A stretch of 64,000 nt of DNA from a virus. The position numbers and the translations under genes were made by a program. The number at the start of each line of letters is the position of its first letter. Within the stretch, counting starts at the first letter, position 1. The notes under the pieces are model-generated. The model had not been told where the DNA came from, ran no database searches, and saw nothing but the letters and a program-made list of their open reading frames with translations. The stretch lies in the IMG/VR virus record IMGVR_UViG_3300034073_005389, positions 297,491-361,490 of that record; one strand, 5' to 3'. Shown one piece after another: positions 1 to 64,000 of this stretch.

Positions 1-2
1 CG

Positions 3-590
3 ACTTCAACAAAACTGCCGCCTAAATTTTATTTTAAAGGCTTAAGGCTACATGAATCTATGTGCGGTAAAAATCCGCATGGGAAATCAGTAATGTATCC
101 AACTAAACATTCAGATAAAACTATCGAAAAATTAAAAGAGTCAGGTAAAAAAAGAGTTTGGACTCAGGAACAAAAAATAAAACTTAGTGAAAGTATGAAA
201 AATGCTGTTAAAAAGCATCCGGAATCATACACAAATTCTAATAGAGGAAGGGTTAAACAAATAATATTTGATAATATCAAATTTCATGGTAAATGGGAAG
301 TTGCTTTCTATAAATGGTCAAAAGAAAACAATATTGAGATAAAAAAAAATATTGAAGGATTTAACTATTATTGGAGAGGTAATAGAACATATTTTCCTGA
401 TTTTTATCTTCCAAAATTAGAATTATTTATTGAAATAAAAGGATATGAAACATATCGAGACCAAGCAAAATGGTCTGCATTTCCTAAGAAACTTATAGTA
501 ATTAGAAAAGAACAAATTTTACAAATTAATAAAGGAATATTTCCTGGAATAGAAAGCATTCCTTTAACTAGTCCGACAAACAGGACTTGA
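3..590 (+). CDS. Homing endonuclease-like protein (5' partial)
   Basis: The frame is open to the left edge of the window, so the true start lies upstream; the first internal ATG is at 60. After that ATG comes a basic NUMOD3-like segment (HSDKTIEKLKESGKKR, with a second SESMKN copy). It is followed by a PD-(D/E)xK-like core: FPDFYLP, then FIEIKGY about ten residues later. This order is typical of free-standing phage homing nucleases that cut DNA and spread their own gene. The 3' end overlaps, antiparallel, the 3' exon of the intron-containing tRNA-Met. Strand and context suggest a mobile gene associated with that tRNA. Nuclease class is inferred from motifs only. Confidence 0.7.
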   Translation, partial: TSTKLPPKFYFKGLRLHESMCGKNPHGKSVMYPTKHSDKTIEKLKESGKKRVWTQEQKIKLSESMKNAVKKHPESYTNSNRGRVKQIIFDNIKFHGKWEVAFYKWSKENNIEIKKNIEGFNYYWRGNRTYFPDFYLPKLELFIEIKGYETYRDQAKWSAFPKKLIVIRKEQILQINKGIFPGIESIPLTSPTNRT

Positions 591-883
591 ACCTGTAACC
601 ACGCGATTATGCTTACCACTACGATTTTCATCGCCTTTTTAAAGTTTGTGGTCTGGACTATACCTTCCCTCTCGGGTCTAACGTCTAGTCTCTACACCTT
701 CTCAAATTTATTGAGCTTGGCTCGGGATTAGCATATAAATTTCTTTACTTAGCTTTCCCCGAATTTGTCAGATTCTACCAAGATGTTTCACTTGGCAACC
801 CACGATAGTATATCATGAACATATATTGTTTTTAGATATACAATCTTCGAGTCGCATGCTCTAACCAATTGAGCTATTGTCGG
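572..883 (-). tRNA. tRNA-Met/Ile (CAU) interrupted by a group I intron
   Basis: Joining exon 1 (883-850) to exon 2 (611-572) gives a complete cloverleaf: acceptor CCGACAA/TTGTCGG, D arm GCTC/GAGC, anticodon stem TGCGA/TCGCG with loop CTCATAA, variable loop TGGTT, T stem ACAGG/CCTGT and discriminator A. The anticodon CAT means Met, or Ile if the C is modified to lysidine. Exon 1 ends in U33 and the intron ends in G, as expected for group I splicing. A promoter of the phage class lies just upstream at 928-959. CCA is not encoded. Confidence 0.9.
612..849 (-). other. Group I self-splicing intron in the tRNA anticodon loop
   Basis: This 238 nt insert shows the conserved core elements in order on the minus strand: P (AATTCGGGGAAAGC), Q (AATCCCGAGCCAAGC), R (AGAGACTAGACG) and S (AAGGTATAGTCC). 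It is inserted directly after U33, ends with the expected terminal G and contains no ORF. Self-splicing would restore a perfect anticodon loop. Confidence 0.9.
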
Positions 884-931
884 ATAAACTTTATTTCATC
901 ATCTCGATTTCGACGCTTACCTTGCCCCTCA

Positions 932-959
932 CTTATAGTCGGGCTGGTTGCCCGATGGG
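932..959 (-). promoter_or_regulatory. Phage class A promoter for tRNA-Met
   Basis: Box CCCATCGGGCAAC, 9-nt spacer, -10 TATAAG followed by TGAGGGG. The box with its flanks (GGTTGCCCATCGGGCAACC) is also a perfect palindrome. The intron-containing tRNA starts about 50 nt downstream. Confidence 0.8.
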
Positions 960-971
960 CAACCGCAAGCT

Positions 972-1352
972 TTAGCTATCGATTTGTTGTAGCTTTTCAA
1001 AAAACTTAATCACATTCTCTCTAGACAACTTATATAGATTACCTCCAAAATCTTTGGTATCCATATAATAATTATACTGAACCATATCGGTTATATTCTT
1101 AACCGGTCTATAATCTTTGTCAAGATTAAAAAGAAAACTAAAGTCTGGAGACTTTACTAAATTACGTGTCGTAAGGGCATATATCATACCCTCTCCTTGT
1201 TTTAAAGGAGAAAATTTTTCCACACCCATTAAAGAAACAAGATAATAATCTTGTTGTGCATTTTCTGGATTAGATGAATTATTATAATGAAATTCGGCAG
1301 GAGTCACCCAAGCCACATAATTTTTAAAATGTGTATGACCCAAACATAACAT
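972..1352 (-). CDS. Hypothetical protein, 126 aa
   Basis: Not recognised. Soluble, mixed composition, rich in aromatic residues and Asn, with no signal peptide or membrane segment. The ATG at 1352 has only a weak Shine-Dalgarno (AGAAAGA). It follows the lipoprotein gene by 26 nt and is the last gene before the promoter of the intron-containing tRNA, so it probably ends an operon with the genes at 1379-2355. Confidence 0.75.
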   Translation of the reverse strand: MLCLGHTHFKNYVAWVTPAEFHYNNSSNPENAQQDYYLVSLMGVEKFSPLKQGEGMIYALTTRNLVKSPDFSFLFNLDKDYRPVKNITDMVQYNYYMDTKDFGGNLYKLSRENVIKFFEKLQQIDS

Positions 1353-1378
1353 AAATAAATCTTTCTACTTCATCAAAA

Positions 1379-1675
1379 TCAATAATTTTCTACTTGCTCA
1401 ACAATTTCTAATTCTTGAAAAAATTCCTGCTCTACAGGGCGACCTTGGTCAATTGGTTCAATTCCACAATCTGTAGGAATTGCAATCAGCACAACTTGAT
1501 TATTAATCACTACTTCTTTGTAGTCAACAGGACAGCCCAATTCTTTAGGTAAAGATGATGAAAAATCCTCGGCAGAATCTTGAACAGTATCCTGCTCCAA
1601 CTCCTCTGATTCTGGTAACTCTTGGAAGTTATAACAACCAGTTAATACCAAACAAAGAATAAAAAAATGTCTCAT
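1379..1675 (-). CDS. Predicted small lipoprotein, 98 aa
   Basis: The N-terminus MRHFFILCLVLTGCYN has a short charged start, a hydrophobic core and the lipobox LTGC. The mature protein is very acidic in its first half (ESEELEQD) and has two further cysteines that could pair. It would be exported and lipid-anchored in the host envelope. Phage lipoproteins of this kind can act in superinfection exclusion or lysis, but nothing here decides which. A second predicted lipoprotein lies at 20871-21215. Confidence 0.8.
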   Translation of the reverse strand: MRHFFILCLVLTGCYNFQELPESEELEQDTVQDSAEDFSSSLPKELGCPVDYKEVVINNQVVLIAIPTDCGIEPIDQGRPVEQEFFQELEIVEQVENY

Positions 1676-1705
1676 GACTAAATACCAATTAATTAGTTAA
1701 CTTAA

Positions 1706-2194
1706 CTAATCTCCTTTATTATTTTTTAAAAATTCAGTAGCAGATTTATTAATACGCTCTTCTCTTTTATCTTCTTGCTCTCTATAATGATCTTTACATA
1801 GCGTCATGTACCAACTACCAAGAACTCTATTCTCTCCAGGAACACCACAAGTTTCACAAATATGAAAACTCATATTCTCTGCCATAGAAATGGCTCCAGA
1901 AATATAATCATTGGTGCAGCTAGTGTAAAACCTAAGACCACCAAATTTTTCTTTAACTTGAACCGCAGTAAATAAATCTAACAAACTCTTATTAGTTTTA
2001 TGATCAAAATCTTTATTTACTGGAGAATCTGGATTACTAACTCTCCACTCAATATGTTCAAGATGAGATTCAATTATTGAGCATAGATTATCTATTATCT
2101 TATACCAACCAGAACCACACTCTATGTGTGTTAGATTTTTAAACACTCTAGGATACTTTTCCAGTAAAGTAGAATACCAAACTTCTTTAGTCAT
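1706..2194 (-). CDS. Conserved phage protein with C-terminal Cys pair, 162 aa
   Basis: Contains VQVKEKFGGLRFYT near residue 80, a signature I know from many uncharacterised phage proteins. CETCG follows about 35 residues later, then CKDH, a possible zinc-binding CxxC/CxxH knuckle. The C-terminus is highly charged. The start ATG overlaps the stop of the 54-aa gene upstream (ATGA), which suggests translational coupling. Function unknown. Confidence 0.85.
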   Translation of the reverse strand: MTKEVWYSTLLEKYPRVFKNLTHIECGSGWYKIIDNLCSIIESHLEHIEWRVSNPDSPVNKDFDHKTNKSLLDLFTAVQVKEKFGGLRFYTSCTNDYISGAISMAENMSFHICETCGVPGENRVLGSWYMTLCKDHYREQEDKREERINKSATEFLKNNKGD

Positions 2195-2355
2195 AAAAGC
2201 TCTTCTTTGTGTTCAGTATGAGTATCATCACAATGCTTCTCATGACATTTATGAGAATATTTTGTATGATACCATGTATGAAGTTTCTTAAACCATATTC
2301 CAACAAAAGGAATAAGAGACATAATTAAAAATAATTCATCAGCACAAAAATGCAT
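2191..2355 (-). CDS. Small His/Cys-rich membrane protein, 54 aa
   Basis: The start at 2355 sits behind a good Shine-Dalgarno (AGAGGAG) and the stop overlaps the next gene by 4 nt. Residues about 7-22 (ELFLIMSLIPFVGIWF) can form one membrane helix. The cytoplasmic-like tail is rich in His and Cys (KCHEKHCDDTHTEH) and may bind metal. Function unknown. Confidence 0.65.
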   Translation of the reverse strand: MHFCADELFLIMSLIPFVGIWFKKLHTWYHTKYSHKCHEKHCDDTHTEHKEELL

Positions 2356-2749
2356 ACTGGACTCCTCTTAAGAAATTTGCAACCGAGAATATATCACCTA
2401 CATATATTTTAGATATTAAAAATATATTTATAACTTTGTTAAAGCGGCAAAACTAGTAAGTCTACCACTGTAGTACAGCAACAAAGTTATAAATAATATT
2501 TTAAAGACTACCTTCTAAGTGATAAATCTCTCGACAAAAAATGGGATATATTATAGGGAAGAGTAGTTCTTTTATGATCTAAGAAGATCTGATCAAGTAG
2601 AAGAAAATAATATACAGTAAAATTAATACTATCTCCCAGAGTTTTTGGGAGAAGTTGACTTTCTCTTTAGAACTTCCATCAGGTGGATGGCAGGTAAAAG
2701 TCAATTAATATCCTAATTATTAGGGTTATACTAATATAAGATATTATTA
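2356..2749. other. Intergenic region with inverted repeats, no gene seen
   Basis: No credible ORF here. It contains a 14-bp perfect inverted repeat (2427-2440 with 2480-2493) around a 39-nt loop, and extended by further pairing outside. It also contains a TCTCCCA/TGGGAGA hairpin at 2632-2652 and an outer TTGACTT/AAGTCAA pairing around 2655-2705. The latter two may form the 3' end of the gene at 2750. Confidence 0.6.
2427..2493. repeat. Perfect 14-bp inverted repeat with structured loop
   Basis: Arms TTTATAACTTTGTT and AACAAAGTTATAAA enclose AAAGCGGC...CTACCACTGTAG. The loop contains a second small CTAC/GTAG stem. AAATAT/ATATTT pairs extend the outer helix. Could be a small RNA, a protein-binding site or an old mobile-element end. 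Confidence 0.6.
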
Positions 2750-3265
2750 CTATTTATTTTTAATTCTAGAAGTCTGGACAAACAGATCATTCATGCTCAA
2801 ATAGTAATCATTAACATCCAGCTCATAGTAACCACAATTTTTCAGCATTATGGCTGAGTTTTTCACATCTCCTGCATGAAAAAATGTTAATGCTCCTTTA
2901 CATCTATTTTTAATAACTTTCCAATAATTCCTAGCGCCTTCATGGAAGGAAAGGAAAGATCTAAATCTAGAACTAGCTACTTTGTAGTATGCCCTAGTGG
3001 CATGATTAACATGGGCTCCAATATTTCCTAAATTATAATTATATACTAATTTACCTTTACCATTTTCAAGTGCAATTTGTGACCAAGCCATATTTACAGT
3101 ATTTTTGGACGCTGGCTTATCAAAAACTTCTAAATAAGTTTCTTTTAAAACTTCTTTTAATTTTTCTTCTTGAATAGGTGTTTGGTGTTTTTTTATCTCA
3201 AAATTAGCAGAACATTCTTCAACAGGACCAAATGTTCCAAGTATAATACACAATGATTTTATCAT
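2750..3265 (-). CDS. Exported glucosaminidase/lysozyme-like protein, 171 aa
   Basis: Starts with a signal-peptide-like segment (MIKSLCIILGTFG, cleavage possible near SA-N at 20-21). The central part, WSQIALENGKGK followed by NYNLGNIG, resembles peptidoglycan glucosaminidases and FlgJ-type muramidases, where an AxxxxExG..YN.GNI pattern carries the catalytic Glu. It would attack host peptidoglycan from the periplasm. The short length and divergent motif mean this is a family resemblance, not a firm assignment. Confidence 0.6.
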   Translation of the reverse strand: MIKSLCIILGTFGPVEECSANFEIKKHQTPIQEEKLKEVLKETYLEVFDKPASKNTVNMAWSQIALENGKGKLVYNYNLGNIGAHVNHATRAYYKVASSRFRSFLSFHEGARNYWKVIKNRCKGALTFFHAGDVKNSAIMLKNCGYYELDVNDYYLSMNDLFVQTSRIKNK

Positions 3266-3327
3266 TATATTCTCCTTTTATGTTTGTTATGGTGGGAATA
3301 TAATATATAATTATGAATAGAAAATAG

Positions 3328-3400
3328 CTGAGGAAGAAGGATTCGAACCTTCAACTTACGGATTCAAAGTCCGTCATTCTGCCAATTGAATTATTCCTCA
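3328..3400 (-). tRNA. tRNA-Gln (UUG)
   Basis: Cloverleaf with acceptor TGAGGAA/TTCCTCA, anticodon stem CGGAC..., loop CTTTGAA (anticodon TTG), T loop TTCGAAT and discriminator G. No encoded CCA. Confidence 0.9.
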
Positions 3401-3431
3401 ATGCACTAATTAAATTATTAGTGCAAAAATT

Positions 3432-3551
3432 TTAGTGCAAAACAATCTCTTCATCTGAACTATCAGCTGAATCTTCTAAGGAGATAAGAACTTCTCCATC
3501 TGGATAAATATATGTATACCATCCACGAGGAAATTTATCTTCACTCATCAT
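3432..3551 (-). CDS. Small acidic-tailed protein, 38-39 aa
   Basis: The start chosen is ATGATGAGTG, which overlaps the stop of the acidic gene upstream. The frame upstream of that is only a shadow of the neighbour. It contains GWYTYIYPDGEVLISLED and a Ser/Asp/Glu-rich end. The tight overlap suggests co-translation with the acidic protein at 3541-3753. Function unknown. Confidence 0.55.
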   Translation of the reverse strand: MMSEDKFPRGWYTYIYPDGEVLISLEDSADSSDEEIVLH

Positions 3552-3753
3552 CTTCTTCGTCCTCATCGCTATCAAAATCTTCTTCCTCTTCCTCTTCTTC
3601 ATCATCATCTGATTCAAATTCTACTAACTCACCATCTTCATCTTGCATAAGACCAGTAAGAATAACTATTTGACCATCGTCGTCAGTTGTAAGTTCAAAA
3701 CCATTTGGAAATAGTTCTTCCAATGCTTCTTCTAAATCTTCAAGAGTCATCAT
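3541..3753 (-). CDS. Small protein with highly acidic tail, 70 aa
   Basis: AAGGAG lies just ahead of ATGATG at 3753; the longer frame has no ribosome site. The first half is MMTLEDLEEALEELFPNG-like. The second half is a run of Asp and Glu, nearly 25 of the last 28 residues. Such tails mimic DNA or bind basic proteins, but no family is recognised. Confidence 0.75.
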   Translation of the reverse strand: MMTLEDLEEALEELFPNGFELTTDDDGQIVILTGLMQDEDGELVEFESDDDEEEEEEEDFDSDEDEEDDE

Positions 3754-3860
3754 ATGTATCTCCTTATTATTAAGCACTATTATAACAGTAGTTGTAAGAT
3801 TTTTACTTTTTAAGTAAAAATTTTGGCGCTATGTGATTGAACGTGATCTCACACACAGCA

Positions 3861-3891
3861 ACCTGCTAACTATGGCAAATAGTTAGCAGGT
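3861..3891 (-). terminator. Stem-loop between acidic gene and 3901 gene
   Basis: ACCTGCTAACTA pairs with TAGTTAGCAGGT around a 7-nt loop. A second AAGTAAAAA hairpin with flanking T tracts follows at about 3801-3826. Sits directly upstream of the 3541-3753 gene on the minus strand, so it can terminate or punctuate. Confidence 0.5.
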
Positions 3892-3900
3892 GATTATCAT

Positions 3901-4239
3901 TCACTTCATATGAACGCGAACTACTCCGCCACCGTGACCACGAACCACAGTAAACTGAGTTCCAAGAGAAGTTTGAGCCTTAATATAGCTATGAACCTGC
4001 TTGCTAATTGCTGGGAACAAAGCTGGATCTTTAGAGATTGCAGTAGATACAGTGTAAACCAGCATAGTAGTTGGGATAGCAGAAGCACTATTATCAAATA
4101 CTGCGTGCATAGCGCGCTCAATATCTGTAGCTGGAACCTCATTTCGTGAAACCCAATCAGTTAGTGCCTTAGTATAAGCGGCAACTGAAGCGTTTACGTC
4201 AACTGAACCATCAACACCATGAACTGTGAACTTATCCAT
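3901..4239 (-). CDS. RGxxGG-family small protein, 112 aa
   Basis: One of four related small proteins in this window (with 4316, 49469 and 50578). They share a helical body and a C-terminal RG-x-x-GG motif, here VVRGHGGGVVR. The Gly/Arg turn near the end resembles the wing of a winged-helix fold, so DNA or RNA binding is plausible but unproven. The N-terminus (MDKFTVHGVDGSVD) aligns with the copies at 49469 and 50578. Likely cotranscribed with 4316-4639. Confidence 0.85.
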   Translation of the reverse strand: MDKFTVHGVDGSVDVNASVAAYTKALTDWVSRNEVPATDIERAMHAVFDNSASAIPTTMLVYTVSTAISKDPALFPAISKQVHSYIKAQTSLGTQFTVVRGHGGGVVRVHMK

Positions 4240-4281
4240 TTTTAATTATATCTCCAATTATTATAATACTACTCAAACAAT

Positions 4282-4306
4282 CTAAAATAGAACTATTCTA
4301 TTTTAG
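4282..4306 (-). terminator. AT-rich hairpin between the two RGxxGG genes
   Basis: CTAAAATAG/CTATTTTAG with a short loop lies just after the stop of the 4316 gene on the minus strand. It lacks a long T tract, so it may attenuate or protect rather than fully terminate. Confidence 0.45.
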
Positions 4307-4315
4307 AAAACTAAA

Positions 4316-4639
4316 TCAATCTTCTGATACTGATTCAGAATTTGGGGCTACTTGAACCTCTACCTTTTTAGTGGGCTTCTTACTAGCATTTGGATCAGGC
4401 TTAAGAATACCACCATGAGCGCCACGCCTAACTAGTACACCAGGATATGACTCTAGCAAAAATCGAATTGTTGGATATAGTTGAGGACCAGTCATTCCGA
4501 ATTCTGCACCTAACTCAGCGGCAAGGGCAGTTGCAGGGATTTTATCTCCTGGATTTAGAGCTTCAATTCTCTCAGATGCCTTAACAAAAATTTCACGAAT
4601 CTTATTTAGAGAAGCCTCTACATGATCTACATTATGCAT
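4316..4639 (-). CDS. RGxxGG-family small protein with basic/acidic tail, 107 aa
   Basis: The ATG at 4639 has GGAG eight bases upstream; the GTG nine bases earlier is less likely. The helix-rich body contains IPATALAAELGAEFGM, like the recognition part of a helix-turn-helix, then VLVRRGAHGGILKP, the family motif. The C-terminal tail (KKPTKKVEVQV...ESVSED) is variable. A small nucleic-acid-binding regulator is a reasonable guess. Confidence 0.85.
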   Translation of the reverse strand: MHNVDHVEASLNKIREIFVKASERIEALNPGDKIPATALAAELGAEFGMTGPQLYPTIRFLLESYPGVLVRRGAHGGILKPDPNASKKPTKKVEVQVAPNSESVSED

Positions 4640-4692
4640 TTTATTCACTCCAATTTACTTTGTTACTAACTTGGTACAGGGTACCGCCTCTA

Positions 4693-4720
4693 CTTATAAA
4701 AACCTAGGTTGCCCGATGGG
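4693..4720 (-). promoter_or_regulatory. Class A promoter for 4316/3901 genes
   Basis: Box CCCATCGGGCAAC, spacer CTAGGTTTT (9), -10 TATAAG then TAGAGG. Same self-complementary box variant as at 932-959. Confidence 0.8.
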
Positions 4721-4751
4721 CAACCCATATAATTACTTTATCTACAATAAC

Positions 4752-5078
4752 TCAATTTCGAGTTAAACCATTTTGGCGAATCCAAAGTCGAGCAGCCTTA
4801 ATTGCTCTAGTTGGTGCGTCTTTATAAGATACAATATCTTTCATTACCGCTTCTGAAATATCGTGCATAGTAGCTTCTCTATGCATGGAGATCTTTAGCG
4901 GTTCCTCCAAAAGACGACCAAGAGCAAGTTGTCGTGCTACTGCACGATTAAAACGATCTCTTGGATTTAAGACTGAAAGCTGATAAGTAGCTGTCCCACT
5001 ACTACGGTTCACTTGAATTGCAAGACAACCAACGGGATGACCATTTTCTGAACGAAGATACATAATACGACGTGACAT
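4752..5078 (-). CDS. Hypothetical basic protein, 108 aa
   Basis: Not recognised. Arg-rich, begins MSRRIMYLRSENGHPVGCLA, probably alpha/beta, ends in a basic helix (RAIKAARLWIRQNG). AAGGAG is upstream. The nearest class A box on this strand is at 5888-5915, beyond the convergent amidase, so its mRNA may be antisense to the amidase. Confidence 0.8.
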   Translation of the reverse strand: MSRRIMYLRSENGHPVGCLAIQVNRSSGTATYQLSVLNPRDRFNRAVARQLALGRLLEEPLKISMHREATMHDISEAVMKDIVSYKDAPTRAIKAARLWIRQNGLTRN

Positions 5079-5152
5079 ATTTATTACTCCTTGTTAACTA
5101 AACTTGGTTTAATTAGGTATTGATATTAGACGATTAAGATAAGGATTAAGTT

Positions 5153-5854
5153 ATGAATAGAATAATTATTTGTGGAAAAGATTATAGCCTTGATTGCCCC
5201 ACTTTAACTTGGAAAGATAAAGGCGGATTTAATGCTTATCCTTACAAAAAGTTTAATTTAAGAAACTTAAAATTAGAAGATTTAAAGAAACAATCTTCTT
5301 GTTTTGTATTGCACCATTCAGTTACTTATACTGCGGCTACTTGCCAAGCCGTTTTAGTAAGCAGGGGTTTATCCTGTACTTTTCTAATTGATGATAATGA
5401 CGTAGATGGATATGCTACATTATATCAAACTTTAGATGTAAAAGAAGGTGCTTGGTCACATGGCGAAATGAATAATTTTGGTGCCGGAGTAGAAATTTGT
5501 TATATGCCCCAAGCATGGGAAAATAAAAATTTGTACTCCGAAAGTAATAGAAAAAAATTTAATGTTCCAGAACACTTTGTAGTGGATGATACAGTTCAAG
5601 GAAGAACATTAAAAGTCTTTGCGCCTACTGAAGCTCAAATAAAAACTTTAAAATGTTTAATTAAAACAGTATGTTCTGCTCTTGATATTCCTATGATTTT
5701 TCCTAAAAATCAGGAAGGAAATATTATTAAAAGTATTTTATCAGATCCTAAACAACATAAAGGATTACTGGGTCATTTTAATATTAGTAAACAAAAAAAC
5801 GACCCAGCAGGTTTAGATTTAGATTATCTTGAAAAATTTTTAAATGAAGAATAG
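5153..5854 (+). CDS. N-acetylmuramoyl-L-alanine amidase (endolysin)
   Basis: Amidase_2/PGRP-type zinc amidase that cleaves the bond between MurNAc and the stem peptide. Visible motifs: FVLHHS with the first zinc His at 54-55, a central SHGEMNNFGAGVEI strand, and GHFN at 207-210 followed by K..KNDPAG, the canonical His/Lys/Asp-Pro end of the active site. At 233 residues it is a single catalytic domain without a signal peptide, so release to the wall would need a holin or another route. It is one of few plus-strand genes and is flanked on both sides by minus-strand genes. Confidence 0.9.
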   Translation: MNRIIICGKDYSLDCPTLTWKDKGGFNAYPYKKFNLRNLKLEDLKKQSSCFVLHHSVTYTAATCQAVLVSRGLSCTFLIDDNDVDGYATLYQTLDVKEGAWSHGEMNNFGAGVEICYMPQAWENKNLYSESNRKKFNVPEHFVVDDTVQGRTLKVFAPTEAQIKTLKCLIKTVCSALDIPMIFPKNQEGNIIKSILSDPKQHKGLLGHFNISKQKNDPAGLDLDYLEKFLNEE

Positions 5855-5887
5855 TTTTTTTATTTGGGGTTCGTTGCCTTACCCTCA

Positions 5888-5915
5888 CTTCTAGTGAGGC
5901 GAGATGACCGATGGG
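5888..5915 (-). promoter_or_regulatory. Class A promoter pointing antisense into the amidase gene
   Basis: Box CCCATCGGTCATC, 9-nt spacer, -10 TAGAAG then TGAGGG. Lies between the stop of the RNA ligase and the 3' end of the plus-strand amidase. Its transcript would run through the amidase antisense strand to the 4752 gene. Confidence 0.7.
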
Positions 5916-5934
5916 AACCCCTCCTTGAATCACG

Positions 5935-7014
5935 CTATTTATTTAAATTATAGCCTTCTCCAACTAATTTTAGTTGCATTCTAGAATTTAATTTTGGTTC
6001 AAATCTTTCTTTTGTAGTTTTAACTACAAAACCTTCTCTAATATGCTTGCCGCCTAAGGTAGTCAATCCTTCAGCATAAGGATACATCTGATCTTTGCCA
6101 AGCCATTTCCCACGATACAACTCAGGGACCATATCTAATTGTAGATCGTTAATAATCTCAACAAATTTATCATAATCTAAATATCTTCCTGTTTTACGAT
6201 CCCAGATATCAAAAAATCTAATTCTTGACTGATACTTACCATTTACTGGTGTTGTATCGTACTTAAATCCTTTAACTAGTCCATATAGCTCTCCAAAGAA
6301 AACTAAATTAGGATATCTAGTTAATTTTTCTTCTAGATTATAACGGATAGCAATATCCCACCAAGAATCTCCACCATCTCTTCTTTTATAGAGATTTCTA
6401 GATTTTACCCAGAATTTTTCTCCATCAAAACAATAGGAAGAATTCGCCCCATGTATTTTTTCGTTAATTACTATTTCTTCGTCAGGAAGTAAGCAATTTG
6501 CATACTGTCTCAATCCAGATACATCATAAAATGGAATACTCCATCCTACAGGAGATTTTTCCGTTTTTCCTGGATTAAGTTTTGCTTGCTCAGTATGTTC
6601 TTCTTCATCTTCTTCCATCTTTTTAAGATTAAAGAATTCAACTACTGAATCCCCAACAGAAAAATTATATGGGGCAGGAACCAGCATTCCCTGACTATAA
6701 ATATTTCTAATTTTCTTTGCCTTGATAACTCTGTATTTATCGGGAACAGAACCTAAAGTATATTTAGTGCCAATTACTTTTACTTCTCCTGATTCTGTTT
6801 TTTGAGTAAGTTTTGGGCAAAGAAAATAAAATTGTTGAGTGTCAGGAACGATAGTATCAGTTGGAAAATAAGCCGCTACACTATTTACTTTAAATTCCCC
6901 AGTCTTAATTATTACTGGATAATCTCCAAGTACAGTTGCTATTTCTAAATTATCAGCATTAGGATGCTTTTCTATTTTTTCAATAATTACTACCTGTGGA
7001 TTCCATTCTGACAT
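5935..7014 (-). CDS. RNA ligase, Rnl5 (DraRnl) type
   Basis: ATP-dependent RNA ligase that reseals broken RNA through a lysyl-AMP intermediate. The N-terminal domain (1-120) looks like the OB-fold of Deinococcus Rnl5 (KHPNADNLEIATVLGDYPV; IRNIYSQGMLVP). The C-terminal nucleotidyltransferase domain carries motif I EKIHGAN with the nucleophile Lys186, motif III FFGELYG (239-245), motif IV EGFVVK (327-332) and motif V LKLV (348-351). The 359-residue length fits the family. An AAGGAG site precedes the ATG. With many phage tRNAs nearby, repair of cleaved tRNA is a likely role (inference). Confidence 0.9.
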   Translation of the reverse strand: MSEWNPQVVIIEKIEKHPNADNLEIATVLGDYPVIIKTGEFKVNSVAAYFPTDTIVPDTQQFYFLCPKLTQKTESGEVKVIGTKYTLGSVPDKYRVIKAKKIRNIYSQGMLVPAPYNFSVGDSVVEFFNLKKMEEDEEEHTEQAKLNPGKTEKSPVGWSIPFYDVSGLRQYANCLLPDEEIVINEKIHGANSSYCFDGEKFWVKSRNLYKRRDGGDSWWDIAIRYNLEEKLTRYPNLVFFGELYGLVKGFKYDTTPVNGKYQSRIRFFDIWDRKTGRYLDYDKFVEIINDLQLDMVPELYRGKWLGKDQMYPYAEGLTTLGGKHIREGFVVKTTKERFEPKLNSRMQLKLVGEGYNLNK

Positions 7015-7108
7015 AATAATCTCCTTTAAGACTTAAAACTAAATATGGTCAGAAGAATACTAATACCTAGTATTATTTGTAATTTAAAAAATATTATATC
7101 CATAATTT

Positions 7109-7369
7109 TTACACAAACAAATCTAAACCATATTCAGTCAAGGTAATATACTCATCATATTTAGCTGTGCCACTTTTTAATTTATCTTTAAGATAAATTA
7201 AATGCTTACAAGTCTTGCTACCACGATGAATAAAAGAAGGACAATTACAAGACCACTTTACTCCCCTACCTCCTTCTTTTTTAGATTTGCCTGTCCTGCT
7301 AATTCTATAAGGAATATCTTTATTTTTATTACTAAAACTCCAAACTAAAGCTACAGTTTCTTGATCCAT
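7109..7369 (-). CDS. SWIM-type zinc finger protein, 86 aa
   Basis: Contains WSCNCPSFIHR...KTCKHLIYLK, the CxC...CxH pattern of SWIM zinc fingers, which bind nucleic acid or protein partners. The rest is short and basic. The start overlaps the stop of the radical SAM gene by one base, so the two are probably cotranslated. Confidence 0.8.
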   Translation of the reverse strand: MDQETVALVWSFSNKNKDIPYRISRTGKSKKEGGRGVKWSCNCPSFIHRGSKTCKHLIYLKDKLKSGTAKYDEYITLTEYGLDLFV

Positions 7370-8301
7370 TAATTTTTAATATCCTTAAAAAATTGTAACA
7401 AATTTGTTTCGGAAAAGTTTTTACGCTCTGATGAAGTACTAGATACTGCAAAATTTTGCTCTACTGCATCCAAATACATAGTAAATGTTCCATCAGAACC
7501 CATATAAAAAGTATTCCATGCTTCAGATGTAAAATACCTTTTGGCATTTAATTGTTGCAAAGCAAGGTTATCAAAAGATAAAATAATGTTATTATATTTG
7601 AAATATTTAACTAATTGAGTATACCACTCATATTTATTAGCTTCTACTTCTTTATTTTTTAAATAGTAATTTAAACCATTACCATATTTCTTATAGCCAA
7701 GAATTAATACCTTGCACTCTTTATTATTTTGTTGACAAAGTTGATATAATTGATCAATGTCGTCAACATGATTAATTCCCATTATTACATGAAATACTAG
7801 ATGATCAGTTAATGAAATAATAGGTTGAATATCGTTCAGATACTTCGAATCAGAATAAGAAATACCAATACCAAAAACTAAATTATCAGTAATTAATTTT
7901 TCAATTAAAGACTGATAATTTTTAACATGTTTTTGATTAATAGTAATATTAGGAATTAATCCTTGTTTTCTAACATTTTGTAGGAAGCTAATTAGCTTAG
8001 GATGAGCTAATGGATTACCTCCTCCAATTGCTATCTCTACACCAGCCGGTAGAACCGAAAGCTCTAATTCTAACCTCTCTAGGTCAGCATGTTTGCCTTT
8101 TAAATTAGACTTTTCATGGCAAAATGCGCATATAGGATTATCTGATGTTGGTTCGCAATAATTAGTGATCTTTACATCTAAAGATGATGGAAAGTCTACT
8201 GTTAATAGTTCTTGAGAACTATATTCTCTTTCAAGAGAGCCATCTTCAAATAATGTAACAGTAGTATTTCCATTTTGATACTTATGAAGAATTTGGCTCA
8301 T
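7369..8301 (-). CDS. Radical SAM protein
   Basis: Cysteines at 49, 58 and 61 (NYC...PICAFCHEK) give Cx8CxxC, an expanded form of the radical SAM iron-sulfur motif. EIAIGGGNPLAHPKL follows, the usual Gly-rich strand that binds S-adenosylmethionine. About 310 residues, so one TIM-barrel-like domain with little extra. The substrate cannot be told; relatives in phages modify nucleosides or peptides. The ATG at 8301 is preferred to the TTG at 8316. It overlaps the upstream gene by 20 nt. Confidence 0.8.
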   Translation of the reverse strand: MSQILHKYQNGNTTVTLFEDGSLEREYSSQELLTVDFPSSLDVKITNYCEPTSDNPICAFCHEKSNLKGKHADLERLELELSVLPAGVEIAIGGGNPLAHPKLISFLQNVRKQGLIPNITINQKHVKNYQSLIEKLITDNLVFGIGISYSDSKYLNDIQPIISLTDHLVFHVIMGINHVDDIDQLYQLCQQNNKECKVLILGYKKYGNGLNYYLKNKEVEANKYEWYTQLVKYFKYNNIILSFDNLALQQLNAKRYFTSEAWNTFYMGSDGTFTMYLDAVEQNFAVSSTSSERKNFSETNLLQFFKDIKN

Positions 8302-9079
8302 CTTTGATTTTATCAATAGTAAATTTAATATTTTCTATAGAATTTACTTTATAAGTGGGGATTTTATATCCAATAACAAAATCAGCATCATATAAAATAC
8401 AAATGCCATGCTCTATTAAAGAGAAACTATTTAGCTCTTTGCCATCTAAATCTTTAGACTTATTAAAGTTTGGATCAAATATTCTATAGTTAGAATAACT
8501 AATATTTTGATCAGATAACTTATAAGTCATAAGTTTAAGTGATTTTTTAATCTCTGATGTTTCAGGGTATCCTAAAAACTTTGTGACGAGATTTGTATTT
8601 TCTACTTTTAAGAAATGAGTATATTTACTTTCTGGATGATTATAAAATTCACAATCAGCATCTGAATTATCATTTCCAGTATACAGCCAGCAGCTTGGAT
8701 TAAAAATCCAATTTTTAAGAATTTCTTTAGATTGAAAGATTGTTTTTGCCTCACCATCTTCTGACCAAGAAGATTGGTGATCAATATTAGAATCTCTAAG
8801 ATCCCAATAAATATCTTTGGCTCCAGTTTGCTCTTTTAGCACTTCATTTAACATTTCCACTTCTTGTGGATGGTCTTGACAAAAGACGGCTGCATAATTT
8901 GCTTTTGTGGTAGCATCGTTATATTTTTCCCATTCCCAACCAAATAAGCCGCCAGTCAAAGTAATAATACCATTATCTGGTATAATAGAATCGTAAATGC
9001 CGCTAACATTGGACACAATGGAAACAGAATGAGTGCTAGATGAATTAGTTTCAAAAACTTTATTCCTAATATTTTTCAT
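8282..9079 (-). CDS. Conserved 'FETNSSSTHS' protein, 265 aa
   Basis: Starts MKNIRNKVFETNSSSTHSVS, a signature I recall from uncharacterised proteins in many phages and plasmids. The rest is acidic and aromatic with no recognisable catalytic motif. It leads an operon with the radical SAM and SWIM genes, and a joint modification system is conceivable (inference). The tRNA-Tyr lies just upstream. Confidence 0.85.
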   Translation of the reverse strand: MKNIRNKVFETNSSSTHSVSIVSNVSGIYDSIIPDNGIITLTGGLFGWEWEKYNDATTKANYAAVFCQDHPQEVEMLNEVLKEQTGAKDIYWDLRDSNIDHQSSWSEDGEAKTIFQSKEILKNWIFNPSCWLYTGNDNSDADCEFYNHPESKYTHFLKVENTNLVTKFLGYPETSEIKKSLKLMTYKLSDQNISYSNYRIFDPNFNKSKDLDGKELNSFSLIEHGICILYDADFVIGYKIPTYKVNSIENIKFTIDKIKDEPNSS

Positions 9080-9101
9080 ATGTTACCTAATAACAATTTA
9101 G

Positions 9102-9183
9102 TGGGAAGTGATGAATTTGAACCACCGTAGTCTATGACAAAGCGTTTACAGCGCTCCCCCGTTAGCCACTTGGGTAACTTCCC
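9102..9183 (-). tRNA. tRNA-Tyr (GUA)
   Basis: Class II tRNA: acceptor GGGAAGT/ACTTCCC, anticodon stem GAGCG/CGCTT, loop CTGTAAA (GTA), a long variable arm as in bacterial tRNA-Tyr, T loop TTCAAAT and discriminator A. Confidence 0.9.
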
Positions 9184-9248
9184 GAATACAGCATATGCAA
9201 GCTGACATATGCACTATATCTTTAAGGCATATATAGTTTGCCATTAAA

Positions 9249-9377
9249 TCAATAATAATTCTGAGACCTAAAATTCATATACCGCTCTTGCTTTAAGAAT
9301 TTAATCTCATCTTCTAAAATTTTAATTTTTTTCTCTAGCTCTTCTATTTTAGCTAGTAAAATTTTTACATCTTCCAA
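9249..9377 (-). CDS. Small coiled-coil protein, about 42 aa
   Basis: The open frame has strong heptad character (LLAKIEELEKKIKILEDE). The only usable start is TTG at 9377, just past the stop of the previous gene. Coupled translation is possible. Function unknown. Confidence 0.5.
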   Translation of the reverse strand: MEDVKILLAKIEELEKKIKILEDEIKFLKQERYMNFRSQNYY

Positions 9378-9379
9378 AA

Positions 9380-9574
9380 CTAATTTACCATTTTTTTATC
9401 AGATACCAAATGTTCTCCTATAGCATACCCAATATCTGTAAGTTGGTAATATACTGTACCATCTTTAATAAAAGAGCTAACCAAACCATTAGCTAGCATT
9501 TGCTCCATAGCAAGATGAAATTCAGTTAATGATAAATTTAAATCTTCAAAACAAAATGGAGATCGAGGACTCAT
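9380..9574 (-). CDS. Small winged-helix-like protein, 64 aa
   Basis: LTEFHLAMEQMLANGLV followed by a GTVYYQLTDIG hairpin resembles the helix-wing part of a winged-helix domain. It is one base from the next gene upstream. A small DNA-binding regulator is possible but no family is recognised. Confidence 0.7.
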   Translation of the reverse strand: MSPRSPFCFEDLNLSLTEFHLAMEQMLANGLVSSFIKDGTVYYQLTDIGYAIGEHLVSDKKMVN

Positions 9575-9774
9575 TATATTCTCTTTCTATAATTTATTAA
9601 AAATTGTTTGTGATCGTTGCACAAAATTTGACCTGCTTTAATAAATAAAAAAGCATCTGCTTCAGACCAGCCTTTATAAATTAAAGCATCATGTATTGAT
9701 TGTATTGATTCTCCAATCAATATAGCTTGAGACACTATTGATATGATCTCATCAGCACGATCAATGCTGCTCAT
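9574..9774 (-). CDS. Hypothetical helical protein, 66 aa
   Basis: Not recognised. All-helical by eye, with ALIYKGWSEADAFLFIKAG, a UBA-like or helix-hairpin pattern. The start overlaps the stop of the 9771 gene by 4 nt (ATGA), so it belongs to the same operon. Confidence 0.75.
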   Translation of the reverse strand: MSSIDRADEIISIVSQAILIGESIQSIHDALIYKGWSEADAFLFIKAGQILCNDHKQFLINYRKRI

Positions 9775-10202
9775 GGTCTACAGGCGTAGCAAGTATGCTT
9801 TCCGTCATTTGCGTCAGCAACTGCAAATTGATTATAGTTATTACATTTACGGCAAATAGCTCCGCTTTTATTTAAATTAATTTTAATCTGAGAAGAATTA
9901 GAAATTGACATTCCAATTGAATTAGGTTTACTAAGTTTTGTTGGGCAAATAATAAATCTCATTGTGTCTGAGAAATTCATCTCTAATACTGCTTGTTGAT
10001 AATTTCCTGTAGAAATTAAATTTTGAATATTATTTGATACAATAGGATCTAATTTTAAAAAATCTACTTCATTACAGTAGATGGCACAAGCTTGCTGATA
10101 TGCCTCTCTTTCAGAAGAATATATTGGGATAGGGGTAGATTCGTTTTTCCAAACAGAAAACCCCTCATCTTTATAACTGATCTTAATAAGATATTTATTC
10201 AT
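9771..10202 (-). CDS. Protein with C-terminal zinc ribbon, 143 aa
   Basis: The last 30 residues hold CRKCNNYNQF...HTCYACRP, two CxxC knuckles 20 residues apart, a zinc ribbon. The N-terminal body (MNKYLIKISYKDEGF) is beta-rich and unknown. Zinc ribbons at the end of phage proteins commonly mediate nucleic-acid or RNA polymerase contacts. Confidence 0.8.
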   Translation of the reverse strand: MNKYLIKISYKDEGFSVWKNESTPIPIYSSEREAYQQACAIYCNEVDFLKLDPIVSNNIQNLISTGNYQQAVLEMNFSDTMRFIICPTKLSKPNSIGMSISNSSQIKINLNKSGAICRKCNNYNQFAVADANDGKHTCYACRP

Positions 10203-10329
10203 CTACTTTTCCTTTGGGGTAATACATATAACCTATGGCAGATAAATGTAAAATAATAAAAAAATAAAATAAATATTTTATATTATCATTGACAGTAAAA
10301 ACTACCATGGCGCATGTAATCAAATTCAT
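10195..10329 (-). CDS. Small membrane protein, 44 aa
   Basis: An open frame overlapping the start of the zinc-ribbon gene. One strongly hydrophobic segment (YLFYFFIILHLSAIGYMYY). No clear ribosome site, so it may be a chance frame. Confidence 0.4.
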   Translation of the reverse strand: MNLITCAMVVFTVNDNIKYLFYFFIILHLSAIGYMYYPKGKVDE

Positions 10330-10358
10330 AATTAGCGCTGGTAACAAGTTTTCATATT

Positions 10359-10730
10359 TCACTTAAAAACTTCCCATGTTCCATTAGAAAATAAATAAAA
10401 ATAATTCATAACAGAATCAGGAATTTTTTGTTTCATTTCAGAAACTGAAGAATAATTTATAGTTTCATAGATATCGTCTCCTTCTCTTCTATCTCTAGGA
10501 TAAGAGATTACCCAATTAGGAGTAGGACTATGGAAAGAGTGCGGCTCACCAATTTCATGGTTAAGCTCAGAAATTGGTCCTATTTTTATTAAATCTAACA
10601 CCTTATCTAATTTTAGATAAGATTTTTCTAAAATTGATAAGTGGTGCTTAGGATATCCATCCCAATGACAATAAATGCCTTCAATAGAATTGTCTAATTT
10701 AATATAGCCAATAAATGATCTGGTTGACAT
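10359..10730 (-). CDS. Conserved phage protein 'GIYCHWDGYP', 123 aa
   Basis: Begins MSTRSFIGY and contains GIYCHWDGYPKHH, a signature of an uncharacterised family seen in many phages. Trp/His/Asp-rich with no membrane segment. Located just upstream of tRNA-Gly, with AAGGAAAG before the ATG. Function unknown. Confidence 0.85.
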   Translation of the reverse strand: MSTRSFIGYIKLDNSIEGIYCHWDGYPKHHLSILEKSYLKLDKVLDLIKIGPISELNHEIGEPHSFHSPTPNWVISYPRDRREGDDIYETINYSSVSEMKQKIPDSVMNYFYLFSNGTWEVFK

Positions 10731-10743
10731 AACTTTCCTTTAG

Positions 10744-10815
10744 AGCAGGCGACAAGACTTGAACTTGCAACATTTCGGATGGAAACCGAAGGCTCTGCCA
10801 TTGAGCTACGCCTGC
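10744..10815 (-). tRNA. tRNA-Gly (UCC)
   Basis: Acceptor GCAGGCG/CGCCTGC, D arm GCTC/GAGC, anticodon stem TTCGG/CCGAA with loop TTTCCAT (TCC), T loop TTCAAGT and discriminator T. The acceptor and anticodon stems are fully paired. Confidence 0.9.
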
Positions 10816-10865
10816 AAATACTAAAAACAATATATCAAAACTATTAATAGTTGAATATAACTATT

Positions 10866-11354
10866 ATGAAATATAGTGTTCAAACAAGAATAAATTTTTT
10901 ACAAAAATTTGCTAATCAAAAAACATATTCAATTTATTCAGTAGAGCAATGGAAAAATATATTAAAAAGAGTAGCTGGAAATATTAACAACTCTTTTAAA
11001 GATAGCAAGACTCCTCCAGCTACTTTCTGGGAGAGAAACTATCTTACTGGAAAAGAAACACAATATTCTAATTGCATTATTAAATATGCTATTTTTGATA
11101 AAAATGAATTTCCGGCTATAGTTTTTATGTTTCCCAACCCAGACGTTTTTCGCTCTTGCTATTATAGGGCAGGTGATGGTCCTAAAAGAATGTCTTTAGC
11201 TAAGAAGCTGTTAGAAGAAGCTTTGCTTAAAGAAAATCCACCTATACCTGTTTCAGATTTTGAATATGACTTTAGTGGACAAATAAGTGAGGCAAAAGTG
11301 CCAATAAATTATGATATTCTTATTATCTGCCAACCTAAAGGCATTGGCAAATAA
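10866..11354 (+). CDS. Plus-strand protein with shared N-terminal helix, 162 aa
   Basis: The ATG at 10866 is preferred to the TTG at 10851. The N-terminus MKYSVQTRINFLQKFANQ matches an amphipathic leader (..K/RIxxFxKxA..) also found at 20207, 24643, 40421 and 43784. The body (FWERNYLTG...FVFMFPNPDV) is not recognised. Genes with this leader are mostly the rare plus-strand ones, so they may be late virion proteins carrying a targeting or processing peptide (inference). Confidence 0.75.
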   Translation: MKYSVQTRINFLQKFANQKTYSIYSVEQWKNILKRVAGNINNSFKDSKTPPATFWERNYLTGKETQYSNCIIKYAIFDKNEFPAIVFMFPNPDVFRSCYYRAGDGPKRMSLAKKLLEEALLKENPPIPVSDFEYDFSGQISEAKVPINYDILIICQPKGIGK

Positions 11355-11361
11355 TTTGCTT

Positions 11362-11625
11362 TTATGCATAAAAACAAATTCTCGCCGCACCTTGCCGTCT
11401 AGCTTTTAGGATAATATCCTTAATATTTACCGGCACCGCACTTGTTAAGTAATTTTTGATATACCATTCTTCTGTTTCATCCGGGAACAGATGATGAATG
11501 AATTCATAAGTAGATTGATGAACAAAAGATGAATTAATTTCAAGCCAACGATCAAAACTATCAGTTACCATCCCACTGATATTTACTTCAGCCAACTTAG
11601 AAATATCAAAATTAATATCACTCAT
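11362..11625 (-). CDS. Hypothetical protein, 87 aa
   Basis: Not recognised. Starts MSDINFDISKLAEVNISGM. Helical with two Trp residues and a basic C-terminal end. The ATG at 11625 is chosen because the longer frame starts with TTG and lacks a ribosome site. The stop converges on the plus-strand gene at 10866-11354. Confidence 0.75.
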   Translation of the reverse strand: MSDINFDISKLAEVNISGMVTDSFDRWLEINSSFVHQSTYEFIHHLFPDETEEWYIKNYLTSAVPVNIKDIILKARRQGAARICFYA

Positions 11626-11638
11626 ATTATTTTTTATT

Positions 11639-11833
11639 TCATCCTTCTGAACTTTGACACTCTTCAATTTCTTGATCAGCTTTATAATTTAGCCACTCTA
11701 ACCACTGATCTTCTAGATCATGTAGTGATACGAACTCTGTAAAGAGTTGAAGCATAGTATCTTCATTCCAACCAGTCTTTTCAGCAATATCGCTACCAGA
11801 AATATAATCAGGAATCATAGAAATATAATCCAT
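11639..11833 (-). CDS. Hypothetical protein with HTH-like segment, 64 aa
   Basis: ISGSDIAEKTGWNEDTMLQLF looks like a helix-turn-helix, and the remainder is acidic and Trp-rich. No family recognised. It precedes the 11362 gene and is followed upstream by a strong terminator hairpin at 11864-11890. Confidence 0.75.
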   Translation of the reverse strand: MDYISMIPDYISGSDIAEKTGWNEDTMLQLFTEFVSLHDLEDQWLEWLNYKADQEIEECQSSEG

Positions 11834-11863
11834 AGTCTACAAAAATAAAAATTTAAAATAAAA

Positions 11864-11890
11864 TTGGGGCATAGAGTTTCTATGCCCCAA
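11864..11890 (-). terminator. Strong intrinsic terminator
   Basis: TTGGGGCATAG/CTATGCCCCAA stem with a short loop and T-rich tracts on both sides. It ends the 11898-12903 operon. Confidence 0.85.
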
Positions 11891-11897
11891 CCTTTTT

Positions 11898-12143
11898 TCA
11901 CATATGTCGTAAGTGCTCGGACCTCTGAGTCTCTGACATATTATTCCACTCGCACAACCCTTCATAAGTTGCATTTACTTCACGAACAATCTCCCAACCA
12001 TGAGAGACTTCAACCTCTTCTACTTGACCAATATCCTCATTAAAGATTTTGGCAGTATAAACTCTATCTCTCTTTTGCACAACAATCTTATGTACTTTTT
12101 CTCCAGGCTTACTTAGCCTGCCGCTAATTTGACAAACAAACAT
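11898..12143 (-). CDS. Hypothetical protein, 81 aa
   Basis: The start MFVCQISGRLSKPG at 12143 has GAGGAGG nine bases upstream, inside the end of the previous gene. N-terminal CxxxGxxSxPGE, then KIVVQKRDRVY. Resembles short phage proteins of unknown role with a possible beta-barrel. Confidence 0.8.
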   Translation of the reverse strand: MFVCQISGRLSKPGEKVHKIVVQKRDRVYTAKIFNEDIGQVEEVEVSHGWEIVREVNATYEGLCEWNNMSETQRSEHLRHM

Positions 12144-12144
12144 T

Positions 12145-12378
12145 TCAATCATCCTCCTCGTCTCGACGACGACGTTTAGATGGCAATTCAACTCCACTAA
12201 CAAAGTTATGTCTCTCTAAATCATCTCCATAAACAACGTAACTATCATCACCAAACTCTACCACGAAAGCATCTGCGTTCTGCACACGAGAAATAATTTC
12301 TCCAACTTTATTTAAAAGTTGAGACCTTCCAACATGCTTTACTCTATCACCAGGCATAAAATAATACTTATTAAACAT
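12145..12378 (-). CDS. Hypothetical protein with basic/acidic tail, 77 aa
   Basis: The start MFNKYYFMPGDRVKHVG at 12378 sits behind AGGAG. GDRVKHVG...KVGEIISR...DSYVVYGDDLERH is an SH3/KOW-like beta pattern, suggesting RNA or protein binding. Ends KRRRRDEEDD. Function unknown. Confidence 0.8.
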   Translation of the reverse strand: MFNKYYFMPGDRVKHVGRSQLLNKVGEIISRVQNADAFVVEFGDDSYVVYGDDLERHNFVSGVELPSKRRRRDEEDD

Positions 12379-12385
12379 AAATCTC

Positions 12386-12697
12386 CTACTTAAATACTGC
12401 CAGTTTTTCAAACTTAACTTTTTTAAAGCTCAATCCATTTAGCAACCATTGTGAACCAACTTCTACTCTAATAGATGATGGTACGTAAATCGGCTTACCC
12501 CAAGCTCTTTTATAAGCATTGGGGTGCCTAATAATGTCCCCTGATTTATTTGTATGATAGTAACTTTTACCTCGCAATTTAGGAGGTGAATCACCATCAA
12601 CAACTACAATTCGGCAATTATTTCTAGCACCGGCTACTTCTCTTATCCATTTCTTCAATAGTCGAGAAACATCTGTCTTTGCGCTTATTTTTTGCAT
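12386..12697 (-). CDS. Hypothetical basic protein, 103 aa
   Basis: Not recognised. Strongly basic (RLLKKWIREVAGARNN; HPNAYKRAWGKPIYV). Ends in a beta segment. Probably cytoplasmic and nucleic-acid associated. In operon with the genes on both sides. Confidence 0.8.
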   Translation of the reverse strand: MQKISAKTDVSRLLKKWIREVAGARNNCRIVVVDGDSPPKLRGKSYYHTNKSGDIIRHPNAYKRAWGKPIYVPSSIRVEVGSQWLLNGLSFKKVKFEKLAVFK

Positions 12698-12708
12698 AAA
12701 AATTTTTA

Positions 12709-12903
12709 TTAGAACTTGATCTTTGTTTTAGATGCAGTTTGGTTATACAAACCCTTCTTCATATCAAACCAAGTAGTTGCCATGATATCTCCAGCATCTA
12801 CTAGCTTACGAGCAAATTGCTTTAGTGAAAGTCCCTTACCTTCTTTACGCCATCGTAGTTTAAGCTGCTGACCTGTTGTAAATTGCTCTGTTGCATTACT
12901 CAT
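12709..12903 (-). CDS. Small basic helix-turn-helix-like protein, 64 aa
   Basis: LSLKQFARKLVDAGDIMATTWF reads like a helix-turn-helix; the ends are Lys/Thr rich. AAGGAG before the ATG. It is the first gene of the 11.9-12.9 kb operon, so it could be its regulator (inference). Confidence 0.75.
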   Translation of the reverse strand: MSNATEQFTTGQQLKLRWRKEGKGLSLKQFARKLVDAGDIMATTWFDMKKGLYNQTASKTKIKF

Positions 12904-13007
12904 ATTAACTTACTCCTTTTTATACTGATAAAATTATAAGAGCACCACGCCCTTATAAGAGTCTATTTTTTATAAATTACCTGTCAACCAGTCAGAAATT
13001 TTAAAAA

Positions 13008-13757
13008 TTAACTAACAATAAGTTGCTCAATAATTTGAATTGTAAATTCTGGACCAGAAGTCTGAATACACTCCACACCAGTAGAAGTAACCGGATAATC
13101 ATTTCCTCCAGGAAATAAAGCATCTCCCACAAATAACATATCTTCTACAGATAGATGTAGATATCTATCTAATTGTTGAATTCCAAATGCTTTATCAATA
13201 CCCTTCTTAGTTACATCAATAGATGTTGATCCACCAGTTTTAATATCAAACTCTGGTAAAAGTTCAGATATTTCTTTAATCAACACTAGTCTCTTTGAGA
13301 AATTTGGATCCCAACTCTTTTTTATTTCTACTGGTGCTTGTTGACCTAATGCAGAAAAAGTTACCTGAGAACCTCTGTTCTCTAACTTATCTCCCCAAGA
13401 TTCAGCGGGCAACACTACCTTAGTAGTGGAGAATACTTTTTCAAAAGCAGAGTATATTTTAGTAATTTCTTCTAAAGAAAAATTATCAGAATATAATTGC
13501 TCCCATAAATTACCAGTGGGATTACTATAAAAACTAGTTCCAGAAGTTGGAAGTAAAAATAATTTTTTATTTTCTTCATTTGAAGAATTTAAATTAGCTA
13601 GCAGCTGCGTTTGAAACTGATTCCAATTGCCGCCAGAAATAATAGCTACACTAAATTTTTGTAACAGCTTTTTTAAGCTGCTAGCCATAGATGTGCTAAT
13701 AGCTGATTTGCTTTCAGCCAATGTTCCATCTAAATCAAAAATAATTAACTTTTTCAT
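13008..13757 (-). CDS. HAD-superfamily phosphomannomutase/phosphatase
   Basis: HAD IIB enzyme. Motif I is IIFDLDGTLAES with nucleophile Asp8 and Asp10, motif II lies in VAIISGGN, and the C-terminal motif is FVGDALFPGGNDYPV. The 249-residue length and the early Asp match eukaryote-type phosphomannomutases, which interconvert mannose-6-P and mannose-1-P. A phosphatase of the same fold cannot be excluded. Next to a nucleotidylyltransferase gene (4 nt overlap) and 4.5 kb from a phosphomannose-isomerase-like cupin, so a sugar-nucleotide route is likely (inference). Confidence 0.8.
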   Translation of the reverse strand: MKKLIIFDLDGTLAESKSAISTSMASSLKKLLQKFSVAIISGGNWNQFQTQLLANLNSSNEENKKLFLLPTSGTSFYSNPTGNLWEQLYSDNFSLEEITKIYSAFEKVFSTTKVVLPAESWGDKLENRGSQVTFSALGQQAPVEIKKSWDPNFSKRLVLIKEISELLPEFDIKTGGSTSIDVTKKGIDKAFGIQQLDRYLHLSVEDMLFVGDALFPGGNDYPVTSTGVECIQTSGPEFTIQIIEQLIVS

Positions 13758-14149
13758 TTACTTAAAAGCCAAGAAGATGACTGTACTTTTTCTCCTAAAC
13801 CATCTACTATAGATATTCCTAATTGTTTGCAAATTTTAGACTCAGGAATCTCTGACGAAAAACGATCTCCGCCCTTTGCAAAAATATTAGGCTTAATCGC
13901 AGCCAGACTTTCACAAACTGAAGTGTCTTGATCAATAGATAAAAATACTTCATCTACACATTTTAGAGCAGAAACAATAAACATTCTTTCCTGCTCATCC
14001 ATAAATTCTTTAGAATTTTTTAAAGCACGCTGCTTGTCATTATTAATGATAACAATTAAATAATCTCCAAGAGATTTTGCTTTTTGTAAATATTCTACAT
14101 GACCTTTATGTAATGGATTAAAATATCCGCTGGCTGCAACTTTTATCAT
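13754..14149 (-). CDS. Cytidylyltransferase-like nucleotidyltransferase (RfaE-C type)
   Basis: The start MIKVAASGYFNPLHKGH at 14149 carries the HxGH nucleotide-binding motif. KNSKEFMDEQER and IFAKGGDR follow as in the adenylyl/cytidylyltransferase domain of HldE/RfaE. The late SSS (VQSSSWLL) replaces the usual ISST. At 131 residues it is a single domain that activates a sugar- or polyol-phosphate with NTP. Overlaps the HAD gene by 4 nt, which supports a joint pathway. Confidence 0.85.
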   Translation of the reverse strand: MIKVAASGYFNPLHKGHVEYLQKAKSLGDYLIVIINNDKQRALKNSKEFMDEQERMFIVSALKCVDEVFLSIDQDTSVCESLAAIKPNIFAKGGDRFSSEIPESKICKQLGISIVDGLGEKVQSSSWLLSK

Positions 14150-14153
14150 AAAC

Positions 14154-14348
14154 TTACCGCTCCCATGCGGTGCTATATAACATCTTAAGCATTTCTGGAG
14201 TAATAGGTCCGATAGTTGTAGGAGGTCCATTATGTGATGATGGAATCACAATAATATTGTAAGAATCAGTAGATGGATCGTACCTTAGAATTTTGTTAGG
14301 ACTAATTCTTGTAGAAGTAGTCCCGTTAATCTCTTTCCTGATCTCCAT
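14154..14348 (-). CDS. Hypothetical protein, 64 aa
   Basis: The ATG at 14348 (MEIRKEINGT) lies within the end of the previous gene. A short beta-like protein with NGPPTTIGPITPEM. No family recognised. The operon position links it to the nucleotidyltransferase downstream. Confidence 0.7.
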   Translation of the reverse strand: MEIRKEINGTTSTRISPNKILRYDPSTDSYNIIVIPSSHNGPPTTIGPITPEMLKMLYSTAWER

Positions 14349-14586
14349 CTTCTTTGCTTTCATCAAATTTATCAAGTTCTACAGCTAACCAACCTTCTGC
14401 ATTTTCTAATGCTTCGTGAATGGTAGCGCATCCTTTAGTCTGTGGTAAAGATGTATCTCCTTCTACACATCCTACTAGCCACCATTTATTGGTAAAAAGA
14501 TCCTTGACCAAGGACACTTTGTGTGTTGGAGTAACACAAAGAGCCTTGGCTAAGGCAACAATTCTATTGTGAAGAGAATTTGTCAT
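14326..14586 (-). CDS. Hypothetical protein, 86 aa
   Basis: Not recognised. N-terminal helix, then WWLVGCVEGD and an acidic tail (DESKEDGDQERD). Overlaps the helicase stop (ATGA) upstream and the 14154 gene downstream, so it is translationally coupled to both. Confidence 0.8.
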   Translation of the reverse strand: MTNSLHNRIVALAKALCVTPTHKVSLVKDLFTNKWWLVGCVEGDTSLPQTKGCATIHEALENAEGWLAVELDKFDESKEDGDQERD

Positions 14587-16040
14587 TTACCACTCACCAA
14601 GAACAATTCTCTACGAGCCCTTGTATAAGCTACATAAGCCAAATTATTCTCTTCAATTCCTTTACCAACTTTGTAAGTATCTTTCAACATAAAGACTCGA
14701 TCTCTTTCTAGCCCCTTTGCCTTATGAGTAGAAGAAAGAATGACACGATCTTTATCGTCTCCATCCTTAAACAAGTGATTGATATTATCTTTCACTTCAT
14801 CCAAGGTCTTAGCTCCGTCACAAAGAACTCGCAAACATTCTGCCTTGTCAGAAACAATAGAAGAATCTCTACGAATATTTGCCAATCGAGCAACTTCCGT
14901 ATCTTCGTATTCTTCTAGCCAAGAAAGAAATCCAGCAACAGTCTTACTACTTGACTTTTTAATCAAAGAAGAAAGCTGCTGACCCATATCCCGACCTTGA
15001 ATATTAGCAGGAACTCTAGCCTTAAGCAAAGCCAAACACCACTTAATCAGTGGTGCATTAACTCTACTCAAAATAAAATCTCCAGGCTTAACCAAATTTT
15101 CCATCTGATTGACTGGAATCTCAGTTACTGAACCCTCTTCTGCATTAGGGGCAGCTTCAATTTCTGGAACCAGAGTTTGTGCTAGCTCTACAATGTTCTT
15201 AGCACAACGATATGTTACACTAAGAGGCATACGCTTGGAGCCAAGACGTTCTACAATATTGTCAATAGCGTTACTATCTGCTCCCCTGAATGAGTAGATT
15301 GCCTGATTTTTGTCACCAACGGAAATAATACGACCATTATCAGAAACTGAATTAAGCGCCAAATTAATTTGTGCGCTATTCAAATCCTGAGCTTCGTCAA
15401 TAAATACCATTCCGTATTTATCAAGTCTAAGATTCAAAACATTAGGAAGCCAAATCATATCATCAAAATCAACACGACTTGTATCTTTCTTAGTTGCTTC
15501 CATTACCTTGAGAACAGTAGTGGTAAATTGTTCACGAGTATCAGAACAAATATCTACCTGATGACGATCAATAATCTCATCAATTTGTTCAGTAGTATTA
15601 GCCAAATATCCCTTAGCCAAAGAGATTGCCTTAGCAAGATTAGTTCGCAGCTCGTAGTTATCTTCATCGCCACGATCTGCTTTAATATAAGCATCTAGCT
15701 TTTTGCTATCAGGTTGACTAAGCTTAGGAAATGCCCTGCGACAAGCAGCATATCCCAAACCATGCAAAGTCTTTACACTAACTTCAGAAGGCGCACGAGA
15801 TTCCAATTCAGTTTGAATAGACTTATTGAAAGCGCACATAAGGCTATTTTTGTTCTTAGGAACATGATAAAAACCTTCTACAATAGTAGAAGTTTTTCCA
15901 GTTCCTGCAAGAGCATCTACTTGAGTATTTCCATTTCCCTTGGCAATATCAGAAAAAATATCTTGCTGATATACAGACCAATTACGAGTTACTCGATTTT
16001 GCTTAATCGTCTGAGGATTATTAAAACGACGATAAGTCAT
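14583..16040 (-). CDS. SF1 (UvrD/Dda-like) DNA helicase
   Basis: Walker A ALAGTGKTS at 43-51, Walker B FIDEAQD near 213-219, motif III GDKNQAIYSFRGA at 242-254, and C-terminal STHKAKGLE and YVAYTRAR (motifs V-VI). At 485 residues it is a compact superfamily 1A helicase, translocating 3'-5' in known relatives, and likely serves phage replication or recombination. AUG at 16040 follows closely on the small gene upstream. Confidence 0.9.
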   Translation of the reverse strand: MTYRRFNNPQTIKQNRVTRNWSVYQQDIFSDIAKGNGNTQVDALAGTGKTSTIVEGFYHVPKNKNSLMCAFNKSIQTELESRAPSEVSVKTLHGLGYAACRRAFPKLSQPDSKKLDAYIKADRGDEDNYELRTNLAKAISLAKGYLANTTEQIDEIIDRHQVDICSDTREQFTTTVLKVMEATKKDTSRVDFDDMIWLPNVLNLRLDKYGMVFIDEAQDLNSAQINLALNSVSDNGRIISVGDKNQAIYSFRGADSNAIDNIVERLGSKRMPLSVTYRCAKNIVELAQTLVPEIEAAPNAEEGSVTEIPVNQMENLVKPGDFILSRVNAPLIKWCLALLKARVPANIQGRDMGQQLSSLIKKSSSKTVAGFLSWLEEYEDTEVARLANIRRDSSIVSDKAECLRVLCDGAKTLDEVKDNINHLFKDGDDKDRVILSSTHKAKGLERDRVFMLKDTYKVGKGIEENNLAYVAYTRARRELFLVSGK

Positions 16041-16064
16041 ATAATTTTATCTTTATGTAAAAGA

Positions 16065-16256
16065 TTACAGGTTGTTATTAAAGCTTACGGCGACTTCAAA
16101 AAAGATTTCAGGGATATTATCCTTGTCATATGCATCCATCATATGGCAAGTTTCTTCTGCCAATCCAGTATAATTAACTTCATTGGTAAAGGGATCAATG
16201 TGATTTCGAATCAAAGTACGCATCATCTTCTTAATCTGAATCTTGTTCGGCTTCAT
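16065..16256 (-). CDS. Hypothetical protein, 63 aa
   Basis: Not recognised. Basic N-terminal half (MKPNKIQIKKMMRTLIRNH), acidic second half. Overlaps the end of the Cys-rich 16231 gene by 26 nt and precedes the helicase. Probably the same transcript. Confidence 0.75.
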   Translation of the reverse strand: MKPNKIQIKKMMRTLIRNHIDPFTNEVNYTGLAEETCHMMDAYDKDNIPEIFFEVAVSFNNNL

Positions 16257-16395
16257 TTTGTTCTTTCTTGATTTCTTTATAGGGACAGTGTTTACAGTTA
16301 GAATTACAACAAAATCCGCGAGATAAAAGAAACTCGCGAGTAAAAATCATCCTATGATTTTCCCAATAATAATCAATACCTTCAACTAATTTCAT
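16231..16395 (-). CDS. Cys-rich DUF5522-like protein, 54 aa
   Basis: Contains YYWENHRMIFTREFLLSRG then CCNSNCKHCPY, the pattern of a small bacterial family (DUF5522) with CC..xC..CPY that could bind metal. Start ATG at 16395. Lies between the odd tRNA-Arg and the helicase operon. Function unknown. Confidence 0.75.
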   Translation of the reverse strand: MKLVEGIDYYWENHRMIFTREFLLSRGFCCNSNCKHCPYKEIKKEQNEAEQDSD

Positions 16396-16400
16396 ATTTG

Positions 16401-16471
16401 CGCCTCACCCCCGAGTCGAACGGGGTAAACTGAGATTAGAAGGCTCTGTTGGGTAATCCGACCCGTGAGGC
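16401..16471 (-). tRNA. tRNA-Arg (UCU)-like, with unusual D and anticodon stems
   Basis: Acceptor GCCTCAC/GTGAGGC and T arm CCCCG-TTCGACT-CGGGG are perfect. The anticodon loop reads CTTCTAA, but its stem (AGAGC/TCTCA) pairs only in the middle three positions. The D region (GGGT-CGGATT-ACCC) lacks the normal two-base linker. Promoter 16501-16528 directly upstream. May be a degenerate or non-canonical tRNA. Confidence 0.65.
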
Positions 16472-16500
16472 AAATAAATTGTTTTTTTATCGTCCCCCTA

Positions 16501-16528
16501 CTATAAACCATCAAGGCTGACCGATGGG
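16501..16528 (-). promoter_or_regulatory. Class A promoter for the 16401 tRNA
   Basis: Box CCCATCGGTCAGC, 9-nt spacer, -10 TTATAG then TAGGGGG. Confidence 0.75.
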
Positions 16529-16537
16529 AAAGCCTTT

Positions 16538-16636
16538 CTAATCTAGAAAAGAGAATAGAAGAGTTAATAAAAAAACAAAACTAACCCATAAAAAATATAT
16601 AGTTATATGTTCTTTTTTATATTTCCTGTAAATCAT
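16538..16636 (-). CDS. Possible small membrane protein, 32 aa
   Basis: The frame encodes a basic start and a long hydrophobic helix (ITIYFLWVSFVFLLTLLFSF). No good ribosome site, but it fills the gap between the SPL-like gene and the tRNA promoter. Confidence 0.35.
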   Translation of the reverse strand: MIYRKYKKEHITIYFLWVSFVFLLTLLFSFLD

Positions 16637-16649
16637 CCAGCATAATATA

Positions 16650-17768
16650 TCAGAACATATATCTAATATTACTATAAGGAGTATATCTGCTAATAATATC
16701 TTTCATTGTATTTTTTAAGTTTGATTTATCAGATTGAGAGTAGCTCAATACATTTGGCTTATTCCATTTAGGAACTAACTTTAGTGGACCATTAACCATT
16801 AAATTATGTGCCTTTGGTACACACTGAGAAATTGGCTCAAACATCTTCTCACTGTGAGTAAGAAAAATAATTTCATACGCCATTTGCTTTTTAGCCTTAT
16901 CTGATAAGGTGTCGTTAACTAGCGACAATAATTCACTATATTCATTTTTAAAATGATTTGTAATCACAATGGGGCTAAGATTAATATGCACCTCAAACCC
17001 AGCATCTACCAATTTATTGGCGGCATGAAGTCGATCAATAATCTTACTAGTATTTTGTTCTAGTATTTGTCGGTGATGCTCTGGCATTAATGACAATCTA
17101 ATTCTATGTTTATCAGGAAATTTGCAACCCTCAATAAAAACATCAATTTTAGATGATTTAGTAGCGAAACTAGTCATCACATGATGAGTATTATCAGCTA
17201 CCAAATTCATTACTTCTACCATATGACCGTGGTAGCTAGAATGCATAGTGGTACTATTACTAGTAACTACATCGCTATCACAACCTAAATCAATGGTAAC
17301 CATTTTATTATGGTGTTGATTTCTTTCTCGCTCGAATCTCTTCTTAGTTTCTTTAAAGAACTTTTCTTCACAAACTTCTTGATTTTGATCAATATAGATT
17401 GATAAATCTACCAATTTAAAAAGATCGTTATAAATCTTCAAGAAATTATTAGGATAATTTCTTTCTGTATAGCAGTAGCTACATCCAAATTTATAACAAC
17501 CTTGTTCCATCATTTGAGAAGGAAGAAAGTCTGTAGACCTACCATTACAATCTAAACTCCATTTAGCTTCTCTTTTTAAGAGTCCAACAAATCGTTTCTT
17601 TTGTAAGAAACGATCTTTAGGATGCAAGGAAATTAAATTGTAATTAGGATTGGTTAGCTCTGTATTCTTCTTGATAATAACTACTTGGCTAGTTGGATTA
17701 GCTGTCTTTAGATTTTGTGCTAAAGGAGAATTAATACAATCTTTATGCAAGAATAAAGTATTTTTCAT
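16650..17768 (-). CDS. Radical SAM protein, spore-photoproduct-lyase-like
   Basis: GCYKFGCSYCYTER holds Cx4CxxC followed by Tyr, like the iron-sulfur cluster site of SPL-type DNA repair lyases, which usually have Cx3CxxC. TIDLGCDSDVV and HIRLSLMPEHH-like strands fit a radical SAM barrel. The 372-residue length also fits. A role in DNA photoproduct repair or nucleoside chemistry is possible. The ATG at 17768 (MKNTLFLHKD) is preferred to the upstream TTG. Confidence 0.6.
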   Translation of the reverse strand: MKNTLFLHKDCINSPLAQNLKTANPTSQVVIIKKNTELTNPNYNLISLHPKDRFLQKKRFVGLLKREAKWSLDCNGRSTDFLPSQMMEQGCYKFGCSYCYTERNYPNNFLKIYNDLFKLVDLSIYIDQNQEVCEEKFFKETKKRFERERNQHHNKMVTIDLGCDSDVVTSNSTTMHSSYHGHMVEVMNLVADNTHHVMTSFATKSSKIDVFIEGCKFPDKHRIRLSLMPEHHRQILEQNTSKIIDRLHAANKLVDAGFEVHINLSPIVITNHFKNEYSELLSLVNDTLSDKAKKQMAYEIIFLTHSEKMFEPISQCVPKAHNLMVNGPLKLVPKWNKPNVLSYSQSDKSNLKNTMKDIISRYTPYSNIRYMF

Positions 17769-17769
17769 T

Positions 17770-18003
17770 TTATTGTCTGTATTCAAAATCGTGCCTAGCC
17801 TCTTCTAAAGAAGAAAAATACCTGCCCAAATAAAAAGAATAATGATGCAATTCATCATTCTCTACTTTAAGATTTTCATAATGAGTTGAATATGGAGCCT
17901 TTGAATCTGGTAGATATCTTAGTACAATTCTATGAGGAAACTCTCCTGGTCTCATACGAAAAGACTTTGAATCAATAATAGATGACTCATCAACTATTTT
18001 CAA
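17770..18003 (-). CDS. Hypothetical protein, 77 aa
   Basis: Not recognised. Arg/Tyr/His-rich (PHRIVLRYLPDSK; HHYSFYLGRYFSSLEEA). One nucleotide from the radical SAM gene and 4-nt overlap with the gene upstream. Confidence 0.8.
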   Translation of the reverse strand: MKIVDESSIIDSKSFRMRPGEFPHRIVLRYLPDSKAPYSTHYENLKVENDELHHYSFYLGRYFSSLEEARHDFEYRQ

Positions 18004-18194
18004 TCATCATCTCCTAAAGAAAAAACAGATAAGAACTCCCACTCATTATTAGGAATTCCAATCCAATTAACTTCATTATTTTTAATTTTTTGAGCAGCAA
18101 TAAGAATTGCATCTCTTTGATGCGATGCATCAAGCACAATTCTTGCTTCTGCATCACCAGAAACAATATTTACTTCGTACTTATTTTGTTTCAT
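18000..18194 (-). CDS. Hypothetical protein, 64 aa
   Basis: The start MKQNKYEVNIVSGDAEARIV at 18194 lies inside the end of the cupin gene. Alpha/beta pattern: a beta hairpin, then a helix (QRDAILIAAQKIKN). Such small beta-alpha-beta proteins are common in phage operons. Function unknown. Confidence 0.75.
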   Translation of the reverse strand: MKQNKYEVNIVSGDAEARIVLDASHQRDAILIAAQKIKNNEVNWIGIPNNEWEFLSVFSLGDDD

Positions 18195-18543
18195 TTTCTC
18201 TACCAAAATCATCTTGAATACGAACTACATCATCTAATTCAGGCGTAGAAACTTCAATTACTTCTGTATCTTCAATTCCAGACATACGATGTACCATATT
18301 TGTTTTAATATGGTATGCGTCTCCTGGTAGCAATACAATTTGTTGTAATTGATTCTTATCTGAACCAATTTCTAATAAAAGTTTTCCAGATTTTACTAAA
18401 ATTGTCTCGTCTTTCTTTTCGTGGTACTGAAGCGATAGTCGCTTTCCAGCTTCCACAAAAAGAATTTTGCCCACATATTTATTGGTTTCTGCCCAAATTT
18501 TTTCATGCCCCCAAGGCTTGGGGATATATTTAATATTGTTCAT
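18181..18543 (-). CDS. Mannose-6-phosphate isomerase-like cupin
   Basis: Single-domain type II phosphomannose-isomerase cupin: PKPWGHEKIWAETN, KRLSLQYHEKKDET (metal-binding HxxxxE region), LLPGDAYHIKTNMVHRM (second cupin motif) and VIEVSTPELDDVVRIQDDFGR. At 120 residues it matches the C-terminal domain of ManC-type enzymes. With the HAD enzyme and nucleotidyltransferase at 13.0-14.1 kb it could make an activated mannose- or heptose-like sugar (inference). Confidence 0.85.
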   Translation of the reverse strand: MNNIKYIPKPWGHEKIWAETNKYVGKILFVEAGKRLSLQYHEKKDETILVKSGKLLLEIGSDKNQLQQIVLLPGDAYHIKTNMVHRMSGIEDTEVIEVSTPELDDVVRIQDDFGRENETK

Positions 18544-18552
18544 TCACTCTCC

Positions 18553-18900
18553 TTAAGAGTGAATATAACCATCCTGCTCAATACCGAACGTAATATTATT
18601 CCATCGAAAAGTCCAGTAATCTCCCAAAGTATGGTAAATCATATTACCAAAAATAGACTTATCTGTAATATTATGAAATTCTGAAAACTTATTAATAGCT
18701 TCATTAATTTGAGGCAGGGGCTTCATTTTCCAATGCTCAAGCATTAGCAGCTCGCTAAAATGCTCTTTACAAATAGGAATAGGTTGACAACCAACCTCTC
18801 CAAAACTCTTTGGATCATAACATACAGCCATTCCAACTGCTTCATTATTATCAGGAGTAGGATTGCCATGGTTATCAACCCATTGAATACAACACTTCAT
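18553..18900 (-). CDS. Hypothetical protein with His/Cys clusters, 115 aa
   Basis: Begins MKCCIQWVDNHGNPTPDNNEAV and has PIPICKEHFSEL, a pattern like small zinc-binding phage proteins. The C-terminal half is aromatic. Two nucleotides from the methyltransferase-like gene. No family recognised. Confidence 0.8.
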   Translation of the reverse strand: MKCCIQWVDNHGNPTPDNNEAVGMAVCYDPKSFGEVGCQPIPICKEHFSELLMLEHWKMKPLPQINEAINKFSEFHNITDKSIFGNMIYHTLGDYWTFRWNNITFGIEQDGYIHS

Positions 18901-18902
18901 AA

Positions 18903-19466
18903 TTATCTCCTACAATAAATTTGAACTGAATCGTTAATGCCATTCCAACGAGGAATAAATATCTCTTTTACAAGAGAATAGTGCTGCTCTACATAGTCAA
19001 ACATCTTATCATTACCGGTACAACCATACTTACTTTCTCCAATCAGAATAAGATTCTTACCCTGATGAGCGGTAATATGATCATATCCCATATCTGTGTT
19101 ATATGGTGCCCAACACAACATTAAAGTTTTATCATGATGATTTTTCATGATTTCTGCATCACCAAGATGCACTCTATGATATTGAGCTTTATGCTGATAA
19201 ATATTATGAGTTTCTCCAGGAGGAGCGATATCATAACAAATAATATCTCCTCCAGCCTGGTGAATTAAACTAGCCCAATATCCAGTACCGGCTCCGCCTT
19301 CTACAATTGGGCTATACTTAACAATTTCTTTGATTGCTTCTTCGTTAGGAATTGCCCAACTATATTTAGTAGTAAGCTCTGTCCTTGCAGGATTAAATAA
19401 TCCTACATTTAGACGACGGCACCTTGCAATTTCTTTACTAGCTAATTCAAGGTACGGATTATACAT
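18903..19466 (-). CDS. SAM-dependent methyltransferase-like protein
   Basis: Class I Rossmann pattern: VEGGAGTGYWASLIHQAG (motif I), IICYDIAPPG (acidic end of beta 2), VHLGDAEIM (motif III-like), then MLCWAPYN in place of a DPPY motif. 187 residues. The substrate is unknown; the absence of DPPY argues against a simple DNA adenine methylase. Confidence 0.75.
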   Translation of the reverse strand: MYNPYLELASKEIARCRRLNVGLFNPARTELTTKYSWAIPNEEAIKEIVKYSPIVEGGAGTGYWASLIHQAGGDIICYDIAPPGETHNIYQHKAQYHRVHLGDAEIMKNHHDKTLMLCWAPYNTDMGYDHITAHQGKNLILIGESKYGCTGNDKMFDYVEQHYSLVKEIFIPRWNGINDSVQIYCRR

Positions 19467-19470
19467 ATAA

Positions 19471-20010
19471 TCACTCTGTAGGAATAATTTCCAGTCGCTC
19501 TACAGTAATCTTTTCTACTTGATTTGGCGTAATCTTAAATTGTCTAAAAGAATTAATTGGTGTCATTTTTCGGAGCTTATCCTTAGCAAGCGATAGAGGC
19601 GACTTATTGGTTTTCTTATACTTACCAGGAGCAAGTGTCTTTTTACTTACTACTGCTCCATAAAGATGAAGAGTGTCTGTTTTCTTATGAAGCTTTACAC
19701 CTTTGATTAGGGAGCCGTCAGCATCATAAAAATGATGATATGAATTTTCATCCAGAAAGGATGCCATCCTTGTAAGAGACGATTGATATCCATCAATAAG
19801 TTCAGACTTAGCTTGAAACTCTAGATCATTTAGAGGCTTATAACTTTGAAGTGCAGTAATTGATCGCTCCAAAGCAGATTGATAACTAATATGAAAAACA
19901 ATATTATAATCAGCAACTTCTCCAGCTAGATTGCGATAATGATGAAGCTGAAGAAAAGTAGCAGAAGGACGAATAGTAGCTAGAGTTCCAACAATATCAA
20001 ACTTGTTCAT
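19471..20010 (-). CDS. Hypothetical protein, 179 aa
   Basis: Not recognised. The first half is mixed helix/strand (TLATIRPSATFLQLHHY). The second half is very basic (KKTNKSPLSLAKDKLRKMTP), suggesting nucleic-acid binding. First gene behind the class A promoter at 20056-20083, so it heads the 16.6-20.0 kb operon. Confidence 0.85.
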   Translation of the reverse strand: MNKFDIVGTLATIRPSATFLQLHHYRNLAGEVADYNIVFHISYQSALERSITALQSYKPLNDLEFQAKSELIDGYQSSLTRMASFLDENSYHHFYDADGSLIKGVKLHKKTDTLHLYGAVVSKKTLAPGKYKKTNKSPLSLAKDKLRKMTPINSFRQFKITPNQVEKITVERLEIIPTE

Positions 20011-20055
20011 AAGTTTCCTTTTATTTAAAAATATTCGGTGAGATATGCACCCTTA

Positions 20056-20083
20056 CTGTTAATCCTGCAAGATGACCGATGGG
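20056..20083 (-). promoter_or_regulatory. Class A promoter for the 19471 operon
   Basis: Box CCCATCGGTCATC, 9-nt spacer, -10 TAACAG then TAAGGG. Confidence 0.7.
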
Positions 20084-20206
20084 CACGTAGAATTATTTAT
20101 AAAAATTAAAAAAAAGTTAATAAAAATAGCAATATGCTTATATATTAATTGCTACCGTCACAATTTCTTTCTTTTAGAAAGAAAGAACAAAGAAGGCATA
20201 AATTTT

Positions 20207-20821
20207 ATGAAAAAAATATCTGCTCAACAAAAAATTAAAATTTTAGATAAGTTTGCCAAACACTTAGGGCATTTTACCAGCAAATTTGCTGCTGGACCTA
20301 ATGATATGTATGTCACAGATGCTTCTATGGAAGTAGCTAAAGTTTTAGAAAAACTAGTAAATGAAGATCAATACAAGGCTGTCAGATATGTAAAATCTCA
20401 GTTTCCTGGAGTAGATTTGGCGGAAGAACCAATGCCAGATACTTATGGCGGTATTAGTGCCAAGGCTGCTGGCGTAGGAATGATGAAAGCACTAAAGAAA
20501 ATAAGAAACTCTATACCTGCATTTAGTATGCCTTTTGAAAATGTTCAAAAATTTAGATCTAAATTAGAAGAAACTCTTTTAGATATTTCACAATTTGAAC
20601 TAAACTTTCCTACATCTTTTGAGGATATAGAAAAAGTAAAAGCTTATACTGATAGATTAAAAGAAATTAAAAATAAAAATATTACAATAGATCCTTATGC
20701 TTCAGATACTGAGCTTGATACTGAGCTTAAAAAGATCGAAGAAAGATCTAAAGAAATGGGTGATGTTTTACGATCACCTGGTTTTGGTAGCGCAACAGAA
20801 ACTGTCTTATCTAGAAGATGA
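20207..20821 (+). CDS. Plus-strand helical protein with shared N-terminal leader, 204 aa
   Basis: The ATG at 20207 is preferred to the long upstream frame, which crosses a promoter. MKKISAQQKIKILDKFAKHL is the recurrent amphipathic leader. The rest is Lys/Glu-rich helix without known motifs (KAAGVGMMKALKKIRN). Followed by a strong terminator at 20851-20870. Possibly a virion or scaffold protein (inference). Confidence 0.75.
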   Translation: MKKISAQQKIKILDKFAKHLGHFTSKFAAGPNDMYVTDASMEVAKVLEKLVNEDQYKAVRYVKSQFPGVDLAEEPMPDTYGGISAKAAGVGMMKALKKIRNSIPAFSMPFENVQKFRSKLEETLLDISQFELNFPTSFEDIEKVKAYTDRLKEIKNKNITIDPYASDTELDTELKKIEERSKEMGDVLRSPGFGSATETVLSRR

Positions 20822-20850
20822 TAGATATTTAACAATCAAAAAATTATTAA

Positions 20851-20870
20851 AACCGGCATCATGCCGGTTT
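20851..20870 (+). terminator. Intrinsic terminator of the 20207 gene
   Basis: AACCGGCAT/ATGCCGGTT hairpin followed by TTTATTTG on the plus strand. It sits directly against the convergent lipoprotein gene stop. Confidence 0.85.
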
Positions 20871-21215
20871 TTATTTGTCTAATTCACAAAGACTCCAAAA
20901 ATCTTCACAAGCATACCAATCAATGCTTTCAGCGCAAGATGGCTCTAGATAATCTAACCATCCACAATTATTGGGACAGTTATCAGAAGTGTGGCATTGA
21001 CAATTTGATAATAGATTAGCAATCTGCTTAGCAGCAGTACAAGCAAACTGATAATCTTCAGGTCGTCTAAGCTCCGAACAATGTAAACAATCAGGTTCGT
21101 CACCCTCTATCTCATGCGGATCAATTAAATCTAGCCAGGTGGATTCATTTTCTGAATCAGGAGAATATTCCTGGCAATTAACTAGAATAACTAGTACAAT
21201 CAAAAATTTCTTCAT
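20871..21215 (-). CDS. Predicted Cys-rich lipoprotein, 114 aa
   Basis: MKKFLIVLVILVNCQE has a signal peptide and lipobox LVNC. The mature part holds ten further Cys residues (CLHC, CQCH, CPNNC), likely disulfide-bonded in the periplasm. It has acidic residues and DYLEPS. May be a surface or exclusion protein, but no family is recognised. Confidence 0.8.
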   Translation of the reverse strand: MKKFLIVLVILVNCQEYSPDSENESTWLDLIDPHEIEGDEPDCLHCSELRRPEDYQFACTAAKQIANLLSNCQCHTSDNCPNNCGWLDYLEPSCAESIDWYACEDFWSLCELDK

Positions 21216-21291
21216 ATTAATTTTTAATATTTAAACCAATAATTAAACCTGTGGTAAAACAGATCCACATATTTAATATAATGAAAAACAT

Positions 21292-21483
21292 TTAAAAGTT
21301 TTTATAAAACTCTGATTTATGTTTATTTAACGTTTCAAAATATTCTTGAGGAGTCCAGCCAGAATCTTCAATCATTTTAGTATGAGATTGTTCACTTTCA
21401 GCGAGCACCTCACTAATTTTACTAGAATAATAAGAAGTCAATTTGTTTATACAAACAATTAATTCTACAAATTGAAGTTTCAT
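21292..21483 (-). CDS. Hypothetical helical protein, 63 aa
   Basis: Not recognised. All helix, N-terminal hydrophobic stretch (LQFVELIVCINKL), later SGWTPQEYFETL. The ATGA overlap with the upstream zinc-ribbon gene suggests coupling. Confidence 0.7.
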   Translation of the reverse strand: MKLQFVELIVCINKLTSYYSSKISEVLAESEQSHTKMIEDSGWTPQEYFETLNKHKSEFYKNF

Positions 21484-21821
21484 GCCTTGCCTTTATGGTT
21501 GGTTGGCTTAAACCCTTGAATAGTCTCAAACTGAATTCCAGGAGTAGTAGATAAATGTGCTCCTAGTTGACAGCTTTTAGACTTATGATACCCACTATTG
21601 TTCTGCCAAAAAGAAATATATGCTTTTTTGTCTTGTTCTGAGTTAAACTTTAGAATAGTGGCTTGTGATTGTTTCCCATCTGCTGCTTGAAAGCCAGCAT
21701 ATCGAATGGCTGTTTCTACAGAACAATCAGGGCAATTATTAATTTTTCCTCCAGCCCTATTCTTTTCTGAAGAATGCAAATCGAACTCTTCCCCACATTC
21801 AACACAAACTTTGATCATCAT
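21480..21821 (-). CDS. Zinc-knuckle protein, 113 aa
   Basis: Starts MMIKVCVECGEEFDLH and continues INNCPDCSVE, two CxxC pairs about 22 residues apart, a zinc ribbon. The C-terminal part is basic and beta-rich (KACISFWQNNSGYHK-like). Probably nucleic-acid binding. Function unknown. Confidence 0.8.
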   Translation of the reverse strand: MMIKVCVECGEEFDLHSSEKNRAGGKINNCPDCSVETAIRYAGFQAADGKQSQATILKFNSEQDKKAYISFWQNNSGYHKSKSCQLGAHLSTTPGIQFETIQGFKPTNHKGKA

Positions 21822-21823
21822 AA

Positions 21824-22006
21824 TCAAAAAGGCAGATCGTCAAAAACATCCATTGTACGATAAGGGTAATTATCTGTTGGAGCAACTTGCATAGCATACT
21901 CTTGCTTGCTAAGCAAATGCCTAACATGCTCTAACTGCTCCAGCTTATCCATTTCAATACAACATTGATCGTCAAAATGATTACTAATAATAGTCTTTGC
22001 TTGCAT
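21824..22006 (-). CDS. Hypothetical protein, 60 aa
   Basis: The ATG at 22006 (MQAKTIISNHFDDQC) is preferred. Acidic, ends DVFDDLPF, a motif seen at the C-terminus of single-strand binding proteins (D[D/F]DLPF), which contact replication partners. It has no OB-fold, so only the tail resembles SSB. Confidence 0.7.
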   Translation of the reverse strand: MQAKTIISNHFDDQCCIEMDKLEQLEHVRHLLSKQEYAMQVAPTDNYPYRTMDVFDDLPF

Positions 22007-22367
22007 TCTTCCCTCCAATAAAACCAATTTGTGAAGGATATAGTAGAGGAATTATTTCTTCAGAAATAAGCTCTTCCTCTGAATCAAAAGCTTGAACCTG
22101 CTCTTTATCATTGTCTGATTTGACCAGACGATGATAATCAAACAAATTCATATGAACTCTAAAAGAGTGCTTTAATACTCTTTTATATAGAGTACCTCTA
22201 CTTGAAACGCCAAGATAATATTCTACAGATCCATCTTGCCCAACCTTATAAAAGGTAATGCCCTTGTGTGTCTCGCCAAACAAATGATCTCGATAATGAT
22301 TAAAATCACCATTATCACCAGCAATATATTTGGTGGCTAGCTTATAAACTAAATCTTGATTACTCAT
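21984..22367 (-). CDS. Hypothetical protein, 127 aa
   Basis: The ATG at 22367 (MSNQDLVYKLATKYIAG) overlaps the end of the upstream gene. Contains VEYYLGVSSRGTLYKRVLKHSFR and a C-terminal SEEIIPLLYPSQIGFI. Not recognised. Confidence 0.75.
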   Translation of the reverse strand: MSNQDLVYKLATKYIAGDNGDFNHYRDHLFGETHKGITFYKVGQDGSVEYYLGVSSRGTLYKRVLKHSFRVHMNLFDYHRLVKSDNDKEQVQAFDSEEELISEEIIPLLYPSQIGFIGGKNASKDYY

Positions 22368-22761
22368 TCTCTTTCGCATTCCAAAAAGCAGTTGACCATT
22401 TTTGAAAAATATCTTCGGCATTATCACGATACCAACTATTGATCTCCTGCTGAAGATAAAAGTAAATAGCTGCCATACCATCATTCTGCATCGGATTATC
22501 ACCGACTCCAGCATCTTCATAAGCTTGAATAAAATCATTCTTATAAAGATACCAAAGATCTTCGATCTCCTTAGTATAAATAGGAACCGCAGAATCTACA
22601 ATCTCATGAATTGATCCATTGTAGTCTAGATCATTCCAAAGGTCTGGGCAACTAGATGGAGTATTAGCGTCAAGATACTCTGTTAGAGTATTCTTTACAT
22701 CTTCAATTGCAGACTCAACACGATCATTGAGAGTATCATTAACTTCAATGGTGCGCATCAT
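22360..22761 (-). CDS. Hypothetical acidic protein, 133 aa
   Basis: Not recognised. Acidic, helical, several Trp/Tyr (DLWYLYKNDFIQAYEDAG). Starts ATGATG, so 22758 is an alternative. Overlaps the next gene by 8 nt. Confidence 0.85.
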   Translation of the reverse strand: MMRTIEVNDTLNDRVESAIEDVKNTLTEYLDANTPSSCPDLWNDLDYNGSIHEIVDSAVPIYTKEIEDLWYLYKNDFIQAYEDAGVGDNPMQNDGMAAIYFYLQQEINSWYRDNAEDIFQKWSTAFWNAKENE

Positions 22762-22770
22762 AAATCACCA

Positions 22771-22926
22771 ATCAGTAGAAGAATTTTCCCAACGATTCTT
22801 GTTTGGATTGTTTTGACGCTTATCTCGACGATTCTTCATTGGTCCTCCCTTATGGCTAGAACCCATATCTTTTGCAATAAAATTACGAGGCAACTTTTGT
22901 TGACGAGGCTTAATCTTAGATCCCAT
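22771..22926 (-). CDS. Small very basic protein, 51 aa
   Basis: Lys/Arg/Gln-rich: KIKPRQQKLPRNF, then KNRRDKRQNN. Starts MGSK at 22926. Likely binds nucleic acid or ribosomes; no family recognised. Ends just before the start of the acidic 22360 protein, a possible charge partner (inference). Confidence 0.65.
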
Positions 22927-22937
22927 GATACATTCTT

Positions 22938-23129
22938 TCAAGAAAAATTTTGCTTGTTAACTTCCCGAGTAATTTCTTCGTTAATTACAAAACTACCATC
23001 TAAATAAATACCATCTGGTAAATCATCAGTAGAAGATTCTACTATCTTTATAGCTTCTTGCATAGAAGAAGCTTTGACTTCAACAAAATCATGCATAATC
23101 CATTCAACTGCAATTTTATACTTTGTCAT
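22938..23129 (-). CDS. Hypothetical protein, 63 aa
   Basis: MTKYKIAVEWIMHDFVEVKA followed by SMQEAIKIVES. A beta-beta-alpha fold as in many small phage proteins (compare 35544 and 18000). First gene after the class A promoter 23153-23180. Confidence 0.8.
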   Translation of the reverse strand: MTKYKIAVEWIMHDFVEVKASSMQEAIKIVESSTDDLPDGIYLDGSFVINEEITREVNKQNFS

Positions 23130-23149
23130 TTTCTCTCTGAGGCTTGCCC

Positions 23150-23335
23150 TCACTTATAGTCGGGCTGGTTAACCGATGGGAGCCCTTCATCATTACCTGA
23201 TAGCTTTTTAAGCTGTTCAATACAACGTTCAAACAAATAAAAGCTATTCTTATAAGGACCAACAGAGTCCCAAGTTTTTTGTTCCTGCTTTATTTCTTCA
23301 ATCAATTGCTTAATTTCTAAATTAATATTATTCAT
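23150..23335 (-). CDS. Hypothetical protein, 61 aa
   Basis: Helical N-terminal half (NLEIKQLIEEIKQEQK). The final residues PSVNQPDYK are encoded by the class A promoter. Not recognised. Confidence 0.7.
   Translation of the reverse strand: MNNINLEIKQLIEEIKQEQKTWDSVGPYKNSFYLFERCIEQLKKLSGNDEGLPSVNQPDYK
23153..23180 (-). promoter_or_regulatory. Class A promoter embedded in the end of the 23150 gene
   Basis: Box CCCATCGGTTAAC, spacer CAGCCCGAC, -10 TATAAG then TGAGGGC. The TGA is also the stop codon of the gene at 23150-23335, so the box is translated as part of that protein. Confidence 0.8.
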
Positions 23336-23389
23336 TTAAACTACTAAATTTTTCTTCTAGTTAAGAACTGTATTTAACATCTAAAAAAC

Positions 23390-23605
23390 TTAGATAATGG
23401 TTACAACCTGTACAGGGGAATCAAAGTTAAAAACTTTACTCACTTGGGGTAATTGTATTTTTACAATCTTAGTGTCTTTATTTGTTCTTACTACATGTTC
23501 ATGCTGTAAGCTTCTAACTTGATGATATTGCCAAGTAGTCGCAATAACCATATTTGTGTCGTACTCTACAATACAATACATTGAATTGTCATCGTTATTT
23601 ATCAT
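23390..23605 (-). CDS. Hypothetical protein, 71 aa
   Basis: Not recognised. Beta-rich (YCIVEYDTNMVIATTWQYHQ), ends VQVVTII. Follows a tiny membrane-protein gene on the same strand. Confidence 0.75.
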   Translation of the reverse strand: MINNDDNSMYCIVEYDTNMVIATTWQYHQVRSLQHEHVVRTNKDTKIVKIQLPQVSKVFNFDSPVQVVTII

Positions 23606-23614
23606 AAATATATT

Positions 23615-23704
23615 TTAACGCTGAGTAATTATTTGTAATAAATTTAAAATTATTGTAAATATAAGAATAACGTTTGTAATGTGTACTTTAGTTTCGAAAG
23701 TCAT
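23615..23704 (-). CDS. Tiny membrane protein, 29 aa
   Basis: Good Shine-Dalgarno (AAAGGATAGG) before ATG at 23704. Encodes a short polar start and one hydrophobic helix (NVILIFTIILNLLQIIT). Ends ten bases before the next gene. Function unknown. Confidence 0.55.
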   Translation of the reverse strand: MTFETKVHITNVILIFTIILNLLQIITQR

Positions 23705-23786
23705 ATACCTATCCTTTATAGAAAAAAGTTGTTCCCCTTTTCTACCTATCAATAGCCAATTGACCATCTCTCCCTGATAGATATTG

Positions 23787-23870
23787 TGCGGTTGACCAGA
23801 CTTGAACTGGTACGCTCTAACGAGCAGGAGATTTTAAGTCTCCGGTGTCTGCCGATTCCACCACAACCGC
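23787..23870 (-). tRNA. tRNA-Leu (UAA), copy 1
   Basis: Acceptor GCGGTTG/CAACCGC, anticodon stem GGAGA/TCTCC with loop CTTAAAA, long variable arm TGCTCGTTAGAGCG, T loop TTCAAGT, discriminator A. Confidence 0.9.
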
Positions 23871-23877
23871 TAACTTT

Positions 23878-24030
23878 TTAGTTATAACTCTTCTTCAAAT
23901 GCTTGTCAAGCACTTGCTGCTTTGCTTTAGCAATTGCAGCCGCCCGCTGCATTTCATATAACATTTCTTTTCTATAATTTTCATCTTTCAATAATTCTTC
24001 TACCGTTCTATCATCAAAATCATTTTTCAT
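23878..24030 (-). CDS. Small charged coiled-coil protein, 50 aa
   Basis: Starts MKNDFDDRTVEELLKDENYR; the second half is Ala/Lys/Gln helix (AAIAKAKQQVLDKHLKK). The ATG overlaps the stop of the upstream gene by 4 nt. Function unknown. Confidence 0.7.
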   Translation of the reverse strand: MKNDFDDRTVEELLKDENYRKEMLYEMQRAAAIAKAKQQVLDKHLKKSYN

Positions 24031-24194
24031 AGGCTTGATTCCCAGTATCCATTAATAGGAAGATCAAATTTATTTTTTTCTTCTTCAGAAAAGAGATCGG
24101 CTTCTGATTGATTTACCCAACCCCACTGGTTATTCCAGTACAATGGAATTCCATCATCATCCATCTCAAAAGAATTTCGAATATAATATTCCAT
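24027..24194 (-). CDS. Small aromatic protein, 55 aa
   Basis: The ATG at 24194 (MEYYIRNSFEMDDDG) has TGGAG upstream; the longer frame is not used. Rich in Trp/Tyr (PLYWNNQWGWVNQSE). Not recognised. Confidence 0.75.
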   Translation of the reverse strand: MEYYIRNSFEMDDDGIPLYWNNQWGWVNQSEADLFSEEEKNKFDLPINGYWESSL

Positions 24195-24195
24195 A

Positions 24196-24624
24196 TTACT
24201 CCAGAGAATTAATTTCTTCACAACTACAATCAAAATCAGGAGGATCCATATAAGATCCGCTATAGTGCGTCTCAGTATACTTTAACCACCTAGCCTTATT
24301 ATCGTTGCAATTCACTTTGCAAGTGAAACTAGTAGAATTGCTGCGACTACTAATACGTACCACGGCATCACGAACCTCTAATACTTCTACAGGTAGAAAT
24401 TCAATGGTATCAGGATCAGCTTCATAATACTGCTTCAACATCTCCAAAACTTGATCTTTGTTTTGAAGAATTTGATTGGCAGAATCTTTTTCTTCTTGAG
24501 CAAGAGATTGATAAAAATCTTCCATCAAATCAGAAGCATCAATTCCTTCTCTTTCAGATTCTGACTTCCAGAATTCAGAAGTTGTCATACAAGAAACGCC
24601 CAAAACATTATGATTGTACGGCAT
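24196..24624 (-). CDS. Hypothetical acidic protein, 142 aa
   Basis: Acidic helical N-terminal half (DASDLMEDFYQSLAQEEK), beta-rich second half with CKVNC and a CSCEE near the end. Not recognised. Starts MPYNHNVLGV. Confidence 0.8.
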   Translation of the reverse strand: MPYNHNVLGVSCMTTSEFWKSESEREGIDASDLMEDFYQSLAQEEKDSANQILQNKDQVLEMLKQYYEADPDTIEFLPVEVLEVRDAVVRISSRSNSTSFTCKVNCNDNKARWLKYTETHYSGSYMDPPDFDCSCEEINSLE

Positions 24625-24642
24625 AATTATATACTTTCATTA

Positions 24643-25257
24643 TCAATTCATTTTTTTTAATTCTAATAATTTTTGAAAAGATGAAGAAGTTAATAAGAAT
24701 GATTTAGAGTTATTTAACAAATCTCTTATTCGAGGCTCTAAATCTAAATCAGTAAATGATATTTGAATTTTATCTAAATTATATTTTTTTAAATCTTCAT
24801 CAATCTCTGAAAATTTATACTTCCATTTTAATGGAATTAATAATCCATTTTCTTGGATAAGACCATGAAGTCTTACATAGTCATCTGTTTTGGGATCTGT
24901 TTTTTCTACTAAAACTTGACCTTGAGGACTTCTACCAATAGAAGATTTTGCTAAATCACTCCACTTTTCTTGCCATTGTAAATCATCCCAATGATTAAAC
25001 AAATTTTGTGCATACTTAACTGGTAAAGTTTCTGGTACTGGAGGCTCATCAAAAGGCTCAAAAGTATAGTAAATACTTAAGTCAGGAAGAATAGATATTT
25101 TGTAATTTAAATAAGATAATAAATTTTCTCTGTATATTTCTTTTATAGAAAAATTTTTAATTTTAACAAGAGTTGGCTCATCATCTGATGACCCAAGGCT
25201 ATACTTAAATTTAAATTTATTAGCAAGTTTAAATATTCTATTGTAGAAATATTCCAT
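24643..25257 (-). CDS. Protein with shared N-terminal leader, 204 aa
   Basis: MEYFYNRIFKLANKFKFKY carries the FKLA leader pattern found in the plus-strand proteins. The body is acidic/aromatic with DLSIYYTFEPFDEPPVPE. No family recognised. Start preceded by GAGGTGAT. Confidence 0.8.
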   Translation of the reverse strand: MEYFYNRIFKLANKFKFKYSLGSSDDEPTLVKIKNFSIKEIYRENLLSYLNYKISILPDLSIYYTFEPFDEPPVPETLPVKYAQNLFNHWDDLQWQEKWSDLAKSSIGRSPQGQVLVEKTDPKTDDYVRLHGLIQENGLLIPLKWKYKFSEIDEDLKKYNLDKIQISFTDLDLEPRIRDLLNNSKSFLLTSSSFQKLLELKKMN

Positions 25258-25301
25258 AATATCACCTCAATATTATTGATATGATATTATCATCCATATG
25301 A

Positions 25302-25487
25302 TTAGTTATCTCGTACAATATAATATTTATTTCCAAATTTATCAAATGCCCAGGTCCAACCATCTACCTCTAAAGAGGTAAATGACTTCTCTGGCACCAA
25401 CATCATTAGATTAGCATTATCAATACCAATTCTTTGCAGACCGGCAACCAAAGCCCCATGCTGATAAACTGTAAATTTCTTATCCAT
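25302..25487 (-). CDS. Hypothetical protein, 61 aa
   Basis: Not recognised. Beta-rich: MDKKFTVYQHGALVAGLQR, then DGWTWAFDKFGNKYYIV. No membrane helix. Confidence 0.75.
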   Translation of the reverse strand: MDKKFTVYQHGALVAGLQRIGIDNANLMMLVPEKSFTSLEVDGWTWAFDKFGNKYYIVRDN

Positions 25488-25526
25488 AATATTTATTTTG
25501 TTGAGGTTAATAGTTAATTAACTTAG

Positions 25527-25600
25527 CGTCCCCGATAGGATTTGAACCTATAACCTACGGATTAGAAGCCCGTTGCTCTATCCAATTGAGCTACGAGGAC
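25527..25600 (-). tRNA. tRNA-Arg (UCU)
   Basis: Canonical: acceptor GTCCTCG/CGGGGAC with G-T pairs, D arm GCTC/GAGC, anticodon stem ACGGG/TCCGT (one G-T), loop CTTCTAA, T loop TTCAAAT, discriminator G. Confidence 0.9.
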
Positions 25601-25605
25601 TCAAT

Positions 25606-26130
25606 CTATTCTTTCTCTACGCCTAGTAGATGCTCTTTATATAGAGATTCTAAGTCTCGATCTGATAAATCAACGATCTTTTTTCTTCTAGGAGAATTAG
25701 GCATCGCTCTAGTTAATTCATCTATTAAAGGAGAAGATGGATCTTTCCTCTCTAATCTTCTAATTTTATACTCTAATGAGAGAATCTTTAGATCATTCTC
25801 GTGAAGTATTAAATAACTATAATCTTTTTCTTCTTCTGGCTCAGGCTCTACCAGAACTTTTTCTTTTTTAGAAACATTAGCAACTGGTTTTTCAACCGGC
25901 TCTATTACAGGAGCTTTAGGTTTTGGCTTTTCACTTTCAACAGGTTTGCTCTTAGGTCTCTTAGCTATTTCTTCATCTAAAATTTTATTAGCTAATCTTT
26001 TTCCCTCTGCAATACCATCCCCACCTAACATCATTTTTTCAAAACCACTTAGCTCAGACTCTATCAAAGATTCTGTGGTAGAGTTTACCTGCTCTTTAGC
26101 TTTATACAACTCTCCTAAACTAAGTTGCAT
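25606..26130 (-). CDS. Hypothetical protein with Pro/Lys/Glu linker, 174 aa
   Basis: Three parts: a helical N-terminus (1-65), a low-complexity linker rich in Pro, Lys and Val (SKPVESEKPKPKAPVIEPVE), and a charged C-terminal helix region (SLEYKIRRLERKDPSSP; DLSDRDLESLYKEHL). Could be an adaptor or virion assembly factor. Coupled to the small gene upstream by TAATG. Confidence 0.75.
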   Translation of the reverse strand: MQLSLGELYKAKEQVNSTTESLIESELSGFEKMMLGGDGIAEGKRLANKILDEEIAKRPKSKPVESEKPKPKAPVIEPVEKPVANVSKKEKVLVEPEPEEEKDYSYLILHENDLKILSLEYKIRRLERKDPSSPLIDELTRAMPNSPRRKKIVDLSDRDLESLYKEHLLGVEKE

Positions 26131-26267
26131 TAAAGTTCTACCAGTTTTTTTTTAGAATATTCTTCCATTTTGCCACGAACTTGATCTTCACTTGGCTTCA
26201 TGGCTAAAGAGTATAAACTAATTTTATCTATATTGCTATTTTTTCTAATAGTAGAAGATCTAGACAT
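26130..26267 (-). CDS. Small basic protein, 45 aa
   Basis: MSRSSTIRKNSNIDKISLYSL... ends KMEEYSKKKLVEL. The stop and next start overlap (TAATG). Unknown function. Probably a partner of the 25606 protein. Confidence 0.65.
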   Translation of the reverse strand: MSRSSTIRKNSNIDKISLYSLAMKPSEDQVRGKMEEYSKKKLVEL

Positions 26268-26320
26268 AATATCACCCGTATTATATATGTATATATTACA
26301 AGCAATACTATTTTAAGTTT

Positions 26321-26914
26321 TCAATCATCAGAATTATTCTGATCTTCTTCTGCTTCCATTTCTCGAAGATACTCTACTTCTGATTCAGCTAAGAAATGCT
26401 CTAGCTCATTAACGTATTCTTCCAATTCATCAGCATTAGAATAATCACGATATTCATCGTGAAAACTACCATCTGTAGTATGAGCTACGCCCATAAAACG
26501 ATTACCTGACTCTAAATACTCCAGACGAATTCTAAGACCACGATCCTTATATTTATCATAAATATCTTCAAAAGCCGCTACTGGTGGTCCCCAAGCACTA
26601 TCAAAGTTTGATCTAAGTTCAAACTTATCGTGATCTTCTTCGAAAATTTCCAAATCATCAACTGGACCAACATCCCATTTAGTTCCCCAATTCTCTACAC
26701 ACCAATCATACCAAGATTTATATCCATATTTCTCTTGGTTTTGCTGCATCTTACTAGGCATATCGCCAGCTTCATTAGCATAAACTGCTTCAGTTTCAAG
26801 CAATTCTTGCGGGCATGGAACTAACTTTTGCAAAGACAATTTAGTCTCTGCAATCTCCTGAATTACATCTTTAGGTCCAGACAAAAATAAACTGTTTTGA
26901 CACCAATTAGGCAT
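26321..26914 (-). CDS. Api92/DUF1281-like protein, 197 aa
   Basis: MPNWCQNSLFLSGPKDVI, then WYDWCVENWGTKWDVG and FDSAWGPPVAAFE are hallmarks of the phage/plasmid Api92-like (DUF1281, YubB) family with a ferredoxin-like fold. Acidic C-terminal tail (EAEEDQNNSDD). Biochemical role unknown. A shorter paralogue lies at 27228-27719. Confidence 0.9.
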   Translation of the reverse strand: MPNWCQNSLFLSGPKDVIQEIAETKLSLQKLVPCPQELLETEAVYANEAGDMPSKMQQNQEKYGYKSWYDWCVENWGTKWDVGPVDDLEIFEEDHDKFELRSNFDSAWGPPVAAFEDIYDKYKDRGLRIRLEYLESGNRFMGVAHTTDGSFHDEYRDYSNADELEEYVNELEHFLAESEVEYLREMEAEEDQNNSDD

Positions 26915-27149
26915 TGCTGTTTTCCTTTACTCCAAAACGATCTTCGAACTCATTGCAAAGAAAAAAGTAATCAGGATGATCAGAAGAATTTCTCTTACAG
27001 AATAAATCTTTTTGACCATTTCCAATATAAACATATCCCACTTCAAATTCTTTACCAGTATTCTGTGCAATACGATACTGCCAAAAAATCTTATAATTAT
27101 TATCCTCTGCAATCTGATTCAATTCAGAACGTGAATAATATTGCCTCAT
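26907..27149 (-). CDS. Hypothetical protein, 80 aa
   Basis: Not recognised. Tyr/Phe-rich with GKEFEVGYVYIGNGQKDLFC. First gene behind promoter 27166-27193; overlaps the Api92-like gene by 8 nt. Confidence 0.8.
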   Translation of the reverse strand: MRQYYSRSELNQIAEDNNYKIFWQYRIAQNTGKEFEVGYVYIGNGQKDLFCKRNSSDHPDYFFLCNEFEDRFGVKENSNA

Positions 27150-27165
27150 GCCCTCTTACTTCCTA

Positions 27166-27193
27166 CTACTAAACTCTTAGATTGACCGATGGG
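27166..27193 (-). promoter_or_regulatory. Class A promoter for the 26907-26321 genes
   Basis: Box CCCATCGGTCAAT, 9-nt spacer, -10 TAGTAG then TAGGAAG. Confidence 0.7.
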
Positions 27194-27227
27194 AAGCCTC
27201 ACGATATCTCTATTTGTCGAGAGATAA

Positions 27228-27719
27228 TTAGCCTCCACGATAACCGCGATAATCTTCTCGAAGATCACGAAGAATTTTGCCGCCCTTTATCTCAAAAATT
27301 CCTTTGAATTGAGCACCTCGCTCATAATATTTGAGCAAAAATCTAACCGCAGGGTACTTGTCACTCATCTTATGAATTACTGGAATCGGAGGACTCCATG
27401 CAGAATCAAAATAATATGTGGCACGACTACGAGAACCAGACAATCTAGAACTAACTAGCTTAGATCGATAAATTCCCCACTTAGTCCCCCAATTATCAAT
27501 ACACCATTGATAACCGCCAGAATTAAATCCATCTTTAATATAATTGCCCTGCTCACGAGCAAGAGCTGCCATTTCATCCATTTTCTTAAAATTTTCAGGG
27601 TATGGAATGTACTTATTAGCACTTAAAACTTCCAAACCTTCTTGCGAAAATTCCATGAAATCTATCACAAAGATTTCTTTACCATAAACAAACAAATCTT
27701 GTGAACAATGATTAGGCAT
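27228..27719 (-). CDS. Api92/DUF1281-like protein, 163 aa
   Basis: Same family as 26321: MPNHCSQDLFVYGK, YQWCIDNWGTKWGIY, YFDSAWSPPIPVI and FKGIFEIKGG. Lacks the acidic tail and ends in an Arg/Gly/Tyr-rich segment (DLREDYRGYRGG). Probably a tandem duplication that diverged. Confidence 0.9.
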   Translation of the reverse strand: MPNHCSQDLFVYGKEIFVIDFMEFSQEGLEVLSANKYIPYPENFKKMDEMAALAREQGNYIKDGFNSGGYQWCIDNWGTKWGIYRSKLVSSRLSGSRSRATYYFDSAWSPPIPVIHKMSDKYPAVRFLLKYYERGAQFKGIFEIKGGKILRDLREDYRGYRGG

Positions 27720-27722
27720 ACA

Positions 27723-27929
27723 TCACTTCTTTTCCGAATGATCAGAACATTCACCCTGACAATAAATAGTACAATCAGGATAATTAATTAGTTGAGCAAA
27801 TTGCTCTCTAGTAGTGCTATTTTGAAACAATCTTCGCCATGCAACAGTTGCAGCACCAAGATCGCTTCCCCACCTACGGAAAATAGCTCTTGCCAAAATA
27901 ACATGATCAATATGAGAAAAATCTTTCAT
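27723..27929 (-). CDS. Hypothetical protein, 68 aa
   Basis: Helix-rich (HVILARAIFRRWGSDLGAATVAWRRLF), ends CTIYCQGECSDHSEKK with three Cys. Not recognised. Three nucleotides from the Api92-like gene. Confidence 0.75.
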   Translation of the reverse strand: MKDFSHIDHVILARAIFRRWGSDLGAATVAWRRLFQNSTTREQFAQLINYPDCTIYCQGECSDHSEKK

Positions 27930-27949
27930 AGAATATCCTATGTTAATTG

Positions 27950-28384
27950 TTAATCTTTAGTGTAGTAAATGTATCCGGTCTTACCCATTGTGTCATACGA
28001 CAATCCTAAATCAATTAGGTTCTGACCCAACTCTGAATCAGGATCTGCCTCAGTACGAATAGCAAAACTGCTTTTCTTGCCAAACATTCCACGACCAGAA
28101 TAATCTAAATCAACCGTATAGTCAAGGTCTGAGCCAGAAAACAATTCATATACTTGATCTTCAAGATCCTCAGTATCAGGACCAAACTTATCAGAATAAT
28201 TATCTTCTGCCCAATTATAAATTGCCTCAATCGCCCCAGGATTATCCTCTAGGAAATTAACCAATGAAGCCAGATTAGCCCCACTAGATCCAATTCTAAA
28301 AAACCTATTCCGATCTGTATAGCCCAAATGCTCTGACAAACAGATTAGATCATTTACAGAGGAATTTAAATCTTCAATCTTCAT
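27950..28384 (-). CDS. Hypothetical acidic protein, 144 aa
   Basis: Not recognised. Acidic alpha/beta protein: DRNRFFRIGSSGANLASLVNFL, SGSDLDYTVDLDYSGRGMFGK, ends GYIYYTKD. Directly downstream of the Gly/Tyr gene array. Confidence 0.85.
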   Translation of the reverse strand: MKIEDLNSSVNDLICLSEHLGYTDRNRFFRIGSSGANLASLVNFLEDNPGAIEAIYNWAEDNYSDKFGPDTEDLEDQVYELFSGSDLDYTVDLDYSGRGMFGKKSSFAIRTEADPDSELGQNLIDLGLSYDTMGKTGYIYYTKD

Positions 28385-28415
28385 AAAATCTTTCTTCTAA
28401 GGAAAAAGTAAATAA

Positions 28416-28631
28416 TTATCCTTTACGACTAACAGTTCCATAACCGTCACCGAAACCATTACCGTAACGGTCACTATAATTATAACCGTAACCATAACCG
28501 TCACCGTCACCGCCACTGTAACCGTAACCGTTACCGTAACCTTCACCGCCAAAGCCACTGTAACCGTAACCGTAACCATTACCGTAACCGTAACCGTCAC
28601 GGCTTCCAACTAGCATAAAATATTCTTCCAT
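28416..28631 (-). CDS. Gly/Tyr-rich repeat protein 5, 71 aa
   Basis: MEEYFMLVG head, then GYGYGNGYGYGYSGFGG-type repeats, ending GYGTVSRKG. Last of five paralogues. Tyr and Gly at near-regular spacing with no hydrophobic core means disorder or beta-spine stacking. Possible self-assembly or phase separation (inference). No known family. Confidence 0.85.
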   Translation of the reverse strand: MEEYFMLVGSRDGYGYGNGYGYGYSGFGGEGYGNGYGYSGGDGDGYGYGYNYSDRYGNGFGDGYGTVSRKG

Positions 28632-28635
28632 ATAT

Positions 28636-28965
28636 TTACCTCTTACGACTAACAGTTCCGTAACCGCAACCGTCACTGTCACCATAACCGTAACCGTAAC
28701 CGTAACCGTAACCGTCACCACGACCATTACCGTAACCATTACAATTACCGTAACCATTACCGTAACCGGAACCGTCACCGGAACCGTCACCGGAACCATT
28801 ACCATTACCATTACCATTACCGTAACCATTACCGGAACCATTACCGGAACCATTACCGGAACCATTACCGGAACCATCACTGTAACTGTAACTGTAACCG
28901 TAACCGTAACCATTACCGTAACCGTAATGGTCACGGCTTCCAACTAACATAAAATATTCTTCCAT
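28636..28965 (-). CDS. Gly/Tyr/Ser/Asn-rich repeat protein 4, 109 aa
   Basis: Longest copy. The middle is GSGNGSGNG and NGNGNGSGDGSGDG, so Ser/Asn/Asp replace Tyr there, while both ends keep GYGYGYG. MEEYFMLVGSRD head and TVSRKR tail are shared with copy 5, its closest relative. The different length among paralogues points to repeat slippage. Confidence 0.85.
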   Translation of the reverse strand: MEEYFMLVGSRDHYGYGNGYGYGYSYSYSDGSGNGSGNGSGNGSGNGYGNGNGNGNGSGDGSGDGSGYGNGYGNCNGYGNGRGDGYGYGYGYGYGDSDGCGYGTVSRKR

Positions 28966-28969
28966 ATAT

Positions 28970-29242
28970 TTACCTCTTACTAACAGTTTCGTAACCGTAA
29001 CCGTCACCGTAACCGGAACCATCATCATAACCGTAACCATAACCGGAACCATAATCGTTACCGTAACCATTACCGTAACCATAACCGTTACCGTAACCAT
29101 TACTGTAGCCGTAACCGTAACCGTCACCATAACCACGACCATTACCGTAACCGTAACCATTACCGTCACCGCAACCGTCACCATTAAAGGAAACGTCACC
29201 GGAACCATAACCATTACCGACTAACATAAAATATTCTTCCAT
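28970..29242 (-). CDS. Gly/Tyr-rich repeat protein 3, 90 aa
   Basis: Head MEEYFMLVGNGYGSGDVSFN, then CGDGNGYGYGNGRG and YDDGSGYGDGYGYETVSKR. The C-terminal block matches copy 1 (29497), so these two share a recent ancestor or exchanged sequence. Confidence 0.85.
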   Translation of the reverse strand: MEEYFMLVGNGYGSGDVSFNGDGCGDGNGYGYGNGRGYGDGYGYGYSNGYGNGYGYGNGYGNDYGSGYGYGYDDGSGYGDGYGYETVSKR

Positions 29243-29246
29243 ATGT

Positions 29247-29492
29247 TTACCTCTTACGACTAACAGTTCCGTAACCGGAACCGCCACCGTAACCGTTACC
29301 GTAACCGTAACCGCCACCGTAACCGTTACCGTAACCGGAACCGCCACCGTAACCGTAACCGTAACCGTAACCGCCACCGTAACCGTAACCGTCACCGTAA
29401 CCGTTACCGTAACCGTCACTGTAACCGTAACCGTAACCGTAACCGTAACCGTCACCGGAACCATTACCGACTAACATAAAATATTCTTCCAT
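29247..29492 (-). CDS. Gly/Tyr-rich repeat protein 2, 81 aa
   Basis: Nearly pure Gly-Tyr with regular GGGYGYG blocks (YGGGSGYGNGYGGG) between the shared MEEYFMLVG head and GTVSRKR tail. The most regular of the five. Confidence 0.85.
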   Translation of the reverse strand: MEEYFMLVGNGSGDGYGYGYGYGYSDGYGNGYGDGYGYGGGYGYGYGYGGGSGYGNGYGGGYGYGNGYGGGSGYGTVSRKR

Positions 29493-29496
29493 ATGT

Positions 29497-29676
29497 TTAC
29501 CTCTTACGACCAACAGTTTCGTAACCGTAACCGTCACCGTAACCGGAACCATCATCATAACCGGAACCATAACCGGAACCATAATCGTTACCATAACCGT
29601 TACCGTAACCATAACCATTACTGTAGCCGTAACCGTAACCGTCACCATTACCAACTAACATAAAATATTCTTCCAT
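29497..29676 (-). CDS. Gly/Tyr-rich repeat protein 1, 59 aa
   Basis: First and shortest copy. MEEYFMLVGNGDGYGYGYSN head, then NDYGSGYGSGYDDGSGYG, ending YETVGRKR. Has its own AAGGA ribosome site. Downstream copies depend on stop-start proximity. Confidence 0.85.
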   Translation of the reverse strand: MEEYFMLVGNGDGYGYGYSNGYGYGNGYGNDYGSGYGSGYDDGSGYGDGYGYETVGRKR

Positions 29677-29702
29677 ATATAAGTCCTTCAATGGAAGGTA
29701 AG

Positions 29703-29737
29703 ATAATCCCCATCATCATTATGATGATGGGGATTAT
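29703..29737 (-). terminator. Long hairpin ahead of the Gly/Tyr array
   Basis: ATAATCCCCATCATCAT/ATGATGATGGGGATTAT, 17 bp with a minimal loop. It follows the stop of the 29743 gene. The T tract is weak, so it could also be a protective 5' or processing hairpin for the array mRNA. Confidence 0.7.
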
Positions 29738-29742
29738 TAGTT

Positions 29743-30069
29743 TCAAAGCCCCCAGTCAGAAGAAACTGGAACCCTGAAAATTTCAGATTCCTTAGGAAAA
29801 TCTACAACATGATCCATCTTCCTAAGAGTAACGCTCTTACTCTTAGGATCTTTAAGCACACCGTCGAATCCACAAGATTCCCACTTAAAAACCCAAACTG
29901 CATTACTCAGTCGAACTCGACCATTTTCTTCTGTTACATCACCTGCAAAAACCCAACCACGATCTACCACAACAACACAACGATTACCAGAAGGAACTAC
30001 AGTTCCAACAGAATCCTTACGAACATAATCAACGCCATTAATCGAAATAGTTTCAACAATAGTATTCAT
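29743..30069 (-). CDS. Hypothetical protein, 108 aa
   Basis: All-beta by eye: SINGVDYVRKDSV, NRCVVVVDRGWVFAGDV, ending SSDWGL. Similar to small phage proteins of unknown role. AAAGGAG before the ATG. Confidence 0.85.
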   Translation of the reverse strand: MNTIVETISINGVDYVRKDSVGTVVPSGNRCVVVVDRGWVFAGDVTEENGRVRLSNAVWVFKWESCGFDGVLKDPKSKSVTLRKMDHVVDFPKESEIFRVPVSSDWGL

Positions 30070-30123
30070 AACTTTCTCCTTTAAAAAATAGTAAAAATTT
30101 ACTTCCTGATATCAATCTTAATC

Positions 30124-30540
30124 TTAACCCTGAACCTCTACCACATAATAAAAATTAAAATTAAAACAATTAAGCAATCGAGCCCAATCACTATCAGATG
30201 GCTCAACCACAGATTGACCTCCTTGGTTATCATCAAAATAAGTAACGTTATCCCACCACTCTGATGCCGTCTTTCCAAATAGCTTCATAAAGATTCCATC
30301 TTTACCATCTAGCTCATCACTAGAACCACGATGATCCAAAACTTCATCTAAACTATAACCATAATCTTTAATACTTCCATCTTCAAGAATATTTCTAAAT
30401 TGCTCAATATTCTTTTGAAGCATCACTTTTTCAGCAGCCTCTTTACTAGTAAAGACTCTACTAGGATTACCTCCCTCACTAGGAAGATAAACCTCATCGT
30501 TATAATCAAAACCAGCTTCCATCAACACAAAATAACTCAT
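30124..30540 (-). CDS. Hypothetical acidic protein, 138 aa
   Basis: The ATG at 30540 (MSYFVLMEAGFDYNDEVY) is preferred. Acidic, aromatic, with a C-terminal Tyr/Phe/Asn stretch. Contains FTSKEAAEKVMLQ, resembling domains common in phage host-takeover loci. Function unknown. Confidence 0.8.
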   Translation of the reverse strand: MSYFVLMEAGFDYNDEVYLPSEGGNPSRVFTSKEAAEKVMLQKNIEQFRNILEDGSIKDYGYSLDEVLDHRGSSDELDGKDGIFMKLFGKTASEWWDNVTYFDDNQGGQSVVEPSDSDWARLLNCFNFNFYYVVEVQG

Positions 30541-30547
30541 TGTTACC

Positions 30548-30904
30548 TCAATCAACTTTAATTGTTAGGTTTTTATTTTGCTTACGCTGTGAACCTAACA
30601 TCCAATCTTGGATGTTAATATTTTGCATCCATTGATCTAGACTAGGAATAAATCCTAAATCTTCAATCACATGATCTTCAGCAATATCCCGAACAGAAAC
30701 TAACTTACCATCAGAATTAGTAATTGTAATTCCGTAAGTTTTCTCTACAATAAAAATTCCAAATGCAGAATGGAAAATAGCTCGGTGCTGCATCGAAGCA
30801 CATGCTGCTTTACTACTATCCATGAAATTATGGATGTCAATATAATCTTCCCACTTACCGCCATGCTTTTTAGCAGAATTCTTAGCGTGAATCAAAGGCT
30901 TCAT
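30548..30904 (-). CDS. Conserved phage protein (DUF6915-like), 118 aa
   Basis: HAKNSAKKHGGKWEDYIDIH, FMDSSKAAC, HRAIFHSAFGIFIVEKTYG and VRDIAEDHVIEDLGFIPSL follow the pattern of a conserved His-rich phage/bacterial family that I associate with DUF6915. Probably metal binding. Function unknown. Confidence 0.8.
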   Translation of the reverse strand: MKPLIHAKNSAKKHGGKWEDYIDIHNFMDSSKAACASMQHRAIFHSAFGIFIVEKTYGITITNSDGKLVSVRDIAEDHVIEDLGFIPSLDQWMQNINIQDWMLGSQRKQNKNLTIKVD

Positions 30905-30908
30905 ATAT

Positions 30909-31115
30909 TCACTTATAAAGTTTTACAATATGTTCAGCAATTTCTCGTCGATGACATTCTGCCACAATCTCATACAATTCTTGATTGTCTTTGTCTTGCA
31001 CGCAAACATGATACTCGCCAAACGGAGTCTTGCGAAGCAAAACATTCCCAAAACTTTCATCGGTAGATAGTTTGCGATAAAAACAACCTACCGAACCATT
31101 AGGAACTTGAATCAT
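30909..31115 (-). CDS. Hypothetical protein, 68 aa
   Basis: The ATG at 31115 has GAGGTGAAT upstream. Two Cys, basic patches (LLRKTPFGEYHVCVQDKD), C-terminal helix. Not recognised. Confidence 0.8.
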   Translation of the reverse strand: MIQVPNGSVGCFYRKLSTDESFGNVLLRKTPFGEYHVCVQDKDNQELYEIVAECHRREIAEHIVKLYK

Positions 31116-31117
31116 AT

Positions 31118-31375
31118 TCACCTCGTACGAGCCGAACTTTCGGCGTAAAAGATTTCTTCCAATTCTTCAATAGAACGATCTAGCATCAATAAAGCATTGA
31201 CTAGTTTAATACAAACTCCGCTTCGATTGTATTTATTAGTAATAACCTCAACTGCCGATAAAGCGGCATCAGCCAAATCGTTATGCTTACAATATTCATC
31301 TGCTGCATCAGGCGCAAGATCATTCAGAATAAGATACAATGTTTTACGAAGTCTTTTTTGAGAATTAATATCCAT
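31118..31375 (-). CDS. Hypothetical helical protein, 85 aa
   Basis: The ATG at 31375 (MDINSQKRLRKTLYLIL) follows AAGGAT. All helix with ALSAVEVITNKYN and ALLMLDRSIEELEEIF. Not recognised. Confidence 0.8.
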   Translation of the reverse strand: MDINSQKRLRKTLYLILNDLAPDAADEYCKHNDLADAALSAVEVITNKYNRSGVCIKLVNALLMLDRSIEELEEIFYAESSARTR

Positions 31376-31397
31376 TTTCAATCCTTAATAGGATAAG

Positions 31398-31481
31398 TGC
31401 CGCCAACAAGACTCGAACTTGTACGCTTGCAATAAGCAGAAGATTTTAAATCTTCGGTGTCTGCCATTCCACCATGGCGGC
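31398..31481 (-). tRNA. tRNA-Leu (UAA), copy 2
   Basis: Acceptor GCCGCCA/TGGCGGC, anticodon stem GAAGA/TCTTC with loop TTTAAAA, long variable arm, T loop TTCGAGT, discriminator A. Acceptor identical to the tRNA-Leu (CAA) at 45903. Confidence 0.9.
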
Positions 31482-31535
31482 TAATAAAGAACTCTTTACT
31501 TAAGTTACTAACTAATAAAGAACTCTTTACTTAAG
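31481..31535. repeat. 24-bp direct repeat behind tRNA-Leu
   Basis: CTAATAAAGAACTCTTTACT is the start of two identical 24-bp copies (31481-31504 and 31512-31535). The right copy includes the stop region of the 31527 gene. Each copy contains AAGAACTCTT, a palindrome. Confidence 0.8.
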
Positions 31536-32006
31536 AGAGTTCTTGTTTTCAATTTCTTTCTTATGCTGATTTGTATAACTTCTAACGATGCTAGAGATAT
31601 CAACAACAGAGCAATCATTAGCCGTTACAAACAAACAGCCACCACCAAATTCTCCAGACCTCATTTTACTACACACACTTGCCCAAGTCATACTAAAATA
31701 ACCTTCTGCATCAAACTTAGACAAAAAGACCTTCATAATCTCAATGAGATGCTCAATATCACCACCAGAAAAACTATGCTCGTCTGCGTAGAATGTTACC
31801 TCATCTTTATGAAACTGATAATCAAAATTAGGAAAATTAGTACAATCACTAATATCTTCCAGATTAAAACCAAGCTGGACTAGCTTTTCCTGCTTAAGTT
31901 TAAGATCATTTTCATCGCTCAAGAAAAGAACTTCATACATCCAATCACTTTCCTCTGGAGTGTTAAGAGATACTGATTGAGCCCAAAGATTATAATTATT
32001 TGCCAT
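31527..32006 (-). CDS. Hypothetical protein, 159 aa
   Basis: MANNYNLWAQSVSLNTPEE; central FHKDEVTFYADEHSFSGGD, FEGGGCLFVTAN-like strand. Acidic alpha/beta protein found by memory in several phages as unknown. Ends in the direct repeat. Confidence 0.85.
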   Translation of the reverse strand: MANNYNLWAQSVSLNTPEESDWMYEVLFLSDENDLKLKQEKLVQLGFNLEDISDCTNFPNFDYQFHKDEVTFYADEHSFSGGDIEHLIEIMKVFLSKFDAEGYFSMTWASVCSKMRSGEFGGGCLFVTANDCSVVDISSIVRSYTNQHKKEIENKNSLK

Positions 32007-32007
32007 A

Positions 32008-32229
32008 TCAAAACACCTCTACGTTATCAGGATGAGCCAACAACATCCTAACATAGATTTTTTGCTTATCACCTCGATGCAAATAACCAGCCTCCTCCAA
32101 CTCTACTACATAATAAAGAGATGGATTTTCTACCCCAATATTATTGGTAATGGCTGTACCAATAATTCTTCCAATAGACTCGCTTTCATAATCCTTGTCA
32201 ACATACACTTTTGTTCCAATCGGAATCAT
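32008..32229 (-). CDS. Hypothetical SH3-like protein, 73 aa
   Basis: The ATG at 32229 (MIPIGTKVYVDKDYESES) is preferred. Short beta protein with GTKVYV, GRIIGTAI and YYVVELEE, like small SH3/KOW barrels. Not recognised. Confidence 0.8.
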   Translation of the reverse strand: MIPIGTKVYVDKDYESESIGRIIGTAITNNIGVENPSLYYVVELEEAGYLHRGDKQKIYVRMLLAHPDNVEVF

Positions 32230-32230
32230 A

Positions 32231-32599
32231 TCAATCTCCAATAGAGATAGAGGCAGTGACCCAAGAGAGAGTAACATTATTTTTCATATCACTCTCATCA
32301 AATTGCTTACTAGCAGTCTTACAAAAGAGACTATTCAATCCTCGCTCAAACATCTCAACAGCCGCCTTCATCTTACTAGATGAAGAATACAGTGGATGAC
32401 GACGATAGGTTACAAAATATCCAGTATCATCAGTCCAGCTATTTTGGCGCACAGTAGTTCCAAAATCTTCAATAATCAAGACATCATAATCCAAACCAGC
32501 CGACTTACCCGAATCAGCAGCCAACTTTCCAACCTTATTCAAAAGGCTCCGCACATAAGAGTTATTGATATCACGAATTTGAAAAGATTGCTTGATCAT
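32231..32599 (-). CDS. Hypothetical protein, 122 aa
   Basis: Not recognised. Starts MIKQSFQIRDINNSYVRSLL. Mixed helix/strand with YDVLIIEDFGTTVRQNSW. One base from the next gene. Confidence 0.85.
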   Translation of the reverse strand: MIKQSFQIRDINNSYVRSLLNKVGKLAADSGKSAGLDYDVLIIEDFGTTVRQNSWTDDTGYFVTYRRHPLYSSSSKMKAAVEMFERGLNSLFCKTASKQFDESDMKNNVTLSWVTASISIGD

Positions 32600-32609
32600 A
32601 TCTTACCTC

Positions 32610-32999
32610 TCAATAATCATCATAACGATGCGCCCGATCATATGCCATATCTTCATACCGATTATCATCATAGTGGGATGATGAACTGTCATAAATAATC
32701 TGATCTAGCTTAGCTCCAATCTCATTCAATTCAGAATCCGAAACTTTCTCCATCCAATTATTGCCGTCAATATCTTGAATAGATGTAATCTCTGAATCCA
32801 AATCCTCTGGATAACAATCTTCTGGAAGTCGATGAAGGCAGGCTGGAGTGTAACTACCATTACCCTCTACATAAAGAGTAAATCCTTCACAATCCAAAAA
32901 TTTAATATCAAGACCTTGCTTTTCAGCTTCTTCTTTGGTCAAAAGCTGCTTTGTCTTAGGATGCACATAACGATTGATTTCATATTGAAAATCGAACAT
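32610..32999 (-). CDS. Hypothetical acidic protein, 129 aa
   Basis: Asp/Glu/Tyr-rich. Ends SSHYDDNRYEDMAYDRAHR-like, a low-complexity tail resembling those of the 45425 and 54281 proteins. N-terminal HPKTKQLLTKEEAEKQG. Function unknown. Confidence 0.85.
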   Translation of the reverse strand: MFDFQYEINRYVHPKTKQLLTKEEAEKQGLDIKFLDCEGFTLYVEGNGSYTPACLHRLPEDCYPEDLDSEITSIQDIDGNNWMEKVSDSELNEIGAKLDQIIYDSSSSHYDDNRYEDMAYDRAHRYDDY

Positions 33000-33009
33000 A
33001 ATTAATCTC

Positions 33010-33171
33010 CTAACAATGATTAAAATGACAAGCTACTTGCTCCGCCTTCTCTCGACAATCAAAAAAACCAATCAAACATCCGTTAAATATAATATACCAC
33101 TTACCAATATCTTCTTCCTCCAAAGAAGAAAAACACTTCAAATCTTCTTCAGAAATTTGAAAGATTCTCAT
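33010..33171 (-). CDS. Small acidic/aromatic protein, 53 aa
   Basis: MRIFQISEEDLKCFSSLEEE, then WYIIFNGCLIGFFDCREKAE. AAGGAATG upstream of the ATG and a class A promoter 40 nt further. Function unknown. Confidence 0.7.
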   Translation of the reverse strand: MRIFQISEEDLKCFSSLEEEDIGKWYIIFNGCLIGFFDCREKAEQVACHFNHC

Positions 33172-33212
33172 AGTTATTCATTCCTTGGATTGTCAATCAA
33201 TCTTGCCCCTCA

Positions 33213-33240
33213 CTTATAGCTCGGCAAGTTGACCGATGGG
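33213..33240 (-). promoter_or_regulatory. Class A promoter for the 33010 operon
   Basis: Box CCCATCGGTCAAC, spacer TTGCCGAGC, -10 TATAAG then TGAGGGG. Exact consensus. Confidence 0.85.
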
Positions 33241-33321
33241 AACACCCAACATTAACAACTACTCTGAAATATTCTTATACCTAACACCCGACAACCTAAC
33301 CCTTTTGACCGACAACTTAAT

Positions 33322-33534
33322 TTACTCTGATGGAATATTTACAAAAATTGGCTTTTGTACCGTCAAAGGCTGATAAACCCACTGATCACCATATCGAACT
33401 AATCGAATAGGCTCCATGCCAAAAGAAAAAGAAATCTTATAAATAGAAGAATCTTTTTCAGCTGCAATCATAGCATCAGAAAGTTGCTGAAAATATCGAA
33501 TACCATTTATTTCAGAACGAGTTTGAACTTGCAT
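33322..33534 (-). CDS. Hypothetical protein, 70 aa
   Basis: Not recognised. Begins MQVQTRSEINGIRYFQQLSD, beta-rich second half (ISFSFGMEPIRLVRYGDQWV). Last gene of its operon. Confidence 0.8.
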   Translation of the reverse strand: MQVQTRSEINGIRYFQQLSDAMIAAEKDSSIYKISFSFGMEPIRLVRYGDQWVYQPLTVQKPIFVNIPSE

Positions 33535-33549
33535 TTTTAACCTAACAGT

Positions 33550-33861
33550 TTAACATTGAATCCAAGAAAGCCATTCACACTTCTTTTTAATCGAAATGTT
33601 GGCTCTAACATCATCTGCCACTTCCATCATAATAAGTGACAATACTCGATGCGCCTTTTCTGGATCAAGATCGCTAGGCAATTCAGTACAATATGAACTA
33701 TTGTCTACCTCTACCCACTCGTTATTTTCAAATTTAAATACGTCAAACCGCATCAACAACTTATCCTCAGGATCGTCTGGATTATAATCTCCATTATATC
33801 CTTCGTTGGTTTCGTCATGCAATTCAACCTTTACATCATTGTCAATCAATTTGTAATTCAT
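33550..33861 (-). CDS. Hypothetical acidic protein, 103 aa
   Basis: Acidic N-terminal half (NEGYNGDYNPDDPEDKLL), helical C-terminal half (KAHRVLSLIMMEVADDVR) ending in KKKCEWLSWIQC. Not recognised. Confidence 0.8.
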   Translation of the reverse strand: MNYKLIDNDVKVELHDETNEGYNGDYNPDDPEDKLLMRFDVFKFENNEWVEVDNSSYCTELPSDLDPEKAHRVLSLIMMEVADDVRANISIKKKCEWLSWIQC

Positions 33862-33871
33862 TATTCACCAC

Positions 33872-34282
33872 TCAAATCACTGAGTCTAAACTTCTTCCAT
33901 AAAAACTAGTCGGAGTCGGCACCATAGGCGGATTGATATTGTAAATAAATACAATATCCGGCTCCGTAATCAACTTCAACTTTTCCACTGGGAAAGTTTC
34001 TATCTCAGTACCATAAGACTTCTCAAAAAATGATTTCTCATTCAATTGAATCCTAGCTGGATAAAATGATCCTTGGTAAGTAACAAATACTCCACCAAAC
34101 AAATCATACAAATAATCACCAGATTGCAAAGTAATCTTCTTATACTGATTACCTAATACATTCGCCCGACCTATATAATGCTCAGTCTTATAACATCCAA
34201 CCAAAATAAAAATATCAAAACTTTCCACTACCTCAAAATAAGAGTTAGTAGAAACTTCTGATAGATTATTGCGATACTTCAT
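33872..34282 (-). CDS. Hypothetical protein, 136 aa
   Basis: The ATG at 34282 (MKYRNNLSEVSTNSYFE) is preferred. Beta-rich with FIYNINPPMVPTPTSFYG near the end. Not recognised. Confidence 0.8.
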   Translation of the reverse strand: MKYRNNLSEVSTNSYFEVVESFDIFILVGCYKTEHYIGRANVLGNQYKKITLQSGDYLYDLFGGVFVTYQGSFYPARIQLNEKSFFEKSYGTEIETFPVEKLKLITEPDIVFIYNINPPMVPTPTSFYGRSLDSVI

Positions 34283-34289
34283 TTTTTTT

Positions 34290-34493
34290 CTATGCCTTAT
34301 CATTTACAGCAAACACAATTTGCTTTAATACCACCCCACAAGGATCTTTAAAAGAAAGAGTTGGTGGTGTCGGAATAATATTTGGCGTTTGATAATGCCC
34401 TAAACTCTGAGTAAGATGCACAATCAATTGACATGCTTCTTCCCTGGAAAGAACTATTCCTTGAATATTATTTGAGATTTTTTCTGTTGCCAT
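34290..34493 (-). CDS. Hypothetical protein, 67 aa
   Basis: Helix (LSREEACQLIVHLTQSLGHY), then a Pro/Thr loop (TPNIIPTPPTLSF). Not recognised. Three bases from the gene upstream. Confidence 0.75.
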   Translation of the reverse strand: MATEKISNNIQGIVLSREEACQLIVHLTQSLGHYQTPNIIPTPPTLSFKDPCGVVLKQIVFAVNDKA

Positions 34494-34496
34494 TAC

Positions 34497-34694
34497 CTAA
34501 TAATCCTTATTAGACTCTGCCTTATCTAGATTGCTAATAATCTGATTGATATCATTAACAATCTTCTCAGCAGAAGAAGTGCTTACATTCTTTCCATTAC
34601 TAAGAAATGACTGTATCAGAAAAGTCATTGCCTTTAGCTTAGTAACATCTTCTACCGCAATTAAATAGAATCCATCAGGAATATTAGCTTCCAT
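34497..34694 (-). CDS. Hypothetical protein, 65 aa
   Basis: The ATG at 34694 (MEANIPDGFYLIAVEDVTK) is two bases past the stop of the 34696 gene. The longer hydrophobic start would overlap that gene by 80 nt and is rejected. Helical. Not recognised. Confidence 0.7.
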   Translation of the reverse strand: MEANIPDGFYLIAVEDVTKLKAMTFLIQSFLSNGKNVSTSSAEKIVNDINQIISNLDKAESNKDY

Positions 34695-34695
34695 T

Positions 34696-35085
34696 TCAAT
34701 AAAATCCAGCTTCTTTGGCAGCCCCACAGCCATCAAACAAAATAATATCATCACAATAATCAATATTATCTCCATAAGTTTCTCCAGCTGCCAATAAAAT
34801 TACACTATTCCTCAGTTGAATCTTATTCATAAACCTATGACTGTTTTCCCAGCCAGCCTGGCAAGAAAATAAAGCATCCATAAATGCCTTCTTGGCATTC
34901 TCAATCTCAAGAGGAATATCTTCCAAATCCTCCTCGGTATATTCATCTCCCAACTGTAGAATATCCGAATATGTATTTACTGCTACCAAATCATCCATGT
35001 TTTGGATGTACATTTCTGCTTTCTTCCAATCAGGATTAATGTTCTTTTTGATTTCCAAAACAGCAGAAATTAGTTCAGCACCCAT
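34696..35085 (-). CDS. Hypothetical acidic protein, 129 aa
   Basis: Helix-rich: LISAVLEIKKNINPDWKKAE, TEEDLEDIPLEIENAKKAF. The C-terminal DYCDDIILFDGCGAAKEAG could bind metal. Not recognised. Confidence 0.85.
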   Translation of the reverse strand: MGAELISAVLEIKKNINPDWKKAEMYIQNMDDLVAVNTYSDILQLGDEYTEEDLEDIPLEIENAKKAFMDALFSCQAGWENSHRFMNKIQLRNSVILLAAGETYGDNIDYCDDIILFDGCGAAKEAGFY

Positions 35086-35119
35086 TGTTTACTCCAGAAG
35101 TAATTTGGTCATTCATAAA

Positions 35120-35554
35120 TCACCAACTAGATTGGTAATAAATACTTCCACCCTCTGTAACCAATTCCAATGCCTTCTTGCAAATCTTTACAGTATTTGC
35201 CAAATCATCCAAGTAATAATCATCATACTCTGTGCTACCAAAGAAAAATCCACTAGCAGTAGGCAAAATATCCCTACCACTCTTAGGATCATTCAAGACA
35301 GTCTCACAATCAGTAATCAATTCCTTCAACATATCAGGAGATACATAATAATTCCCGCAATCATCCTGCCCATCCTGAACATGCTGCACAAACCAATTGT
35401 GAATTGCATTTGCCTTGCGCCAATATCCAATTTCCTCTACTACATGAGAAATCTTACTGCAATCAATATCAGCAGGTTGACCATTCTTAGTAATGGTGAC
35501 AGTATATCCAGGATCAATATAAGTCTTACGAGTCAAAAACATATCAAGTCCCAT
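35120..35554 (-). CDS. Conserved phage protein 'GYWRKANAIHNWFV', 144 aa
   Basis: MGLDMFLTRKTYI, then EEIGYWRKANAIHNWFVQHV, QDGQDDCGNYYVSPDML and GFFFGSTEYDDYYLDDL are hallmarks of a family found in very many phages and mobile elements. Function unknown despite wide distribution. Confidence 0.9.
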   Translation of the reverse strand: MGLDMFLTRKTYIDPGYTVTITKNGQPADIDCSKISHVVEEIGYWRKANAIHNWFVQHVQDGQDDCGNYYVSPDMLKELITDCETVLNDPKSGRDILPTASGFFFGSTEYDDYYLDDLANTVKICKKALELVTEGGSIYYQSSW

Positions 35555-35795
35555 AATGCTTCTCCTTCAAAATTTCTTCTACCAACTTTTCAGGCTCATT
35601 TTGCCTATAACTACTACGCCAAGGCAAAATGCCTTTTTCAATTGGTAACAAATCTGTTACATTATTAATTTGTTCCACTGAATCTAAATCAGTAATCTCT
35701 TGGTGCTGATGCAATTTGGCAATATCAATTGCCTGATTTGCATCCTCAGCTTCTACTAAAAGCTGTGTAAGAAAAGAAACTCTGTATAACTTCAT
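35544..35795 (-). CDS. Hypothetical protein, 83 aa
   Basis: MKLYRVSFLTQLLVEAEDAN, then QAIDIAK: a beta-strand plus helix fold common to small phage genes. Ends basic/acidic. Overlaps the 35120 gene by 11 nt. Confidence 0.8.
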   Translation of the reverse strand: MKLYRVSFLTQLLVEAEDANQAIDIAKLHQHQEITDLDSVEQINNVTDLLPIEKGILPWRSSYRQNEPEKLVEEILKEKHYGT

Positions 35796-35823
35796 AATTA
35801 CTCCACAAATATTTTATATAAAG

Positions 35824-35899
35824 CGCGCCTGGCAGGACTCGAACCTGCATGAATCCAATTAGCTTTCTCCTGCTTAGAAGGCAGGCGGCATACAGACGC
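35824..35899 (-). tRNA. tRNA-Arg (UCU)-like element lacking a D arm
   Basis: Acceptor GCGTCTG/CAGGCGC, perfect anticodon arm CCTGC-CTTCTAA-GCAGG and perfect T arm GCAGG-TTCGAGT-CCTGC. Only seven bases (TATGCCG) lie where the D arm should be, and the variable region is 20 nt. May be a functional D-armless tRNA, a decoy or a relic. Confidence 0.65.
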
Positions 35900-35916
35900 C
35901 TATCAAGCAAAAATAA

Positions 35917-36114
35917 TTACCGCAAACTACTTTTGCCAGTCAATTGCATAATTGCCATATCAGCTTGGTCAATGGTCTTATACTCTCCAAGACAAACCGG
36001 AAATGGCGAAACATCCTCATAAAAATCATTTTCATCATCACATGCCTCAATCTGAATCCAAACCTTAAACTTTAAACTACCATTTTTATTAAGCTTCAAC
36101 GGCTCATCTTTCAT
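35917..36114 (-). CDS. Hypothetical protein, 65 aa
   Basis: KFKVWIQIEACDDENDFYED, then YKTIDQADMAIMQLTG: beta plus helix. The start overlaps the stop of the 36114 gene. Not recognised. Confidence 0.8.
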   Translation of the reverse strand: MKDEPLKLNKNGSLKFKVWIQIEACDDENDFYEDVSPFPVCLGEYKTIDQADMAIMQLTGKSSLR

Positions 36115-36626
36115 CAGCTTACCTCCAATTTTCCATTGTAATCTTCCAAAGCCTCATTCCCAGCTTCTTCGGCATCCTTCTTAAAATAAAATCCATAACA
36201 ACTATCTACCACCTGATCATCATCAATCACTTGATAACCATATACCTCGCCAGATAGATAGTGAGAAAATACCTCTACCTCAACCTTAAGAAAATCAATT
36301 ACCCTTTGCTTCAAAGCAGCAGTAATTCTCTTTACATCAAAATGCTCTCGAACTTGCTGCTTGCTAATATAAATAATTCCACACTTACCACTATCCCAAG
36401 GACAACTAAACCCAACCGTATTTAGCACTACCCCACTGTGAATATAAGCATATACCGGGACTACAATATTGTCACCGTCTTTCTCAATCTTGTCAATCTC
36501 CTCCCAACTAACTTGCTTATCTCCCAGATTATACCTAGAAGAAGTATATAGCATAGTTCCAAGATTGCAATACGCAACCCGAGGAGACATAGGATCGTTA
36601 TCCATTACAATCTCAAGATGTGCCAT
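36114..36626 (-). CDS. Conserved phage protein 'DNDPMSPR', 170 aa
   Basis: VMDNDPMSPRVAYCNLGTML and RYNLGDKQVSW match a family widely distributed in phages and plasmids. FYFKKDAEEAGNEAL at the end. Cys pair near the middle (SCPWDSGKCG). The ATG at 36626 with AGGAAT is preferred. Function unknown. Confidence 0.85.
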   Translation of the reverse strand: MAHLEIVMDNDPMSPRVAYCNLGTMLYTSSRYNLGDKQVSWEEIDKIEKDGDNIVVPVYAYIHSGVVLNTVGFSCPWDSGKCGIIYISKQQVREHFDVKRITAALKQRVIDFLKVEVEVFSHYLSGEVYGYQVIDDDQVVDSCYGFYFKKDAEEAGNEALEDYNGKLEVS

Positions 36627-36641
36627 TTTATTCCTCACAGA

Positions 36642-36812
36642 TTAGAATTGCTTATTAGCCACAACTTCTGGATTATCCAACTCTACCACAAAACAATTCT
36701 TCAAATTAAATAAATTAGCATACTCTGCCGCCAAATCCGCATTGGTAAATGGTCCGTAAAACTTATACCCAGTCACCAAATTGCCAATTACCAAAATAGC
36801 CATTTTGCTCAT
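36642..36812 (-). CDS. Small hypothetical protein, 56 aa
   Basis: MSKMAILVIGNLVTGYKFYG, then NADLAAEYANLF: Rossmann-like start in miniature. GGGGAT before the ATG and a class A promoter 30 nt upstream. Function unknown. Confidence 0.65.
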   Translation of the reverse strand: MSKMAILVIGNLVTGYKFYGPFTNADLAAEYANLFNLKNCFVVELDNPEVVANKQF

Positions 36813-36840
36813 TTTTTTATCCCCTCAACCAACACCCTCA

Positions 36841-36868
36841 CTACTAACTATCTCAGTTAACCGATGGG
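36841..36868 (-). promoter_or_regulatory. Class A promoter for the 36642 operon
   Basis: Box CCCATCGGTTAAC, 9-nt spacer, -10 TAGTAG then TGAGGG. Confidence 0.75.
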
Positions 36869-36880
36869 AACCCCCTCCCA

Positions 36881-37315
36881 TCACTCCAAAAGATATTGCT
36901 CAATCAAGCTCAACATCTTCTTAGAAAGAAAGTTATTATATACCTCTTGAGCAAAATCTTCCGCAAATTGTTCTTCATCCCATGGTCGATTATATGACCG
37001 ACCAGGATAACTATCCCTCAATAAAGAAAACATTTTGTCATTATTCACATAAGCACTTTCTGCCATCACATGACCATATTCATGCAATACAGAAAGTATA
37101 AACTCTGGCTTATTCTCCAATAACATTGGAGCAAGCCAAAAAATAGGTCCCCTGCCACCATTCTTATATTGAGAATAACTACGATACATAGCAACAAAAT
37201 TATTATTTGGTTGCTTGATTTTGATCATAAACTTATCCTCAATACCAACGGAGGCAAGCTTATTCAAAGCCAATTGCTTATAATCAAGTAATTTATTGAT
37301 AATAGTTGAGTTCAT
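36881..37315 (-). CDS. Zinc metallopeptidase-like protein, 144 aa
   Basis: FILSVLHEYGHVMAES carries HExxH with zinc ligands His78 and His82 and catalytic Glu79. A third acidic ligand is likely in DEEQFAEDFAQE about 35 residues later, as in gluzincin or minigluzincin phage proteins. No signal peptide, so it would cut an intracellular target. Overlaps the upstream gene by 23 nt. Confidence 0.8.
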   Translation of the reverse strand: MNSTIINKLLDYKQLALNKLASVGIEDKFMIKIKQPNNNFVAMYRSYSQYKNGGRGPIFWLAPMLLENKPEFILSVLHEYGHVMAESAYVNNDKMFSLLRDSYPGRSYNRPWDEEQFAEDFAQEVYNNFLSKKMLSLIEQYLLE

Positions 37316-37529
37316 AAAAATAAACCCGACGCAAATATCCTAGATTCTCAGCAAGATCGCAAGCATCAAGAAAACGAAAATAATTTTTATTGTTTTCTGA
37401 AGGAGGATCATAAATGTGAAAATGATAACGCAATTTGGGCTTCTTCCCGCCCCAACCCCGTAAATCTCCATCCGAAGTTAAAAACCAAACAATATTATCA
37501 ATCTCTCCAAGATAATCTATTTGTTTCAT
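37293..37529 (-). CDS. Hypothetical protein, 78 aa
   Basis: Aromatic, beta-rich: IVWFLTSDGDLRGWGGKKPK, YHFHIYDPPSENN. Not recognised. Translationally linked to the metallopeptidase. Confidence 0.8.
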   Translation of the reverse strand: MKQIDYLGEIDNIVWFLTSDGDLRGWGGKKPKLRYHFHIYDPPSENNKNYFRFLDACDLAENLGYLRRVYFYELNYYQ

Positions 37530-37605
37530 TATTAACCTCGCTAGTTAAACCTAAGATTATTATCTTAATAATCTATTTATTAAAAATAAGATTTTAGTAG
37601 TATAA

Positions 37606-37833
37606 TCAACCTTCAACTTGATTCATTCGCAAACCATGATCCATATCCAATACAGATTCCACAATCTCACTAATCTCAAATCCTTGATCCAACAAAATCT
37701 TTACCTGCTCAAGAATCTCATTGGAACTAATCTCTCGTTCAAATGGTCCCCTATCACAAGATACAAGAATCTCGTCAACCTGCTTCTCTACATGATTAAC
37801 AATCTTTTGCAACATCTGATCTTGCGTAATCAT
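37606..37833 (-). CDS. Hypothetical helical protein, 75 aa
   Basis: All helix: QMLQKIVNHVEKQVDEILV, SSNEILEQVKILLDQGFEIS. Not recognised. May oligomerise. Confidence 0.8.
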   Translation of the reverse strand: MITQDQMLQKIVNHVEKQVDEILVSCDRGPFEREISSNEILEQVKILLDQGFEISEIVESVLDMDHGLRMNQVEG

Positions 37834-37860
37834 TTTACCTATCTCCCAATACTAAATAGA

Positions 37861-38046
37861 TTATTCCTTGCCTAGATATTGAAACCTATGCTGCTCTCCA
37901 TCTACTTCTAAAACTAGAGCTTTATCATCCCAATAACATTTAGCGGTCTTTAACGAATCGCTGCCTCGTAAAGCGTAATACCTATCCTGGGATATCCCTA
38001 GGTTAAGCCAATAAGCAGCAGTACTAATAGCTTTGCTAGGTCTCAT
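37861..38046 (-). CDS. Hypothetical protein, 61 aa
   Basis: MRPSKAISTAAYWLNLGISQ, then CYWDDKALVLEVDG. GGAG before the ATG. Not recognised. Lies between two small genes and tRNA-Leu. Confidence 0.75.
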   Translation of the reverse strand: MRPSKAISTAAYWLNLGISQDRYYALRGSDSLKTAKCYWDDKALVLEVDGEQHRFQYLGKE

Positions 38047-38066
38047 TATTTCTCCTATTATATTAG

Positions 38067-38149
38067 TGCTCAGAGGGGGACTTGAACCCCCACGACCATA
38101 AGGTCCGCAGATTTTAAGTCTGCTGCGTATGCCATTCCGCCATCCGAGC
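38067..38149 (-). tRNA. tRNA-Leu (UAA), copy 3
   Basis: Acceptor GCTCGGA/TCTGAGC, anticodon stem GCAGA/TCTGC with loop CTTAAAA, long variable arm GGACCTTATGGTCG, T loop TTCAAGT, discriminator A. Confidence 0.9.
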
Positions 38150-38160
38150 TAAACTAAAAA

Positions 38161-38322
38161 CTAAATCCAAACCCATGTCTGATATTGATGAAAATCTCGC
38201 ACCATCTCCAAATATTCCACTTGGTCAATGGTCAATTGCGGCTCCTGCTTTTGCAAAATCTCAATGTTGTGCTTATATTCCTTCTCAGAAATAGGACTCA
38301 GAATAATATTCTCCTCAATCAT
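38161..38322 (-). CDS. Hypothetical protein, 53 aa
   Basis: The ATG at 38322 (MIEENIILSPISEKEYK) has GGGGAGG nine bases upstream. The longer frame lies over the 38315 gene and is rejected. Acidic start, C-terminal Trp. Not recognised. Confidence 0.7.
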   Translation of the reverse strand: MIEENIILSPISEKEYKHNIEILQKQEPQLTIDQVEYLEMVRDFHQYQTWVWI

Positions 38323-38491
38323 TGCAATCATCCTCCCCATCTTCCTCATCCACAATAAACTCATTGCACTCTGCCATATCCTGAACATCAGATTCACTCA
38401 TATAGTTCAAACATGCCAGAATCAAGGTATCCTTATCCAGAATACCCTCCTCCACCATTTGCAACAACTGATTGGTAAACTTACGAGTCAT
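38315..38491 (-). CDS. Small acidic protein, 58 aa
   Basis: MTRKFTNQLLQMVEEGILDK, then an acidic tail (DEEDGEDDCND). Good GGGAG before ATG at 38491, 8-nt overlap with the next gene. Unknown; acidic tail as in 3541-3753. Confidence 0.75.
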   Translation of the reverse strand: MTRKFTNQLLQMVEEGILDKDTLILACLNYMSESDVQDMAECNEFIVDEEDGEDDCND

Positions 38492-38526
38492 AACTATCTC
38501 CCTTTACTAAAATATTTATATTCTGA

Positions 38527-38979
38527 TCAGAATGGAATATGATTATCCTCAATCCTATCATCCATTGATGCAATAGATACCGGCATACTAACTTTCACAA
38601 AAGTCTTATGCTCCACCGGCATCTCATTCCAAGCAATCAACAATTGCTGATCCTGTTGGCTCATCTCAACCAATCTCTTAGCGAAATCCTCAATATAATT
38701 GTTCAAATGATATTGATAATACTCACTATCAGTCATCATGCTTTCCGCCGCACCAAAACTCCATCCCTCTCCATCAGGATTACTATTATAATCACTAATC
38801 ACCTGATTCAAATGCCGCGCAGCCAAAGCATAAACAACTTGCTCTAGCTTATCCAAATAAGCAGTATTCTCGTCTACTTCTCCAGTCCCACGACAATGAT
38901 AACAATCTTCCTGAAAATATCGACCATCTTCGTAATCTTCATGGTAGCCAATGCCATAACAGCTAGAACAAATAGCCAT
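38527..38979 (-). CDS. DnaJ-type zinc-cluster protein, 150 aa
   Basis: The ATG at 38979 (MAICSSCYGIGYHEDYE). CSSCYGIG and CYHCRGTG form the CxxCxGxG pair of the DnaJ cysteine-rich domain, binding one zinc. The rest is helical and unrelated to J-domains. Probably a protein-interaction module. First gene after promoter 39035-39062. Confidence 0.85.
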   Translation of the reverse strand: MAICSSCYGIGYHEDYEDGRYFQEDCYHCRGTGEVDENTAYLDKLEQVVYALAARHLNQVISDYNSNPDGEGWSFGAAESMMTDSEYYQYHLNNYIEDFAKRLVEMSQQDQQLLIAWNEMPVEHKTFVKVSMPVSIASMDDRIEDNHIPF

Positions 38980-39034
38980 AATACTCCTCAAAAGATTAGG
39001 AATCCAATCTATCAGGGGCTAAACAAACCCCTCA

Positions 39035-39062
39035 CCTATAACCCTACAGGTTAACCGATGGG
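39035..39062 (-). promoter_or_regulatory. Class A promoter for the 38527 operon
   Basis: Box CCCATCGGTTAAC, 9-nt spacer, -10 TATAGG then TGAGGGG. Confidence 0.85.
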
Positions 39063-39074
39063 TAACTCCTCACC

Positions 39075-39782
39075 TTACCCCAATAACCTTACCTTGCTAC
39101 CAGATGCCATACTCTGCCCCAAATGAATGGACTTTCCCCTATCCATCCCAGCATTATATGCCCCAAGATCAAATCTGCTCGAACTAGTTACCTTACTAGT
39201 ACGCAAAGTATGCATCTTGTTCATAAATGCAATTGCCTCATTCTCACGAGAGTTAATCTTAATAATAGAACTCTCACTGGCATTTGCCTTAGCTTCTTCT
39301 CTAGACTTATTCAACTGTTGCCTAATGCCAGCCACAAATCCCTGACAATAAGAAGCTGCAAAAATATTTCCTTTTCCACGAGCCTCTTTCTCAGAAAGAC
39401 GCTGACATTCCATCACCAACCAATTAAACATATAATTGGTAATATGAATATCACTGGTCCTACCAATTAGCTTATACCGGCTTACCTTGCGACCATTAGG
39501 ATAATATGCAGAATTAAATACCGCACATCCATAATGCTTGGCAAGCACTACCACCAAAGAACTCTTCCAAGGTACAATCCGACCAGTCTCATAAATAAAT
39601 CCATCATCCTCAACCAATGGATCAAGATCCTTCTCCTCAGTAGAATAATCCGCCTCAGACAAACGATATTGGTCAATTAGCTTATTGGCAGCAGCAGCCG
39701 CCGCCGCTGCCTCATTCGCATTACTGCTATTAGACAAACTCAATAGCTTCTGGACTTTGCTGATAACTGTAGATAGTTCCAT
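39075..39782 (-). CDS. DUF2786 domain protein, 235 aa
   Basis: KVQKLLSLSNSSNANEAAAA followed by ANKLIDQYRLSEADY is the DUF2786 repeat unit. The middle (RRKVSRYKLIGRTSDIHIT-like) and the SYCQGFVAGI region match the extended phage form. Ends SMASGSKVRLLG. Possible DNA-interaction role, unproven. Confidence 0.85.
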   Translation of the reverse strand: MELSTVISKVQKLLSLSNSSNANEAAAAAAAANKLIDQYRLSEADYSTEEKDLDPLVEDDGFIYETGRIVPWKSSLVVVLAKHYGCAVFNSAYYPNGRKVSRYKLIGRTSDIHITNYMFNWLVMECQRLSEKEARGKGNIFAASYCQGFVAGIRQQLNKSREEAKANASESSIIKINSRENEAIAFMNKMHTLRTSKVTSSSRFDLGAYNAGMDRGKSIHLGQSMASGSKVRLLG

Positions 39783-39783
39783 C

Positions 39784-40131
39784 TCAAACCTCCTCTACAA
39801 ACTGAGCCTCAAAATCCTTAATGTACTTTCGCTCTCCATTCAAATAATGAATCACCGTCACATTATGATCAAACCTAAATGTAGAATAATCTTGAGTAGG
39901 AACTTCATTAGCATGGTCTAATGAAAATGTAATCTCATCCCCACCATACCAACGATCCCCGCAACAATCACAATCTTTCCCGTTCAAAACCCCATCAAAA
40001 TAAATGCCAATCTTCTGGGCTCGCTGATAACAATCATCTTCATCAACTCCCTCCACTACCACAGTAGAAGAAATGTCATCATCCAAATCATAAGAACCAC
40101 CGGAATTATTCTGACGAAATTGATAAAACAT
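39784..40131 (-). CDS. Conserved phage protein with CDCCGDRW, 115 aa
   Basis: MFYQFRQNNSGGSYDLDDD, GIYFDGVLNGKDCDCCGDRW is a signature of a widely distributed small phage family; the Cys cluster may bind zinc. AAGGAG upstream. Function unknown. Confidence 0.85.
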   Translation of the reverse strand: MFYQFRQNNSGGSYDLDDDISSTVVVEGVDEDDCYQRAQKIGIYFDGVLNGKDCDCCGDRWYGGDEITFSLDHANEVPTQDYSTFRFDHNVTVIHYLNGERKYIKDFEAQFVEEV

Positions 40132-40139
40132 AATACTCC

Positions 40140-40367
40140 TTACTTATTAGGATTAACTTTCAACAGCTCCATAGCCTTATGGAAAGAATAATACTTTCCA
40201 TTCACCATCATACTGTGATCTAATACATCAGCAAAAGCTAAATACAACGTACTAGGATAACTAGTAGTTTGATACAAACTCATCAATTGCTGATATTTAG
40301 TCTCATCTACTCCTTCTTCTAACCAATCAAAAAGAGTAATAGCTAACTGATCTTCAAAGTTTTTCAT
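40140..40367 (-). CDS. Hypothetical helical protein, 75 aa
   Basis: Not recognised. Helical with FEDQLAITLFDWLEEGVDE and TLYLAFADVLDHSMMV. First gene of its operon. Confidence 0.8.
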   Translation of the reverse strand: MKNFEDQLAITLFDWLEEGVDETKYQQLMSLYQTTSYPSTLYLAFADVLDHSMMVNGKYYSFHKAMELLKVNPNK

Positions 40368-40420
40368 AGATATTACTAATATTTATTTATATATTTTATT
40401 TTCAACCTTATAGGAATACT

Positions 40421-41038
40421 ATGAATAAGTATAGTTCTCTACTAAATAAAGTAAATTTGTTCTATAAATTAGCCAATCAAAGTAGTAAAGTAATAGACCC
40501 AGAAATCCAAAAGATTCTTGGAGTAGCAGCTGATGGTCAATTAGGTCCTCAGACTAGAAAAGCTATTGACGCTAAAAAAGCTGAATTGGCAAAAAAATTC
40601 AATATACAACCTAGCTCTATATCAGATAGTACTTTGTTTAGTCATCTTCTTACTGGAAGCCCTATAACTCAAAGTTTTCAACAAGCAGAAAAAACTACTG
40701 GTCCAACAACTAGTACCATTCCAAGTGAATTAAAAGGCTTTATTCCAGAAAGCACTGTTGAAAGCTTTCAACAAGCAGCACCAACAACCACTCCAGCAGT
40801 AGATTTTAATACTGCTTATGAAGCATACATAAAAGGCTTGCAATCACCAGTTACTAGCTTCCAACAAGCACAACCAACTACTGCCCCAACAACTACTACT
40901 ATTCCTCCAGGGCTTCAAGGATTTATTCCATCAACCCAAACTCAAAGCTTTCAACAAGCACAACCATCTACCACTCCAGCAGTAGATTTTAATACCGCTT
41001 TTAATGAGTATATGAAAAAACTACAACAAAAGCCTTAA
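40421..41038 (+). CDS. Plus-strand repeat protein with peptidoglycan-binding-like N-terminus, 205 aa
   Basis: Leader MNKYSSLLNKVNLFYKLANQ (the FYKLA motif). Then IQKILGVAADGQLGPQTRKAI resembles a PGBD_1 peptidoglycan-binding unit. The second half has four SFQQAxPTT repeats alternating with AVDFNTAxxxYxK and IPxxLxGFIP segments, an irregular Thr/Pro/Gln-rich fibre-like region. Likely virion associated (inference). Strong terminator behind it. Confidence 0.8.
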   Translation: MNKYSSLLNKVNLFYKLANQSSKVIDPEIQKILGVAADGQLGPQTRKAIDAKKAELAKKFNIQPSSISDSTLFSHLLTGSPITQSFQQAEKTTGPTTSTIPSELKGFIPESTVESFQQAAPTTTPAVDFNTAYEAYIKGLQSPVTSFQQAQPTTAPTTTTIPPGLQGFIPSTQTQSFQQAQPSTTPAVDFNTAFNEYMKKLQQKP

Positions 41039-41067
41039 TCTACCAACCTAAAACAGTAAAGTAAACA

Positions 41068-41097
41068 AGAAGCAGAATATATTTATATTCTGCTTCT
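41068..41097 (+). terminator. Intrinsic terminator of the 40421 gene
   Basis: AGAAGCAGAATAT/ATATTCTGCTTCT followed by TTTTATTTATT on the plus strand. Confidence 0.9.
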
Positions 41098-41109
41098 TTT
41101 ATTTATTGG

Positions 41110-41182
41110 TCCGGAGAGGGAGAATCGAACTCACCAATGGGAGCTTTATAAGAACTCCTGCCATAACCAATGACTTCTCCGG
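41110..41182 (-). tRNA. tRNA-Ile (UAU)
   Basis: Acceptor CCGGAGA/TCTCCGG, anticodon stem GAGTT/AGCTC, loop CTTATAA (anticodon TAT), T loop TTCGATT, discriminator A. A UAU anticodon reads AUA directly, bypassing lysidine tRNA. Confidence 0.85.
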
Positions 41183-41241
41183 GTATCTTACTTTAAGCTA
41201 AGTAAATTACTTCTTATTTACCAATTGCATTAAAGAAAATC

Positions 41242-41562
41242 CTATGAGTGCATGACGTCTTGTATCTTGAGCAGGGGCACTTTCCGAGCCCAATCCTCAT
41301 CAGTCTTTATGTCAGGATACTGAGTCCCATTCCACCAATAATAATGGGACTTAATTGCGCCAGATTCGTAATACCAGATGGATGCAGGACCGTCCTCACG
41401 ATGCCGATTGCCGTTGAGGTCCCATTCCTGGCGCATGACGGCGCCGGATTTGTAATAATGGATAAGTGCGGGACCGTCCTCACGATGCAACTTGCCTTTG
41501 AGGAACCATTCCTGGGACCTGATGGCGTTGGATTTGTAGTACATAAAGATCTTGGGTTCCAT
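41242..41562 (-). CDS. HREDGPA-repeat (MORN-like) protein, 106 aa
   Basis: Two and a half repeats of a roughly 24-residue unit: KLHREDGPALIHYYKSGAV, NRHREDGPASIWYYESGAI. This degenerate MORN-type beta-hairpin repeat occurs in large viruses and phages. Probable protein-interaction surface. Paralogue at 43001-43429. AGGAGG before ATG. Confidence 0.85.
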   Translation of the reverse strand: MEPKIFMYYKSNAIRSQEWFLKGKLHREDGPALIHYYKSGAVMRQEWDLNGNRHREDGPASIWYYESGAIKSHYYWWNGTQYPDIKTDEDWARKVPLLKIQDVMHS

Positions 41563-41570
41563 AATTCCTC

Positions 41571-41810
41571 CTACGAATTCATCGTATCTTCTATCAGGAA
41601 TAGTCTTAAAGAAAATCCCGTGATTTCCTCAATCATAAAGTCTAGATCCGAAATAAACAACTGATCCCGCTCGTCAAGCCCCTTCAATAAAGCAAATACA
41701 AGCTTCTTCGCCTCCAAATAAGGTATCTCACATTTGTCCTCTCCAAGAATAAAAATAATACTTTCCCCAAATGAAGATACATCTAATCCATTATACTCAA
41801 ATAACTTCAT
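41571..41810 (-). CDS. Hypothetical protein, 79 aa
   Basis: Not recognised. Acidic alpha/beta: SFGESIIFILGEDKCEIPYL, helix AKKLVFALLKGLDERDQ. The ATGA overlap with upstream gene indicates coupling. Confidence 0.8.
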   Translation of the reverse strand: MKLFEYNGLDVSSFGESIIFILGEDKCEIPYLEAKKLVFALLKGLDERDQLFISDLDFMIEEITGFSLRLFLIEDTMNS

Positions 41811-42010
41811 TTCCTAATAAGATCCCTAACCGCCCATAAAGGCAAAGTCACTACCTTATCTCCAGCAAGAAACTGCAAATCAGGATCAAATGCCACCAAC
41901 TTCCATCCTGTCTTTTTACAAAGACTATTAGCTTCTGCTTTCCAAGCCTTACTATATTCTGTAGTGTTATTGGTAAACTTGCCATTAGGCAAACGTCGAA
42001 TAGTGCTCAT
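41807..42010 (-). CDS. Hypothetical basic protein, 67 aa
   Basis: MSTIRRLPNGKFTNNTTEYS, then WKLVAFDPDLQFLAGDKVVT. Small, basic. Overlaps both neighbours by 4 nt. Not recognised. Confidence 0.8.
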   Translation of the reverse strand: MSTIRRLPNGKFTNNTTEYSKAWKAEANSLCKKTGWKLVAFDPDLQFLAGDKVVTLPLWAVRDLIRK

Positions 42011-42273
42011 TTCGCCTCCAACCTAATAACCTCATTCCGCCAATAACGAAACAAAGTCCTATACTGAAAATAAGTCTCAAACGTACTAGTGCAATACTGC
42101 TTGTACTTATCTCCATACTCCTTACGCATATTCTTGAGCAATAGCTTCCAATCAAGATATCCTTGCCGATAACTATTCAACATAGACTTGGCAAATACCA
42201 ACTTTACATTATCTTCCCACGACAAATACCTATCTGCCATGTCATTATCCTCAGAATAAAAAATAGGCTTCAT
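42007..42273 (-). CDS. Hypothetical basic helical protein, 88 aa
   Basis: Helical, Tyr/Arg/Lys-rich (NSYRQGYLDWKLLLKNMRKEYG). First gene after promoter 42286-42313. Not recognised. Confidence 0.8.
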   Translation of the reverse strand: MKPIFYSEDNDMADRYLSWEDNVKLVFAKSMLNSYRQGYLDWKLLLKNMRKEYGDKYKQYCTSTFETYFQYRTLFRYWRNEVIRLEAK

Positions 42274-42285
42274 ACTTTCTCCTTA

Positions 42286-42313
42286 CCTACAATCACCAAG
42301 ATTGACCGATGGG
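42286..42313 (-). promoter_or_regulatory. Class A promoter for the 42007 operon
   Basis: Box CCCATCGGTCAAT, 9-nt spacer, -10 TGTAGG then TAAGG. Confidence 0.7.
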
Positions 42314-42362
42314 AAACACTGACCATTATCAAGAATCCCATAAGACTTCTTGATAAAATATC

Positions 42363-42611
42363 TCACTGGAAAACCAACCTCAAGCTTCGCTCTTTCTCCA
42401 GCTTCTCCAACTCGCTCTGGTAATAAAGCAGATCCGACTTGCAAGCTTTCATCCTTTGCTTACAGCCACGCACATATGCCACCGCATAGGTATCCAGCCT
42501 TCCACGGTGCTGCTCAATGTGACTCAAATACATCTGAATGGATTTCTGACAACCCTCGATTTTCATTTGCAAAAATGACATTTTGTTATCCAAACCCATT
42601 TGTTGCCACAT
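42363..42611 (-). CDS. Small coiled-coil protein, 82 aa
   Basis: Continuous amphipathic helix: LQMKIEGCQKSIQMYLSHIE, then KSDLLYYQSELEKLEKERS. AGGAGCGG before the ATG. Likely dimeric. Function unknown. Confidence 0.8.
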   Translation of the reverse strand: MWQQMGLDNKMSFLQMKIEGCQKSIQMYLSHIEQHRGRLDTYAVAYVRGCKQRMKACKSDLLYYQSELEKLEKERSLRLVFQ

Positions 42612-42653
42612 AATACCGCTCCTGTATAAGTGTATACAAAAAACTAAATAACT

Positions 42654-42977
42654 TCAATCAACAAATGTGTCGTGAAGATCATCCAACATATTCTCAATCT
42701 CATCACGAGGAACATCTGCCGCCACATTATCAAAACTAGACCAATACTTGGACCAAGTAGTCTTGGAAAATCTCTTATCCCTCTCTGGATGAAACCACTC
42801 ATCATTCAGAATAAGAGCCACCTCAAAACGATCATAATAATCCGATTCCATGCCATCCCTCCGAGGGGAACAATAATGAGTTTGACTTGCTTGAATGGAA
42901 ACCGTCAAATCCCCAATCTGAATAGGCTGAAAATGAGTATAGCTGCCAGGAACCCGCGTCAATACAAAATCAATCAT
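42654..42977 (-). CDS. Hypothetical protein, 107 aa
   Basis: The ATG at 42977 (MIDFVLTRVPGSYTHF) has TAGGAG upstream. Beta-rich, with SPRRDGMESDYYDRFEVALI and DEWFHPERDKRF, and an acidic C-terminal helix. Resembles unknown proteins in other phages. Confidence 0.8.
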   Translation of the reverse strand: MIDFVLTRVPGSYTHFQPIQIGDLTVSIQASQTHYCSPRRDGMESDYYDRFEVALILNDEWFHPERDKRFSKTTWSKYWSSFDNVAADVPRDEIENMLDDLHDTFVD

Positions 42978-43000
42978 GGCTATTCTCCTATCAAATAGGG

Positions 43001-43429
43001 TCAAACAGGATCAATCAATTTCCCGTTTACGTAGTATTGCTCATAGGTAACCTTCCCACTATTATCATAATGAATAATAGCAGGTCCATTTTCTCTATGA
43101 AAATTGTTATTCTGCCAATATTCTTCAACACTTACCTGTCCATCCTCATAATAAGAGGTGCAAGTAGGTCCATCTTCTCGATGAATCATCCCATGATGAT
43201 AATAATATTCCAATATCTTATTGCCACTCTCGCTCCAAGCAATACAAGCAGGTCCATTATCCCTATGCCGTTCCCCATTCATATAATACCACTCATAATA
43301 AAGAACGCCATTAGAATGATAAGTAAAAATCTTACAGCTCTTTTGGCTAAGCTCAATCTCAGCATAGCGAATAGCATCGCTTACATACTTGAAAGTAGTC
43401 GTCTGCCCTTCACATTCTACCATATACAT
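43001..43429 (-). CDS. HREDGPA-repeat (MORN-like) protein, 142 aa
   Basis: Four repeats: ERHRDNGPACIAWSESGNK, MIHREDGPTCTSYYEDGQV, NFHRENGPAIIHYDNSGKV and a degenerate first unit. Same family as 41242-41562, so a dispersed duplication. Probable beta-solenoid interaction protein. Confidence 0.85.
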   Translation of the reverse strand: MYMVECEGQTTTFKYVSDAIRYAEIELSQKSCKIFTYHSNGVLYYEWYYMNGERHRDNGPACIAWSESGNKILEYYYHHGMIHREDGPTCTSYYEDGQVSVEEYWQNNNFHRENGPAIIHYDNSGKVTYEQYYVNGKLIDPV

Positions 43430-43432
43430 AAA

Positions 43433-43708
43433 TCACCTATAAAGATATCCACCATATGGATCGCATTCTTGCAATAGACGATCTATGTCATTATATAGAT
43501 TATATCTTATTCCTTTTGCTGGTGCTTTCCAACTAGCGGGCTTATAAATATCCCCAGTATTGTTATCCACAAAGGCATGTGAACTATTTTGCCCATTATA
43601 TTGACGAATAACCTTGGTATATTTATAGCCAGTCTCACTGAAAAACTTGGTATGTTTATCAGCTTTACTCTCCAAAGCTGATAGCCATCTATCCATGTAT
43701 AGATTCAT
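43433..43708 (-). CDS. Hypothetical protein, 91 aa
   Basis: MNLYMDRWLSALESKADKHT; second half basic and aromatic with YRYNLYNDIDRLLQECDPYG-like end. Could also start at the second Met. Not recognised. Confidence 0.8.
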   Translation of the reverse strand: MNLYMDRWLSALESKADKHTKFFSETGYKYTKVIRQYNGQNSSHAFVDNNTGDIYKPASWKAPAKGIRYNLYNDIDRLLQECDPYGGYLYR

Positions 43709-43752
43709 TATATCTTTGCCCTATCAAGAAAGATAAACAATCTTGCCCTTCA

Positions 43753-43780
43753 CTTATAGTCGCCTAAGTTGACCGATGGG
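43753..43780 (-). promoter_or_regulatory. Class A promoter for the 43433/43001 genes
   Basis: Box CCCATCGGTCAAC, 9-nt spacer, -10 TATAAG then TGAAGGG. Confidence 0.85.
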
Positions 43781-43783
43781 TAG

Positions 43784-44920
43784 CTACCATAAAGGAACAA
43801 CTCTGCCTTTTATATATTCTAATTGATTACTTAAAGTCTTATCATACTCTCTAGCATAATCTAAAAATACTTTTTTAATATTAGGAATATCTTTTTTGGG
43901 AGCTATTTTGTATATCTTATACGAAAGATTTCTTAACCAATCATATTTCGTGGGGGGAATGTTAGCAATAGATTTATTAATATTATCTATCAGACGTTGA
44001 GGATTAGTTGCCATCACACCCCCCATATCAGTATAATATATATCTATAGGAGATAAACTGTCTACAAACTTAGATATCCCACCTTGTTTCCTATGATATA
44101 ACATCATATCAGGAAATAAATCTTGTAAAGAAGATTCACTTATATTCTTAGTAGAAATAGCTCCAGGTATTGGATTATTAATAAAAAATAGAGACATGAT
44201 TATGGTGTTCCATAAATCAACTTTATATTCCAAGAAAGATGATACATCATCCAATAATGGATGATATTCTTTCTCTGTATATACTTTTACCGATATCTCA
44301 TAATCTTTAGAAATTGCATCTATTATTTTTTCTGGAAGTGAATCCGAAAAAAATTGATCAAATAATTCAGTTGGACCACCAAGTAAGTGATGACCTATAT
44401 CGTGATCAAGTGCTAATGGATTCTTAGCATCATTAATATCTAAATCGTTAGCTAATATCGTAACGCTATTCTCAGCATTACTAAATAACTTATTCCAATT
44501 ATCTAATAAATACTCTGCCTTTTCCTTCACACGTTGATCTACATCCTTTGAATCAGGTCTTAAAAGACCTTCAAGTTTCTCTTTGAAATCTTCTACCGGT
44601 AAACCATATTTTCCTAGATCAAATGTATAATTGGTAAATATAATGTGATATGGTATGTCGGTCCCACCAAAATAACTCCTATATTCCTCAATAGGAGATA
44701 TATTAGCTCTTCCACCAGTAGAAGGTATTTCCTCTTTTGTAGAAGGAATACCCTCTAAAATAGGCTCCTCGCCCTCATCACCCTCATCACCCTCATCACC
44801 CTCATCACTATAATGTATTAGATTTCCACCTAGATCTCCACCTAGATAATCAGGTAATACTGTAAGCCTAGCTATCTTATAATAAAAATCTATTTTTCTT
44901 AGTAATCTCTTATCCAACAT
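43784..44920 (-). CDS. Large protein with shared leader and DEG repeat, 378 aa
   Basis: Leader MLDKRLLRKIDFYYKIARL (recurrent motif), then an acidic run encoded by a perfect 9-bp repeat (GDEGDEGDEGDEGEE). The central LALDHDIGHHLLGGP has clustered His/Asp residues like a metal-binding active site. Two hydrophobic stretches (DLWNTIIMSLFFINNPIPGA). By length and leader a virion or late protein is possible. No family recognised. Confidence 0.8.
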   Translation of the reverse strand: MLDKRLLRKIDFYYKIARLTVLPDYLGGDLGGNLIHYSDEGDEGDEGDEGEEPILEGIPSTKEEIPSTGGRANISPIEEYRSYFGGTDIPYHIIFTNYTFDLGKYGLPVEDFKEKLEGLLRPDSKDVDQRVKEKAEYLLDNWNKLFSNAENSVTILANDLDINDAKNPLALDHDIGHHLLGGPTELFDQFFSDSLPEKIIDAISKDYEISVKVYTEKEYHPLLDDVSSFLEYKVDLWNTIIMSLFFINNPIPGAISTKNISESSLQDLFPDMMLYHRKQGGISKFVDSLSPIDIYYTDMGGVMATNPQRLIDNINKSIANIPPTKYDWLRNLSYKIYKIAPKKDIPNIKKVFLDYAREYDKTLSNQLEYIKGRVVPLW

Positions 44921-45008
44921 ACTAAGAATAAGTATTTATTAGCTGGCGGCTACTTATAAACAATAAAACTAAAATATTATCCAATGTAGCCCCATGTACA
45001 AATAGATA

Positions 45009-45221
45009 TCACTTCTCCAGTTCCTTTACCAATCTTTCAATCTGATTCCATTCTCTTTCAGATAAATGAACCCTAAACTCACCTTCATTGGAATCAGAAC
45101 AACTAGATCGTAGAACCCTTATTCGGGATAACCTAAGAACTAATTCATTTGCGATTGGAACATTGAATCCAAATAATGGATCATTATCTTTTGTCTCACA
45201 CTTATTACTGCAATCACACAT
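45009..45221 (-). CDS. Small Cys-rich-headed protein, 70 aa
   Basis: MCDCSNKCETKDNDPLFGFN then a helix-turn-helix-like basic half (VHLSEREWNQIERLVKELEK). Head may bind metal. AGGAGC upstream. Not recognised. Confidence 0.75.
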   Translation of the reverse strand: MCDCSNKCETKDNDPLFGFNVPIANELVLRLSRIRVLRSSCSDSNEGEFRVHLSEREWNQIERLVKELEK

Positions 45222-45253
45222 ATAGGCGCGCTCCTATTGTCAAAATATAATAG

Positions 45254-45337
45254 TGCTCAAAGTGGGACTCGAACCCACACGGTTATTATAACCCGCAGAT
45301 TTTAAGTCTGCTGCGTATGCCATTCCGCCATTTGAGC
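45254..45337 (-). tRNA. tRNA-Leu (UAA), copy 4
   Basis: Acceptor GCTCAAA/TTTGAGC, anticodon stem GCAGA/TCTGC with loop CTTAAAA, variable arm GGGTTATAATAACCG, T loop TTCGAGT, discriminator A. D and anticodon arms match copy 3, while acceptor and variable arms differ. Confidence 0.9.
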
Positions 45338-45424
45338 AATATACCCACTTTTATACCATAAGGGATTAGTGGGAACACCTGCCGTTTTTTATCTAGGAGG
45401 ATAACGGTCAACCTAAATCTCTAC

Positions 45425-45865
45425 TCAATAATCATCATACGATGAGTACCGACTCTCCATATAATCGTAATACGATTCCATCTCATTGTGATGCTCATAT
45501 GGGCGCGCAAGTCGAACACCCAACACATTCAACATCTCCTCAATCACATTCATGCGAATGAGTGGTTCATTTTTCTTCTCATCTACTTCTTTATAGAAGT
45601 TCTCAATAGCCTCTTCTCGAAGCTCTGCAATCTCATCCTTAGAAAGATTAGGATTCTTCTCCAAAGCCGCGTATTCTGCCTCATACGCAATCTCATCTGC
45701 CAAATCGCCCAACATATCATGTTCTTCATCAGCAGGACAAATATAATCCGTACTACGATCCAAACGATTCCATTCATCAACCAACTTACTAATCATCTCA
45801 AGCTTGATACGCGATTGCATGCTTTCGTCATTGAGAGAATCATCCAAAATCACATAGCTTCGCAT
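45425..45865 (-). CDS. Acidic coiled-coil protein, RPYEH family, 146 aa
   Basis: Long acidic helix (EHDMLGDLADEIAYEAEYAA...) ending RPYEHHNEMESYYDYME then SYDDY. The cassette gene at 54281-54739 has the same C-terminal pattern (RPYEHWNEEERYMQYME) and starts MRGYVI versus MRSYVI here. Paralogues across the composition boundary. Function unknown. Confidence 0.85.
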   Translation of the reverse strand: MRSYVILDDSLNDESMQSRIKLEMISKLVDEWNRLDRSTDYICPADEEHDMLGDLADEIAYEAEYAALEKNPNLSKDEIAELREEAIENFYKEVDEKKNEPLIRMNVIEEMLNVLGVRLARPYEHHNEMESYYDYMESRYSSYDDY

Positions 45866-45902
45866 ATATATACCTCTGTGTGAATGTTTGTTTACAGTAT
45901 GG

Positions 45903-45985
45903 TGCCGCCAACAGGACTTGAACCTGTATGCTCAATGAGCAAAAGATTTTGAATCTTCCGTGTATGCCGATTCCACCATGGCGGC
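45903..45985 (-). tRNA. tRNA-Leu (CAA)
   Basis: Acceptor GCCGCCA/TGGCGGC, anticodon stem GAAGA/TCTTT with loop TTCAAAA, long variable arm TGCTCATTGAGCA, T loop TTCAAGT, discriminator A. Promoter at 46017-46044. Confidence 0.9.
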
Positions 45986-46016
45986 TTATTTAGGGTAAGT
46001 AACAACCTACCCTTCA

Positions 46017-46044
46017 CTTCTAATGAATTAGGTTAACCGATGGG
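46017..46044 (-). promoter_or_regulatory. Class A promoter for tRNA-Leu (CAA)
   Basis: Box CCCATCGGTTAAC, 9-nt spacer, -10 TAGAAG then TGAAGGG. Confidence 0.8.
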
Positions 46045-46062
46045 AAACCCTGTTCATAACAA

Positions 46063-46090
46063 TAGGCAGTTTAGACACATGCCCAGGTGT
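46063..46090 (-). promoter_or_regulatory. Class B promoter-like repeat, copy 1
   Basis: Minus strand ACACCTGGGCATGTGTCTAAAC then TGCCTA; the -10 is TCTAAA. Lies 20 nt upstream of the class A box for tRNA-Leu (CAA). Confidence 0.65.
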
Positions 46091-46166
46091 ATCTTACTAT
46101 AATCACCATGCTACCAAATGTCAACTCTCAAGTATTTTATAAATATATAGGCTGTCAATGGCAAGA

Positions 46167-46388
46167 TTAGATTTCCACCATTGCCAAACGCACATTGGTA
46201 AACGTATACGGAACACCATCCGGCGTCTTATCAGGAAGATAGGAAAGCAGCTTCCTAGCCGCTTCATCCCTATTAGGAGAAGTACGAATACACTCAAGCA
46301 TCAGTCGATACAAGGGTTCATCATTACCCAGCCAAAGACACACATTCCAAGCGTTGTAGTTCTTATGCCCGTTATACTTCTTAGACAT
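46167..46388 (-). CDS. Conserved phage protein 'YNGHKNYNAWNVCLWL', 73 aa
   Basis: The ATG at 46388 (MSKKYNGHKNYNAWNV). The NGxxNxxxWNVxLWLxND signature marks a small family widespread in phages (DUF7249-like in my memory). Function unknown. Confidence 0.85.
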   Translation of the reverse strand: MSKKYNGHKNYNAWNVCLWLGNDEPLYRLMLECIRTSPNRDEAARKLLSYLPDKTPDGVPYTFTNVRLAMVEI

Positions 46389-46413
46389 TTGTGCCTCCAC
46401 TAGACTTGAGTAG

Positions 46414-46734
46414 TTAGACCCACATTCCTTCGTGGAAAGGAACTACATTTCCATCCTTTTTCCGAAAAAACCATTTGAACTTTCGCTGAAAAAGATCTCC
46501 ACGAGAACCAATAGCCTGATTGATTCTCCTCTTGGTGGTTACACCCCTATAGTTGTTTGTAAGCAACTGAACATCCCCGTTCTTATTCCAAGTCACCACT
46601 GGAGTATTATGGTAAAACAAACCAATGGCATCAGCGGTAATACGAGCAACCCTCGTTGCCTTCTTACCACGAACATTCTTGCTATTCTTGCCATTCAAGA
46701 ACTGTTCCGCCGAAACATAGCTACAAGGAATCAT
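46414..46734 (-). CDS. Hypothetical basic protein, 106 aa
   Basis: Basic, beta-rich: GKKATRVARITADAIGLFYH, NGDVQLLTNNYRGVTTKRRI, FKWFFRKKDGNVVPF. Resembles phage nucleic-acid-binding unknowns. Not recognised. Confidence 0.85.
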   Translation of the reverse strand: MIPCSYVSAEQFLNGKNSKNVRGKKATRVARITADAIGLFYHNTPVVTWNKNGDVQLLTNNYRGVTTKRRINQAIGSRGDLFQRKFKWFFRKKDGNVVPFHEGMWV

Positions 46735-46744
46735 AAATACCTCT

Positions 46745-47014
46745 TCAACTATTAGAGTAATAGGTTACAATAACTGCTTGATATTCACCAGCAGTATTTA
46801 CCACAACTCCAAGTACCGCTCCCATTCCTCCAGGAAAAGAACTTCTCTCATAAGCAATAACATGCTTACGACCATGCATATAAGCATCTTCAGCAGAAGA
46901 AAATAGTTCTGGCAAAACCACAGGTTCTCTAGGAAACGGATTATGAAAACTATAAAAGGGAAGCCCATTAGAATAATGACCCTTTGGATTTAGGTCTAAA
47001 ACCTGAATGTTCAT
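46745..47014 (-). CDS. Hypothetical protein, 89 aa
   Basis: MNIQVLDLNPKGHYSNGLPF then a helix (SSAEDAYMHGRKHVIAYERS) and C-terminal strands (GAVLGVVVNTAGEYQAVIV). Ends four bases before the start of the upstream... gene order is 46745 then 46414. Not recognised. Confidence 0.85.
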   Translation of the reverse strand: MNIQVLDLNPKGHYSNGLPFYSFHNPFPREPVVLPELFSSAEDAYMHGRKHVIAYERSSFPGGMGAVLGVVVNTAGEYQAVIVTYYSNS

Positions 47015-47044
47015 TGTAAACCTCTTATAAGAAAACTTCTTGAT

Positions 47045-47198
47045 TATAAGATTAGGTATTTCAGAATAAGCCCCTGGCTACTTCCACTACAGAAGCGCGG
47101 AATCGAACCGCACGCAGTTTCTAGTTTCGTGCACAAAACTATACTTCTGCTTATTCAGATAAGTTAGCTACTCTTACCTTGAAATACCTAATCTTATA
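47045..47198 (-). ncRNA. tRNA-like RNA enclosed in a perfect 19-bp inverted repeat
   Basis: TATAAGATTAGGTATTTCA (47045-47063) is perfectly repeated, inverted, at 47180-47198. A further GAATAAG/CTTATTC pair lies just inside. The centre (47090-47149, minus strand) has an acceptor-like helix CAGAAGT/GCTTCTG, a hairpin TAGTTT/AAACTA and a canonical T arm GCGG-TTCGATT-CCGC, but no D arm and no standard anticodon loop. Class B promoter just upstream at 47210. No CCA follows. Confidence 0.6.
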
Positions 47199-47209
47199 AA
47201 CAAAAATAT

Positions 47210-47237
47210 TAGGCAGTTTATACACATGCCCAGGTGT
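47210..47237 (-). promoter_or_regulatory. Class B promoter-like repeat, copy 2
   Basis: Minus strand ACACCTGGGCATGTGTATAAAC then TGCCTA; -10 TATAAA. Drives the tRNA-like RNA at 47045-47198. Confidence 0.7.
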
Positions 47238-47271
47238 CAACATGATTGACTCCTTCATTCCAGAAACTATT

Positions 47272-47361
47272 TTACCACTTATACAAACACATAACAAAAA
47301 CAATACCACCCGAAACAAACCAAGAGCCAACCATAACCAAAAACCCAGTTTGTGCCGACAT
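47272..47361 (-). CDS. Tiny membrane protein, 29 aa
   Basis: AGAGG five bases before ATG at 47361. Single hydrophobic helix (FLVMVGSWFVSGGIVFVMCL) with a short basic end (YKW). Class B repeat lies 39 nt upstream. Could be a regulatory or toxic micropeptide. Confidence 0.6.
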   Translation of the reverse strand: MSAQTGFLVMVGSWFVSGGIVFVMCLYKW

Positions 47362-47399
47362 ACTAACCTCTATAGTTATGTGATTTGTTGAATACAAAA

Positions 47400-47432
47400 A
47401 GGCAGTTTATACACATACCCAGGTGTATAAAC
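47400..47432 (-). promoter_or_regulatory. Class B promoter-like repeat, copy 3, with palindrome
   Basis: Minus strand ACACCTGGGTATGTGTATAAAC. The copy is part of a 10-bp perfect palindrome, GTTTATACAC-N8-GTGTATAAAC (47405-47432), unlike the others, so a TATAAA is present on both strands. Precedes the 29-aa gene. Confidence 0.7.
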
Positions 47433-47437
47433 TACGC

Positions 47438-47620
47438 TCAGTCTTCGATCCCGCCTTTGCGGAAGGCTTGGAAGACTTTACCAATGAAATAAGCGGGGAT
47501 GCAGATGAGCTTGGGGGGATTATGCGCCTCGGGTCCGGCGAGAACCAAGATTTCGTATTCGTCAGTCTCCGTGTTGTATCCAACAAGAACGTCATCGTTC
47601 AGAACGAGTTTGTTTTTCAT
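47438..47620 (-). CDS. Hypothetical protein, 60 aa
   Basis: MKNKLVLNDDVLVGYNTETD, then AGPEAHNPPKLICIPAYFIG and a basic helix. AAAGGATAG before ATG. Beta-rich start. Not recognised. Preceded by a long structured leader. Confidence 0.8.
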   Translation of the reverse strand: MKNKLVLNDDVLVGYNTETDEYEILVLAGPEAHNPPKLICIPAYFIGKVFQAFRKGGIED

Positions 47621-47631
47621 GTGCTATCCTT

Positions 47632-47730
47632 TCAGAGTGAACTTTGAACCGCCATGTTTAGAGCAACAGAACAATCCATTCAGGAGTAACTTTGCACTAG
47701 ACACTTTGCCGCATTACGAATGATCCTCAT
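47632..47730 (-). other. Two tiny leader ORFs (16 and 15 codons)
   Basis: ATG at 47730 with GGAGG upstream encodes 16 residues (MRIIRNAAKCLVQSYS). Its TGA is directly followed by ATGG at 47679, encoding 15 residues that end at 47632, just before the 47438 gene. Possible leader peptides; no conservation check possible here. Confidence 0.35.
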
Positions 47731-47760
47731 CACAGCCTCCTTGTAGAATCACACACATTT

Positions 47761-47914
47761 GTGTATTATAATAAACCAACAAGCCGAGAGACTAAATAAA
47801 AATATGTCTCTCTTTCTTGCTGCAACAAGCAAACGATTATAGCTTATCTACTTGCAGGTAAATAAACCTTATCGTTTCTTTATAATCACTTGTTGGCTTA
47901 TTGTAATACACAAG
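47761..47914 (-). ncRNA. Long structured leader or small RNA
   Basis: The ends TTGTGTATTATAATAAACCAACAAG and its inverted partner at about 47890-47914 pair over roughly 25 positions, the differences giving G-U pairs. Inside are GAGAGAC/GTCTCTC and AAACGAT/ATCGTTT stems. Transcribed from the class B repeat at 47912-47939 into the 47438 gene. Confidence 0.55.
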
Positions 47915-47939
47915 GCAGTTTATACACTTGCCTAGGTGT
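47912..47939 (-). promoter_or_regulatory. Class B promoter-like repeat, copy 4
   Basis: Minus strand ACACCTAGGCAAGTGTATAAAC then TGCCTT; -10 TATAAA. Leads into the structured leader at 47761-47914. Confidence 0.7.
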
Positions 47940-47970
47940 TTGGGTTATTTGGTAAAAATAAGTGGGGCAT

Positions 47971-48036
47971 TTGGTAAAAATAGGATTTGCACCTATTTCT
48001 CCCTATCCAGGGCGAGTTAGCTATACTCCTTTACCA
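47971..48036 (-). ncRNA. Degenerate tRNA-like element
   Basis: Outer helix TGGTAAA/TTTACCA, a GAGT/ACTC hairpin, a CCC/GGG arm with a 6-nt loop, and a T-arm-like ATAGG-TGCAAAT-CCTAT. The anticodon arm is not standard and the T loop has TGCAAAT instead of TTCAAAT. Downstream of class B copy 5. A tRNA relic or a structural mimic. Confidence 0.45.
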
Positions 48037-48037
48037 C

Positions 48038-48170
48038 TATCCCCGGTCCTATTAGATTGATAGGTAATCTCACTAATAGGTATTAGGTAGTTTAGACACT
48101 TGCCTAGGTGTGTATGGCTATTCTCTGAAAGGCTCCCAGGTTACTATCCTCGGTCCTATTAGATTGACTA
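48038..48170. repeat. Direct repeat CTATCC(C/T)CGGTCCTATTAG
   Basis: Two near-identical copies of a roughly 24-bp sequence, at 48038 and about 48145, each followed by an inverted CTAATAGG or CTAAGAGG half that can form a hairpin. Each copy lies between two class B RNA units, so they may be terminators or processing sites. Confidence 0.55.
48084..48111 (-). promoter_or_regulatory. Class B promoter-like repeat, copy 5
   Basis: Minus strand ACACCTAGGCAAGTGTCTAAAC then TACCTA; -10 TCTAAA. Upstream of the tRNA-like element at 47971-48036. Confidence 0.65.
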
Positions 48171-48185
48171 AGAGGTAATAAAAAT

Positions 48186-48285
48186 GGCAACCATCCAAAC
48201 ATCTTTATCCACGGTTGCCATCACCGGATAAAGAAATAGCAACCATCTCAACATACTTTACCCACGGTTGCCATCACCGAGTAAA
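48186..48285 (-). ncRNA. Tandem H-type pseudoknot RNA
   Basis: Two units of about 52 nt. Read on the minus strand, unit 1 (48285-48238) is UUUACUC-GGUGAU-GGCAACC-GU-GGGUAAA, then about 12 nt, then GGUUGCU. Unit 2 (48232-48186) is UUUAUCC-GGUGAU-GGCAACC-GU-GGAUAAA, then 11 nt, then GGUUGCC. The helices interleave (a, b, a', b'), forming pseudoknots. One pair changes U-A to C-G, and others change to G-U only on this strand, supporting a real minus-strand RNA. Class B promoter at 48324-48351. No ORF. Confidence 0.75.
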
Positions 48286-48323
48286 GCTGGAACGGTTTCA
48301 GGTAAATCCGCCAACCAAAACTA

Positions 48324-48351
48324 TTAGGCAGTTTATCCACTTGCCCAGGTG
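48324..48351 (-). promoter_or_regulatory. Class B promoter-like repeat, copy 6
   Basis: Minus strand ACACCTGGGCAAGTGGATAAAC then TGCCTA; -10 GATAAA. About 40 nt upstream of the pseudoknot RNA. Confidence 0.7.
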
Positions 48352-48357
48352 TATTCC

Positions 48358-48528
48358 TCACGGCAAGAAATACCTTCCATCCACCGCATCAACCTTATCC
48401 AGCATATCCAGAATCTTGTTCTTCTCCTCGCCTTCCGACAATCCTCGAACCACCAACATCAGATTGTCCCAGGCATCCTGATCAATGCCGTATTCATCAT
48501 CCAAAAGAGACTCAATGAAGTTGAACAT
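48358..48528 (-). CDS. Small acidic helical protein, 56 aa
   Basis: The ATG at 48528 (MFNFIESLLDDEYGIDQD) has GGAGGTAAG upstream. Acidic helices, ends VDGRYFLP. Not recognised. The pseudoknot promoter follows its stop. Confidence 0.8.
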   Translation of the reverse strand: MFNFIESLLDDEYGIDQDAWDNLMLVVRGLSEGEEKNKILDMLDKVDAVDGRYFLP

Positions 48529-48565
48529 TGTGCTTACCTCCAATCCAACCCAACCTTGTCCCCTA

Positions 48566-48593
48566 CCTACAATCTCCCAAGTTTACCGATGGG
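48566..48593 (-). promoter_or_regulatory. Class A promoter for the 48358 gene
   Basis: Box CCCATCGGTAAAC, 9-nt spacer, -10 TGTAGG then TAGGGG. Confidence 0.75.
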
Positions 48594-48605
48594 AACCCCC
48601 ACTTA

Positions 48606-48636
48606 TTGCCAACAAAGCCGAAACCTTGTTGGCAAT
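48606..48636 (-). terminator. Hairpin after the 48641 gene
   Basis: ATTGCCAACAAGG pairs with CTTTGTTGGCAAT on the minus strand. Sits between the stop at 48641 and the promoter box at 48581-48593, but the T tract is weak. Confidence 0.65.
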
Positions 48637-48640
48637 CCTG

Positions 48641-48796
48641 TCAATCCTCTACCCGCTCCAAATAACTCTCCTCCTCATTAGAGGTTTTTTTGTAACCCGT
48701 AGCCACCACAATCTCTCCCGAACTGTCCTCCGAGAATACCGCATCAGGACAAACTTGCAACACCAGTTGCACCATTTCCGCAAAAGTGATCTTCAT
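48641..48796 (-). CDS. Small acidic protein, 51 aa
   Basis: MKITFAEMVQLVLQVCPDAV, then SEDSSGEIVVATGYKKTSNE. The TGATG overlap with the upstream gene couples translation. Function unknown. Confidence 0.75.
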   Translation of the reverse strand: MKITFAEMVQLVLQVCPDAVFSEDSSGEIVVATGYKKTSNEEESYLERVED

Positions 48797-48951
48797 CACC
48801 ACCCAACCTTGTCAGGAGATACCACCAAACAAAAATACGGATTCCCAGGTTTCATCAATCGCAACTTGTTTCCCAGCTTTCCCATAAAACAATACACGCC
48901 AGCATAACCAGAAACACTTGCATACACCAAATCACCAATCCGCAAGTTCAT
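48796..48951 (-). CDS. Hypothetical SH3-like protein, 51 aa
   Basis: The ATG at 48951 (MNLRIGDLVYASVSGYAG) with GGAGGC upstream. Short beta barrel pattern with GDLVYA, GYAGVYCFMG and LRLMKPG. Not recognised. Confidence 0.75.
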   Translation of the reverse strand: MNLRIGDLVYASVSGYAGVYCFMGKLGNKLRLMKPGNPYFCLVVSPDKVGW

Positions 48952-48990
48952 TATGCCTCCTGTTTTATCTCCAACCAACCGCTCCCCCCA

Positions 48991-49018
48991 CCTCTAATCA
49001 CCCAAGTTGACCGATGGG
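48991..49018 (-). promoter_or_regulatory. Class A promoter for the 48796/48641 genes
   Basis: Box CCCATCGGTCAAC, 9-nt spacer, -10 TAGAGG then TGGGGG. Confidence 0.8.
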
Positions 49019-49067
49019 AGCCGTTTGCACTTACCAGGAAGCCCATTACAGGCTTCCCAGTAAATAA

Positions 49068-49382
49068 TCACTTTTGAAGCGCCTTCTTTTCCATATTCTC
49101 CGTGGCAACTTCCACCAGTTGCCGAACATACTTATACATCATCACTCTGGCTTTATTCAAATGATTTCCCGTCAACTTCTTACCACTCATTAGCCATTTG
49201 GCATAATAAGTGCCAAGCCTGGCATCAGGTCCATTGAAGCCTTTGCCATTCGTGTGCAATGTGGTATTGCTGGTTTGCTCATCCATGGTTTGACGAGCAA
49301 AAATAGCCAATACCGCCCTCTCCACCGCATAATCATTGCAAAGCAACAAATAACGAATGTAATCCGGACTATTCTTTTCCAT
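49068..49382 (-). CDS. Conserved phage protein, 104 aa
   Basis: The ATG at 49382 (MEKNSPDYIRYLLLCND) with TGGAGG upstream. TNTTLHTNGKGFNGPDARLGTYY-like core, then WLMSGKKLTGNHLNKARVMM, a signature I have seen in unknown phage proteins. Helical, basic C-terminus. A GGGAAGCC/GGCTTCCC-type hairpin at about 49038-49061 terminates it. Confidence 0.8.
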   Translation of the reverse strand: MEKNSPDYIRYLLLCNDYAVERAVLAIFARQTMDEQTSNTTLHTNGKGFNGPDARLGTYYAKWLMSGKKLTGNHLNKARVMMYKYVRQLVEVATENMEKKALQK

Positions 49383-49416
49383 CTTTTCCTCCAAAAAAAG
49401 ATTTTCAAGAACTTGG

Positions 49417-49459
49417 ACGGAGGGAAAGGAATCGAACCTTTCCTACAACCATTCTCCGT
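49417..49459 (-). ncRNA. tRNA minihelix-like element (acceptor plus T arm only)
   Basis: ACGGAG/CTCCGT helix joined through about ten bases to GGAAAGG-TTCGATT-CCTTTCC. The T loop is canonical, but D and anticodon arms are missing. 43 nt. Lies between two genes on the same strand and has no own promoter; a processed tail or an RNA decoy is possible. Confidence 0.5.
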
Positions 49460-49468
49460 ATTCTCTAA

Positions 49469-49801
49469 CTACTTGCGCGAAATACCACCATTCTGCCCAC
49501 GACTCGCCACAAACTTATTGCTCCCAGCAAGATAATCAGCAATCCGCTTGCTCAATCGACCATAATCCTCATACCGATTGCTAATCTTAGCAAACACCTG
49601 CCCAATCAGCAATGGCTTCACCACCTTTGCGTTATTGTTCTCATCAAAAATACTATTCAAAGCATTCTCAATCAGAATATCCTCCGAAAGATTGACATTC
49701 TCCCATTCCACCAAATCCCCCATAAACTTATTCAGCGTAGCCTCATGATCAATCGCACCCGCGTCATTACGAATAACATAGGAAACAAAATCAATCTTCA
49801 T
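49469..49801 (-). CDS. RGxxGG-family small protein, 110 aa
   Basis: MKIDFVSYVIRNDAGAIDHE, then helices, ending FVASRGQNGGISRK. Clearly homologous to 50578-50925 (same start pattern and SRGQNGG) and more distantly to 3901 and 4316. Possible nucleic-acid-binding regulator. Confidence 0.85.
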   Translation of the reverse strand: MKIDFVSYVIRNDAGAIDHEATLNKFMGDLVEWENVNLSEDILIENALNSIFDENNNAKVVKPLLIGQVFAKISNRYEDYGRLSKRIADYLAGSNKFVASRGQNGGISRK

Positions 49802-49839
49802 AATCTTTTTTTCCTTTCAGCAACCAACCATTCCCCCCA

Positions 49840-49867
49840 CCTCTAATCACTCAGGTTGACCGATGGG
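49840..49867 (-). promoter_or_regulatory. Class A promoter for the 49469 gene
   Basis: Box CCCATCGGTCAAC, 9-nt spacer, -10 TAGAGG then TGGGGGG. Confidence 0.8.
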
Positions 49868-50300
49868 CTAACCCATACATACTTATCTGCCTATTTACCC
49901 ATTCACACATACATACATTTTTTCTGCCCGCTTACGCACACCCGTATACCCACCAACCATAAACATACTCTCCCATTCATACACACCCCTACTTACACTC
50001 CCCCAATAACCTATAAACTATAATAAATACATTCCACCCAAACTAACTACCCAATATCTCAATACCTACACCCCCACACACATCTATATGCAAAATTTAT
50101 TCTACCTATACCTTATACAATACCACTATTCCTTATTTCCATAACTTACATTTCTCCCGCCCCCATTCTTTATTTCCCTAAATCTGCACCCCATTTCTTT
50201 CTTATTTCTACTTATTTATAAAATAGATTATGTAGTTTAGTGTATATGTGTATTGATGTGTCTATGTTTGTGTGCAGTATAATAAATAAAAAAAGTTTGT
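49868..50300. other. Gene-free region, C-depleted on the minus strand
   Basis: From about 49870 to 50220 the plus strand contains almost no G while C, A and T are abundant. No ORF, no clear hairpins. From 50220 to 50300 the bias ends in a GT/TG-rich stretch. The G-rich RNA or strand would be the minus strand. Marks the change from AT-rich to GC-rich sequence. Confidence 0.7.
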
Positions 50301-50375
50301 TTTTGGCTAGGGCAAAAACCATTGTGTGCAGTTGTTTGAATCTATGCCTAAATGTGTTTTGCGCCCTAGCCAAAA
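50301..50375 (-). terminator. Long inverted repeat downstream of stacked terminators
   Basis: TTTTGGCTAGGGC at 50301-50313 pairs with GCCCTAGCCAAAA at 50363-50375 across a 49-nt loop. T tracts on both sides. Confidence 0.55.
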
Positions 50376-50460
50376 AGCATTTTTTTTAGGGCTAGGGCTT
50401 ATGCCACACCCAATTGCCAACCGAATGCATTTATCCAAAAACACAAACACAAAAAAAAAA

Positions 50461-50487
50461 GCCAATGGCGGGATTTCCGCCATTGGC
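50461..50487 (-). terminator. Intrinsic terminator, second of a stack
   Basis: GCCAATGGCGG/CCGCCATTGGC followed on the minus strand by ten T residues. Backs up the terminator at 50531-50554. Confidence 0.9.
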
Positions 50488-50530
50488 TTTCACACACGCA
50501 AAAAAAGACAAAAAAAAAGACAAAAAAAAA

Positions 50531-50554
50531 GCCCCAGCGCATTGGCGCTGGGGC
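50531..50554 (-). terminator. Strong intrinsic terminator of the 50578 gene
   Basis: GCCCCAGCGC/GCGCTGGGGC followed on the minus strand by nine T residues. Confidence 0.95.
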
Positions 50555-50577
50555 TTTGGGAGACGGTCAGTCAGGTT

Positions 50578-50925
50578 TCACCGAGCGATGCGCTCGACTC
50601 CGCCATTCTGACCACGCTGGGCGTGGAATCGCGTCTTGTCTCCCAAGTAATCCGCGATCTTCTTAGAGAATTCCCCGAACTGAGTGAACGAAACACCCTT
50701 TCCGAGAAGGTACTGGAACGCTTCGCCCACCACCAGGGGCTTGGGCATGCGTTTGTTATCGTGACGGTCAAAGACCGAGTTGACGGCTTCGCGGATGAGT
50801 TCGAACTCATCCGCCGAAGCGGACTCGAAAGCGATGAGGTCTTGCATGAACTTGTGGAGCGTTTGCTCGTGATCGATGGAACCATCATCCGAGCGAACCA
50901 CGTAGCTAGCGAGATTGATCTCCAT
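50578..50925 (-). CDS. RGxxGG-family small protein, 115 aa
   Basis: MEINLASYVVRSDDGSIDHE, then TLHKFMQDLIAFESA and FHAQRGQNGGVERIAR. Nearest paralogue is 49469. GGAGG before ATG. The GC-rich coding contrasts with the AT-rich copies at 3901 and 4316, so the copies have adopted local base composition. Behind four tandem boxes. Possible regulator (inference). Confidence 0.9.
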   Translation of the reverse strand: MEINLASYVVRSDDGSIDHEQTLHKFMQDLIAFESASADEFELIREAVNSVFDRHDNKRMPKPLVVGEAFQYLLGKGVSFTQFGEFSKKIADYLGDKTRFHAQRGQNGGVERIAR

Positions 50926-50970
50926 GACTGTATCCTCCGAAGGGCGTTGCGGCGTGATTGCCTGCCCTCA

Positions 50971-50998
50971 ATATTGGTTCTGCAGGTTGACCGATGGG
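50971..50998 (-). promoter_or_regulatory. Class A promoter, proximal of four boxes
   Basis: Box CCCATCGGTCAAC, 9-nt spacer, -10 CAATAT then TGAGGG. Serves the 50578 gene. Confidence 0.75.
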
Positions 50999-51019
50999 TG
51001 CAACCGGGACAAAAAAACC

Positions 51020-51047
51020 TTTACTCAGGGGCATGTTGACCGATGGG
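51020..51047 (-). promoter_or_regulatory. Class A box, second of four
   Basis: Exact box. The -10 position reads AGTAAA with no TGAG, so it may be a weak promoter or a bare factor-binding site. Confidence 0.6.
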
Positions 51048-51074
51048 TACAATCCATCTAAAAAACCAAAACCC

Positions 51075-51102
51075 CCGTTGAATAGCAGAGGTTGACCGAT
51101 GG
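51075..51102 (-). promoter_or_regulatory. Class A box, third of four
   Basis: Exact box. The -10 position reads TCAACG, a poor match. Followed by GGGG then T-rich sequence. Confidence 0.5.
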
Positions 51103-51121
51103 GCGCTTTGACGCGCAGGTA

Positions 51122-51149
51122 CATTGTAGATTAGAGGTTGACCGATGGG
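51122..51149 (-). promoter_or_regulatory. Class A box, fourth of four
   Basis: Exact box. -10 ACAATG, or TACAAT one base shifted. Confidence 0.55.
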
Positions 51150-51176
51150 AACCCGATTGCACTTGGCAAAAAAAAA

Positions 51177-51200
51177 TCCCAGGTGCCTAAGCACCTGGGA
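51177..51200 (-). terminator. Intrinsic terminator of the 51223 gene
   Basis: TCCCAGGTGC/GCACCTGGGA followed by nine T residues on the minus strand. Confidence 0.95.
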
Positions 51201-51222
51201 TAAGATAAGACTCACTTTAGTA

Positions 51223-51396
51223 CTAGCTGGTTCGCACCTGGTAACCCACCGCCTTCTCCAGGCTCTTGTCGGTTTGGCTCAGGTTCAGCTTGAGCGCTTC
51301 CTTACGAGCCGTAAGCAAACACTCGTACACCTTCACCACCGACTCAGACAAGGAGTTGCTTTCCAGGTCCAGCTGCAGACGAACGATCTTGTACAT
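51223..51396 (-). CDS. Hypothetical cassette protein, 57 aa
   Basis: The ATG at 51396 (MYKIVRLQLDLESNSLSE) with AGGAGG upstream. Helical, basic end (QTDKSLEKAVGYQVRTS). Own promoter, 5' hairpin (TCAGG/CCTGA) and terminator. Not recognised. Confidence 0.85.
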   Translation of the reverse strand: MYKIVRLQLDLESNSLSESVVKVYECLLTARKEALKLNLSQTDKSLEKAVGYQVRTS

Positions 51397-51425
51397 AGAG
51401 CCTCCTATCAGGAATGACCCTGACA

Positions 51426-51453
51426 CAGTAGTATTGCCTGGTTGACCGATGGG
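51426..51453 (-). promoter_or_regulatory. Class A promoter for the 51223 cassette
   Basis: Exact box, 9-nt spacer, -10 CTACTG then TGTCAGG, which opens the 5' hairpin. Confidence 0.75.
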
Positions 51454-51469
51454 TGCGATCCATTAAAAC

Positions 51470-51497
51470 TTGCTCAGGTACAGATGTACCTGAGCAA
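51470..51497 (-). terminator. Terminator of the 51519 cassette
   Basis: TTGCTCAGGTAC/GTACCTGAGCAA followed by TTTTAATGG on the minus strand. Confidence 0.9.
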
Positions 51498-51518
51498 GTT
51501 AGGCTAAGCTACTACCTG

Positions 51519-52079
51519 TCAGCCGTGAGAGAAGCTGACCTTGGTGGGTCGGGTTGCCATCAGCTTGAAGTCGCTGGTGAACGTACGCTCCTTCATCACA
51601 GGTCCAGAACGCTTACCCATCACCCTGGCGATTGCCTCGTCACGGTCCACTTCCATCGTGATGTGATTAGTGGAGCCGTCTTTGTTGGTGATCTTGGAGT
51701 CAATCACCCCTCGACAACCTGGCGGTCCAGCATCTAGCTTGCGATCCACCCACCTGGACGCTTCCCCACTCATGTAGAAACCCATCTCCTCCAACACTCC
51801 ACCCTTCGCATCGTAGATGCAGGCGTTGATGGGCTTCTGCACCTTCTCACGCTGGCGTGTAGCCTTGGCTTCCTGCTTCTTCTCAGGAACCCTGAGAAGG
51901 TCTTGCAAGACCGCCTCTTGCACCAGCTTGAGCGCTGGCGTCGGATACAGCTCTCCCTTCTCCAGGCGAGCCAGAATCGAGACAGCCTCGGGAATCCCCG
52001 AAAGGAACTCCCTTTGAGCCTGCAAGAAAGCGGCAGCGGAAACCTTACCAGCGGACTGACGCAGGAACTTCTTGTGCAT
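51519..52079 (-). CDS. Hypothetical cassette protein, 186 aa
   Basis: The ATG at 52079 (MHKKFLRQSAGKVSAAAF), GGAGG upstream. Basic/acidic helices (KKQEAKATRQREKVQ), then a beta domain with MGFYMSGEASRWVDRKLDA. C-terminal part basic. Not recognised. Confidence 0.85.
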   Translation of the reverse strand: MHKKFLRQSAGKVSAAAFLQAQREFLSGIPEAVSILARLEKGELYPTPALKLVQEAVLQDLLRVPEKKQEAKATRQREKVQKPINACIYDAKGGVLEEMGFYMSGEASRWVDRKLDAGPPGCRGVIDSKITNKDGSTNHITMEVDRDEAIARVMGKRSGPVMKERTFTSDFKLMATRPTKVSFSHG

Positions 52080-52111
52080 AGGAACCTCCAAACAAAGCCG
52101 TGATTGGCTCA

Positions 52112-52139
52112 CCTATGTTTGTGCAAGTTGACCGATGGG
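52112..52139 (-). promoter_or_regulatory. Class A promoter for the 51519 cassette
   Basis: Exact box, 9-nt spacer, -10 CATAGG then TGAGCC, followed by AGCC/GGCT hairpin. Confidence 0.8.
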
Positions 52140-52156
52140 TTCAAGCCACTGAAAAC

Positions 52157-52184
52157 GCTCTTGAGACCATGTGGTCTCAAGAGC
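52157..52184 (-). terminator. Terminator of the 52190 cassette
   Basis: GCTCTTGAGACC/GGTCTCAAGAGC, then GTTTTC on the minus strand. Confidence 0.9.
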
Positions 52185-52189
52185 CTAGA

Positions 52190-52387
52190 CTAGAAGCTCA
52201 AAGGCGATCCATCCTCGTGTTCAGACTCCTCCGGCAACATGTCAATGAATGGGGCTGCCGTCTCCCAATCATCCTCACAGGCACCTCCCCTGAGGTTGAG
52301 CGTGTGAATACGCTCAAAATCAGGAATATAGCTGTCCATCTCATCTTCCAACATGGGGACGGATCGAGGAACGTATTGCTTTCCCAT
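52190..52387 (-). CDS. Small acidic cassette protein, 65 aa
   Basis: The ATG at 52387 (MGKQYVPRSVPMLEDEMD), GGAGG upstream; the longer frame is rejected. Acidic, Pro-rich, ends EDGSPLSF. Not recognised. Confidence 0.8.
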   Translation of the reverse strand: MGKQYVPRSVPMLEDEMDSYIPDFERIHTLNLRGGACEDDWETAAPFIDMLPEESEHEDGSPLSF

Positions 52388-52416
52388 AACTACCTCCATG
52401 AACCATGATTGGTTCA

Positions 52417-52444
52417 CAATAGGTTTAGCAAGTTGACCGATGGG
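52417..52444 (-). promoter_or_regulatory. Class A promoter for the 52190 cassette
   Basis: Exact box, 9-nt spacer, -10 CTATTG then TGAACC. The 5' hairpin is TGAACC/GGTTCA, a compensated change relative to GAGCC/GGCTC elsewhere. Confidence 0.8.
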
Positions 52445-52471
52445 CTACCTGGATTGCACTCAACAAAAAAA

Positions 52472-52508
52472 AACGCCCTAGTACTCGTGTGTGAGTACTA
52501 GAGCGTTT
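52472..52508 (-). terminator. Terminator of the 52529 cassette
   Basis: AACGC(C)CTAGTACTC pairs with GAGTACTAGAGCGTT on the other arm, followed by eight T residues on the minus strand. Confidence 0.9.
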
Positions 52509-52528
52509 AGGTGTGTGAGACTGTTTAG

Positions 52529-53110
52529 TTACACGCCGAGAGCAGCAAGCCGCTCATCGATGTTATTGATGCGTTCTTGTTCCCACGCTTCCGCACCAGG
52601 ATCATCTTGGTTGTGAGCGTGTAGCAGTGCTTCCACTGCCACTCGACGCTGAGCAATCAAGTTGTCAATCTCTCGCTGCCTGGGATTGGGCATACCTTTG
52701 ACGTAGCCCTGCAAGGTAGCTTGAGCGGTTGGTGCTGGAGACTTGCCGTATCGCTCTTGTTGGATCAAGTACCTGGCTCGTTGCCTGGCACGATCCAACT
52801 GCAAGCTGTACAGCTCACCAGTGTATGCGCCCGTGAACTTCTCAATGGCTCTGATGATTTCTTTCTTTGTCTCCGCTTCGGACTTTTCCTTGTTTGCCAG
52901 ATTGCACTCATGGATGAACGTTTTAGCGTCCTCCAAGGTTGCAACCTTGGTCGGCATGGGCGGAGGCGTTTGAGCAGGCTTGACAGGCTTGCTTACCACC
53001 TTTCGCTCCTCGGGAATGGTCCGGATTTGGATTGTCTGACGCTTCTCTTGCAACTTGGCAAGAGACGCAGCATACAACGCAATCATTTCGCGGAGATCGA
53101 CTTTGTTCAT
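52529..53110 (-). CDS. Coiled-coil cassette protein, 193 aa
   Basis: The ATG at 53110 (MNKVDLREMIALYAASLA). Helical head, Pro-rich linker (KPVKPAQTPPPMPTKVA), then long charged helices (RARQRARYLIQQERYG). Possibly elongated adaptor. Not recognised. Confidence 0.85.
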   Translation of the reverse strand: MNKVDLREMIALYAASLAKLQEKRQTIQIRTIPEERKVVSKPVKPAQTPPPMPTKVATLEDAKTFIHECNLANKEKSEAETKKEIIRAIEKFTGAYTGELYSLQLDRARQRARYLIQQERYGKSPAPTAQATLQGYVKGMPNPRQREIDNLIAQRRVAVEALLHAHNQDDPGAEAWEQERINNIDERLAALGV

Positions 53111-53145
53111 GTTTACTCCAATCCACTGACAAGTGCCAGTAGACA

Positions 53146-53173
53146 CCTATGGTTGTGCTGGTTGACCGATGGG
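53146..53173 (-). promoter_or_regulatory. Class A promoter for the 52529 cassette
   Basis: Exact box, 9-nt spacer, -10 CATAGG. 5' hairpin CTACTG/CAGTGG follows. Confidence 0.8.
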
Positions 53174-53193
53174 TGTGAGCCGCTGAAACAAAA

Positions 53194-53219
53194 TGCTCAG
53201 GTCTATATAGACCTGAGCA
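53194..53219 (-). terminator. Terminator of the 53232 cassette
   Basis: TGCTCAGGTCT/AGACCTGAGCA, then TTTTG on the minus strand. Confidence 0.9.
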
Positions 53220-53231
53220 CCTGTCAACTCG

Positions 53232-53480
53232 TCACCTCTCGTCAGTGAGAACCATCACGAACTCCTTGTCAAGCAAGATCTTGAGCGCATCATCCTGTTC
53301 GGATGGATGCAGCTGTACTTCCAAGGGGAAGAATCGGCTCCAATCATAGGCTCGAACCCGGTATTCTTCCGGCTCACCTGCACAGTCCCAAGTAGGACCT
53401 TTGGCTGGAACATAGTCCAGCTCCAGGTCTACGGTAATGGTTTTGTGGTTGCGTACGATCTGCATCTGAATGTCTTTCAT
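53232..53480 (-). CDS. Hypothetical cassette protein, 82 aa
   Basis: Beta-rich: IQMQIVRNHKTITVDLELDY, then WSRFFPLEVQLHPSEQDDA. GGAGG before ATG. Not recognised. Confidence 0.85.
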   Translation of the reverse strand: MKDIQMQIVRNHKTITVDLELDYVPAKGPTWDCAGEPEEYRVRAYDWSRFFPLEVQLHPSEQDDALKILLDKEFVMVLTDER

Positions 53481-53496
53481 AAAACCTCCTGGGTCA

Positions 53497-53524
53497 ATGG
53501 TGGTGTAGTAAGTTGACCGATGGG
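53497..53524 (-). promoter_or_regulatory. Class A promoter for the 53232 cassette
   Basis: Exact box, but -10 CACCAT is weak; no TGAG. CACCATTGACCC follows. Confidence 0.6.
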
Positions 53525-53541
53525 TGCATACAACTGAAAAC

Positions 53542-53569
53542 GCTCATGGAACCATATGGATCCATGAGC
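53542..53569 (-). terminator. Terminator of the 53575 cassette
   Basis: GCTCATGGA/TCCATGAGC with inner CCATATGG, then GTTTTC on the minus strand. Confidence 0.9.
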
Positions 53570-53574
53570 ATAAA

Positions 53575-53820
53575 CTAGATGATGTTGAGCCTGCTCCAAA
53601 ACCTTTGGCTTTCTTTCCCTACCTCACACAGAGGCAAAGGAGCGACTTCATTTTGAGCAAGCATGCGCCTGACTTTACGCCCTTCCTGGTCCTCCTTGAA
53701 ACCAGGAAGGCAAATAAAGTCTCTGGAAACGGCTTCAGAGAATGCGTCCTCCAACGCAATCTCGAACTGTTTCTCAGACTCGAACTTATAGCCACTGATA
53801 GTGTAAATGCACTGTGCCAT
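53575..53820 (-). CDS. Hypothetical cassette protein, 81 aa
   Basis: The ATG at 53820 (MAQCIYTISGYKFESEKQ), GGAGG upstream. Helical, acidic start, basic middle (KEDQEGRKVRRMLAQNE). Not recognised. Confidence 0.85.
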   Translation of the reverse strand: MAQCIYTISGYKFESEKQFEIALEDAFSEAVSRDFICLPGFKEDQEGRKVRRMLAQNEVAPLPLCEVGKESQRFWSRLNII

Positions 53821-53836
53821 AAATAGCACCTCCGTA

Positions 53837-53864
53837 ACCTACTTACTGCTTGTTGACCGATGGG
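53837..53864 (-). promoter_or_regulatory. Class A promoter for the 53575 cassette
   Basis: Exact box, -10 GTAGGT, short leader with GGAGG close behind. No 5' hairpin. Confidence 0.65.
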
Positions 53865-53891
53865 TTACCTGGATTGAACTTAACAAAAAAA

Positions 53892-53933
53892 CCCAGGCTT
53901 ACATGGACTCATTAGAATCCACATAAACCTGGG
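53892..53933 (-). terminator. Terminator of the 53940 cassette
   Basis: CCCAGG(T/C)TTA.../...ACCTGGG stem, containing a GGACTC/GAATCC inner stem, then TTTTTTTG on the minus strand. Confidence 0.85.
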
Positions 53934-53939
53934 CTCTCA

Positions 53940-54167
53940 CTACCTCACCAACACGAAGGTGTTGGGTTGACCCAGCCAGCTGTTGAGCTGGGTCGCCATC
54001 TGCCTTGCATCTTGGTATGTGTACTCTTGTACACGAGTTATGCCGTTGCGAGTGTCTCGCAACTTCCAACCTTTCTCCTCGAACAATGCCAGGAAACAAT
54101 CCTGGCAAATCGGCTTGCAGTTGAACTTGCATGTGCTTGCGCTTTTATCACACATCTGGCAGTTCAT
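53940..54167 (-). CDS. Zinc-finger-like cassette protein, 75 aa
   Basis: The ATG at 54167 (MNCQMCDKSASTCKFNCK), then PICQDC. Six Cys in CxxC/CxxxC pairs at the N-terminus can bind two zinc ions; helical C-terminal half with Thr/Gln/Leu. Not recognised. AAAGGCATT before ATG. Confidence 0.85.
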   Translation of the reverse strand: MNCQMCDKSASTCKFNCKPICQDCFLALFEEKGWKLRDTRNGITRVQEYTYQDARQMATQLNSWLGQPNTFVLVR

Positions 54168-54203
54168 AATGCCTTTCCATCTACTCTGTTTGGTGAGTAG
54201 ACA

Positions 54204-54231
54204 CCTATACCTATCTATGTTGACCGATGGG
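54204..54231 (-). promoter_or_regulatory. Class A promoter for the 53940 cassette
   Basis: Exact box, 9-nt spacer, -10 TATAGG. 5' hairpin TCTACTC/GAGTAGA. Confidence 0.85.
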
Positions 54232-54247
54232 TGCACACAACTGAAAC

Positions 54248-54275
54248 GTTGTGCAGGAGTTGCCTCCTGCACAAC
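54248..54275 (-). terminator. Terminator of the 54281 cassette
   Basis: GTTGTGCAGGAG/CTCCTGCACAAC, then GTTTCAG on the minus strand. Confidence 0.85.
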
Positions 54276-54280
54276 CTTTC

Positions 54281-54739
54281 TCAGTAGTCGTCGCGACCCG
54301 ACCACCGATCCTGTTCCATGTACTGCATGTACCTCTCCTCCTCGTTCCAGTGCTCGTAGGGTCGCATCATACGAGCGTTGTAGTCTCTGAGTACCGACTC
54401 CAGCGCCTCCCGCTTGGCGTGGAGCCTGTTGATGTAGGCGTCTCGCTGCGCCTCCATCTCTTCGTTCACCTGCTCTCGTAGGTGATCGCGCTCCTCCTTG
54501 GTCAAGTCGCGACCAAGAGCAGACTCACGACTACAGAACTCCTCATACGCACGCTCTTGGAAGAGGTCATCCTCCATCTCACGTGCGTGGTCGTCCCAGT
54601 GGTAACGCTCGATCTGAGCATTGGTATCATTCCACTGAGAGGCGAGACCCTTGATGATCTCCTCCTTTGCCTGAGCGATCAGGCGCTCGTGGTCCGTAGC
54701 GTTTTCGGGGCACTCGATGTTGATCACGTATCCACGCAT
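54281..54739 (-). CDS. Coiled-coil cassette protein, RPYEH family, 152 aa
   Basis: The ATG at 54739 (MRGYVINIECPENATDHE) with TGGAGG upstream. Long charged helix, then RPYEHWNEEERYMQYME and GRDDY at the end, the same architecture as 45425-45865. Shows that the cassette region shares genes with the AT-rich region. Function unknown. Confidence 0.85.
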   Translation of the reverse strand: MRGYVINIECPENATDHERLIAQAKEEIIKGLASQWNDTNAQIERYHWDDHAREMEDDLFQERAYEEFCSRESALGRDLTKEERDHLREQVNEEMEAQRDAYINRLHAKREALESVLRDYNARMMRPYEHWNEEERYMQYMEQDRWSGRDDY

Positions 54740-54770
54740 ATCAGCCTCCAGACAAGCCTTGATTGGCTCA

Positions 54771-54798
54771 CTTATGTTTTTGCATGTTGACCGATGGG
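54771..54798 (-). promoter_or_regulatory. Class A promoter for the 54281 cassette
   Basis: Exact box, -10 CATAAG then TGAGCC. 5' hairpin AGCC/GGCT. Confidence 0.85.
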
Positions 54799-54818
54799 TA
54801 CAGCCCACTGAAAAAAAA

Positions 54819-54843
54819 CCGTGTCAGGAAATTCCTGACACGG
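54819..54843 (-). terminator. Terminator of the 54868 cassette
   Basis: CCGTGTCAGGAA/TTCCTGACACGG followed by eight T residues on the minus strand. Confidence 0.95.
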
Positions 54844-54867
54844 CTAGGTATGTACGCTAGTTGGCGA

Positions 54868-55074
54868 TCACTTGACCTTGATCACCAGACCGTTTTGCAC
54901 GGTCACCTCTGCGTACCAGGTATGGGGCTGCGGGTAGTGCGGTCCACCTACCGCAGTAGTCCCATTCTCTGGCGGGTTGCCGAGACCAGGTGCGTAAATA
55001 TGCACCGGTTTCCCGGCAGCCACATCATCCTTGAGTTGCTTCTTGGTCTTGTAGTTCTTGGTGGTGTAGAACAC
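54868..55074 (-). CDS. Conserved protein with GTG start, 68 aa
   Basis: GGAGGGTTCA precedes GTG at 55074. MFYTTKNYKTKKQLKDDVAA, then VGGPHYPQPHTWYAEV matches a small family common in phages and plasmids, sometimes next to DNA-metabolism genes. Beta-rich C-terminal half. Function unknown. Confidence 0.85.
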   Translation of the reverse strand: MFYTTKNYKTKKQLKDDVAAGKPVHIYAPGLGNPPENGTTAVGGPHYPQPHTWYAEVTVQNGLVIKVK

Positions 55075-55107
55075 TGAACCCTCCTAGACAAAGCCGTGAT
55101 TGGCTCA

Positions 55108-55135
55108 ATGGTAGTTGTGCAGGTTGACCGATGGG
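55108..55135 (-). promoter_or_regulatory. Class A promoter for the 54868 cassette
   Basis: Exact box, -10 TACCAT then TGAGCC; 5' hairpin AGCC/GGCT. Confidence 0.75.
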
Positions 55136-55152
55136 TACGGACCACTGAAACA

Positions 55153-55178
55153 TGCTTGGAAGCATTCGCTTCCAAGCA
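55153..55178 (-). terminator. Terminator of the 55203 cassette
   Basis: TGCTTGGAAGC/GCTTCCAAGCA, then GTTTCAG on the minus strand. Confidence 0.9.
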
Positions 55179-55202
55179 CGTTTTGTTGAGAGTGTTGTTA
55201 GA

Positions 55203-55493
55203 TTACTTCTTGTTGCTCTCCTTGTAGAGTACGATCAGCTGTTCGTATACCTGGCTGTGATGGTACAATCCTTCCTGCCATTCCAGCAGGAGTTTTTTCA
55301 CCCTTTCCTGCTGAATCTCGTTGAGAGCGTTGTACAGGTACAGACCTGGCAGTTCCCCATCCCACAGCTGGGTGAGAAGCCTCTCCTCTTCCATGACCAG
55401 AGCCTTGATCTTCTGGTCGTACGCCAACTGCTTGCGCAGCTTGGCGATACGGTTTTTGATCTGGTGTACGGTGTTGCGGTTGCGGTTGCTCAT
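55203..55493 (-). CDS. Coiled-coil cassette protein, 96 aa
   Basis: The ATG at 55493 (MSNRNRNTVHQIKNRIAK). Almost all helix with heptads (KLRKQLAYDQKIKALVMEE) and a later TQLWDGELPGLYLY break. CGGAG upstream. Not recognised. Confidence 0.85.
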   Translation of the reverse strand: MSNRNRNTVHQIKNRIAKLRKQLAYDQKIKALVMEEERLLTQLWDGELPGLYLYNALNEIQQERVKKLLLEWQEGLYHHSQVYEQLIVLYKESNKK

Positions 55494-55534
55494 GTGAGAC
55501 TCCGAGAAAGCCGTGTGTGGAGTTGTACGGCTCA

Positions 55535-55562
55535 CATACAGTTATGCGGGTTGACCGATGGG
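55535..55562 (-). promoter_or_regulatory. Class A promoter for the 55203 cassette
   Basis: Exact box, -10 TGTATG then TGAGCCG; a longer 5' stem AGCCGT...ACGGCT follows. Confidence 0.8.
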
Positions 55563-55590
55563 TTAACTTGTTTGCATTTAACAAAAAAAA

Positions 55591-55618
55591 CCCTTGGCTT
55601 GCTTGCGCAAACCAAGGG
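55591..55618 (-). terminator. Terminator of the 55624 cassette
   Basis: CCCTTGG(TTTGCG)...CCAAGGG stem followed by eight T residues on the minus strand. Confidence 0.9.
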
Positions 55619-55623
55619 CTTTA

Positions 55624-55827
55624 TCACTGCAACGAAAGCAAGAACATCTCTCCTTTCTGAGTGAAAGACTTGAGAATCATACCGCCAGCCATGGAGTAAA
55701 CTCCAAGGTCTGTGCCAGGATGAACTTTGCTGTTGAACTTTGCCACACGATCTCCATTGGGAGCCATGTAGGCAATGGTCAGCCCTTGCTCCAGGGCTTT
55801 CTCGAACTCAACGTGGCTAATCTGCAT
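55624..55827 (-). CDS. Hypothetical cassette protein, 67 aa
   Basis: The ATG at 55827 (MQISHVEFEKALEQGLTI), AGGAGG upstream; the long upstream frame reads through the promoter and is rejected. Helix, then beta strands with MAPNGDRVAKFNSK. Not recognised. Confidence 0.8.
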   Translation of the reverse strand: MQISHVEFEKALEQGLTIAYMAPNGDRVAKFNSKVHPGTDLGVYSMAGGMILKSFTQKGEMFLLSLQ

Positions 55828-55840
55828 AGCTACCTCCTCG

Positions 55841-55868
55841 TATTGAAGTATGTATATTGACCGATGGG
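55841..55868 (-). promoter_or_regulatory. Class A promoter for the 55624 cassette
   Basis: Box CCCATCGGTCAAT, -10 TCAATA. Short leader without hairpin. Confidence 0.65.
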
Positions 55869-55885
55869 TGCAAACAACTAAAACT

Positions 55886-55913
55886 GCAAGCACCTGATTG
55901 CTCAGGTGCTTGC
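55886..55913 (-). terminator. Terminator of the 55919 cassette
   Basis: GCAAGCACCTG/CAGGTGCTTGC, then AGTTTTAG. Differs from 56244-56271 by a compensated base pair. Confidence 0.9.
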
Positions 55914-55918
55914 AAGAG

Positions 55919-56164
55919 TCAGTACATGCTGATGCTGTTCTCAATCTCTTGGTCTTGGCTCAACCGAGCCGCCTCCTTCCAGCGGCGCTGAACCATCCAA
56001 CGGGTGACCAGCCCGTTGTACTTGAATGCTTTTTCGCACGCTTCTACGGTTTTCCGCCATGCCTCTGCCGCCTTTTGGTTACCGGTGGCGGCAGCGAACT
56101 GCCCCTCCACCGAAGCCAGGATGGAGAGAGAGATGAAAGGCGTGCTGGATCGCATGATCTTCAT
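55919..56164 (-). CDS. Hypothetical helical cassette protein, 81 aa
   Basis: Starts MKIMRSSTPFISLSILASVE. Ala-rich helices (GNQKAAEAWRKTVEACEKAF). AGGAG before ATG. May oligomerise. Not recognised. Confidence 0.85.
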   Translation of the reverse strand: MKIMRSSTPFISLSILASVEGQFAAATGNQKAAEAWRKTVEACEKAFKYNGLVTRWMVQRRWKEAARLSQDQEIENSISMY

Positions 56165-56198
56165 GTTTATCTCCTAGAGCCATTGGTTGATTGGCTCA

Positions 56199-56226
56199 CT
56201 TGTAGTTGTGCAGGTTGACCGATGGG
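56199..56226 (-). promoter_or_regulatory. Class A promoter for the 55919 cassette
   Basis: Exact box, -10 TACAAG then TGAGCC; hairpin GAGCC/GGCTC. Confidence 0.85.
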
Positions 56227-56243
56227 TACATACCACTAAAACT

Positions 56244-56271
56244 GCAAGTACCTGATTGCTCAGGTACTTGC
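56244..56271 (-). terminator. Terminator of the 56277 cassette
   Basis: GCAAGTACCTG/CAGGTACTTGC, then AGTTTTAG on the minus strand. Confidence 0.9.
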
Positions 56272-56276
56272 GTGTT

Positions 56277-56540
56277 TCATGAGTTCACGTATTCCTCCTC
56301 TGCCTTATTGATGATGCGGTGCGCCAAGTTGTCAATCTCATCCATCTCTGCCTCGGTGGCTTGGTCGAGCGCACCCGCAGACACAAGCTCCATCACCTTC
56401 AGATGAAGGTTGCCGATGTTATGGCAACCATTCACGTAGTTGTATTCTCCTCGGATCTTTCCGAAATGGTTCTTGTTACAAGCAAACCCGTTGTTACGGA
56501 GATGCTTGATGACCAGGGGGATCAGCCTACCCAGTTGCAT
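56277..56540 (-). CDS. Hypothetical helical cassette protein, 87 aa
   Basis: The ATG at 56540 (MQLGRLIPLVIKHLRNNG), AAAGGC upstream. Helix, short Cys/His loop (ACNKNHFG...NGCHNIGN), acidic helix at the end. Not recognised. Confidence 0.8.
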   Translation of the reverse strand: MQLGRLIPLVIKHLRNNGFACNKNHFGKIRGEYNYVNGCHNIGNLHLKVMELVSAGALDQATEAEMDEIDNLAHRIINKAEEEYVNS

Positions 56541-56569
56541 AACTTGCCTTTCCGAGCCATAGTGGCTCA

Positions 56570-56597
56570 CTTATGTTTTTGGAAGTTGACCGATGGG
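56570..56597 (-). promoter_or_regulatory. Class A promoter for the 56277 cassette
   Basis: Exact box, -10 CATAAG then TGAGCC; hairpin GAGCC/GGCTC with 5-nt loop. Confidence 0.85.
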
Positions 56598-56612
56598 TAC
56601 AACCAACTGAAA

Positions 56613-56638
56613 CATGCTCAGGATTGCTCCTAAGCATG
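56613..56638 (-). terminator. Terminator of the 56645 cassette
   Basis: CATGCTCAGG/CCTAAGCATG (one mismatch), then TTTCAG on the minus strand. Confidence 0.8.
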
Positions 56639-56644
56639 CTTGTC

Positions 56645-56827
56645 TCAGAGAGATAGGCGAGATACCACCCTGCACCCCTGACGAACCAACGAGGCAAACA
56701 TGCGCTCCCAGTTGTCCTCAGAGACGAGCATGGTTGCCTCGTCTCCTTCTTTGGTAATGTACCACAGGCGTACATTACATTTTTCTTTGATCCCAGGGCT
56801 AACTGCCCTGGGTTTTAGCTTACTCAC
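56645..56827 (-). CDS. Hypothetical basic protein with GTG start, 60 aa
   Basis: AAAGGAT lies upstream of GTG at 56827. MSKLKPRAVSPGIKEKCNVR, then LWYITKEGDEATMLVSEDNW. Overlaps the tiny membrane ORF upstream by 8 nt. Not recognised. Confidence 0.75.
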   Translation of the reverse strand: MSKLKPRAVSPGIKEKCNVRLWYITKEGDEATMLVSEDNWERMFASLVRQGCRVVSRLSL

Positions 56828-56909
56828 GTCTACTTATCCTTTCTTGCGTGAACAATAGTCCAACGCAAAGAAAAAGAACCCCATAGAACATGAAGTCAAA
56901 TAACTCCAT
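56820..56909 (-). CDS. Tiny membrane protein, 29 aa
   Basis: MELFDFMFYGVLFLCVGLLF then TQERISRRE: one hydrophobic helix and a basic tail. The ATG lies only 2-8 nt behind the -10 of promoter 56911-56938, so the mRNA would be nearly leaderless or start at the inner Met (56891). The stop overlaps the next start. Confidence 0.55.
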   Translation of the reverse strand: MELFDFMFYGVLFLCVGLLFTQERISRRE

Positions 56910-56910
56910 A

Positions 56911-56938
56911 ACTATGTTTGTACATGTTGACCGATGGG
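56911..56938 (-). promoter_or_regulatory. Class A promoter for the 56820/56645 genes
   Basis: Exact box, 9-nt spacer, -10 CATAGT, directly followed by TATGGAG. Confidence 0.8.
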
Positions 56939-56954
56939 TGCGAACCATTGAAAC

Positions 56955-57035
56955 AAGAACCCAGGATTGCTGTTGCAATCCTGGGTTCTTATCTGCTCAC
57001 CCACCGGAATCCGTTAGGACTCAACAGTGGGTGAG
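56955..57035 (-). terminator. Double terminator of the MYG1-like gene
   Basis: Two hairpins: CTCACCCAC/GTGGGTGAG (56996-57035, with a GAGTCC/GGATTC inner stem), then AAGAACCCAGGATTGC/GCAATCCTGGGTTCTT (56955-56990), then GTTTCAA on the minus strand. Confidence 0.85.
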
Positions 57036-57039
57036 TGTG

Positions 57040-57900
57040 TCAACCGAGCGCCAGCTTCGCCAGGGCGATTGCGCCCTCCCGACTGCGGGCGCCGCCGATG
57101 AACCGTGCGTTGTGGCAGAATACGGAATCATGAACTCCAGTCACTGCCGCCAGCTGTTCGTTTCGTAGCCCCGCCCATGCCTCGGGGAGCGGTCGGCGTT
57201 GCCCGAAGCTCCCCATGCTGGGCGGAACGCACTGGACCAGCCAGTCGTCCGCTTGGGGGAACACGAGGAAGAGCGCGTGGGTGCTCTCCTCCACCACCGT
57301 CTGCATGACCGGCATGAACCGGTCCAGAACGATGATCTTCCCCTCGATTGCGTTGGAGATGGCGTGGCGAGCGCCCTCCAACGCGAGCATCCGACCCTGC
57401 GCAGAGGCGATCACCCTGCGCAGGTGTGCCTCTGCAAACTCGACGGCGCGGGCGAATGCGTCGTCGAAGTTTTGCGCCTCGTGCCAGCAGGGGTTGAACC
57501 CGCTGACCACATCAGAGAAGGTGTGGTGATCCACACCTTCAGTAATGCTGCGGGTGCCGTACCCGCAGTCGAGGGCGTCAACCGCCCAGATGAGGTCGCT
57601 TTCGACCTCCCCCTCCACGCCGGGGGCGATGGAAGCACCAAAGTGCTTCCACACGAGACCGGCGCTGCTGTAGGGCACCCCATTGGGGCGCACGCCAGCG
57701 CCCCCCTTCTGGTGGTGGTCGAATCGTAGCGTGGTGGGGTCATAGACCCCTCCCACGTCCACAACAACCATCCCCATCTCGATCACCTTGGGATCGCGGG
57801 TCCGGATAACCGGACCCTCGAACCCCGCCATGCGCAAAATAGCGCAGGCGAGAACGTCGTCGGCGTGGAAGGGACCATTGTGAGTGACAATACTGCTCAT
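57040..57900 (-). CDS. MYG1/UPF0160-family metal-dependent hydrolase
   Basis: VTHNGPFHADDVLACAILR carries the N-terminal His/Asp metal site. VVDVGGVYDP then RFDHHQKG (DHH at 61-63) complete the DHH-like catalytic core, and PCWHEAQNFDDAFARAVEFA and VTGVHDSVFCHNARFIGGAR match the MYG1 C-terminal half. 286 residues is close to normal length. Known MYG1 proteins act as RNA 3'-5' exonucleases. High GC, its own cassette, so a recent host acquisition is likely (inference). Confidence 0.85.
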   Translation of the reverse strand: MSSIVTHNGPFHADDVLACAILRMAGFEGPVIRTRDPKVIEMGMVVVDVGGVYDPTTLRFDHHQKGGAGVRPNGVPYSSAGLVWKHFGASIAPGVEGEVESDLIWAVDALDCGYGTRSITEGVDHHTFSDVVSGFNPCWHEAQNFDDAFARAVEFAEAHLRRVIASAQGRMLALEGARHAISNAIEGKIIVLDRFMPVMQTVVEESTHALFLVFPQADDWLVQCVPPSMGSFGQRRPLPEAWAGLRNEQLAAVTGVHDSVFCHNARFIGGARSREGAIALAKLALG

Positions 57901-57941
57901 GTGAGCCTCCTAGAAAGCCGTGTGTGAAGTTGTACGGCTCA

Positions 57942-57969
57942 CATACAGTTGTGCAAGTTGACCGATGGG
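57942..57969 (-). promoter_or_regulatory. Class A promoter for the MYG1-like cassette
   Basis: Exact box, -10 TGTATG then TGAGCCG. 5' stem AGCCGT...ACGGCT. Confidence 0.85.
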
Positions 57970-57987
57970 TACAAGCCATGTAGAAAA

Positions 57988-58027
57988 TCGGTGAGTCAGA
58001 ATCTCGAAAGACTCAATGACTCACCGA
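57988..58027 (-). terminator. Terminator of the 58033 cassette
   Basis: TCGGTGAGTC/GACTCACCGA with an inner GAGTCTTTCGAGATTC hairpin, then TTTTCTAC. Confidence 0.9.
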
Positions 58028-58032
58028 GTGTG

Positions 58033-58506
58033 TCAACCGTAGAGCGTTCGGAGGGTCGCGCAAACGCGCGTCGCCTCCGATTGTTGGAACCGCTCCACTT
58101 TCTGGAGCAGTTCGATTGACTCTTCCCGGTCCATGCCGGGAAGCTGACGGAGTGCCAGCAACAGCAGTTTGCTGCTGGCGGTGGGTGCGCCGTCGAAGCG
58201 CACCACCTCACCGTTGAGGGTGAGGGAGAAGGGCTCATCGCCCTCCTCGCCCTCGCCCTCGCCCTCATTGCCGAGTGCCTCACCGAGTGACCATGCGGTC
58301 ACTCGGTGGGAGGAGGTGCCTGAGTGCCCGTCAAGGCGCACCGACACCCCCTCCTCGTGGGTGAGGGTAAGAACTGCGGGGAGGAGTAACGTACTCCTCC
58401 CGATGTGGTGCCTGAACGAGCCGAGGACAATCGCCCCCAGCTCGTTCAGCACCACCTGGCGGGGTTCAAACCCCGCCATGGCTGCGAAACCAGTTGCAAT
58501 AATCAT
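58033..58506 (-). CDS. Hypothetical cassette protein with acidic repeat, 157 aa
   Basis: The ATG at 58506 (MIIATGFAAMAGFEPRQV), GGAGG upstream. Beta-rich first part, an acidic run GEGEGEEGDE from a short DNA repeat, then a helical end (ESIELLQKVERFQQSEA). Not recognised. Leader element 58521-58584. Confidence 0.8.
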   Translation of the reverse strand: MIIATGFAAMAGFEPRQVVLNELGAIVLGSFRHHIGRSTLLLPAVLTLTHEEGVSVRLDGHSGTSSHRVTAWSLGEALGNEGEGEGEEGDEPFSLTLNGEVVRFDGAPTASSKLLLLALRQLPGMDREESIELLQKVERFQQSEATRVCATLRTLYG

Positions 58507-58520
58507 TGCAACCTCCTTGC

Positions 58521-58584
58521 AGAGTCTATCCACTACCCGTAATAGATCAGCATGACCTGTCATCAGGTAACAGCTTCGACTCTC
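58521..58584 (-). promoter_or_regulatory. Structured leader element, copy a
   Basis: AGAGTC/GACTCT outer stem, TTACC/GGTAG middle stem, AGGTCA-TGC-TGATCT inner hairpin with a G-U pair, then GGAGG. Between promoter 58586 and the 58033 gene. Confidence 0.75.
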
Positions 58585-58585
58585 A

Positions 58586-58613
58586 CATACAGTTGTGCAA
58601 GTTGACCGATGGG
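58586..58613 (-). promoter_or_regulatory. Class A promoter for the 58033 cassette
   Basis: Exact box, -10 TGTATG then TGAGAG. Confidence 0.85.
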
Positions 58614-58627
58614 TACAAGCCATGTAG

Positions 58628-58671
58628 AATCAGTGAGCCGGAATCCCGAAGGACTCAACAGCTCACTGATT
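58628..58671 (-). terminator. Terminator of the 58681 cassette
   Basis: AATCAGTGAGC/GCTCACTGATT enclosing GAGTCC-TTCG-GGATTC. Short T tract. Confidence 0.9.
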
Positions 58672-58680
58672 CCGGGACAC

Positions 58681-58911
58681 CTACAGATCGTAGACGCCCC
58701 GTTGTCCCACGATTGACCAAGAGGAGTACTCCTCTTGGTCAATCATGGTTGTGTGTCCGACGATGAGGTTTTCAAACCTCTCGTCGGTCACCAGTTTGTA
58801 GGCGTCGCCACGTAGCAACGCCTTTGCCGCCCGCATGGCGAGCGGCAGAGGGAGACCCGTCTTTCGACGGATCTCCCTCCCCAAAACCACACGTCTTCGT
58901 TTCAGTGTCAT
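58681..58911 (-). CDS. Small basic cassette protein, 76 aa
   Basis: The ATG at 58911 (MTLKRRRVVLGREIRRKT), GGAGG upstream. Strongly basic N-terminal third, then AMRAAKALLRGDAYKLVTDE. Likely nucleic-acid binding. Not recognised. Confidence 0.8.
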   Translation of the reverse strand: MTLKRRRVVLGREIRRKTGLPLPLAMRAAKALLRGDAYKLVTDERFENLIVGHTTMIDQEEYSSWSIVGQRGVYDL

Positions 58912-58923
58912 TTGACACCTCCA

Positions 58924-58951
58924 CTTACTTGTTTGCAAGTTGACCGATGGG
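58924..58951 (-). promoter_or_regulatory. Class A promoter for the 58681 cassette
   Basis: Exact box, -10 AGTAAG then TGGAGG; the Shine-Dalgarno follows at once, so a very short leader. Confidence 0.8.
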
Positions 58952-58966
58952 TGCGTGCCAGTTAGA

Positions 58967-59055
58967 TTGACCAGCCGGAATCCCGAAGGACTCAACAGCT
59001 GGTCAATACTACCCCCTCACTGAAGCTCAACCCTCTCAGGGAACTTCAGTGAGGG
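58967..59055 (-). terminator. Double terminator of the 59060 cassette
   Basis: CCCTCACTGAAG/CTTCAGTGAGGG (59014-59055), then TTGACCAGC/GCTGGTCAA with the GAGTCC-TTCG-GGATTC core (58967-59006). Confidence 0.85.
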
Positions 59056-59059
59056 ACCT

Positions 59060-59407
59060 TCACACCTCACACCAGGGAATAGTCTCCCTGGTGAAATCCT
59101 CCTCCACCTCATGCCAGCCGAACTGGTCGGCATGAGGTGAAACCCTCCCCACGTAGCGGACCAAACGAAATGGTCCGCTGTGGGGGTAGTCCGTATCGTA
59201 CGCGGCGGACTCTTCGTCCACCTCGTACGCCACCACCCACGCCATTCCGGCGTGGAAGCCACGCGCCCACGGGGGCGCGTCGTCGCCCCGAAGAGCCCAG
59301 AGCCCTTCGGGGTGGGTATAGAGGAGGTCACGGACCTCCTCCATGGTGGGGATGGGGAGGTCCGTCTCCGGAACCTCCCCATCCCAATCAGGAAACATCA
59401 CCCTCAT
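59060..59407 (-). CDS. Acidic cassette protein, 115 aa
   Basis: The ATG at 59407 (MRVMFPDWDGEVPETDLP), AGGAGG upstream. Acidic, Trp-rich: WALRGDDAPPWARGFHAGMA, ends EVEEDFTRETIPWCEV. Not recognised. Confidence 0.8.
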   Translation of the reverse strand: MRVMFPDWDGEVPETDLPIPTMEEVRDLLYTHPEGLWALRGDDAPPWARGFHAGMAWVVAYEVDEESAAYDTDYPHSGPFRLVRYVGRVSPHADQFGWHEVEEDFTRETIPWCEV

Positions 59408-59421
59408 GGTGACCTCCTTGT

Positions 59422-59485
59422 AGAGTCTATCCACTACCCGCAACAGATCACCACGATCTATTATCAGGCAGTAGCTTCGACCCTC
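59422..59485 (-). promoter_or_regulatory. Structured leader element, copy b
   Basis: GGGTC/GACTC(T) outer stem, CTGCC/GGTAG middle stem (one G-U), AGATCG-TGG-TGATCT inner hairpin. Followed by AGGAGG of the 59060 gene. Confidence 0.75.
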
Positions 59486-59486
59486 A

Positions 59487-59514
59487 CATACAGTTATGCA
59501 AGTTGACCGATGGG
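59487..59514 (-). promoter_or_regulatory. Class A promoter for the 59060 cassette
   Basis: Exact box, -10 TGTATG then TGAGGG. Confidence 0.85.
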
Positions 59515-59528
59515 TGCACGCCAGTTAG

Positions 59529-59570
59529 ATTGACCAGCCGGAATCCCGAAGGACTCAACAGCTGGTCAAT
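59529..59570 (-). terminator. Terminator of the 59576 cassette
   Basis: ATTGACCAGC/GCTGGTCAAT with the TTCG-capped core; nearly identical to the one at 58967-59006. Confidence 0.9.
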
Positions 59571-59575
59571 CTCAC

Positions 59576-59797
59576 TCACTGCGGGAGGAAGCTCCGAAGA
59601 GCCTCCATCGCCACAGCGAGGGTTGCGCCCCCGCCCGTGCGGTCCCACGCCCCTCGGGCGTGGTTCTCCGCTGCTGGCACGTAGGTGACGTGCCAGCAGC
59701 GCCCGCAGGCGCACCCATCCGGGGAAGGTGGCGTGATCTCCACCTTCCCCGGACCCCAGGCGGCACAAGCCGCCTGTACCAGAGATTCGAAGTCCAT
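59576..59797 (-). CDS. Hypothetical cassette protein, 73 aa
   Basis: The ATG at 59797 (MDFESLVQAACAAWGPGK), GAGGAGG upstream. Central CACGRCWHVTYVPA has Cys/His that may bind metal; helical end (ATLAVAMEALRSFLPQ). Not recognised. Confidence 0.8.
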   Translation of the reverse strand: MDFESLVQAACAAWGPGKVEITPPSPDGCACGRCWHVTYVPAAENHARGAWDRTGGGATLAVAMEALRSFLPQ

Positions 59798-59810
59798 GTG
59801 GACCTCCTCA

Positions 59811-59875
59811 GAGAGCGTATCCACTACCCGCAATAGATCACCACGATCTATCATCAGATAGAGGTTTCCACCCTC
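59811..59875 (-). promoter_or_regulatory. Structured leader element, copy c
   Basis: GAGGGTG/CGCTCTC outer stem with G-U pairs, CTATC/GGTAG middle, ATAGATCG-TGG-TGATCTAT inner. Ahead of the 59576 gene. Confidence 0.75.
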
Positions 59876-59876
59876 A

Positions 59877-59904
59877 CATGCAGTTATGCAGGTTGACCGA
59901 TGGG
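59877..59904 (-). promoter_or_regulatory. Class A promoter for the 59576 cassette
   Basis: Exact box, -10 TGCATG then TGAGGG. Confidence 0.8.
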
Positions 59905-59921
59905 TGCGAGCAGTGTAGAAA

Positions 59922-59965
59922 CTCGGCAAGCCGGAATCCCTTACGGGACTCAACAGCTTGCCGAG
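59922..59965 (-). terminator. Terminator of the 59973 cassette
   Basis: CTCGGCAAGC/GCTTGCCGAG with a longer GAGTCCCGTAAGGGATTC core, then TTTCTACAC. Confidence 0.9.
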
Positions 59966-59972
59966 GGGGGAG

Positions 59973-60185
59973 TCAATGAAGCTTGAAAAGCTTCATTGCC
60001 TCCCCCGCTGTCATTTTTTGCGGGAAGTCGTATTCATATACGACCCCCGCTACGTCGTACGTGAGTCCGAGGTACACAAGTACCTCGGACTCTGGGGGGA
60101 GGACTGCCAGCCTCTGGCAGTCCTCCCCGTGCAAATATGGATAGCCCCATAAATCGGGGCTCATCCACTCGTAGAATTCCTCCAT
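59973..60185 (-). CDS. MEEFYE-family cassette protein, 70 aa
   Basis: The ATG at 60185 (MEEFYEWMSPDLWGYPYL), AAGGAG upstream. Shares LxxLPxxSEVxVYxGxxYxxxGxVY and MTAxEAxKxF with 61286-61489. Small alpha/beta fold. Paralogous cassettes, function unknown. Confidence 0.85.
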   Translation of the reverse strand: MEEFYEWMSPDLWGYPYLHGEDCQRLAVLPPESEVLVYLGLTYDVAGVVYEYDFPQKMTAGEAMKLFKLH

Positions 60186-60198
60186 GGAATTCTCCTTA

Positions 60199-60263
60199 GA
60201 GAGCGTATCCACTACCCGCAATAGATCACCATAATCCATTATCAGGTAACAGCTTCAACTCTC
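60199..60263 (-). promoter_or_regulatory. Structured leader element, copy d
   Basis: GAGAGT/GCTCTC outer stem, TTACC/GGTAG middle, ATGGATTA-TGG-TGATCTAT inner with G-U pairs. Ahead of the 59973 gene. Confidence 0.75.
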
Positions 60264-60264
60264 A

Positions 60265-60292
60265 CATACAGTTACGCAGGTTGACCGATGGG
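60265..60292 (-). promoter_or_regulatory. Class A promoter for the 59973 cassette
   Basis: Exact box, -10 TGTATG then TGAGAG. Confidence 0.85.
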
Positions 60293-60354
60293 TGCAAGCC
60301 ATGTATATTAACAAAAAAATTGAAATACTCATATACTCTTGTGTGAAAAGAAAT
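60293..60354 (-). other. Short promoter unit without a supported gene
   Basis: Between boxes 60280-60292 and 60370-60382 there is only about 60 nt ending ATTTTTTTGTTAATATAC. A 25-codon frame (MSISIFLLIYMAC...) runs into the next promoter box and has no ribosome site. May be a deleted cassette or a tiny RNA. Confidence 0.5.
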
Positions 60355-60382
60355 AAGTAACTTATACAAGTTGACCGATGGG
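60355..60382 (-). promoter_or_regulatory. Class A box upstream of an empty unit
   Basis: Exact box; -10 TTACTT is weak (TATAAG occurs three bases into the spacer). Confidence 0.55.
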
Positions 60383-60400
60383 TGCAAGCCGTGTAGAGTA

Positions 60401-60436
60401 ACGAGCCGGAATCCTTTGCAGGACTCAACGACTCGT
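60401..60436 (-). terminator. Terminator of the 60448 cassette
   Basis: ACGAG(TC)/(C)CTCGT outer stem with GAGTCCTGCAAAGGATTC core. Confidence 0.85.
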
Positions 60437-60447
60437 CACTCGCATTG

Positions 60448-61110
60448 TTACTTGCGATTTTTCTTGCCACCAAAGTGGCTCAGAAAACTCGCAATCGCAC
60501 CCGCCGATGCGGGCTCACCTCGCACCGGAGGCGGAGGGGGAGGAGGAGGGGGAGGAGGAGGAGGGGGAGGGTATTCTGAATAATACCTCTCCTTATAATA
60601 CTCCTCCTTCAATCCCCCTGCACTCATGACAAAGCGCGAATACGCGATTTTGTCATGAAAGTTCTCCCAAGAGACCGACCAATCAGCCTCAATTGGGAGA
60701 ACCAGCCACTCTTTGCTGCGGTTTCCATACCGGGACGTGCTCAAATCCCGGTGAAGTTTACACCCCCGGAACACCGGGTCCCCCAGGGTGTAGCGTTTCC
60801 CCCCTTGGGGGATTGCCCTGACCGTGACGCATTGCGCCACGATCAGATCGTCGGCAGCCTTTTCAGCTGCCTTGCGTGCGGCTTCTTCAGCCGCTTTGGC
60901 TGCTTGCGCAGCCTCCCGCGCAGCTGCCTGCGCCGCCCGCTCCGCCCGCTCCTCCGCCAGACGAGCCTCTACCTGGGCGGCAAATGCCGGGTCCAGGTAG
61001 CTCCTTCCCGCCGCCCCGATAGGCGGCGGAGCCGCTTGCCCCCACGGATCGTAGGAGCCGCGCTGCGTGCCGGGCTCCTCCCCGTTGAGATAACGGTTCC
61101 AGTCACCCAT
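60448..61110 (-). CDS. Ala-rich coiled coil protein with polyproline tract, 220 aa
   Basis: GGAGGTCACCT precedes ATG at 61110. Parts in order: Gly/Pro-rich head; Ala/Glu/Arg coiled coil of about 50 residues (EARLAEERAERAAQAA); a beta domain (KRYTLGDPVFRGCKLHRDL); then 15 consecutive prolines and a basic tail (FGGKKNRK). The proline run would need EF-P. Architecture recalls TolA- or TonB-like spacers or virion proteins, but there is no membrane anchor. Not recognised. Confidence 0.85.
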   Translation of the reverse strand: MGDWNRYLNGEEPGTQRGSYDPWGQAAPPPIGAAGRSYLDPAFAAQVEARLAEERAERAAQAAAREAAQAAKAAEEAARKAAEKAADDLIVAQCVTVRAIPQGGKRYTLGDPVFRGCKLHRDLSTSRYGNRSKEWLVLPIEADWSVSWENFHDKIAYSRFVMSAGGLKEEYYKERYYSEYPPPPPPPPPPPPPPPVRGEPASAGAIASFLSHFGGKKNRK

Positions 61111-61125
61111 AGGTGACCTCCTTGT

Positions 61126-61189
61126 AGAGTCTATCCACTACCCGCAATAGATCACCATGATCTATTATCAGGTAGAGGCTTCCACTCTC
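61126..61189 (-). promoter_or_regulatory. Structured leader element, copy e
   Basis: AGAGT/ACTCT outer, CTACC/GGTAG middle, ATAGATCA-TGG-TGATCTAT inner, all Watson-Crick. Ahead of the 60448 gene. Confidence 0.8.
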
Positions 61190-61190
61190 A

Positions 61191-61218
61191 CATGCAGTTA
61201 TGCAGGTTGACCGATGGG
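61191..61218 (-). promoter_or_regulatory. Class A promoter for the 60448 cassette
   Basis: Exact box, -10 TGCATG then TGAGAG. Confidence 0.8.
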
Positions 61219-61235
61219 TGCGAGCAGTGTAGAAA

Positions 61236-61279
61236 CTCGACAAGCCGGAATCCCTTGCGAGACTCAACGGCTTGCCGAG
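61236..61279 (-). terminator. Terminator of the 61286 cassette
   Basis: CTCG(A)CAAGC/GCTTG(C)CGAG with GAGTCTCGCAAGGGATTC core, then TTTCTACAC. Confidence 0.85.
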
Positions 61280-61285
61280 CGACGG

Positions 61286-61489
61286 TCAGAGGAAGGCTTT
61301 TTGAGCCTCCTCTGCCGTCATTACTTCCGGGGCGCCGTGTTGGTACACGTACCCCGACATTTCGTATTCAATTCCGAAGTACACGCGTACTTCGGAATCG
61401 ATCGGGAGGGCGCGGAGGCGGACTTTATCCGCCTCCGCGAGCCAGGCGCGACCTACGTCGCCCCCCCCGCACTCGTAGAATTCCTGCAT
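61286..61489 (-). CDS. MEEFYE-family cassette protein, 67 aa
   Basis: The ATG at 61489 (MQEFYECGGGDVGRAWLA), AAGGAG upstream. Paralogue of 59973-60185 through SEVRVYFGIEYEMSGYVY and MTAEEAQKAFL. Even the leader, Shine-Dalgarno and start context (GAATTCCATG) are shared, so the whole cassette was duplicated. Confidence 0.85.
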   Translation of the reverse strand: MQEFYECGGGDVGRAWLAEADKVRLRALPIDSEVRVYFGIEYEMSGYVYQHGAPEVMTAEEAQKAFL

Positions 61490-61502
61490 GGAATTCTCCT
61501 TA

Positions 61503-61567
61503 GAGAGCGTATCCACTACCCGTAACAGATCACCACGATCTATTATCAGATAGGGGCTTCCACTCTC
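61503..61567 (-). promoter_or_regulatory. Structured leader element, copy f
   Basis: GAGAGTG/CGCTCTC outer, CTATC/GGTAG middle, ATAGATCG-TGG-TGATCTGT inner. Ahead of the 61286 gene. Confidence 0.75.
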
Positions 61568-61568
61568 A

Positions 61569-61596
61569 CATATAGTTGTGCAGGTTGACCGATGGG
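61569..61596 (-). promoter_or_regulatory. Class A promoter for the 61286 cassette
   Basis: Exact box, -10 TATATG then TGAGAG. Confidence 0.85.
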
Positions 61597-61628
61597 TGCA
61601 GACCATGTATATTAACAAAAAAATTGAA

Positions 61629-61657
61629 GCAATCAACCGCTACTCGGTATTACTTGC
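61629..61657 (-). terminator. Terminator of the short 61.63-61.72 kb unit
   Basis: GCAAGTAATACCG/CGGTTGATTGC with internal mismatches, then TTCAATTTTTTTG on the minus strand. Confidence 0.7.
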
Positions 61658-61719
61658 GTGCCTTGTCGAGAAAATAATAAGTAAATAAATAAATACAAAA
61701 CAATAACTTGAATAGCCAT
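61633..61719 (-). CDS. Possible tiny membrane protein, 28 aa
   Basis: MAIQVIVLYLFIYLLFSRQG, one hydrophobic helix and a polar end. The ATG overlaps the -10 of the promoter at 61717-61744, so this start could not be on that transcript. May be a noncoding unit instead. Confidence 0.3.
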   Translation of the reverse strand: MAIQVIVLYLFIYLLFSRQGTQVIPSSG

Positions 61720-61744
61720 AGATTCAAATAAGTTGACCGATGGG
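61717..61744 (-). promoter_or_regulatory. Class A promoter of a very short unit
   Basis: Exact box, -10 TCTATG. Transcript would be only about 90 nt to the terminator at 61629-61657. Confidence 0.65.
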
Positions 61745-61764
61745 TGCAAACCACCAAAACTTGA

Positions 61765-61799
61765 ACCCCCGGACTCACCTATACAGATGAGCCGGGGGT
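61765..61799 (-). terminator. Terminator of the 61805 cassette
   Basis: ACCCCCGG(ACTCA)/...GAGCCGGGGGT stem, then TTCAAGTTTTGG on the minus strand. Confidence 0.85.
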
Positions 61800-61804
61800 C
61801 CATC

Positions 61805-62035
61805 TCAGTCGGCACCTCCTTTCTCGGTTGCGGTGGCGGCGGTGGCGTACCCGTGGAACCACGGGTCGCCACCACCGATGAGGTGGGCGTCGGAGGCTGC
61901 CCAGTCAGCCTCCGACATGTTGTTGAGGGCGCGGGGACCCCAGTAGGGTCCCGCCCCCGAACCAAAGGTAAAGGCGTCACCTGGGGACGCCTCTACCTCC
62001 CAGGTTTTACCCTGGAAAACAACGACGCACTTCAT
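61805..62035 (-). CDS. Hypothetical cassette protein, 76 aa
   Basis: MKCVVVFQGKTWEVEASPGD, then WGPRALNNMSEADWAASDAH. Acidic/aromatic, Ala-rich end. AAAGGGG before ATG. Not recognised. Confidence 0.85.
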   Translation of the reverse strand: MKCVVVFQGKTWEVEASPGDAFTFGSGAGPYWGPRALNNMSEADWAASDAHLIGGGDPWFHGYATAATATEKGGAD

Positions 62036-62080
62036 GTGCGCCCCTTTCTGAGAGCCTCGGCGGGATTGCCATAGCTCTCA

Positions 62081-62108
62081 CATACAGTTACGCAGGTTGA
62101 CCGATGGG
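62081..62108 (-). promoter_or_regulatory. Class A promoter for the 61805 cassette
   Basis: Exact box, -10 TGTATG then TGAGAG. Confidence 0.85.
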
Positions 62109-62130
62109 TGCGAACCATGCAAACAAAAAA

Positions 62131-62154
62131 GTGGATGGTCTTTCGACCATCCAC
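62131..62154 (-). terminator. Terminator behind the 62260 gene
   Basis: GTGGATGGTC/GACCATCCAC with TTTC loop, then TTTTTTG on the minus strand. About 105 nt of sequence rich in GACTC/GAGTC repeats lies between the gene stop and this hairpin. Confidence 0.9.
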
Positions 62155-62259
62155 TCATCTAGCTGCGGTCTCGCTCCAGATTGGTGGAGTCCCCGCTCAG
62201 GACTGCTAGAGTCCCCTCAGGTTACGCCTGAGGACGTTCCCTCGTCACCACCGAGAAGA

Positions 62260-62625
62260 TCAGACGATCTCTCGGAAAGCGACGAACCCGAATACGGCGG
62301 TCTTGGTGACCGAACCGTCAGGGTTCGTCACTTCGACGGAGCGTCGCTCCGTCGTGGTGACGACCACCCGTCGCCCCTTGGAGAGCAGGCTCCGGATGGT
62401 GGTGTAGACCAGGGAGGTTTCTCCCATGATCATCACCACGTCTCCGGGAGCGCATTGCTCCACCAAAGTGGCGGCGAGGGTGGCAACTTCCGCCATGGTG
62501 GCGGAAGCGGGGACGTTCGGGAACGCGATGTCCCTGATGTCCCCGCCGAGCGCCTTGGCGGCGCTCAGCTGGTCCTCGCCCCACTTCTGGGACGGGTGGT
62601 TAGAAATGTTCACAAACATTTCCAA
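62260..62625 (-). CDS. Conserved Rossmann-like small protein, 121 aa
   Basis: MFVNISNHPSQKWGEDQLSA (inner Met), DIRDIAFPNVPASATMAEVA, GDVVMIMGETSLVYTTIRSL, RRVVVTTTERRSVEV and FGFVAFREIV follow a bacterial family of uncharacterised proteins that I recall but cannot name. Alpha/beta nucleotide-fold pattern. Start could be MEMF or MF. Probably acquired from a bacterium. Confidence 0.75.
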   Translation of the reverse strand: MEMFVNISNHPSQKWGEDQLSAAKALGGDIRDIAFPNVPASATMAEVATLAATLVEQCAPGDVVMIMGETSLVYTTIRSLLSKGRRVVVTTTERRSVEVTNPDGSVTKTAVFGFVAFREIV

Positions 62626-62723
62626 CCTTCCTATCGGCTTGATCGGGCTCCTCTATCAAGCCCAGCCGATAACCCTACCACAAGCGATGAATCAACATGA
62701 CTCATCATCAAGCGGCAGGCTCA

Positions 62724-62751
62724 CTTATAGTTGTGCAGGTTGACCGATGGG
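62724..62751 (-). promoter_or_regulatory. Class A promoter for the 62260 gene
   Basis: Exact box, spacer CTGCACAAC, -10 TATAAG then TGAGCC. Confidence 0.9.
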
Positions 62752-62764
62752 TGCAGACCCCTGA

Positions 62765-62912
62765 AATAAAAAACCCCCCGGTCACTCCTGCCCACTATCA
62801 CCCGGTGCCTTTCAGCGTTGGTGAAGTGTTTTTATGGCAATAATTGGAGGGACCGGGGGGGATGCTAGGTCATAACAGCATCCTCCTATAACTGTCACTT
62901 CACTTAGTAACA
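62765..62912 (-). ncRNA. Noncoding unit 1 (structured, own promoter and terminator)
   Basis: Starts behind promoter 62919-62946. Contains a GGATGCT/AGCATCC hairpin. A perfect AGGAGG is followed by ATG ACC TAG, a two-codon frame. The 3' half is closed by CCCCCCGGTC(C)CTCC pairing with GGAGTGACCGGGGGG, then TTTTTTATTTC. No longer ORF. Confidence 0.65.
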
Positions 62913-62918
62913 GTTACA

Positions 62919-62946
62919 CTAATAGATAAGTATGTTGACCGATGGG
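62919..62946 (-). promoter_or_regulatory. Class A promoter of noncoding unit 1
   Basis: Exact box, spacer ATACTTATC, -10 TATTAG then TGTAAC. Confidence 0.85.
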
Positions 62947-62961
62947 TGCGGACCCCTGAAA

Positions 62962-63089
62962 TAAAAAAACCCCGCCACGCTGCAAAGCGTGGCGGGGCAC
63001 AACAGGGCATAGAGATAACCCTTTCCGTAGCCTATAGTAGTAAGATAACTCCTTCCGGCAAAATGCTCCGAAGTTATCTTCGTACCTTA
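62962..63089 (-). ncRNA. Noncoding unit 2
   Basis: Behind promoter 63096-63123. AGATAACT/GGAGTTATCT hairpin containing a GGAGC..GCC interior, then the terminator GCCCCGCCACGC/GCGTGGCGGGG and TTTTTTTATTTC. No ORF with a ribosome site. Confidence 0.65.
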
Positions 63090-63095
63090 GCTACA

Positions 63096-63123
63096 CTAAT
63101 AGATAAGTATGTTGACCGATGGG
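63096..63123 (-). promoter_or_regulatory. Class A promoter of noncoding unit 2
   Basis: Exact box, spacer ATACTTATC, -10 TATTAG then TGTAGC. Same spacer and -10 as unit 1. Confidence 0.85.
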
Positions 63124-63147
63124 TTAACTTGTTTGCATTTAACAAAT

Positions 63148-63462
63148 AAAAAAACCCTGACCAGCTTTCGCCAGTCAGGGTTTGTATGAACGGCGTAGGG
63201 ACTCTGCCTCCCTCTTTCACCCTCTAAGTCACGGGCTCCGTTCTACTTGGTCCTTTGAGCATCGCAATGGTGTGCGTGCTCGTTTTTCCTCCGCGCCGAC
63301 CCCAGGGTAGGACTCTTTGCCCCGTATCGGGTTTGCGTGTGCGCTTATCCCGCCCTGTCTATCCAGGTTTCAGGCGGTTCTTTCCCGGCGCGCACAATGG
63401 GTCCTATAAAGGACCGTCAGTAGGGGAACACATAAGTGTCCGAGATCCCCAGATGCAACTAG
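63148..63462 (-). ncRNA. Noncoding unit 3 (about 310 nt, highly structured)
   Basis: Behind promoter 63469-63496. Hairpins in order: GATGC/GCATC, GGGGA..GACAC/GTGT..TCCCC, GGTCC/GGACC, GTGCGC...GCGCAC enclosing CCGCC/GGCGG, then terminator CCCTGACTGG/CCAGTCAGGG and TTTTTTT. A 31-codon frame from an ATG at about 63462 has its ribosome site too close and no homology I know. Confidence 0.65.
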
Positions 63463-63468
63463 CATCCT

Positions 63469-63496
63469 ACTATAACTCAGTATGTTGACCGATGGG
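63469..63496 (-). promoter_or_regulatory. Class A promoter of noncoding unit 3
   Basis: Exact box, -10 TATAGT then AGGATGC. Confidence 0.85.
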
Positions 63497-63512
63497 TACA
63501 AACCATGTAGAA

Positions 63513-63610
63513 TCTCGACAAGCCAGAATCCCTTGCGGAACTCAACAGCTTGTCGAGTCTCTCTCCCCACCTCTACCAGAATCCGTTAGGACTCGATGAT
63601 AGAGGTGGGG
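63513..63610 (-). terminator. Double terminator of the 63617 cassette
   Basis: CCCCACCTCTA/TAGAGGTGGGG with GAGTCC/GGATTC core (63565-63610), then CTCGACAAGC/GCTTGTCGAG (63513-63557), then ATTCTAC. Confidence 0.9.
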
Positions 63611-63616
63611 AGGTGT

Positions 63617-63859
63617 TTACTTGCGGCGGCTAAGCTGGTGGGCTCGCGCCCAGCCAGCCGCCGACGCCGCCCATGCCGCCACCGCCGCCGTGAGGCAGGC
63701 GATGGCGAGCAGGGCGATTCTGGCGGGGGCGTTTTTCGCCCCCGCCGCCCTCGCCGCCCAGTGGGCGGCGAGGGCGCGCCAAAGCGCGCTCCTCTCCGCC
63801 GCCCAGGCGGCGCGCGCCGACCTGAGGTCGGCGCGGATTCGAAAGAGGGACTTTTCCAT
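63617..63859 (-). CDS. Small Ala/Arg-rich membrane protein, 80 aa
   Basis: AAGGGACC before ATG at 63859. MEKSLFRIRADLRSARAAWA, a basic amphipathic helix, then one hydrophobic helix (RIALLAIACLTAAVAAWAA) and a basic tail. Extreme GC content. Topology is compatible with a holin or pinholin-type protein, but there is no direct evidence. Confidence 0.75.
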   Translation of the reverse strand: MEKSLFRIRADLRSARAAWAAERSALWRALAAHWAARAAGAKNAPARIALLAIACLTAAVAAWAASAAGWARAHQLSRRK

Positions 63860-63948
63860 GGTCCCTTCCCTTCAAGCCCCATTGACACCCATAGACAATC
63901 GTCTCTCACCATGAGAGATTGGACTTCTCTGGCATGCCATGCGGCTCA

Positions 63949-63976
63949 TGTATGGTTTGCTAGGTTGACCGATGGG
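63949..63976 (-). promoter_or_regulatory. Class A promoter for the 63617 cassette
   Basis: Exact box, 9-nt spacer, -10 CATACA then TGAGCC. The terminator of the next cassette begins at the window edge. Confidence 0.8.
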
Positions 63977-64000
63977 TACAAACCATGTAGAAATTCGACA

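Follow-up and report, generated by a model that had tools for sequence, protein, structure and literature searches.

A group I intron in the anticodon loop of a phage tRNA(CAU) gene adjoining a PD-(D/E)XK nuclease gene and close to tilS

The window analyzed here is the last 64 kb of the 361,490-base virus record IMGVR_UViG_3300034073_005389. At its left end, a tRNA(CAU) gene split by a group I intron converges with a gene for a free-standing PD-(D/E)XK nuclease, the 3′ end of which overlaps the 3′ exon of the tRNA by 19 bases (Table 1). The nuclease open reading frame (287 amino acids) starts at position 297217 of the same record (G000), 274 bases before the window, and is located between the split tRNA and tilS. 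The phage tilS, encoded on the same strand as the split tRNA and one gene from it, lies past the nuclease gene and outside the window.

Table 1. Positions of the split tRNA gene, its parts and the overlapping nuclease gene within the window
Feature	Position	Strand	Basis
Split tRNA(CAU) gene, whole	883-572	minus	
5′ exon, tRNA positions 1-33, from the acceptor strand (CCGACAA) through U33	850..883	minus	Exon joining and ARAGORN cloverleaf
Group I intron, 238 nt, ends in terminal G	612..849	minus	RF00028 and covariation in 21 relatives
3′ exon, C34 to A73 (CATAA...TCGGA)	572..611	minus	Exon joining and ARAGORN cloverleaf
Conserved group I core	630..824	minus	RF00028 match
Free-standing PD-(D/E)XK nuclease gene, C-terminal part	1..590	plus	phrog_15137 and invariant residues

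ARAGORN folded the joined exons into a normal cloverleaf with anticodon CAU, which places the splice site between U33 and C34 of the anticodon loop. All seven acceptor pairs and all five anticodon-stem pairs form, the T-stem pairs are intact, and the discriminator is A73 (position 572), with CCA not encoded. On its own strand, the intron contains no open reading frame. Run on the window with default settings, ARAGORN missed the tRNA(CAU) gene; with introns allowed, it misplaced the intron and called the split gene tRNA-Leu(caa). An earlier note, made from the sequence alone, had described a phage tRNA at 572-883 with anticodon CAU and an intron directly after U33. The position and the phage origin hold (minus strand, exons 883-850 and 611-572), the insertion site was borne out by exon joining and the cloverleaf, and the intron length given there was exact (849-612). 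The note named no strand, and it reported neither tilS, which is outside the window, nor the nuclease gene, which the window edge truncates. A further ARAGORN call, a tRNA-Arg with a 1.1-kb intron (48504-49721), was without Rfam support and was taken as false.

In a local scan, the Rfam group I model RF00028 matched positions 824 to 630 (52.1 bits; gathering score, 50; E value, 1.6e−12), so the covariance-model search that the earlier note had proposed gave a result above cutoff; several relatives also exceeded the cutoff independently. That note had named P, Q, R and S as elements of the core; all four were found and agree with those of the relatives. Across 21 aligned phage introns, the U33·G pair of P1 at the 5′ splice site was invariant, P7 was present in every sequence, at least five of the six P3 pairs formed in each, and all ended in a terminal G. 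Compensatory changes were identified in P4, P6, P9 and P9b, and position 31 of P1, where the tRNA exon pairs with the intron guide, switched from A-U to G-C (16 to 5). Of the cells, 92.4% were paired versus at most 42% in slid-partner controls; conservation of a P10 pairing was not apparent among the relatives, and P10 was left out of the evidence. The pre-tRNA fold had a z score of −5.7 against dinucleotide shuffles and was more stable than 100 of 100. That the feature is a group I intron within a tRNA, as first proposed, is borne out by the RF00028 score and the covariation and appears virtually certain. The covariation, which extends to the tRNA exon and the intron guide, supports a working ribozyme. 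We take the intron to be IC3-like, a subgroup assigned solely because its P, Q, R and S elements resemble those of the Azoarcus intron.

IMG/VR was scanned with a CAU-intron pattern that combined core element S, the 3′ splice site and the T-arm. The pattern matched 46 stretches, approximately 40 of which held an intact tRNA split between U33 and C34; 23 distinct introns were represented, including that of the window, and they measured 185 to 261 nt with one exception of 696 nt. Five loci (L015, L027, L034, L038 and L050) were chance matches, and in L042 and L056 the 5′ exon was unconfirmed. A Leu(UAA) pattern identified 107 viral loci with 92 distinct introns, in which a related intron lies between U34 and A35. 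The earlier statement that such introns are rare in phages therefore fails against ∼40 CAU-intron and more than 100 Leu(UAA)-intron phage loci from pattern scans, and the apparent rarity reflects missing annotation. Unannotated tRNA-Leu(UAA) introns were found, one each, in the cultured Agrobacterium phage Atu_ph07 and in the 735-kb phage LR756501; that of Atu_ph07 (tRNA at L071 2416-2777) is a 278-nt group I-like intron not listed by the general Rfam group I model at an E value of 0.001. On one contig (L054 5330-7261), a 2-kb stretch holds three tRNAs, Leu(UAA), CAU and Arg(UCU), and a separate group I intron interrupts the anticodon loop of each at a position of its own, that of Arg(UCU) being between U36 and A37. 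Three kinds of phage tRNA thus have group I introns in the anticodon loop, at U33, U34 and U36. BLAST matches in HTVC120P, AD45-P1 and pYD6-A were rejected, as no tRNA is annotated there; the HTVC120P match falls between two capsid-protein open reading frames. Elsewhere in the virus record, outside the window, a weak group I match below cutoff (25.6 bits; G000:103937-104069, minus strand; L011) lies beside a LAGLIDADG-like reading frame, apparently, as judged by eye, within a capsid-like protein gene.

Introns between U33 and C34 were also identified in bacterial genomes, in fMet-type and Ile2-type tRNAs from approximately 90 contigs, with a low-scoring tail (about 20 of 118 matches) put aside as chance. 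In a ribozyme tree with moderate branch support, phage and bacterial introns interleaved, as did CAU and Leu introns. Given the mixing of phage and bacterial introns, phages could plausibly carry tRNA introns from one bacterium to another. The window intron clustered with those of L021, L029, L046 and L033 (moderate branch support), and the nearest sizeable bacterial group comprised Rhodocyclales Ile2-tRNA introns; the Rhodocyclales loci L079, L112 and L126 share the U33/C34 site, and no bacterial ribozymes in the tree are closer to the window intron. Azoarcus carries a group I intron in tRNA-Ile2(CAU), placed after U36. The Ile2(CAU) introns of Acidovorax and Burkholderia likewise have an Azoarcus-like core and occupy the same kind of tRNA (PMC8450103), but bacterial Ile2 introns are chromosomal, whereas that of the window is in a phage. 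The cyanobacterial and plastid tRNA-Leu(UAA) introns are anticodon-loop group I introns too, and the phage Leu(UAA) introns have a related core; they differ in lying between U34 and A35 of a Leu tRNA rather than between U33 and C34 of a CAU tRNA.

The identity of the tRNA was considered together with TilS. The phage protein matched the TIGR02432 equivalog domain (120.8 bits; cutoff, 93.6), contains the SGGxDS motif as SGGADS, and is 43% identical to the lysidine synthetase of the MIJ3/PA5oct phages (PMC6892783); no tRNA intron was found in the 16.6-kb stretch around tilS of MIJ3. TilS was encoded on 9 of 30 intron contigs, some of which share one intron, versus 34 of 50,697 annotated phage records, some of which look like host contamination, in a comparison unmatched for genome size. 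In eight of the nine, tilS lay no more than ∼7 kb from the intron-bearing tRNA, and in L021 the two were directly adjacent. TilS was present with each of the five introns that cluster together in the tree (window, L021, L029, L046 and L033); the 21 contigs without it were mostly fragments. The anticodon stem-loop of the split tRNA (GCGACTCATAATCGC) is identical to that of E. coli Ile2, and initiator features were not seen (C1-G72 is paired, and positions 29 to 31 are CGA, not GGG). Pair 4-69 is A-U, not C-G, which was counted against Ile2, and as AUA makes up only 19% of Ile codons in the window open reading frames, the need for an Ile2 tRNA is not obvious. Given the proximity of TilS and its enrichment among intron contigs, the tRNA is likely to be Ile2, reading AUA, rather than Met, and the pair provides a potential substrate for phage TilS. 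A tRNA-Ile(tat) called by ARAGORN at 41107 was not found by Rfam at cutoff and was not used as evidence. Near tilS, farther along and outside the window, the locus L010 also encodes a lysyl-tRNA synthetase (1610-3160; TIGR00499, above cutoff) and a SpoU-family RNA methylase (994-1608), which together with tilS form a translation module.

The nuclease matched the phrog_15137 endonuclease family (E value, 1.3e−20) as well as phage endonuclease families, and contains two CxxC motifs. Its E..PD..ExK catalytic residues were invariant in nine homologues. TBLASTN on fetched loci recovered homologues; a peptide-pattern search of IMG/VR and a sequence search of the PDB with the nuclease gave no match. 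Foldseek, using a structural model with a pLDDT of 80, returned the homing endonuclease I-Bth0305I as the best hit, with a weak E value (0.016) and a probability of 0.99. Close nuclease homologues were located within ∼100 bases of an intron-bearing tRNA(CAU) in L022/L044, L025 and L046 and of an intronless one in PhaxI, cp19, IME341, 50AhydR13PP, Kuja and LR756508. Overall, nuclease and CAU intron were adjacent or overlapping at five loci representing four distinct introns. In annotated phages, a set not selected for tRNAs, tRNA(CAU) adjoined the nuclease in 6 of approximately 9 distinct loci, not all of them evolutionarily independent; relatives in L312, L314, L317 and L319 had no neighboring CAU tRNA. 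Two further homologues lie in L027 (5773-6723, plus) and L034 (2-928, plus), although these loci had been fetched as chance matches of the CAU pattern.

That relatives of the nuclease lie beside tRNA(CAU) genes, both split and intronless, suggests collaborative homing, which is known for the cyanophage psbA intron with F-CphI and in T3/T7-like phages (reviewed in PMC10448857). In those precedents an ORF-less intron likewise lies beside a free-standing nuclease, but the targets are protein genes and the nucleases belong to other families. The tRNA-fMet intron of Synechocystis PCC 6803 with I-Ssp6803I also combines a CAU anticodon-loop intron with a PD-(D/E)XK homing nuclease (PMC1995217), and the bacterial fMet-type loci from our scan share the U33/C34 site with the window intron. 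I-Ssp6803I, however, has 150 amino acids and is encoded inside the 655-nt intron of the initiator tRNA, while the phage nuclease is free-standing and nearly twice as long; no sequence match between the two was found.

From the intron, insertion site, conserved fold and linkages computed above, we infer splicing, lysidine formation, a nuclease target and homing as follows. The anticodon-stem exon G30-A31-C32-U33 would pair with the intron guide to form P1, with U33·G as a wobble. Attack by guanosine after U33 would be the first splicing step, and the freed U33 would then attack after the terminal G to yield the ligated tRNA. This tRNA would be a substrate of the phage-encoded TilS, which would convert C34 to lysidine, and the lysidine-AU anticodon would read AUA codons. 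The PD-(D/E)XK endonuclease may cut intronless tRNA(CAU) alleles of co-infecting phages, with repair copying the intron and nuclease gene together, a DNA-level mobilization by collaborative homing. Taken as a whole, this reading, an autocatalytic IC3-like intron in a phage tRNA-Ile2 that is substrate of TilS and is spread by nuclease-driven homing, is considered probable. A more far-reaching version, which we regard as doubtful, is that phages keep intron-bearing tRNA-Ile2, TilS and a free-standing tRNA(CAU)-specific nuclease as one mobile module; here, the intron would shield the phage's own anticodon-loop DNA from the nuclease, the tRNA(CAU) genes of competing phages would be cut, and splicing would gate lysidine formation and AUA decoding.

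Several other explanations were weighed. A degenerate intron that has lost splicing and left a dead tRNA gene might account for an Rfam score barely over the cutoff, but the acceptor, anticodon and T-stem pairs are all intact, P1, P3, P4, P7 and P9 are intact as well, and the relatives covary, which makes this very improbable. A chance resemblance or an assembly artefact was considered because the feature comes from a single metagenomic contig; with the same site in ∼40 phage loci and ∼90 bacterial contigs, and no match of a reversed control pattern in eight records, the probability of either is close to nil. It is also unlikely that the same self-splicing intron resides in an elongator tRNA-Met, with TilS acting on another tRNA or on host Ile2. 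Whole-tRNA likeness to E. coli Ile2 and to E. coli Met is equal (0.72 each), some relatives are closer to Met, and TilS was not seen in most intron contigs; set against these are the linkage and enrichment of TilS, the Ile2-like anticodon stem, the Ile2-type stems of bacterial non-initiator relatives, and the lack of a second CAU tRNA among the ARAGORN calls within the window.

For the nuclease, a lesser but distinct possibility is that it and the intron are independent passengers, with tRNA genes simply attracting free-standing homing nucleases and the intron fixed in place or spreading by reverse splicing. Members of the nuclease family do occur beside intronless tRNA(CAU) genes and, in L312, near other tRNA types, and related introns are found at U33, U34 and U36 of different tRNAs, a distribution that fits reverse splicing or retargeting. 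Against independent passengers stand the adjoining of nuclease and CAU intron at five loci and the CAU-specific linkage in the annotated phages. An allele of this phage that lacks the intron was not found. On balance, the genomic neighborhoods somewhat favor a nuclease that moves the ORF-less intron by collaborative homing.

A 2014 review placed all phage introns then known in protein genes (PMC3984707). The Lak megaphages, likewise very large, also have introns in tRNA genes, including tRNA-Tyr and tRNA-Thr; these were called enigmatic, and the main text assigns them to no class (PMC6784885). Neither the Atu_ph07 paper nor the huge-phage paper mentions introns in its main text, and a search of the open-access literature yielded no description of phage tRNA introns classified as group I. 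The occurrence of group I introns in phage tRNAs at many loci is apparently unreported, and cultured Atu_ph07 makes phage tRNA splicing testable now. Within the window, 5 kb from the intron-bearing tRNA, an RNA ligase (PF09414; 5935-7014, minus strand) possibly involved in tRNA repair was identified. The window also contains three intronless tRNA-Leu(UAA) genes (31397, 38066 and 45253, minus strand) and one Leu(CAA), an unusual multiplicity.
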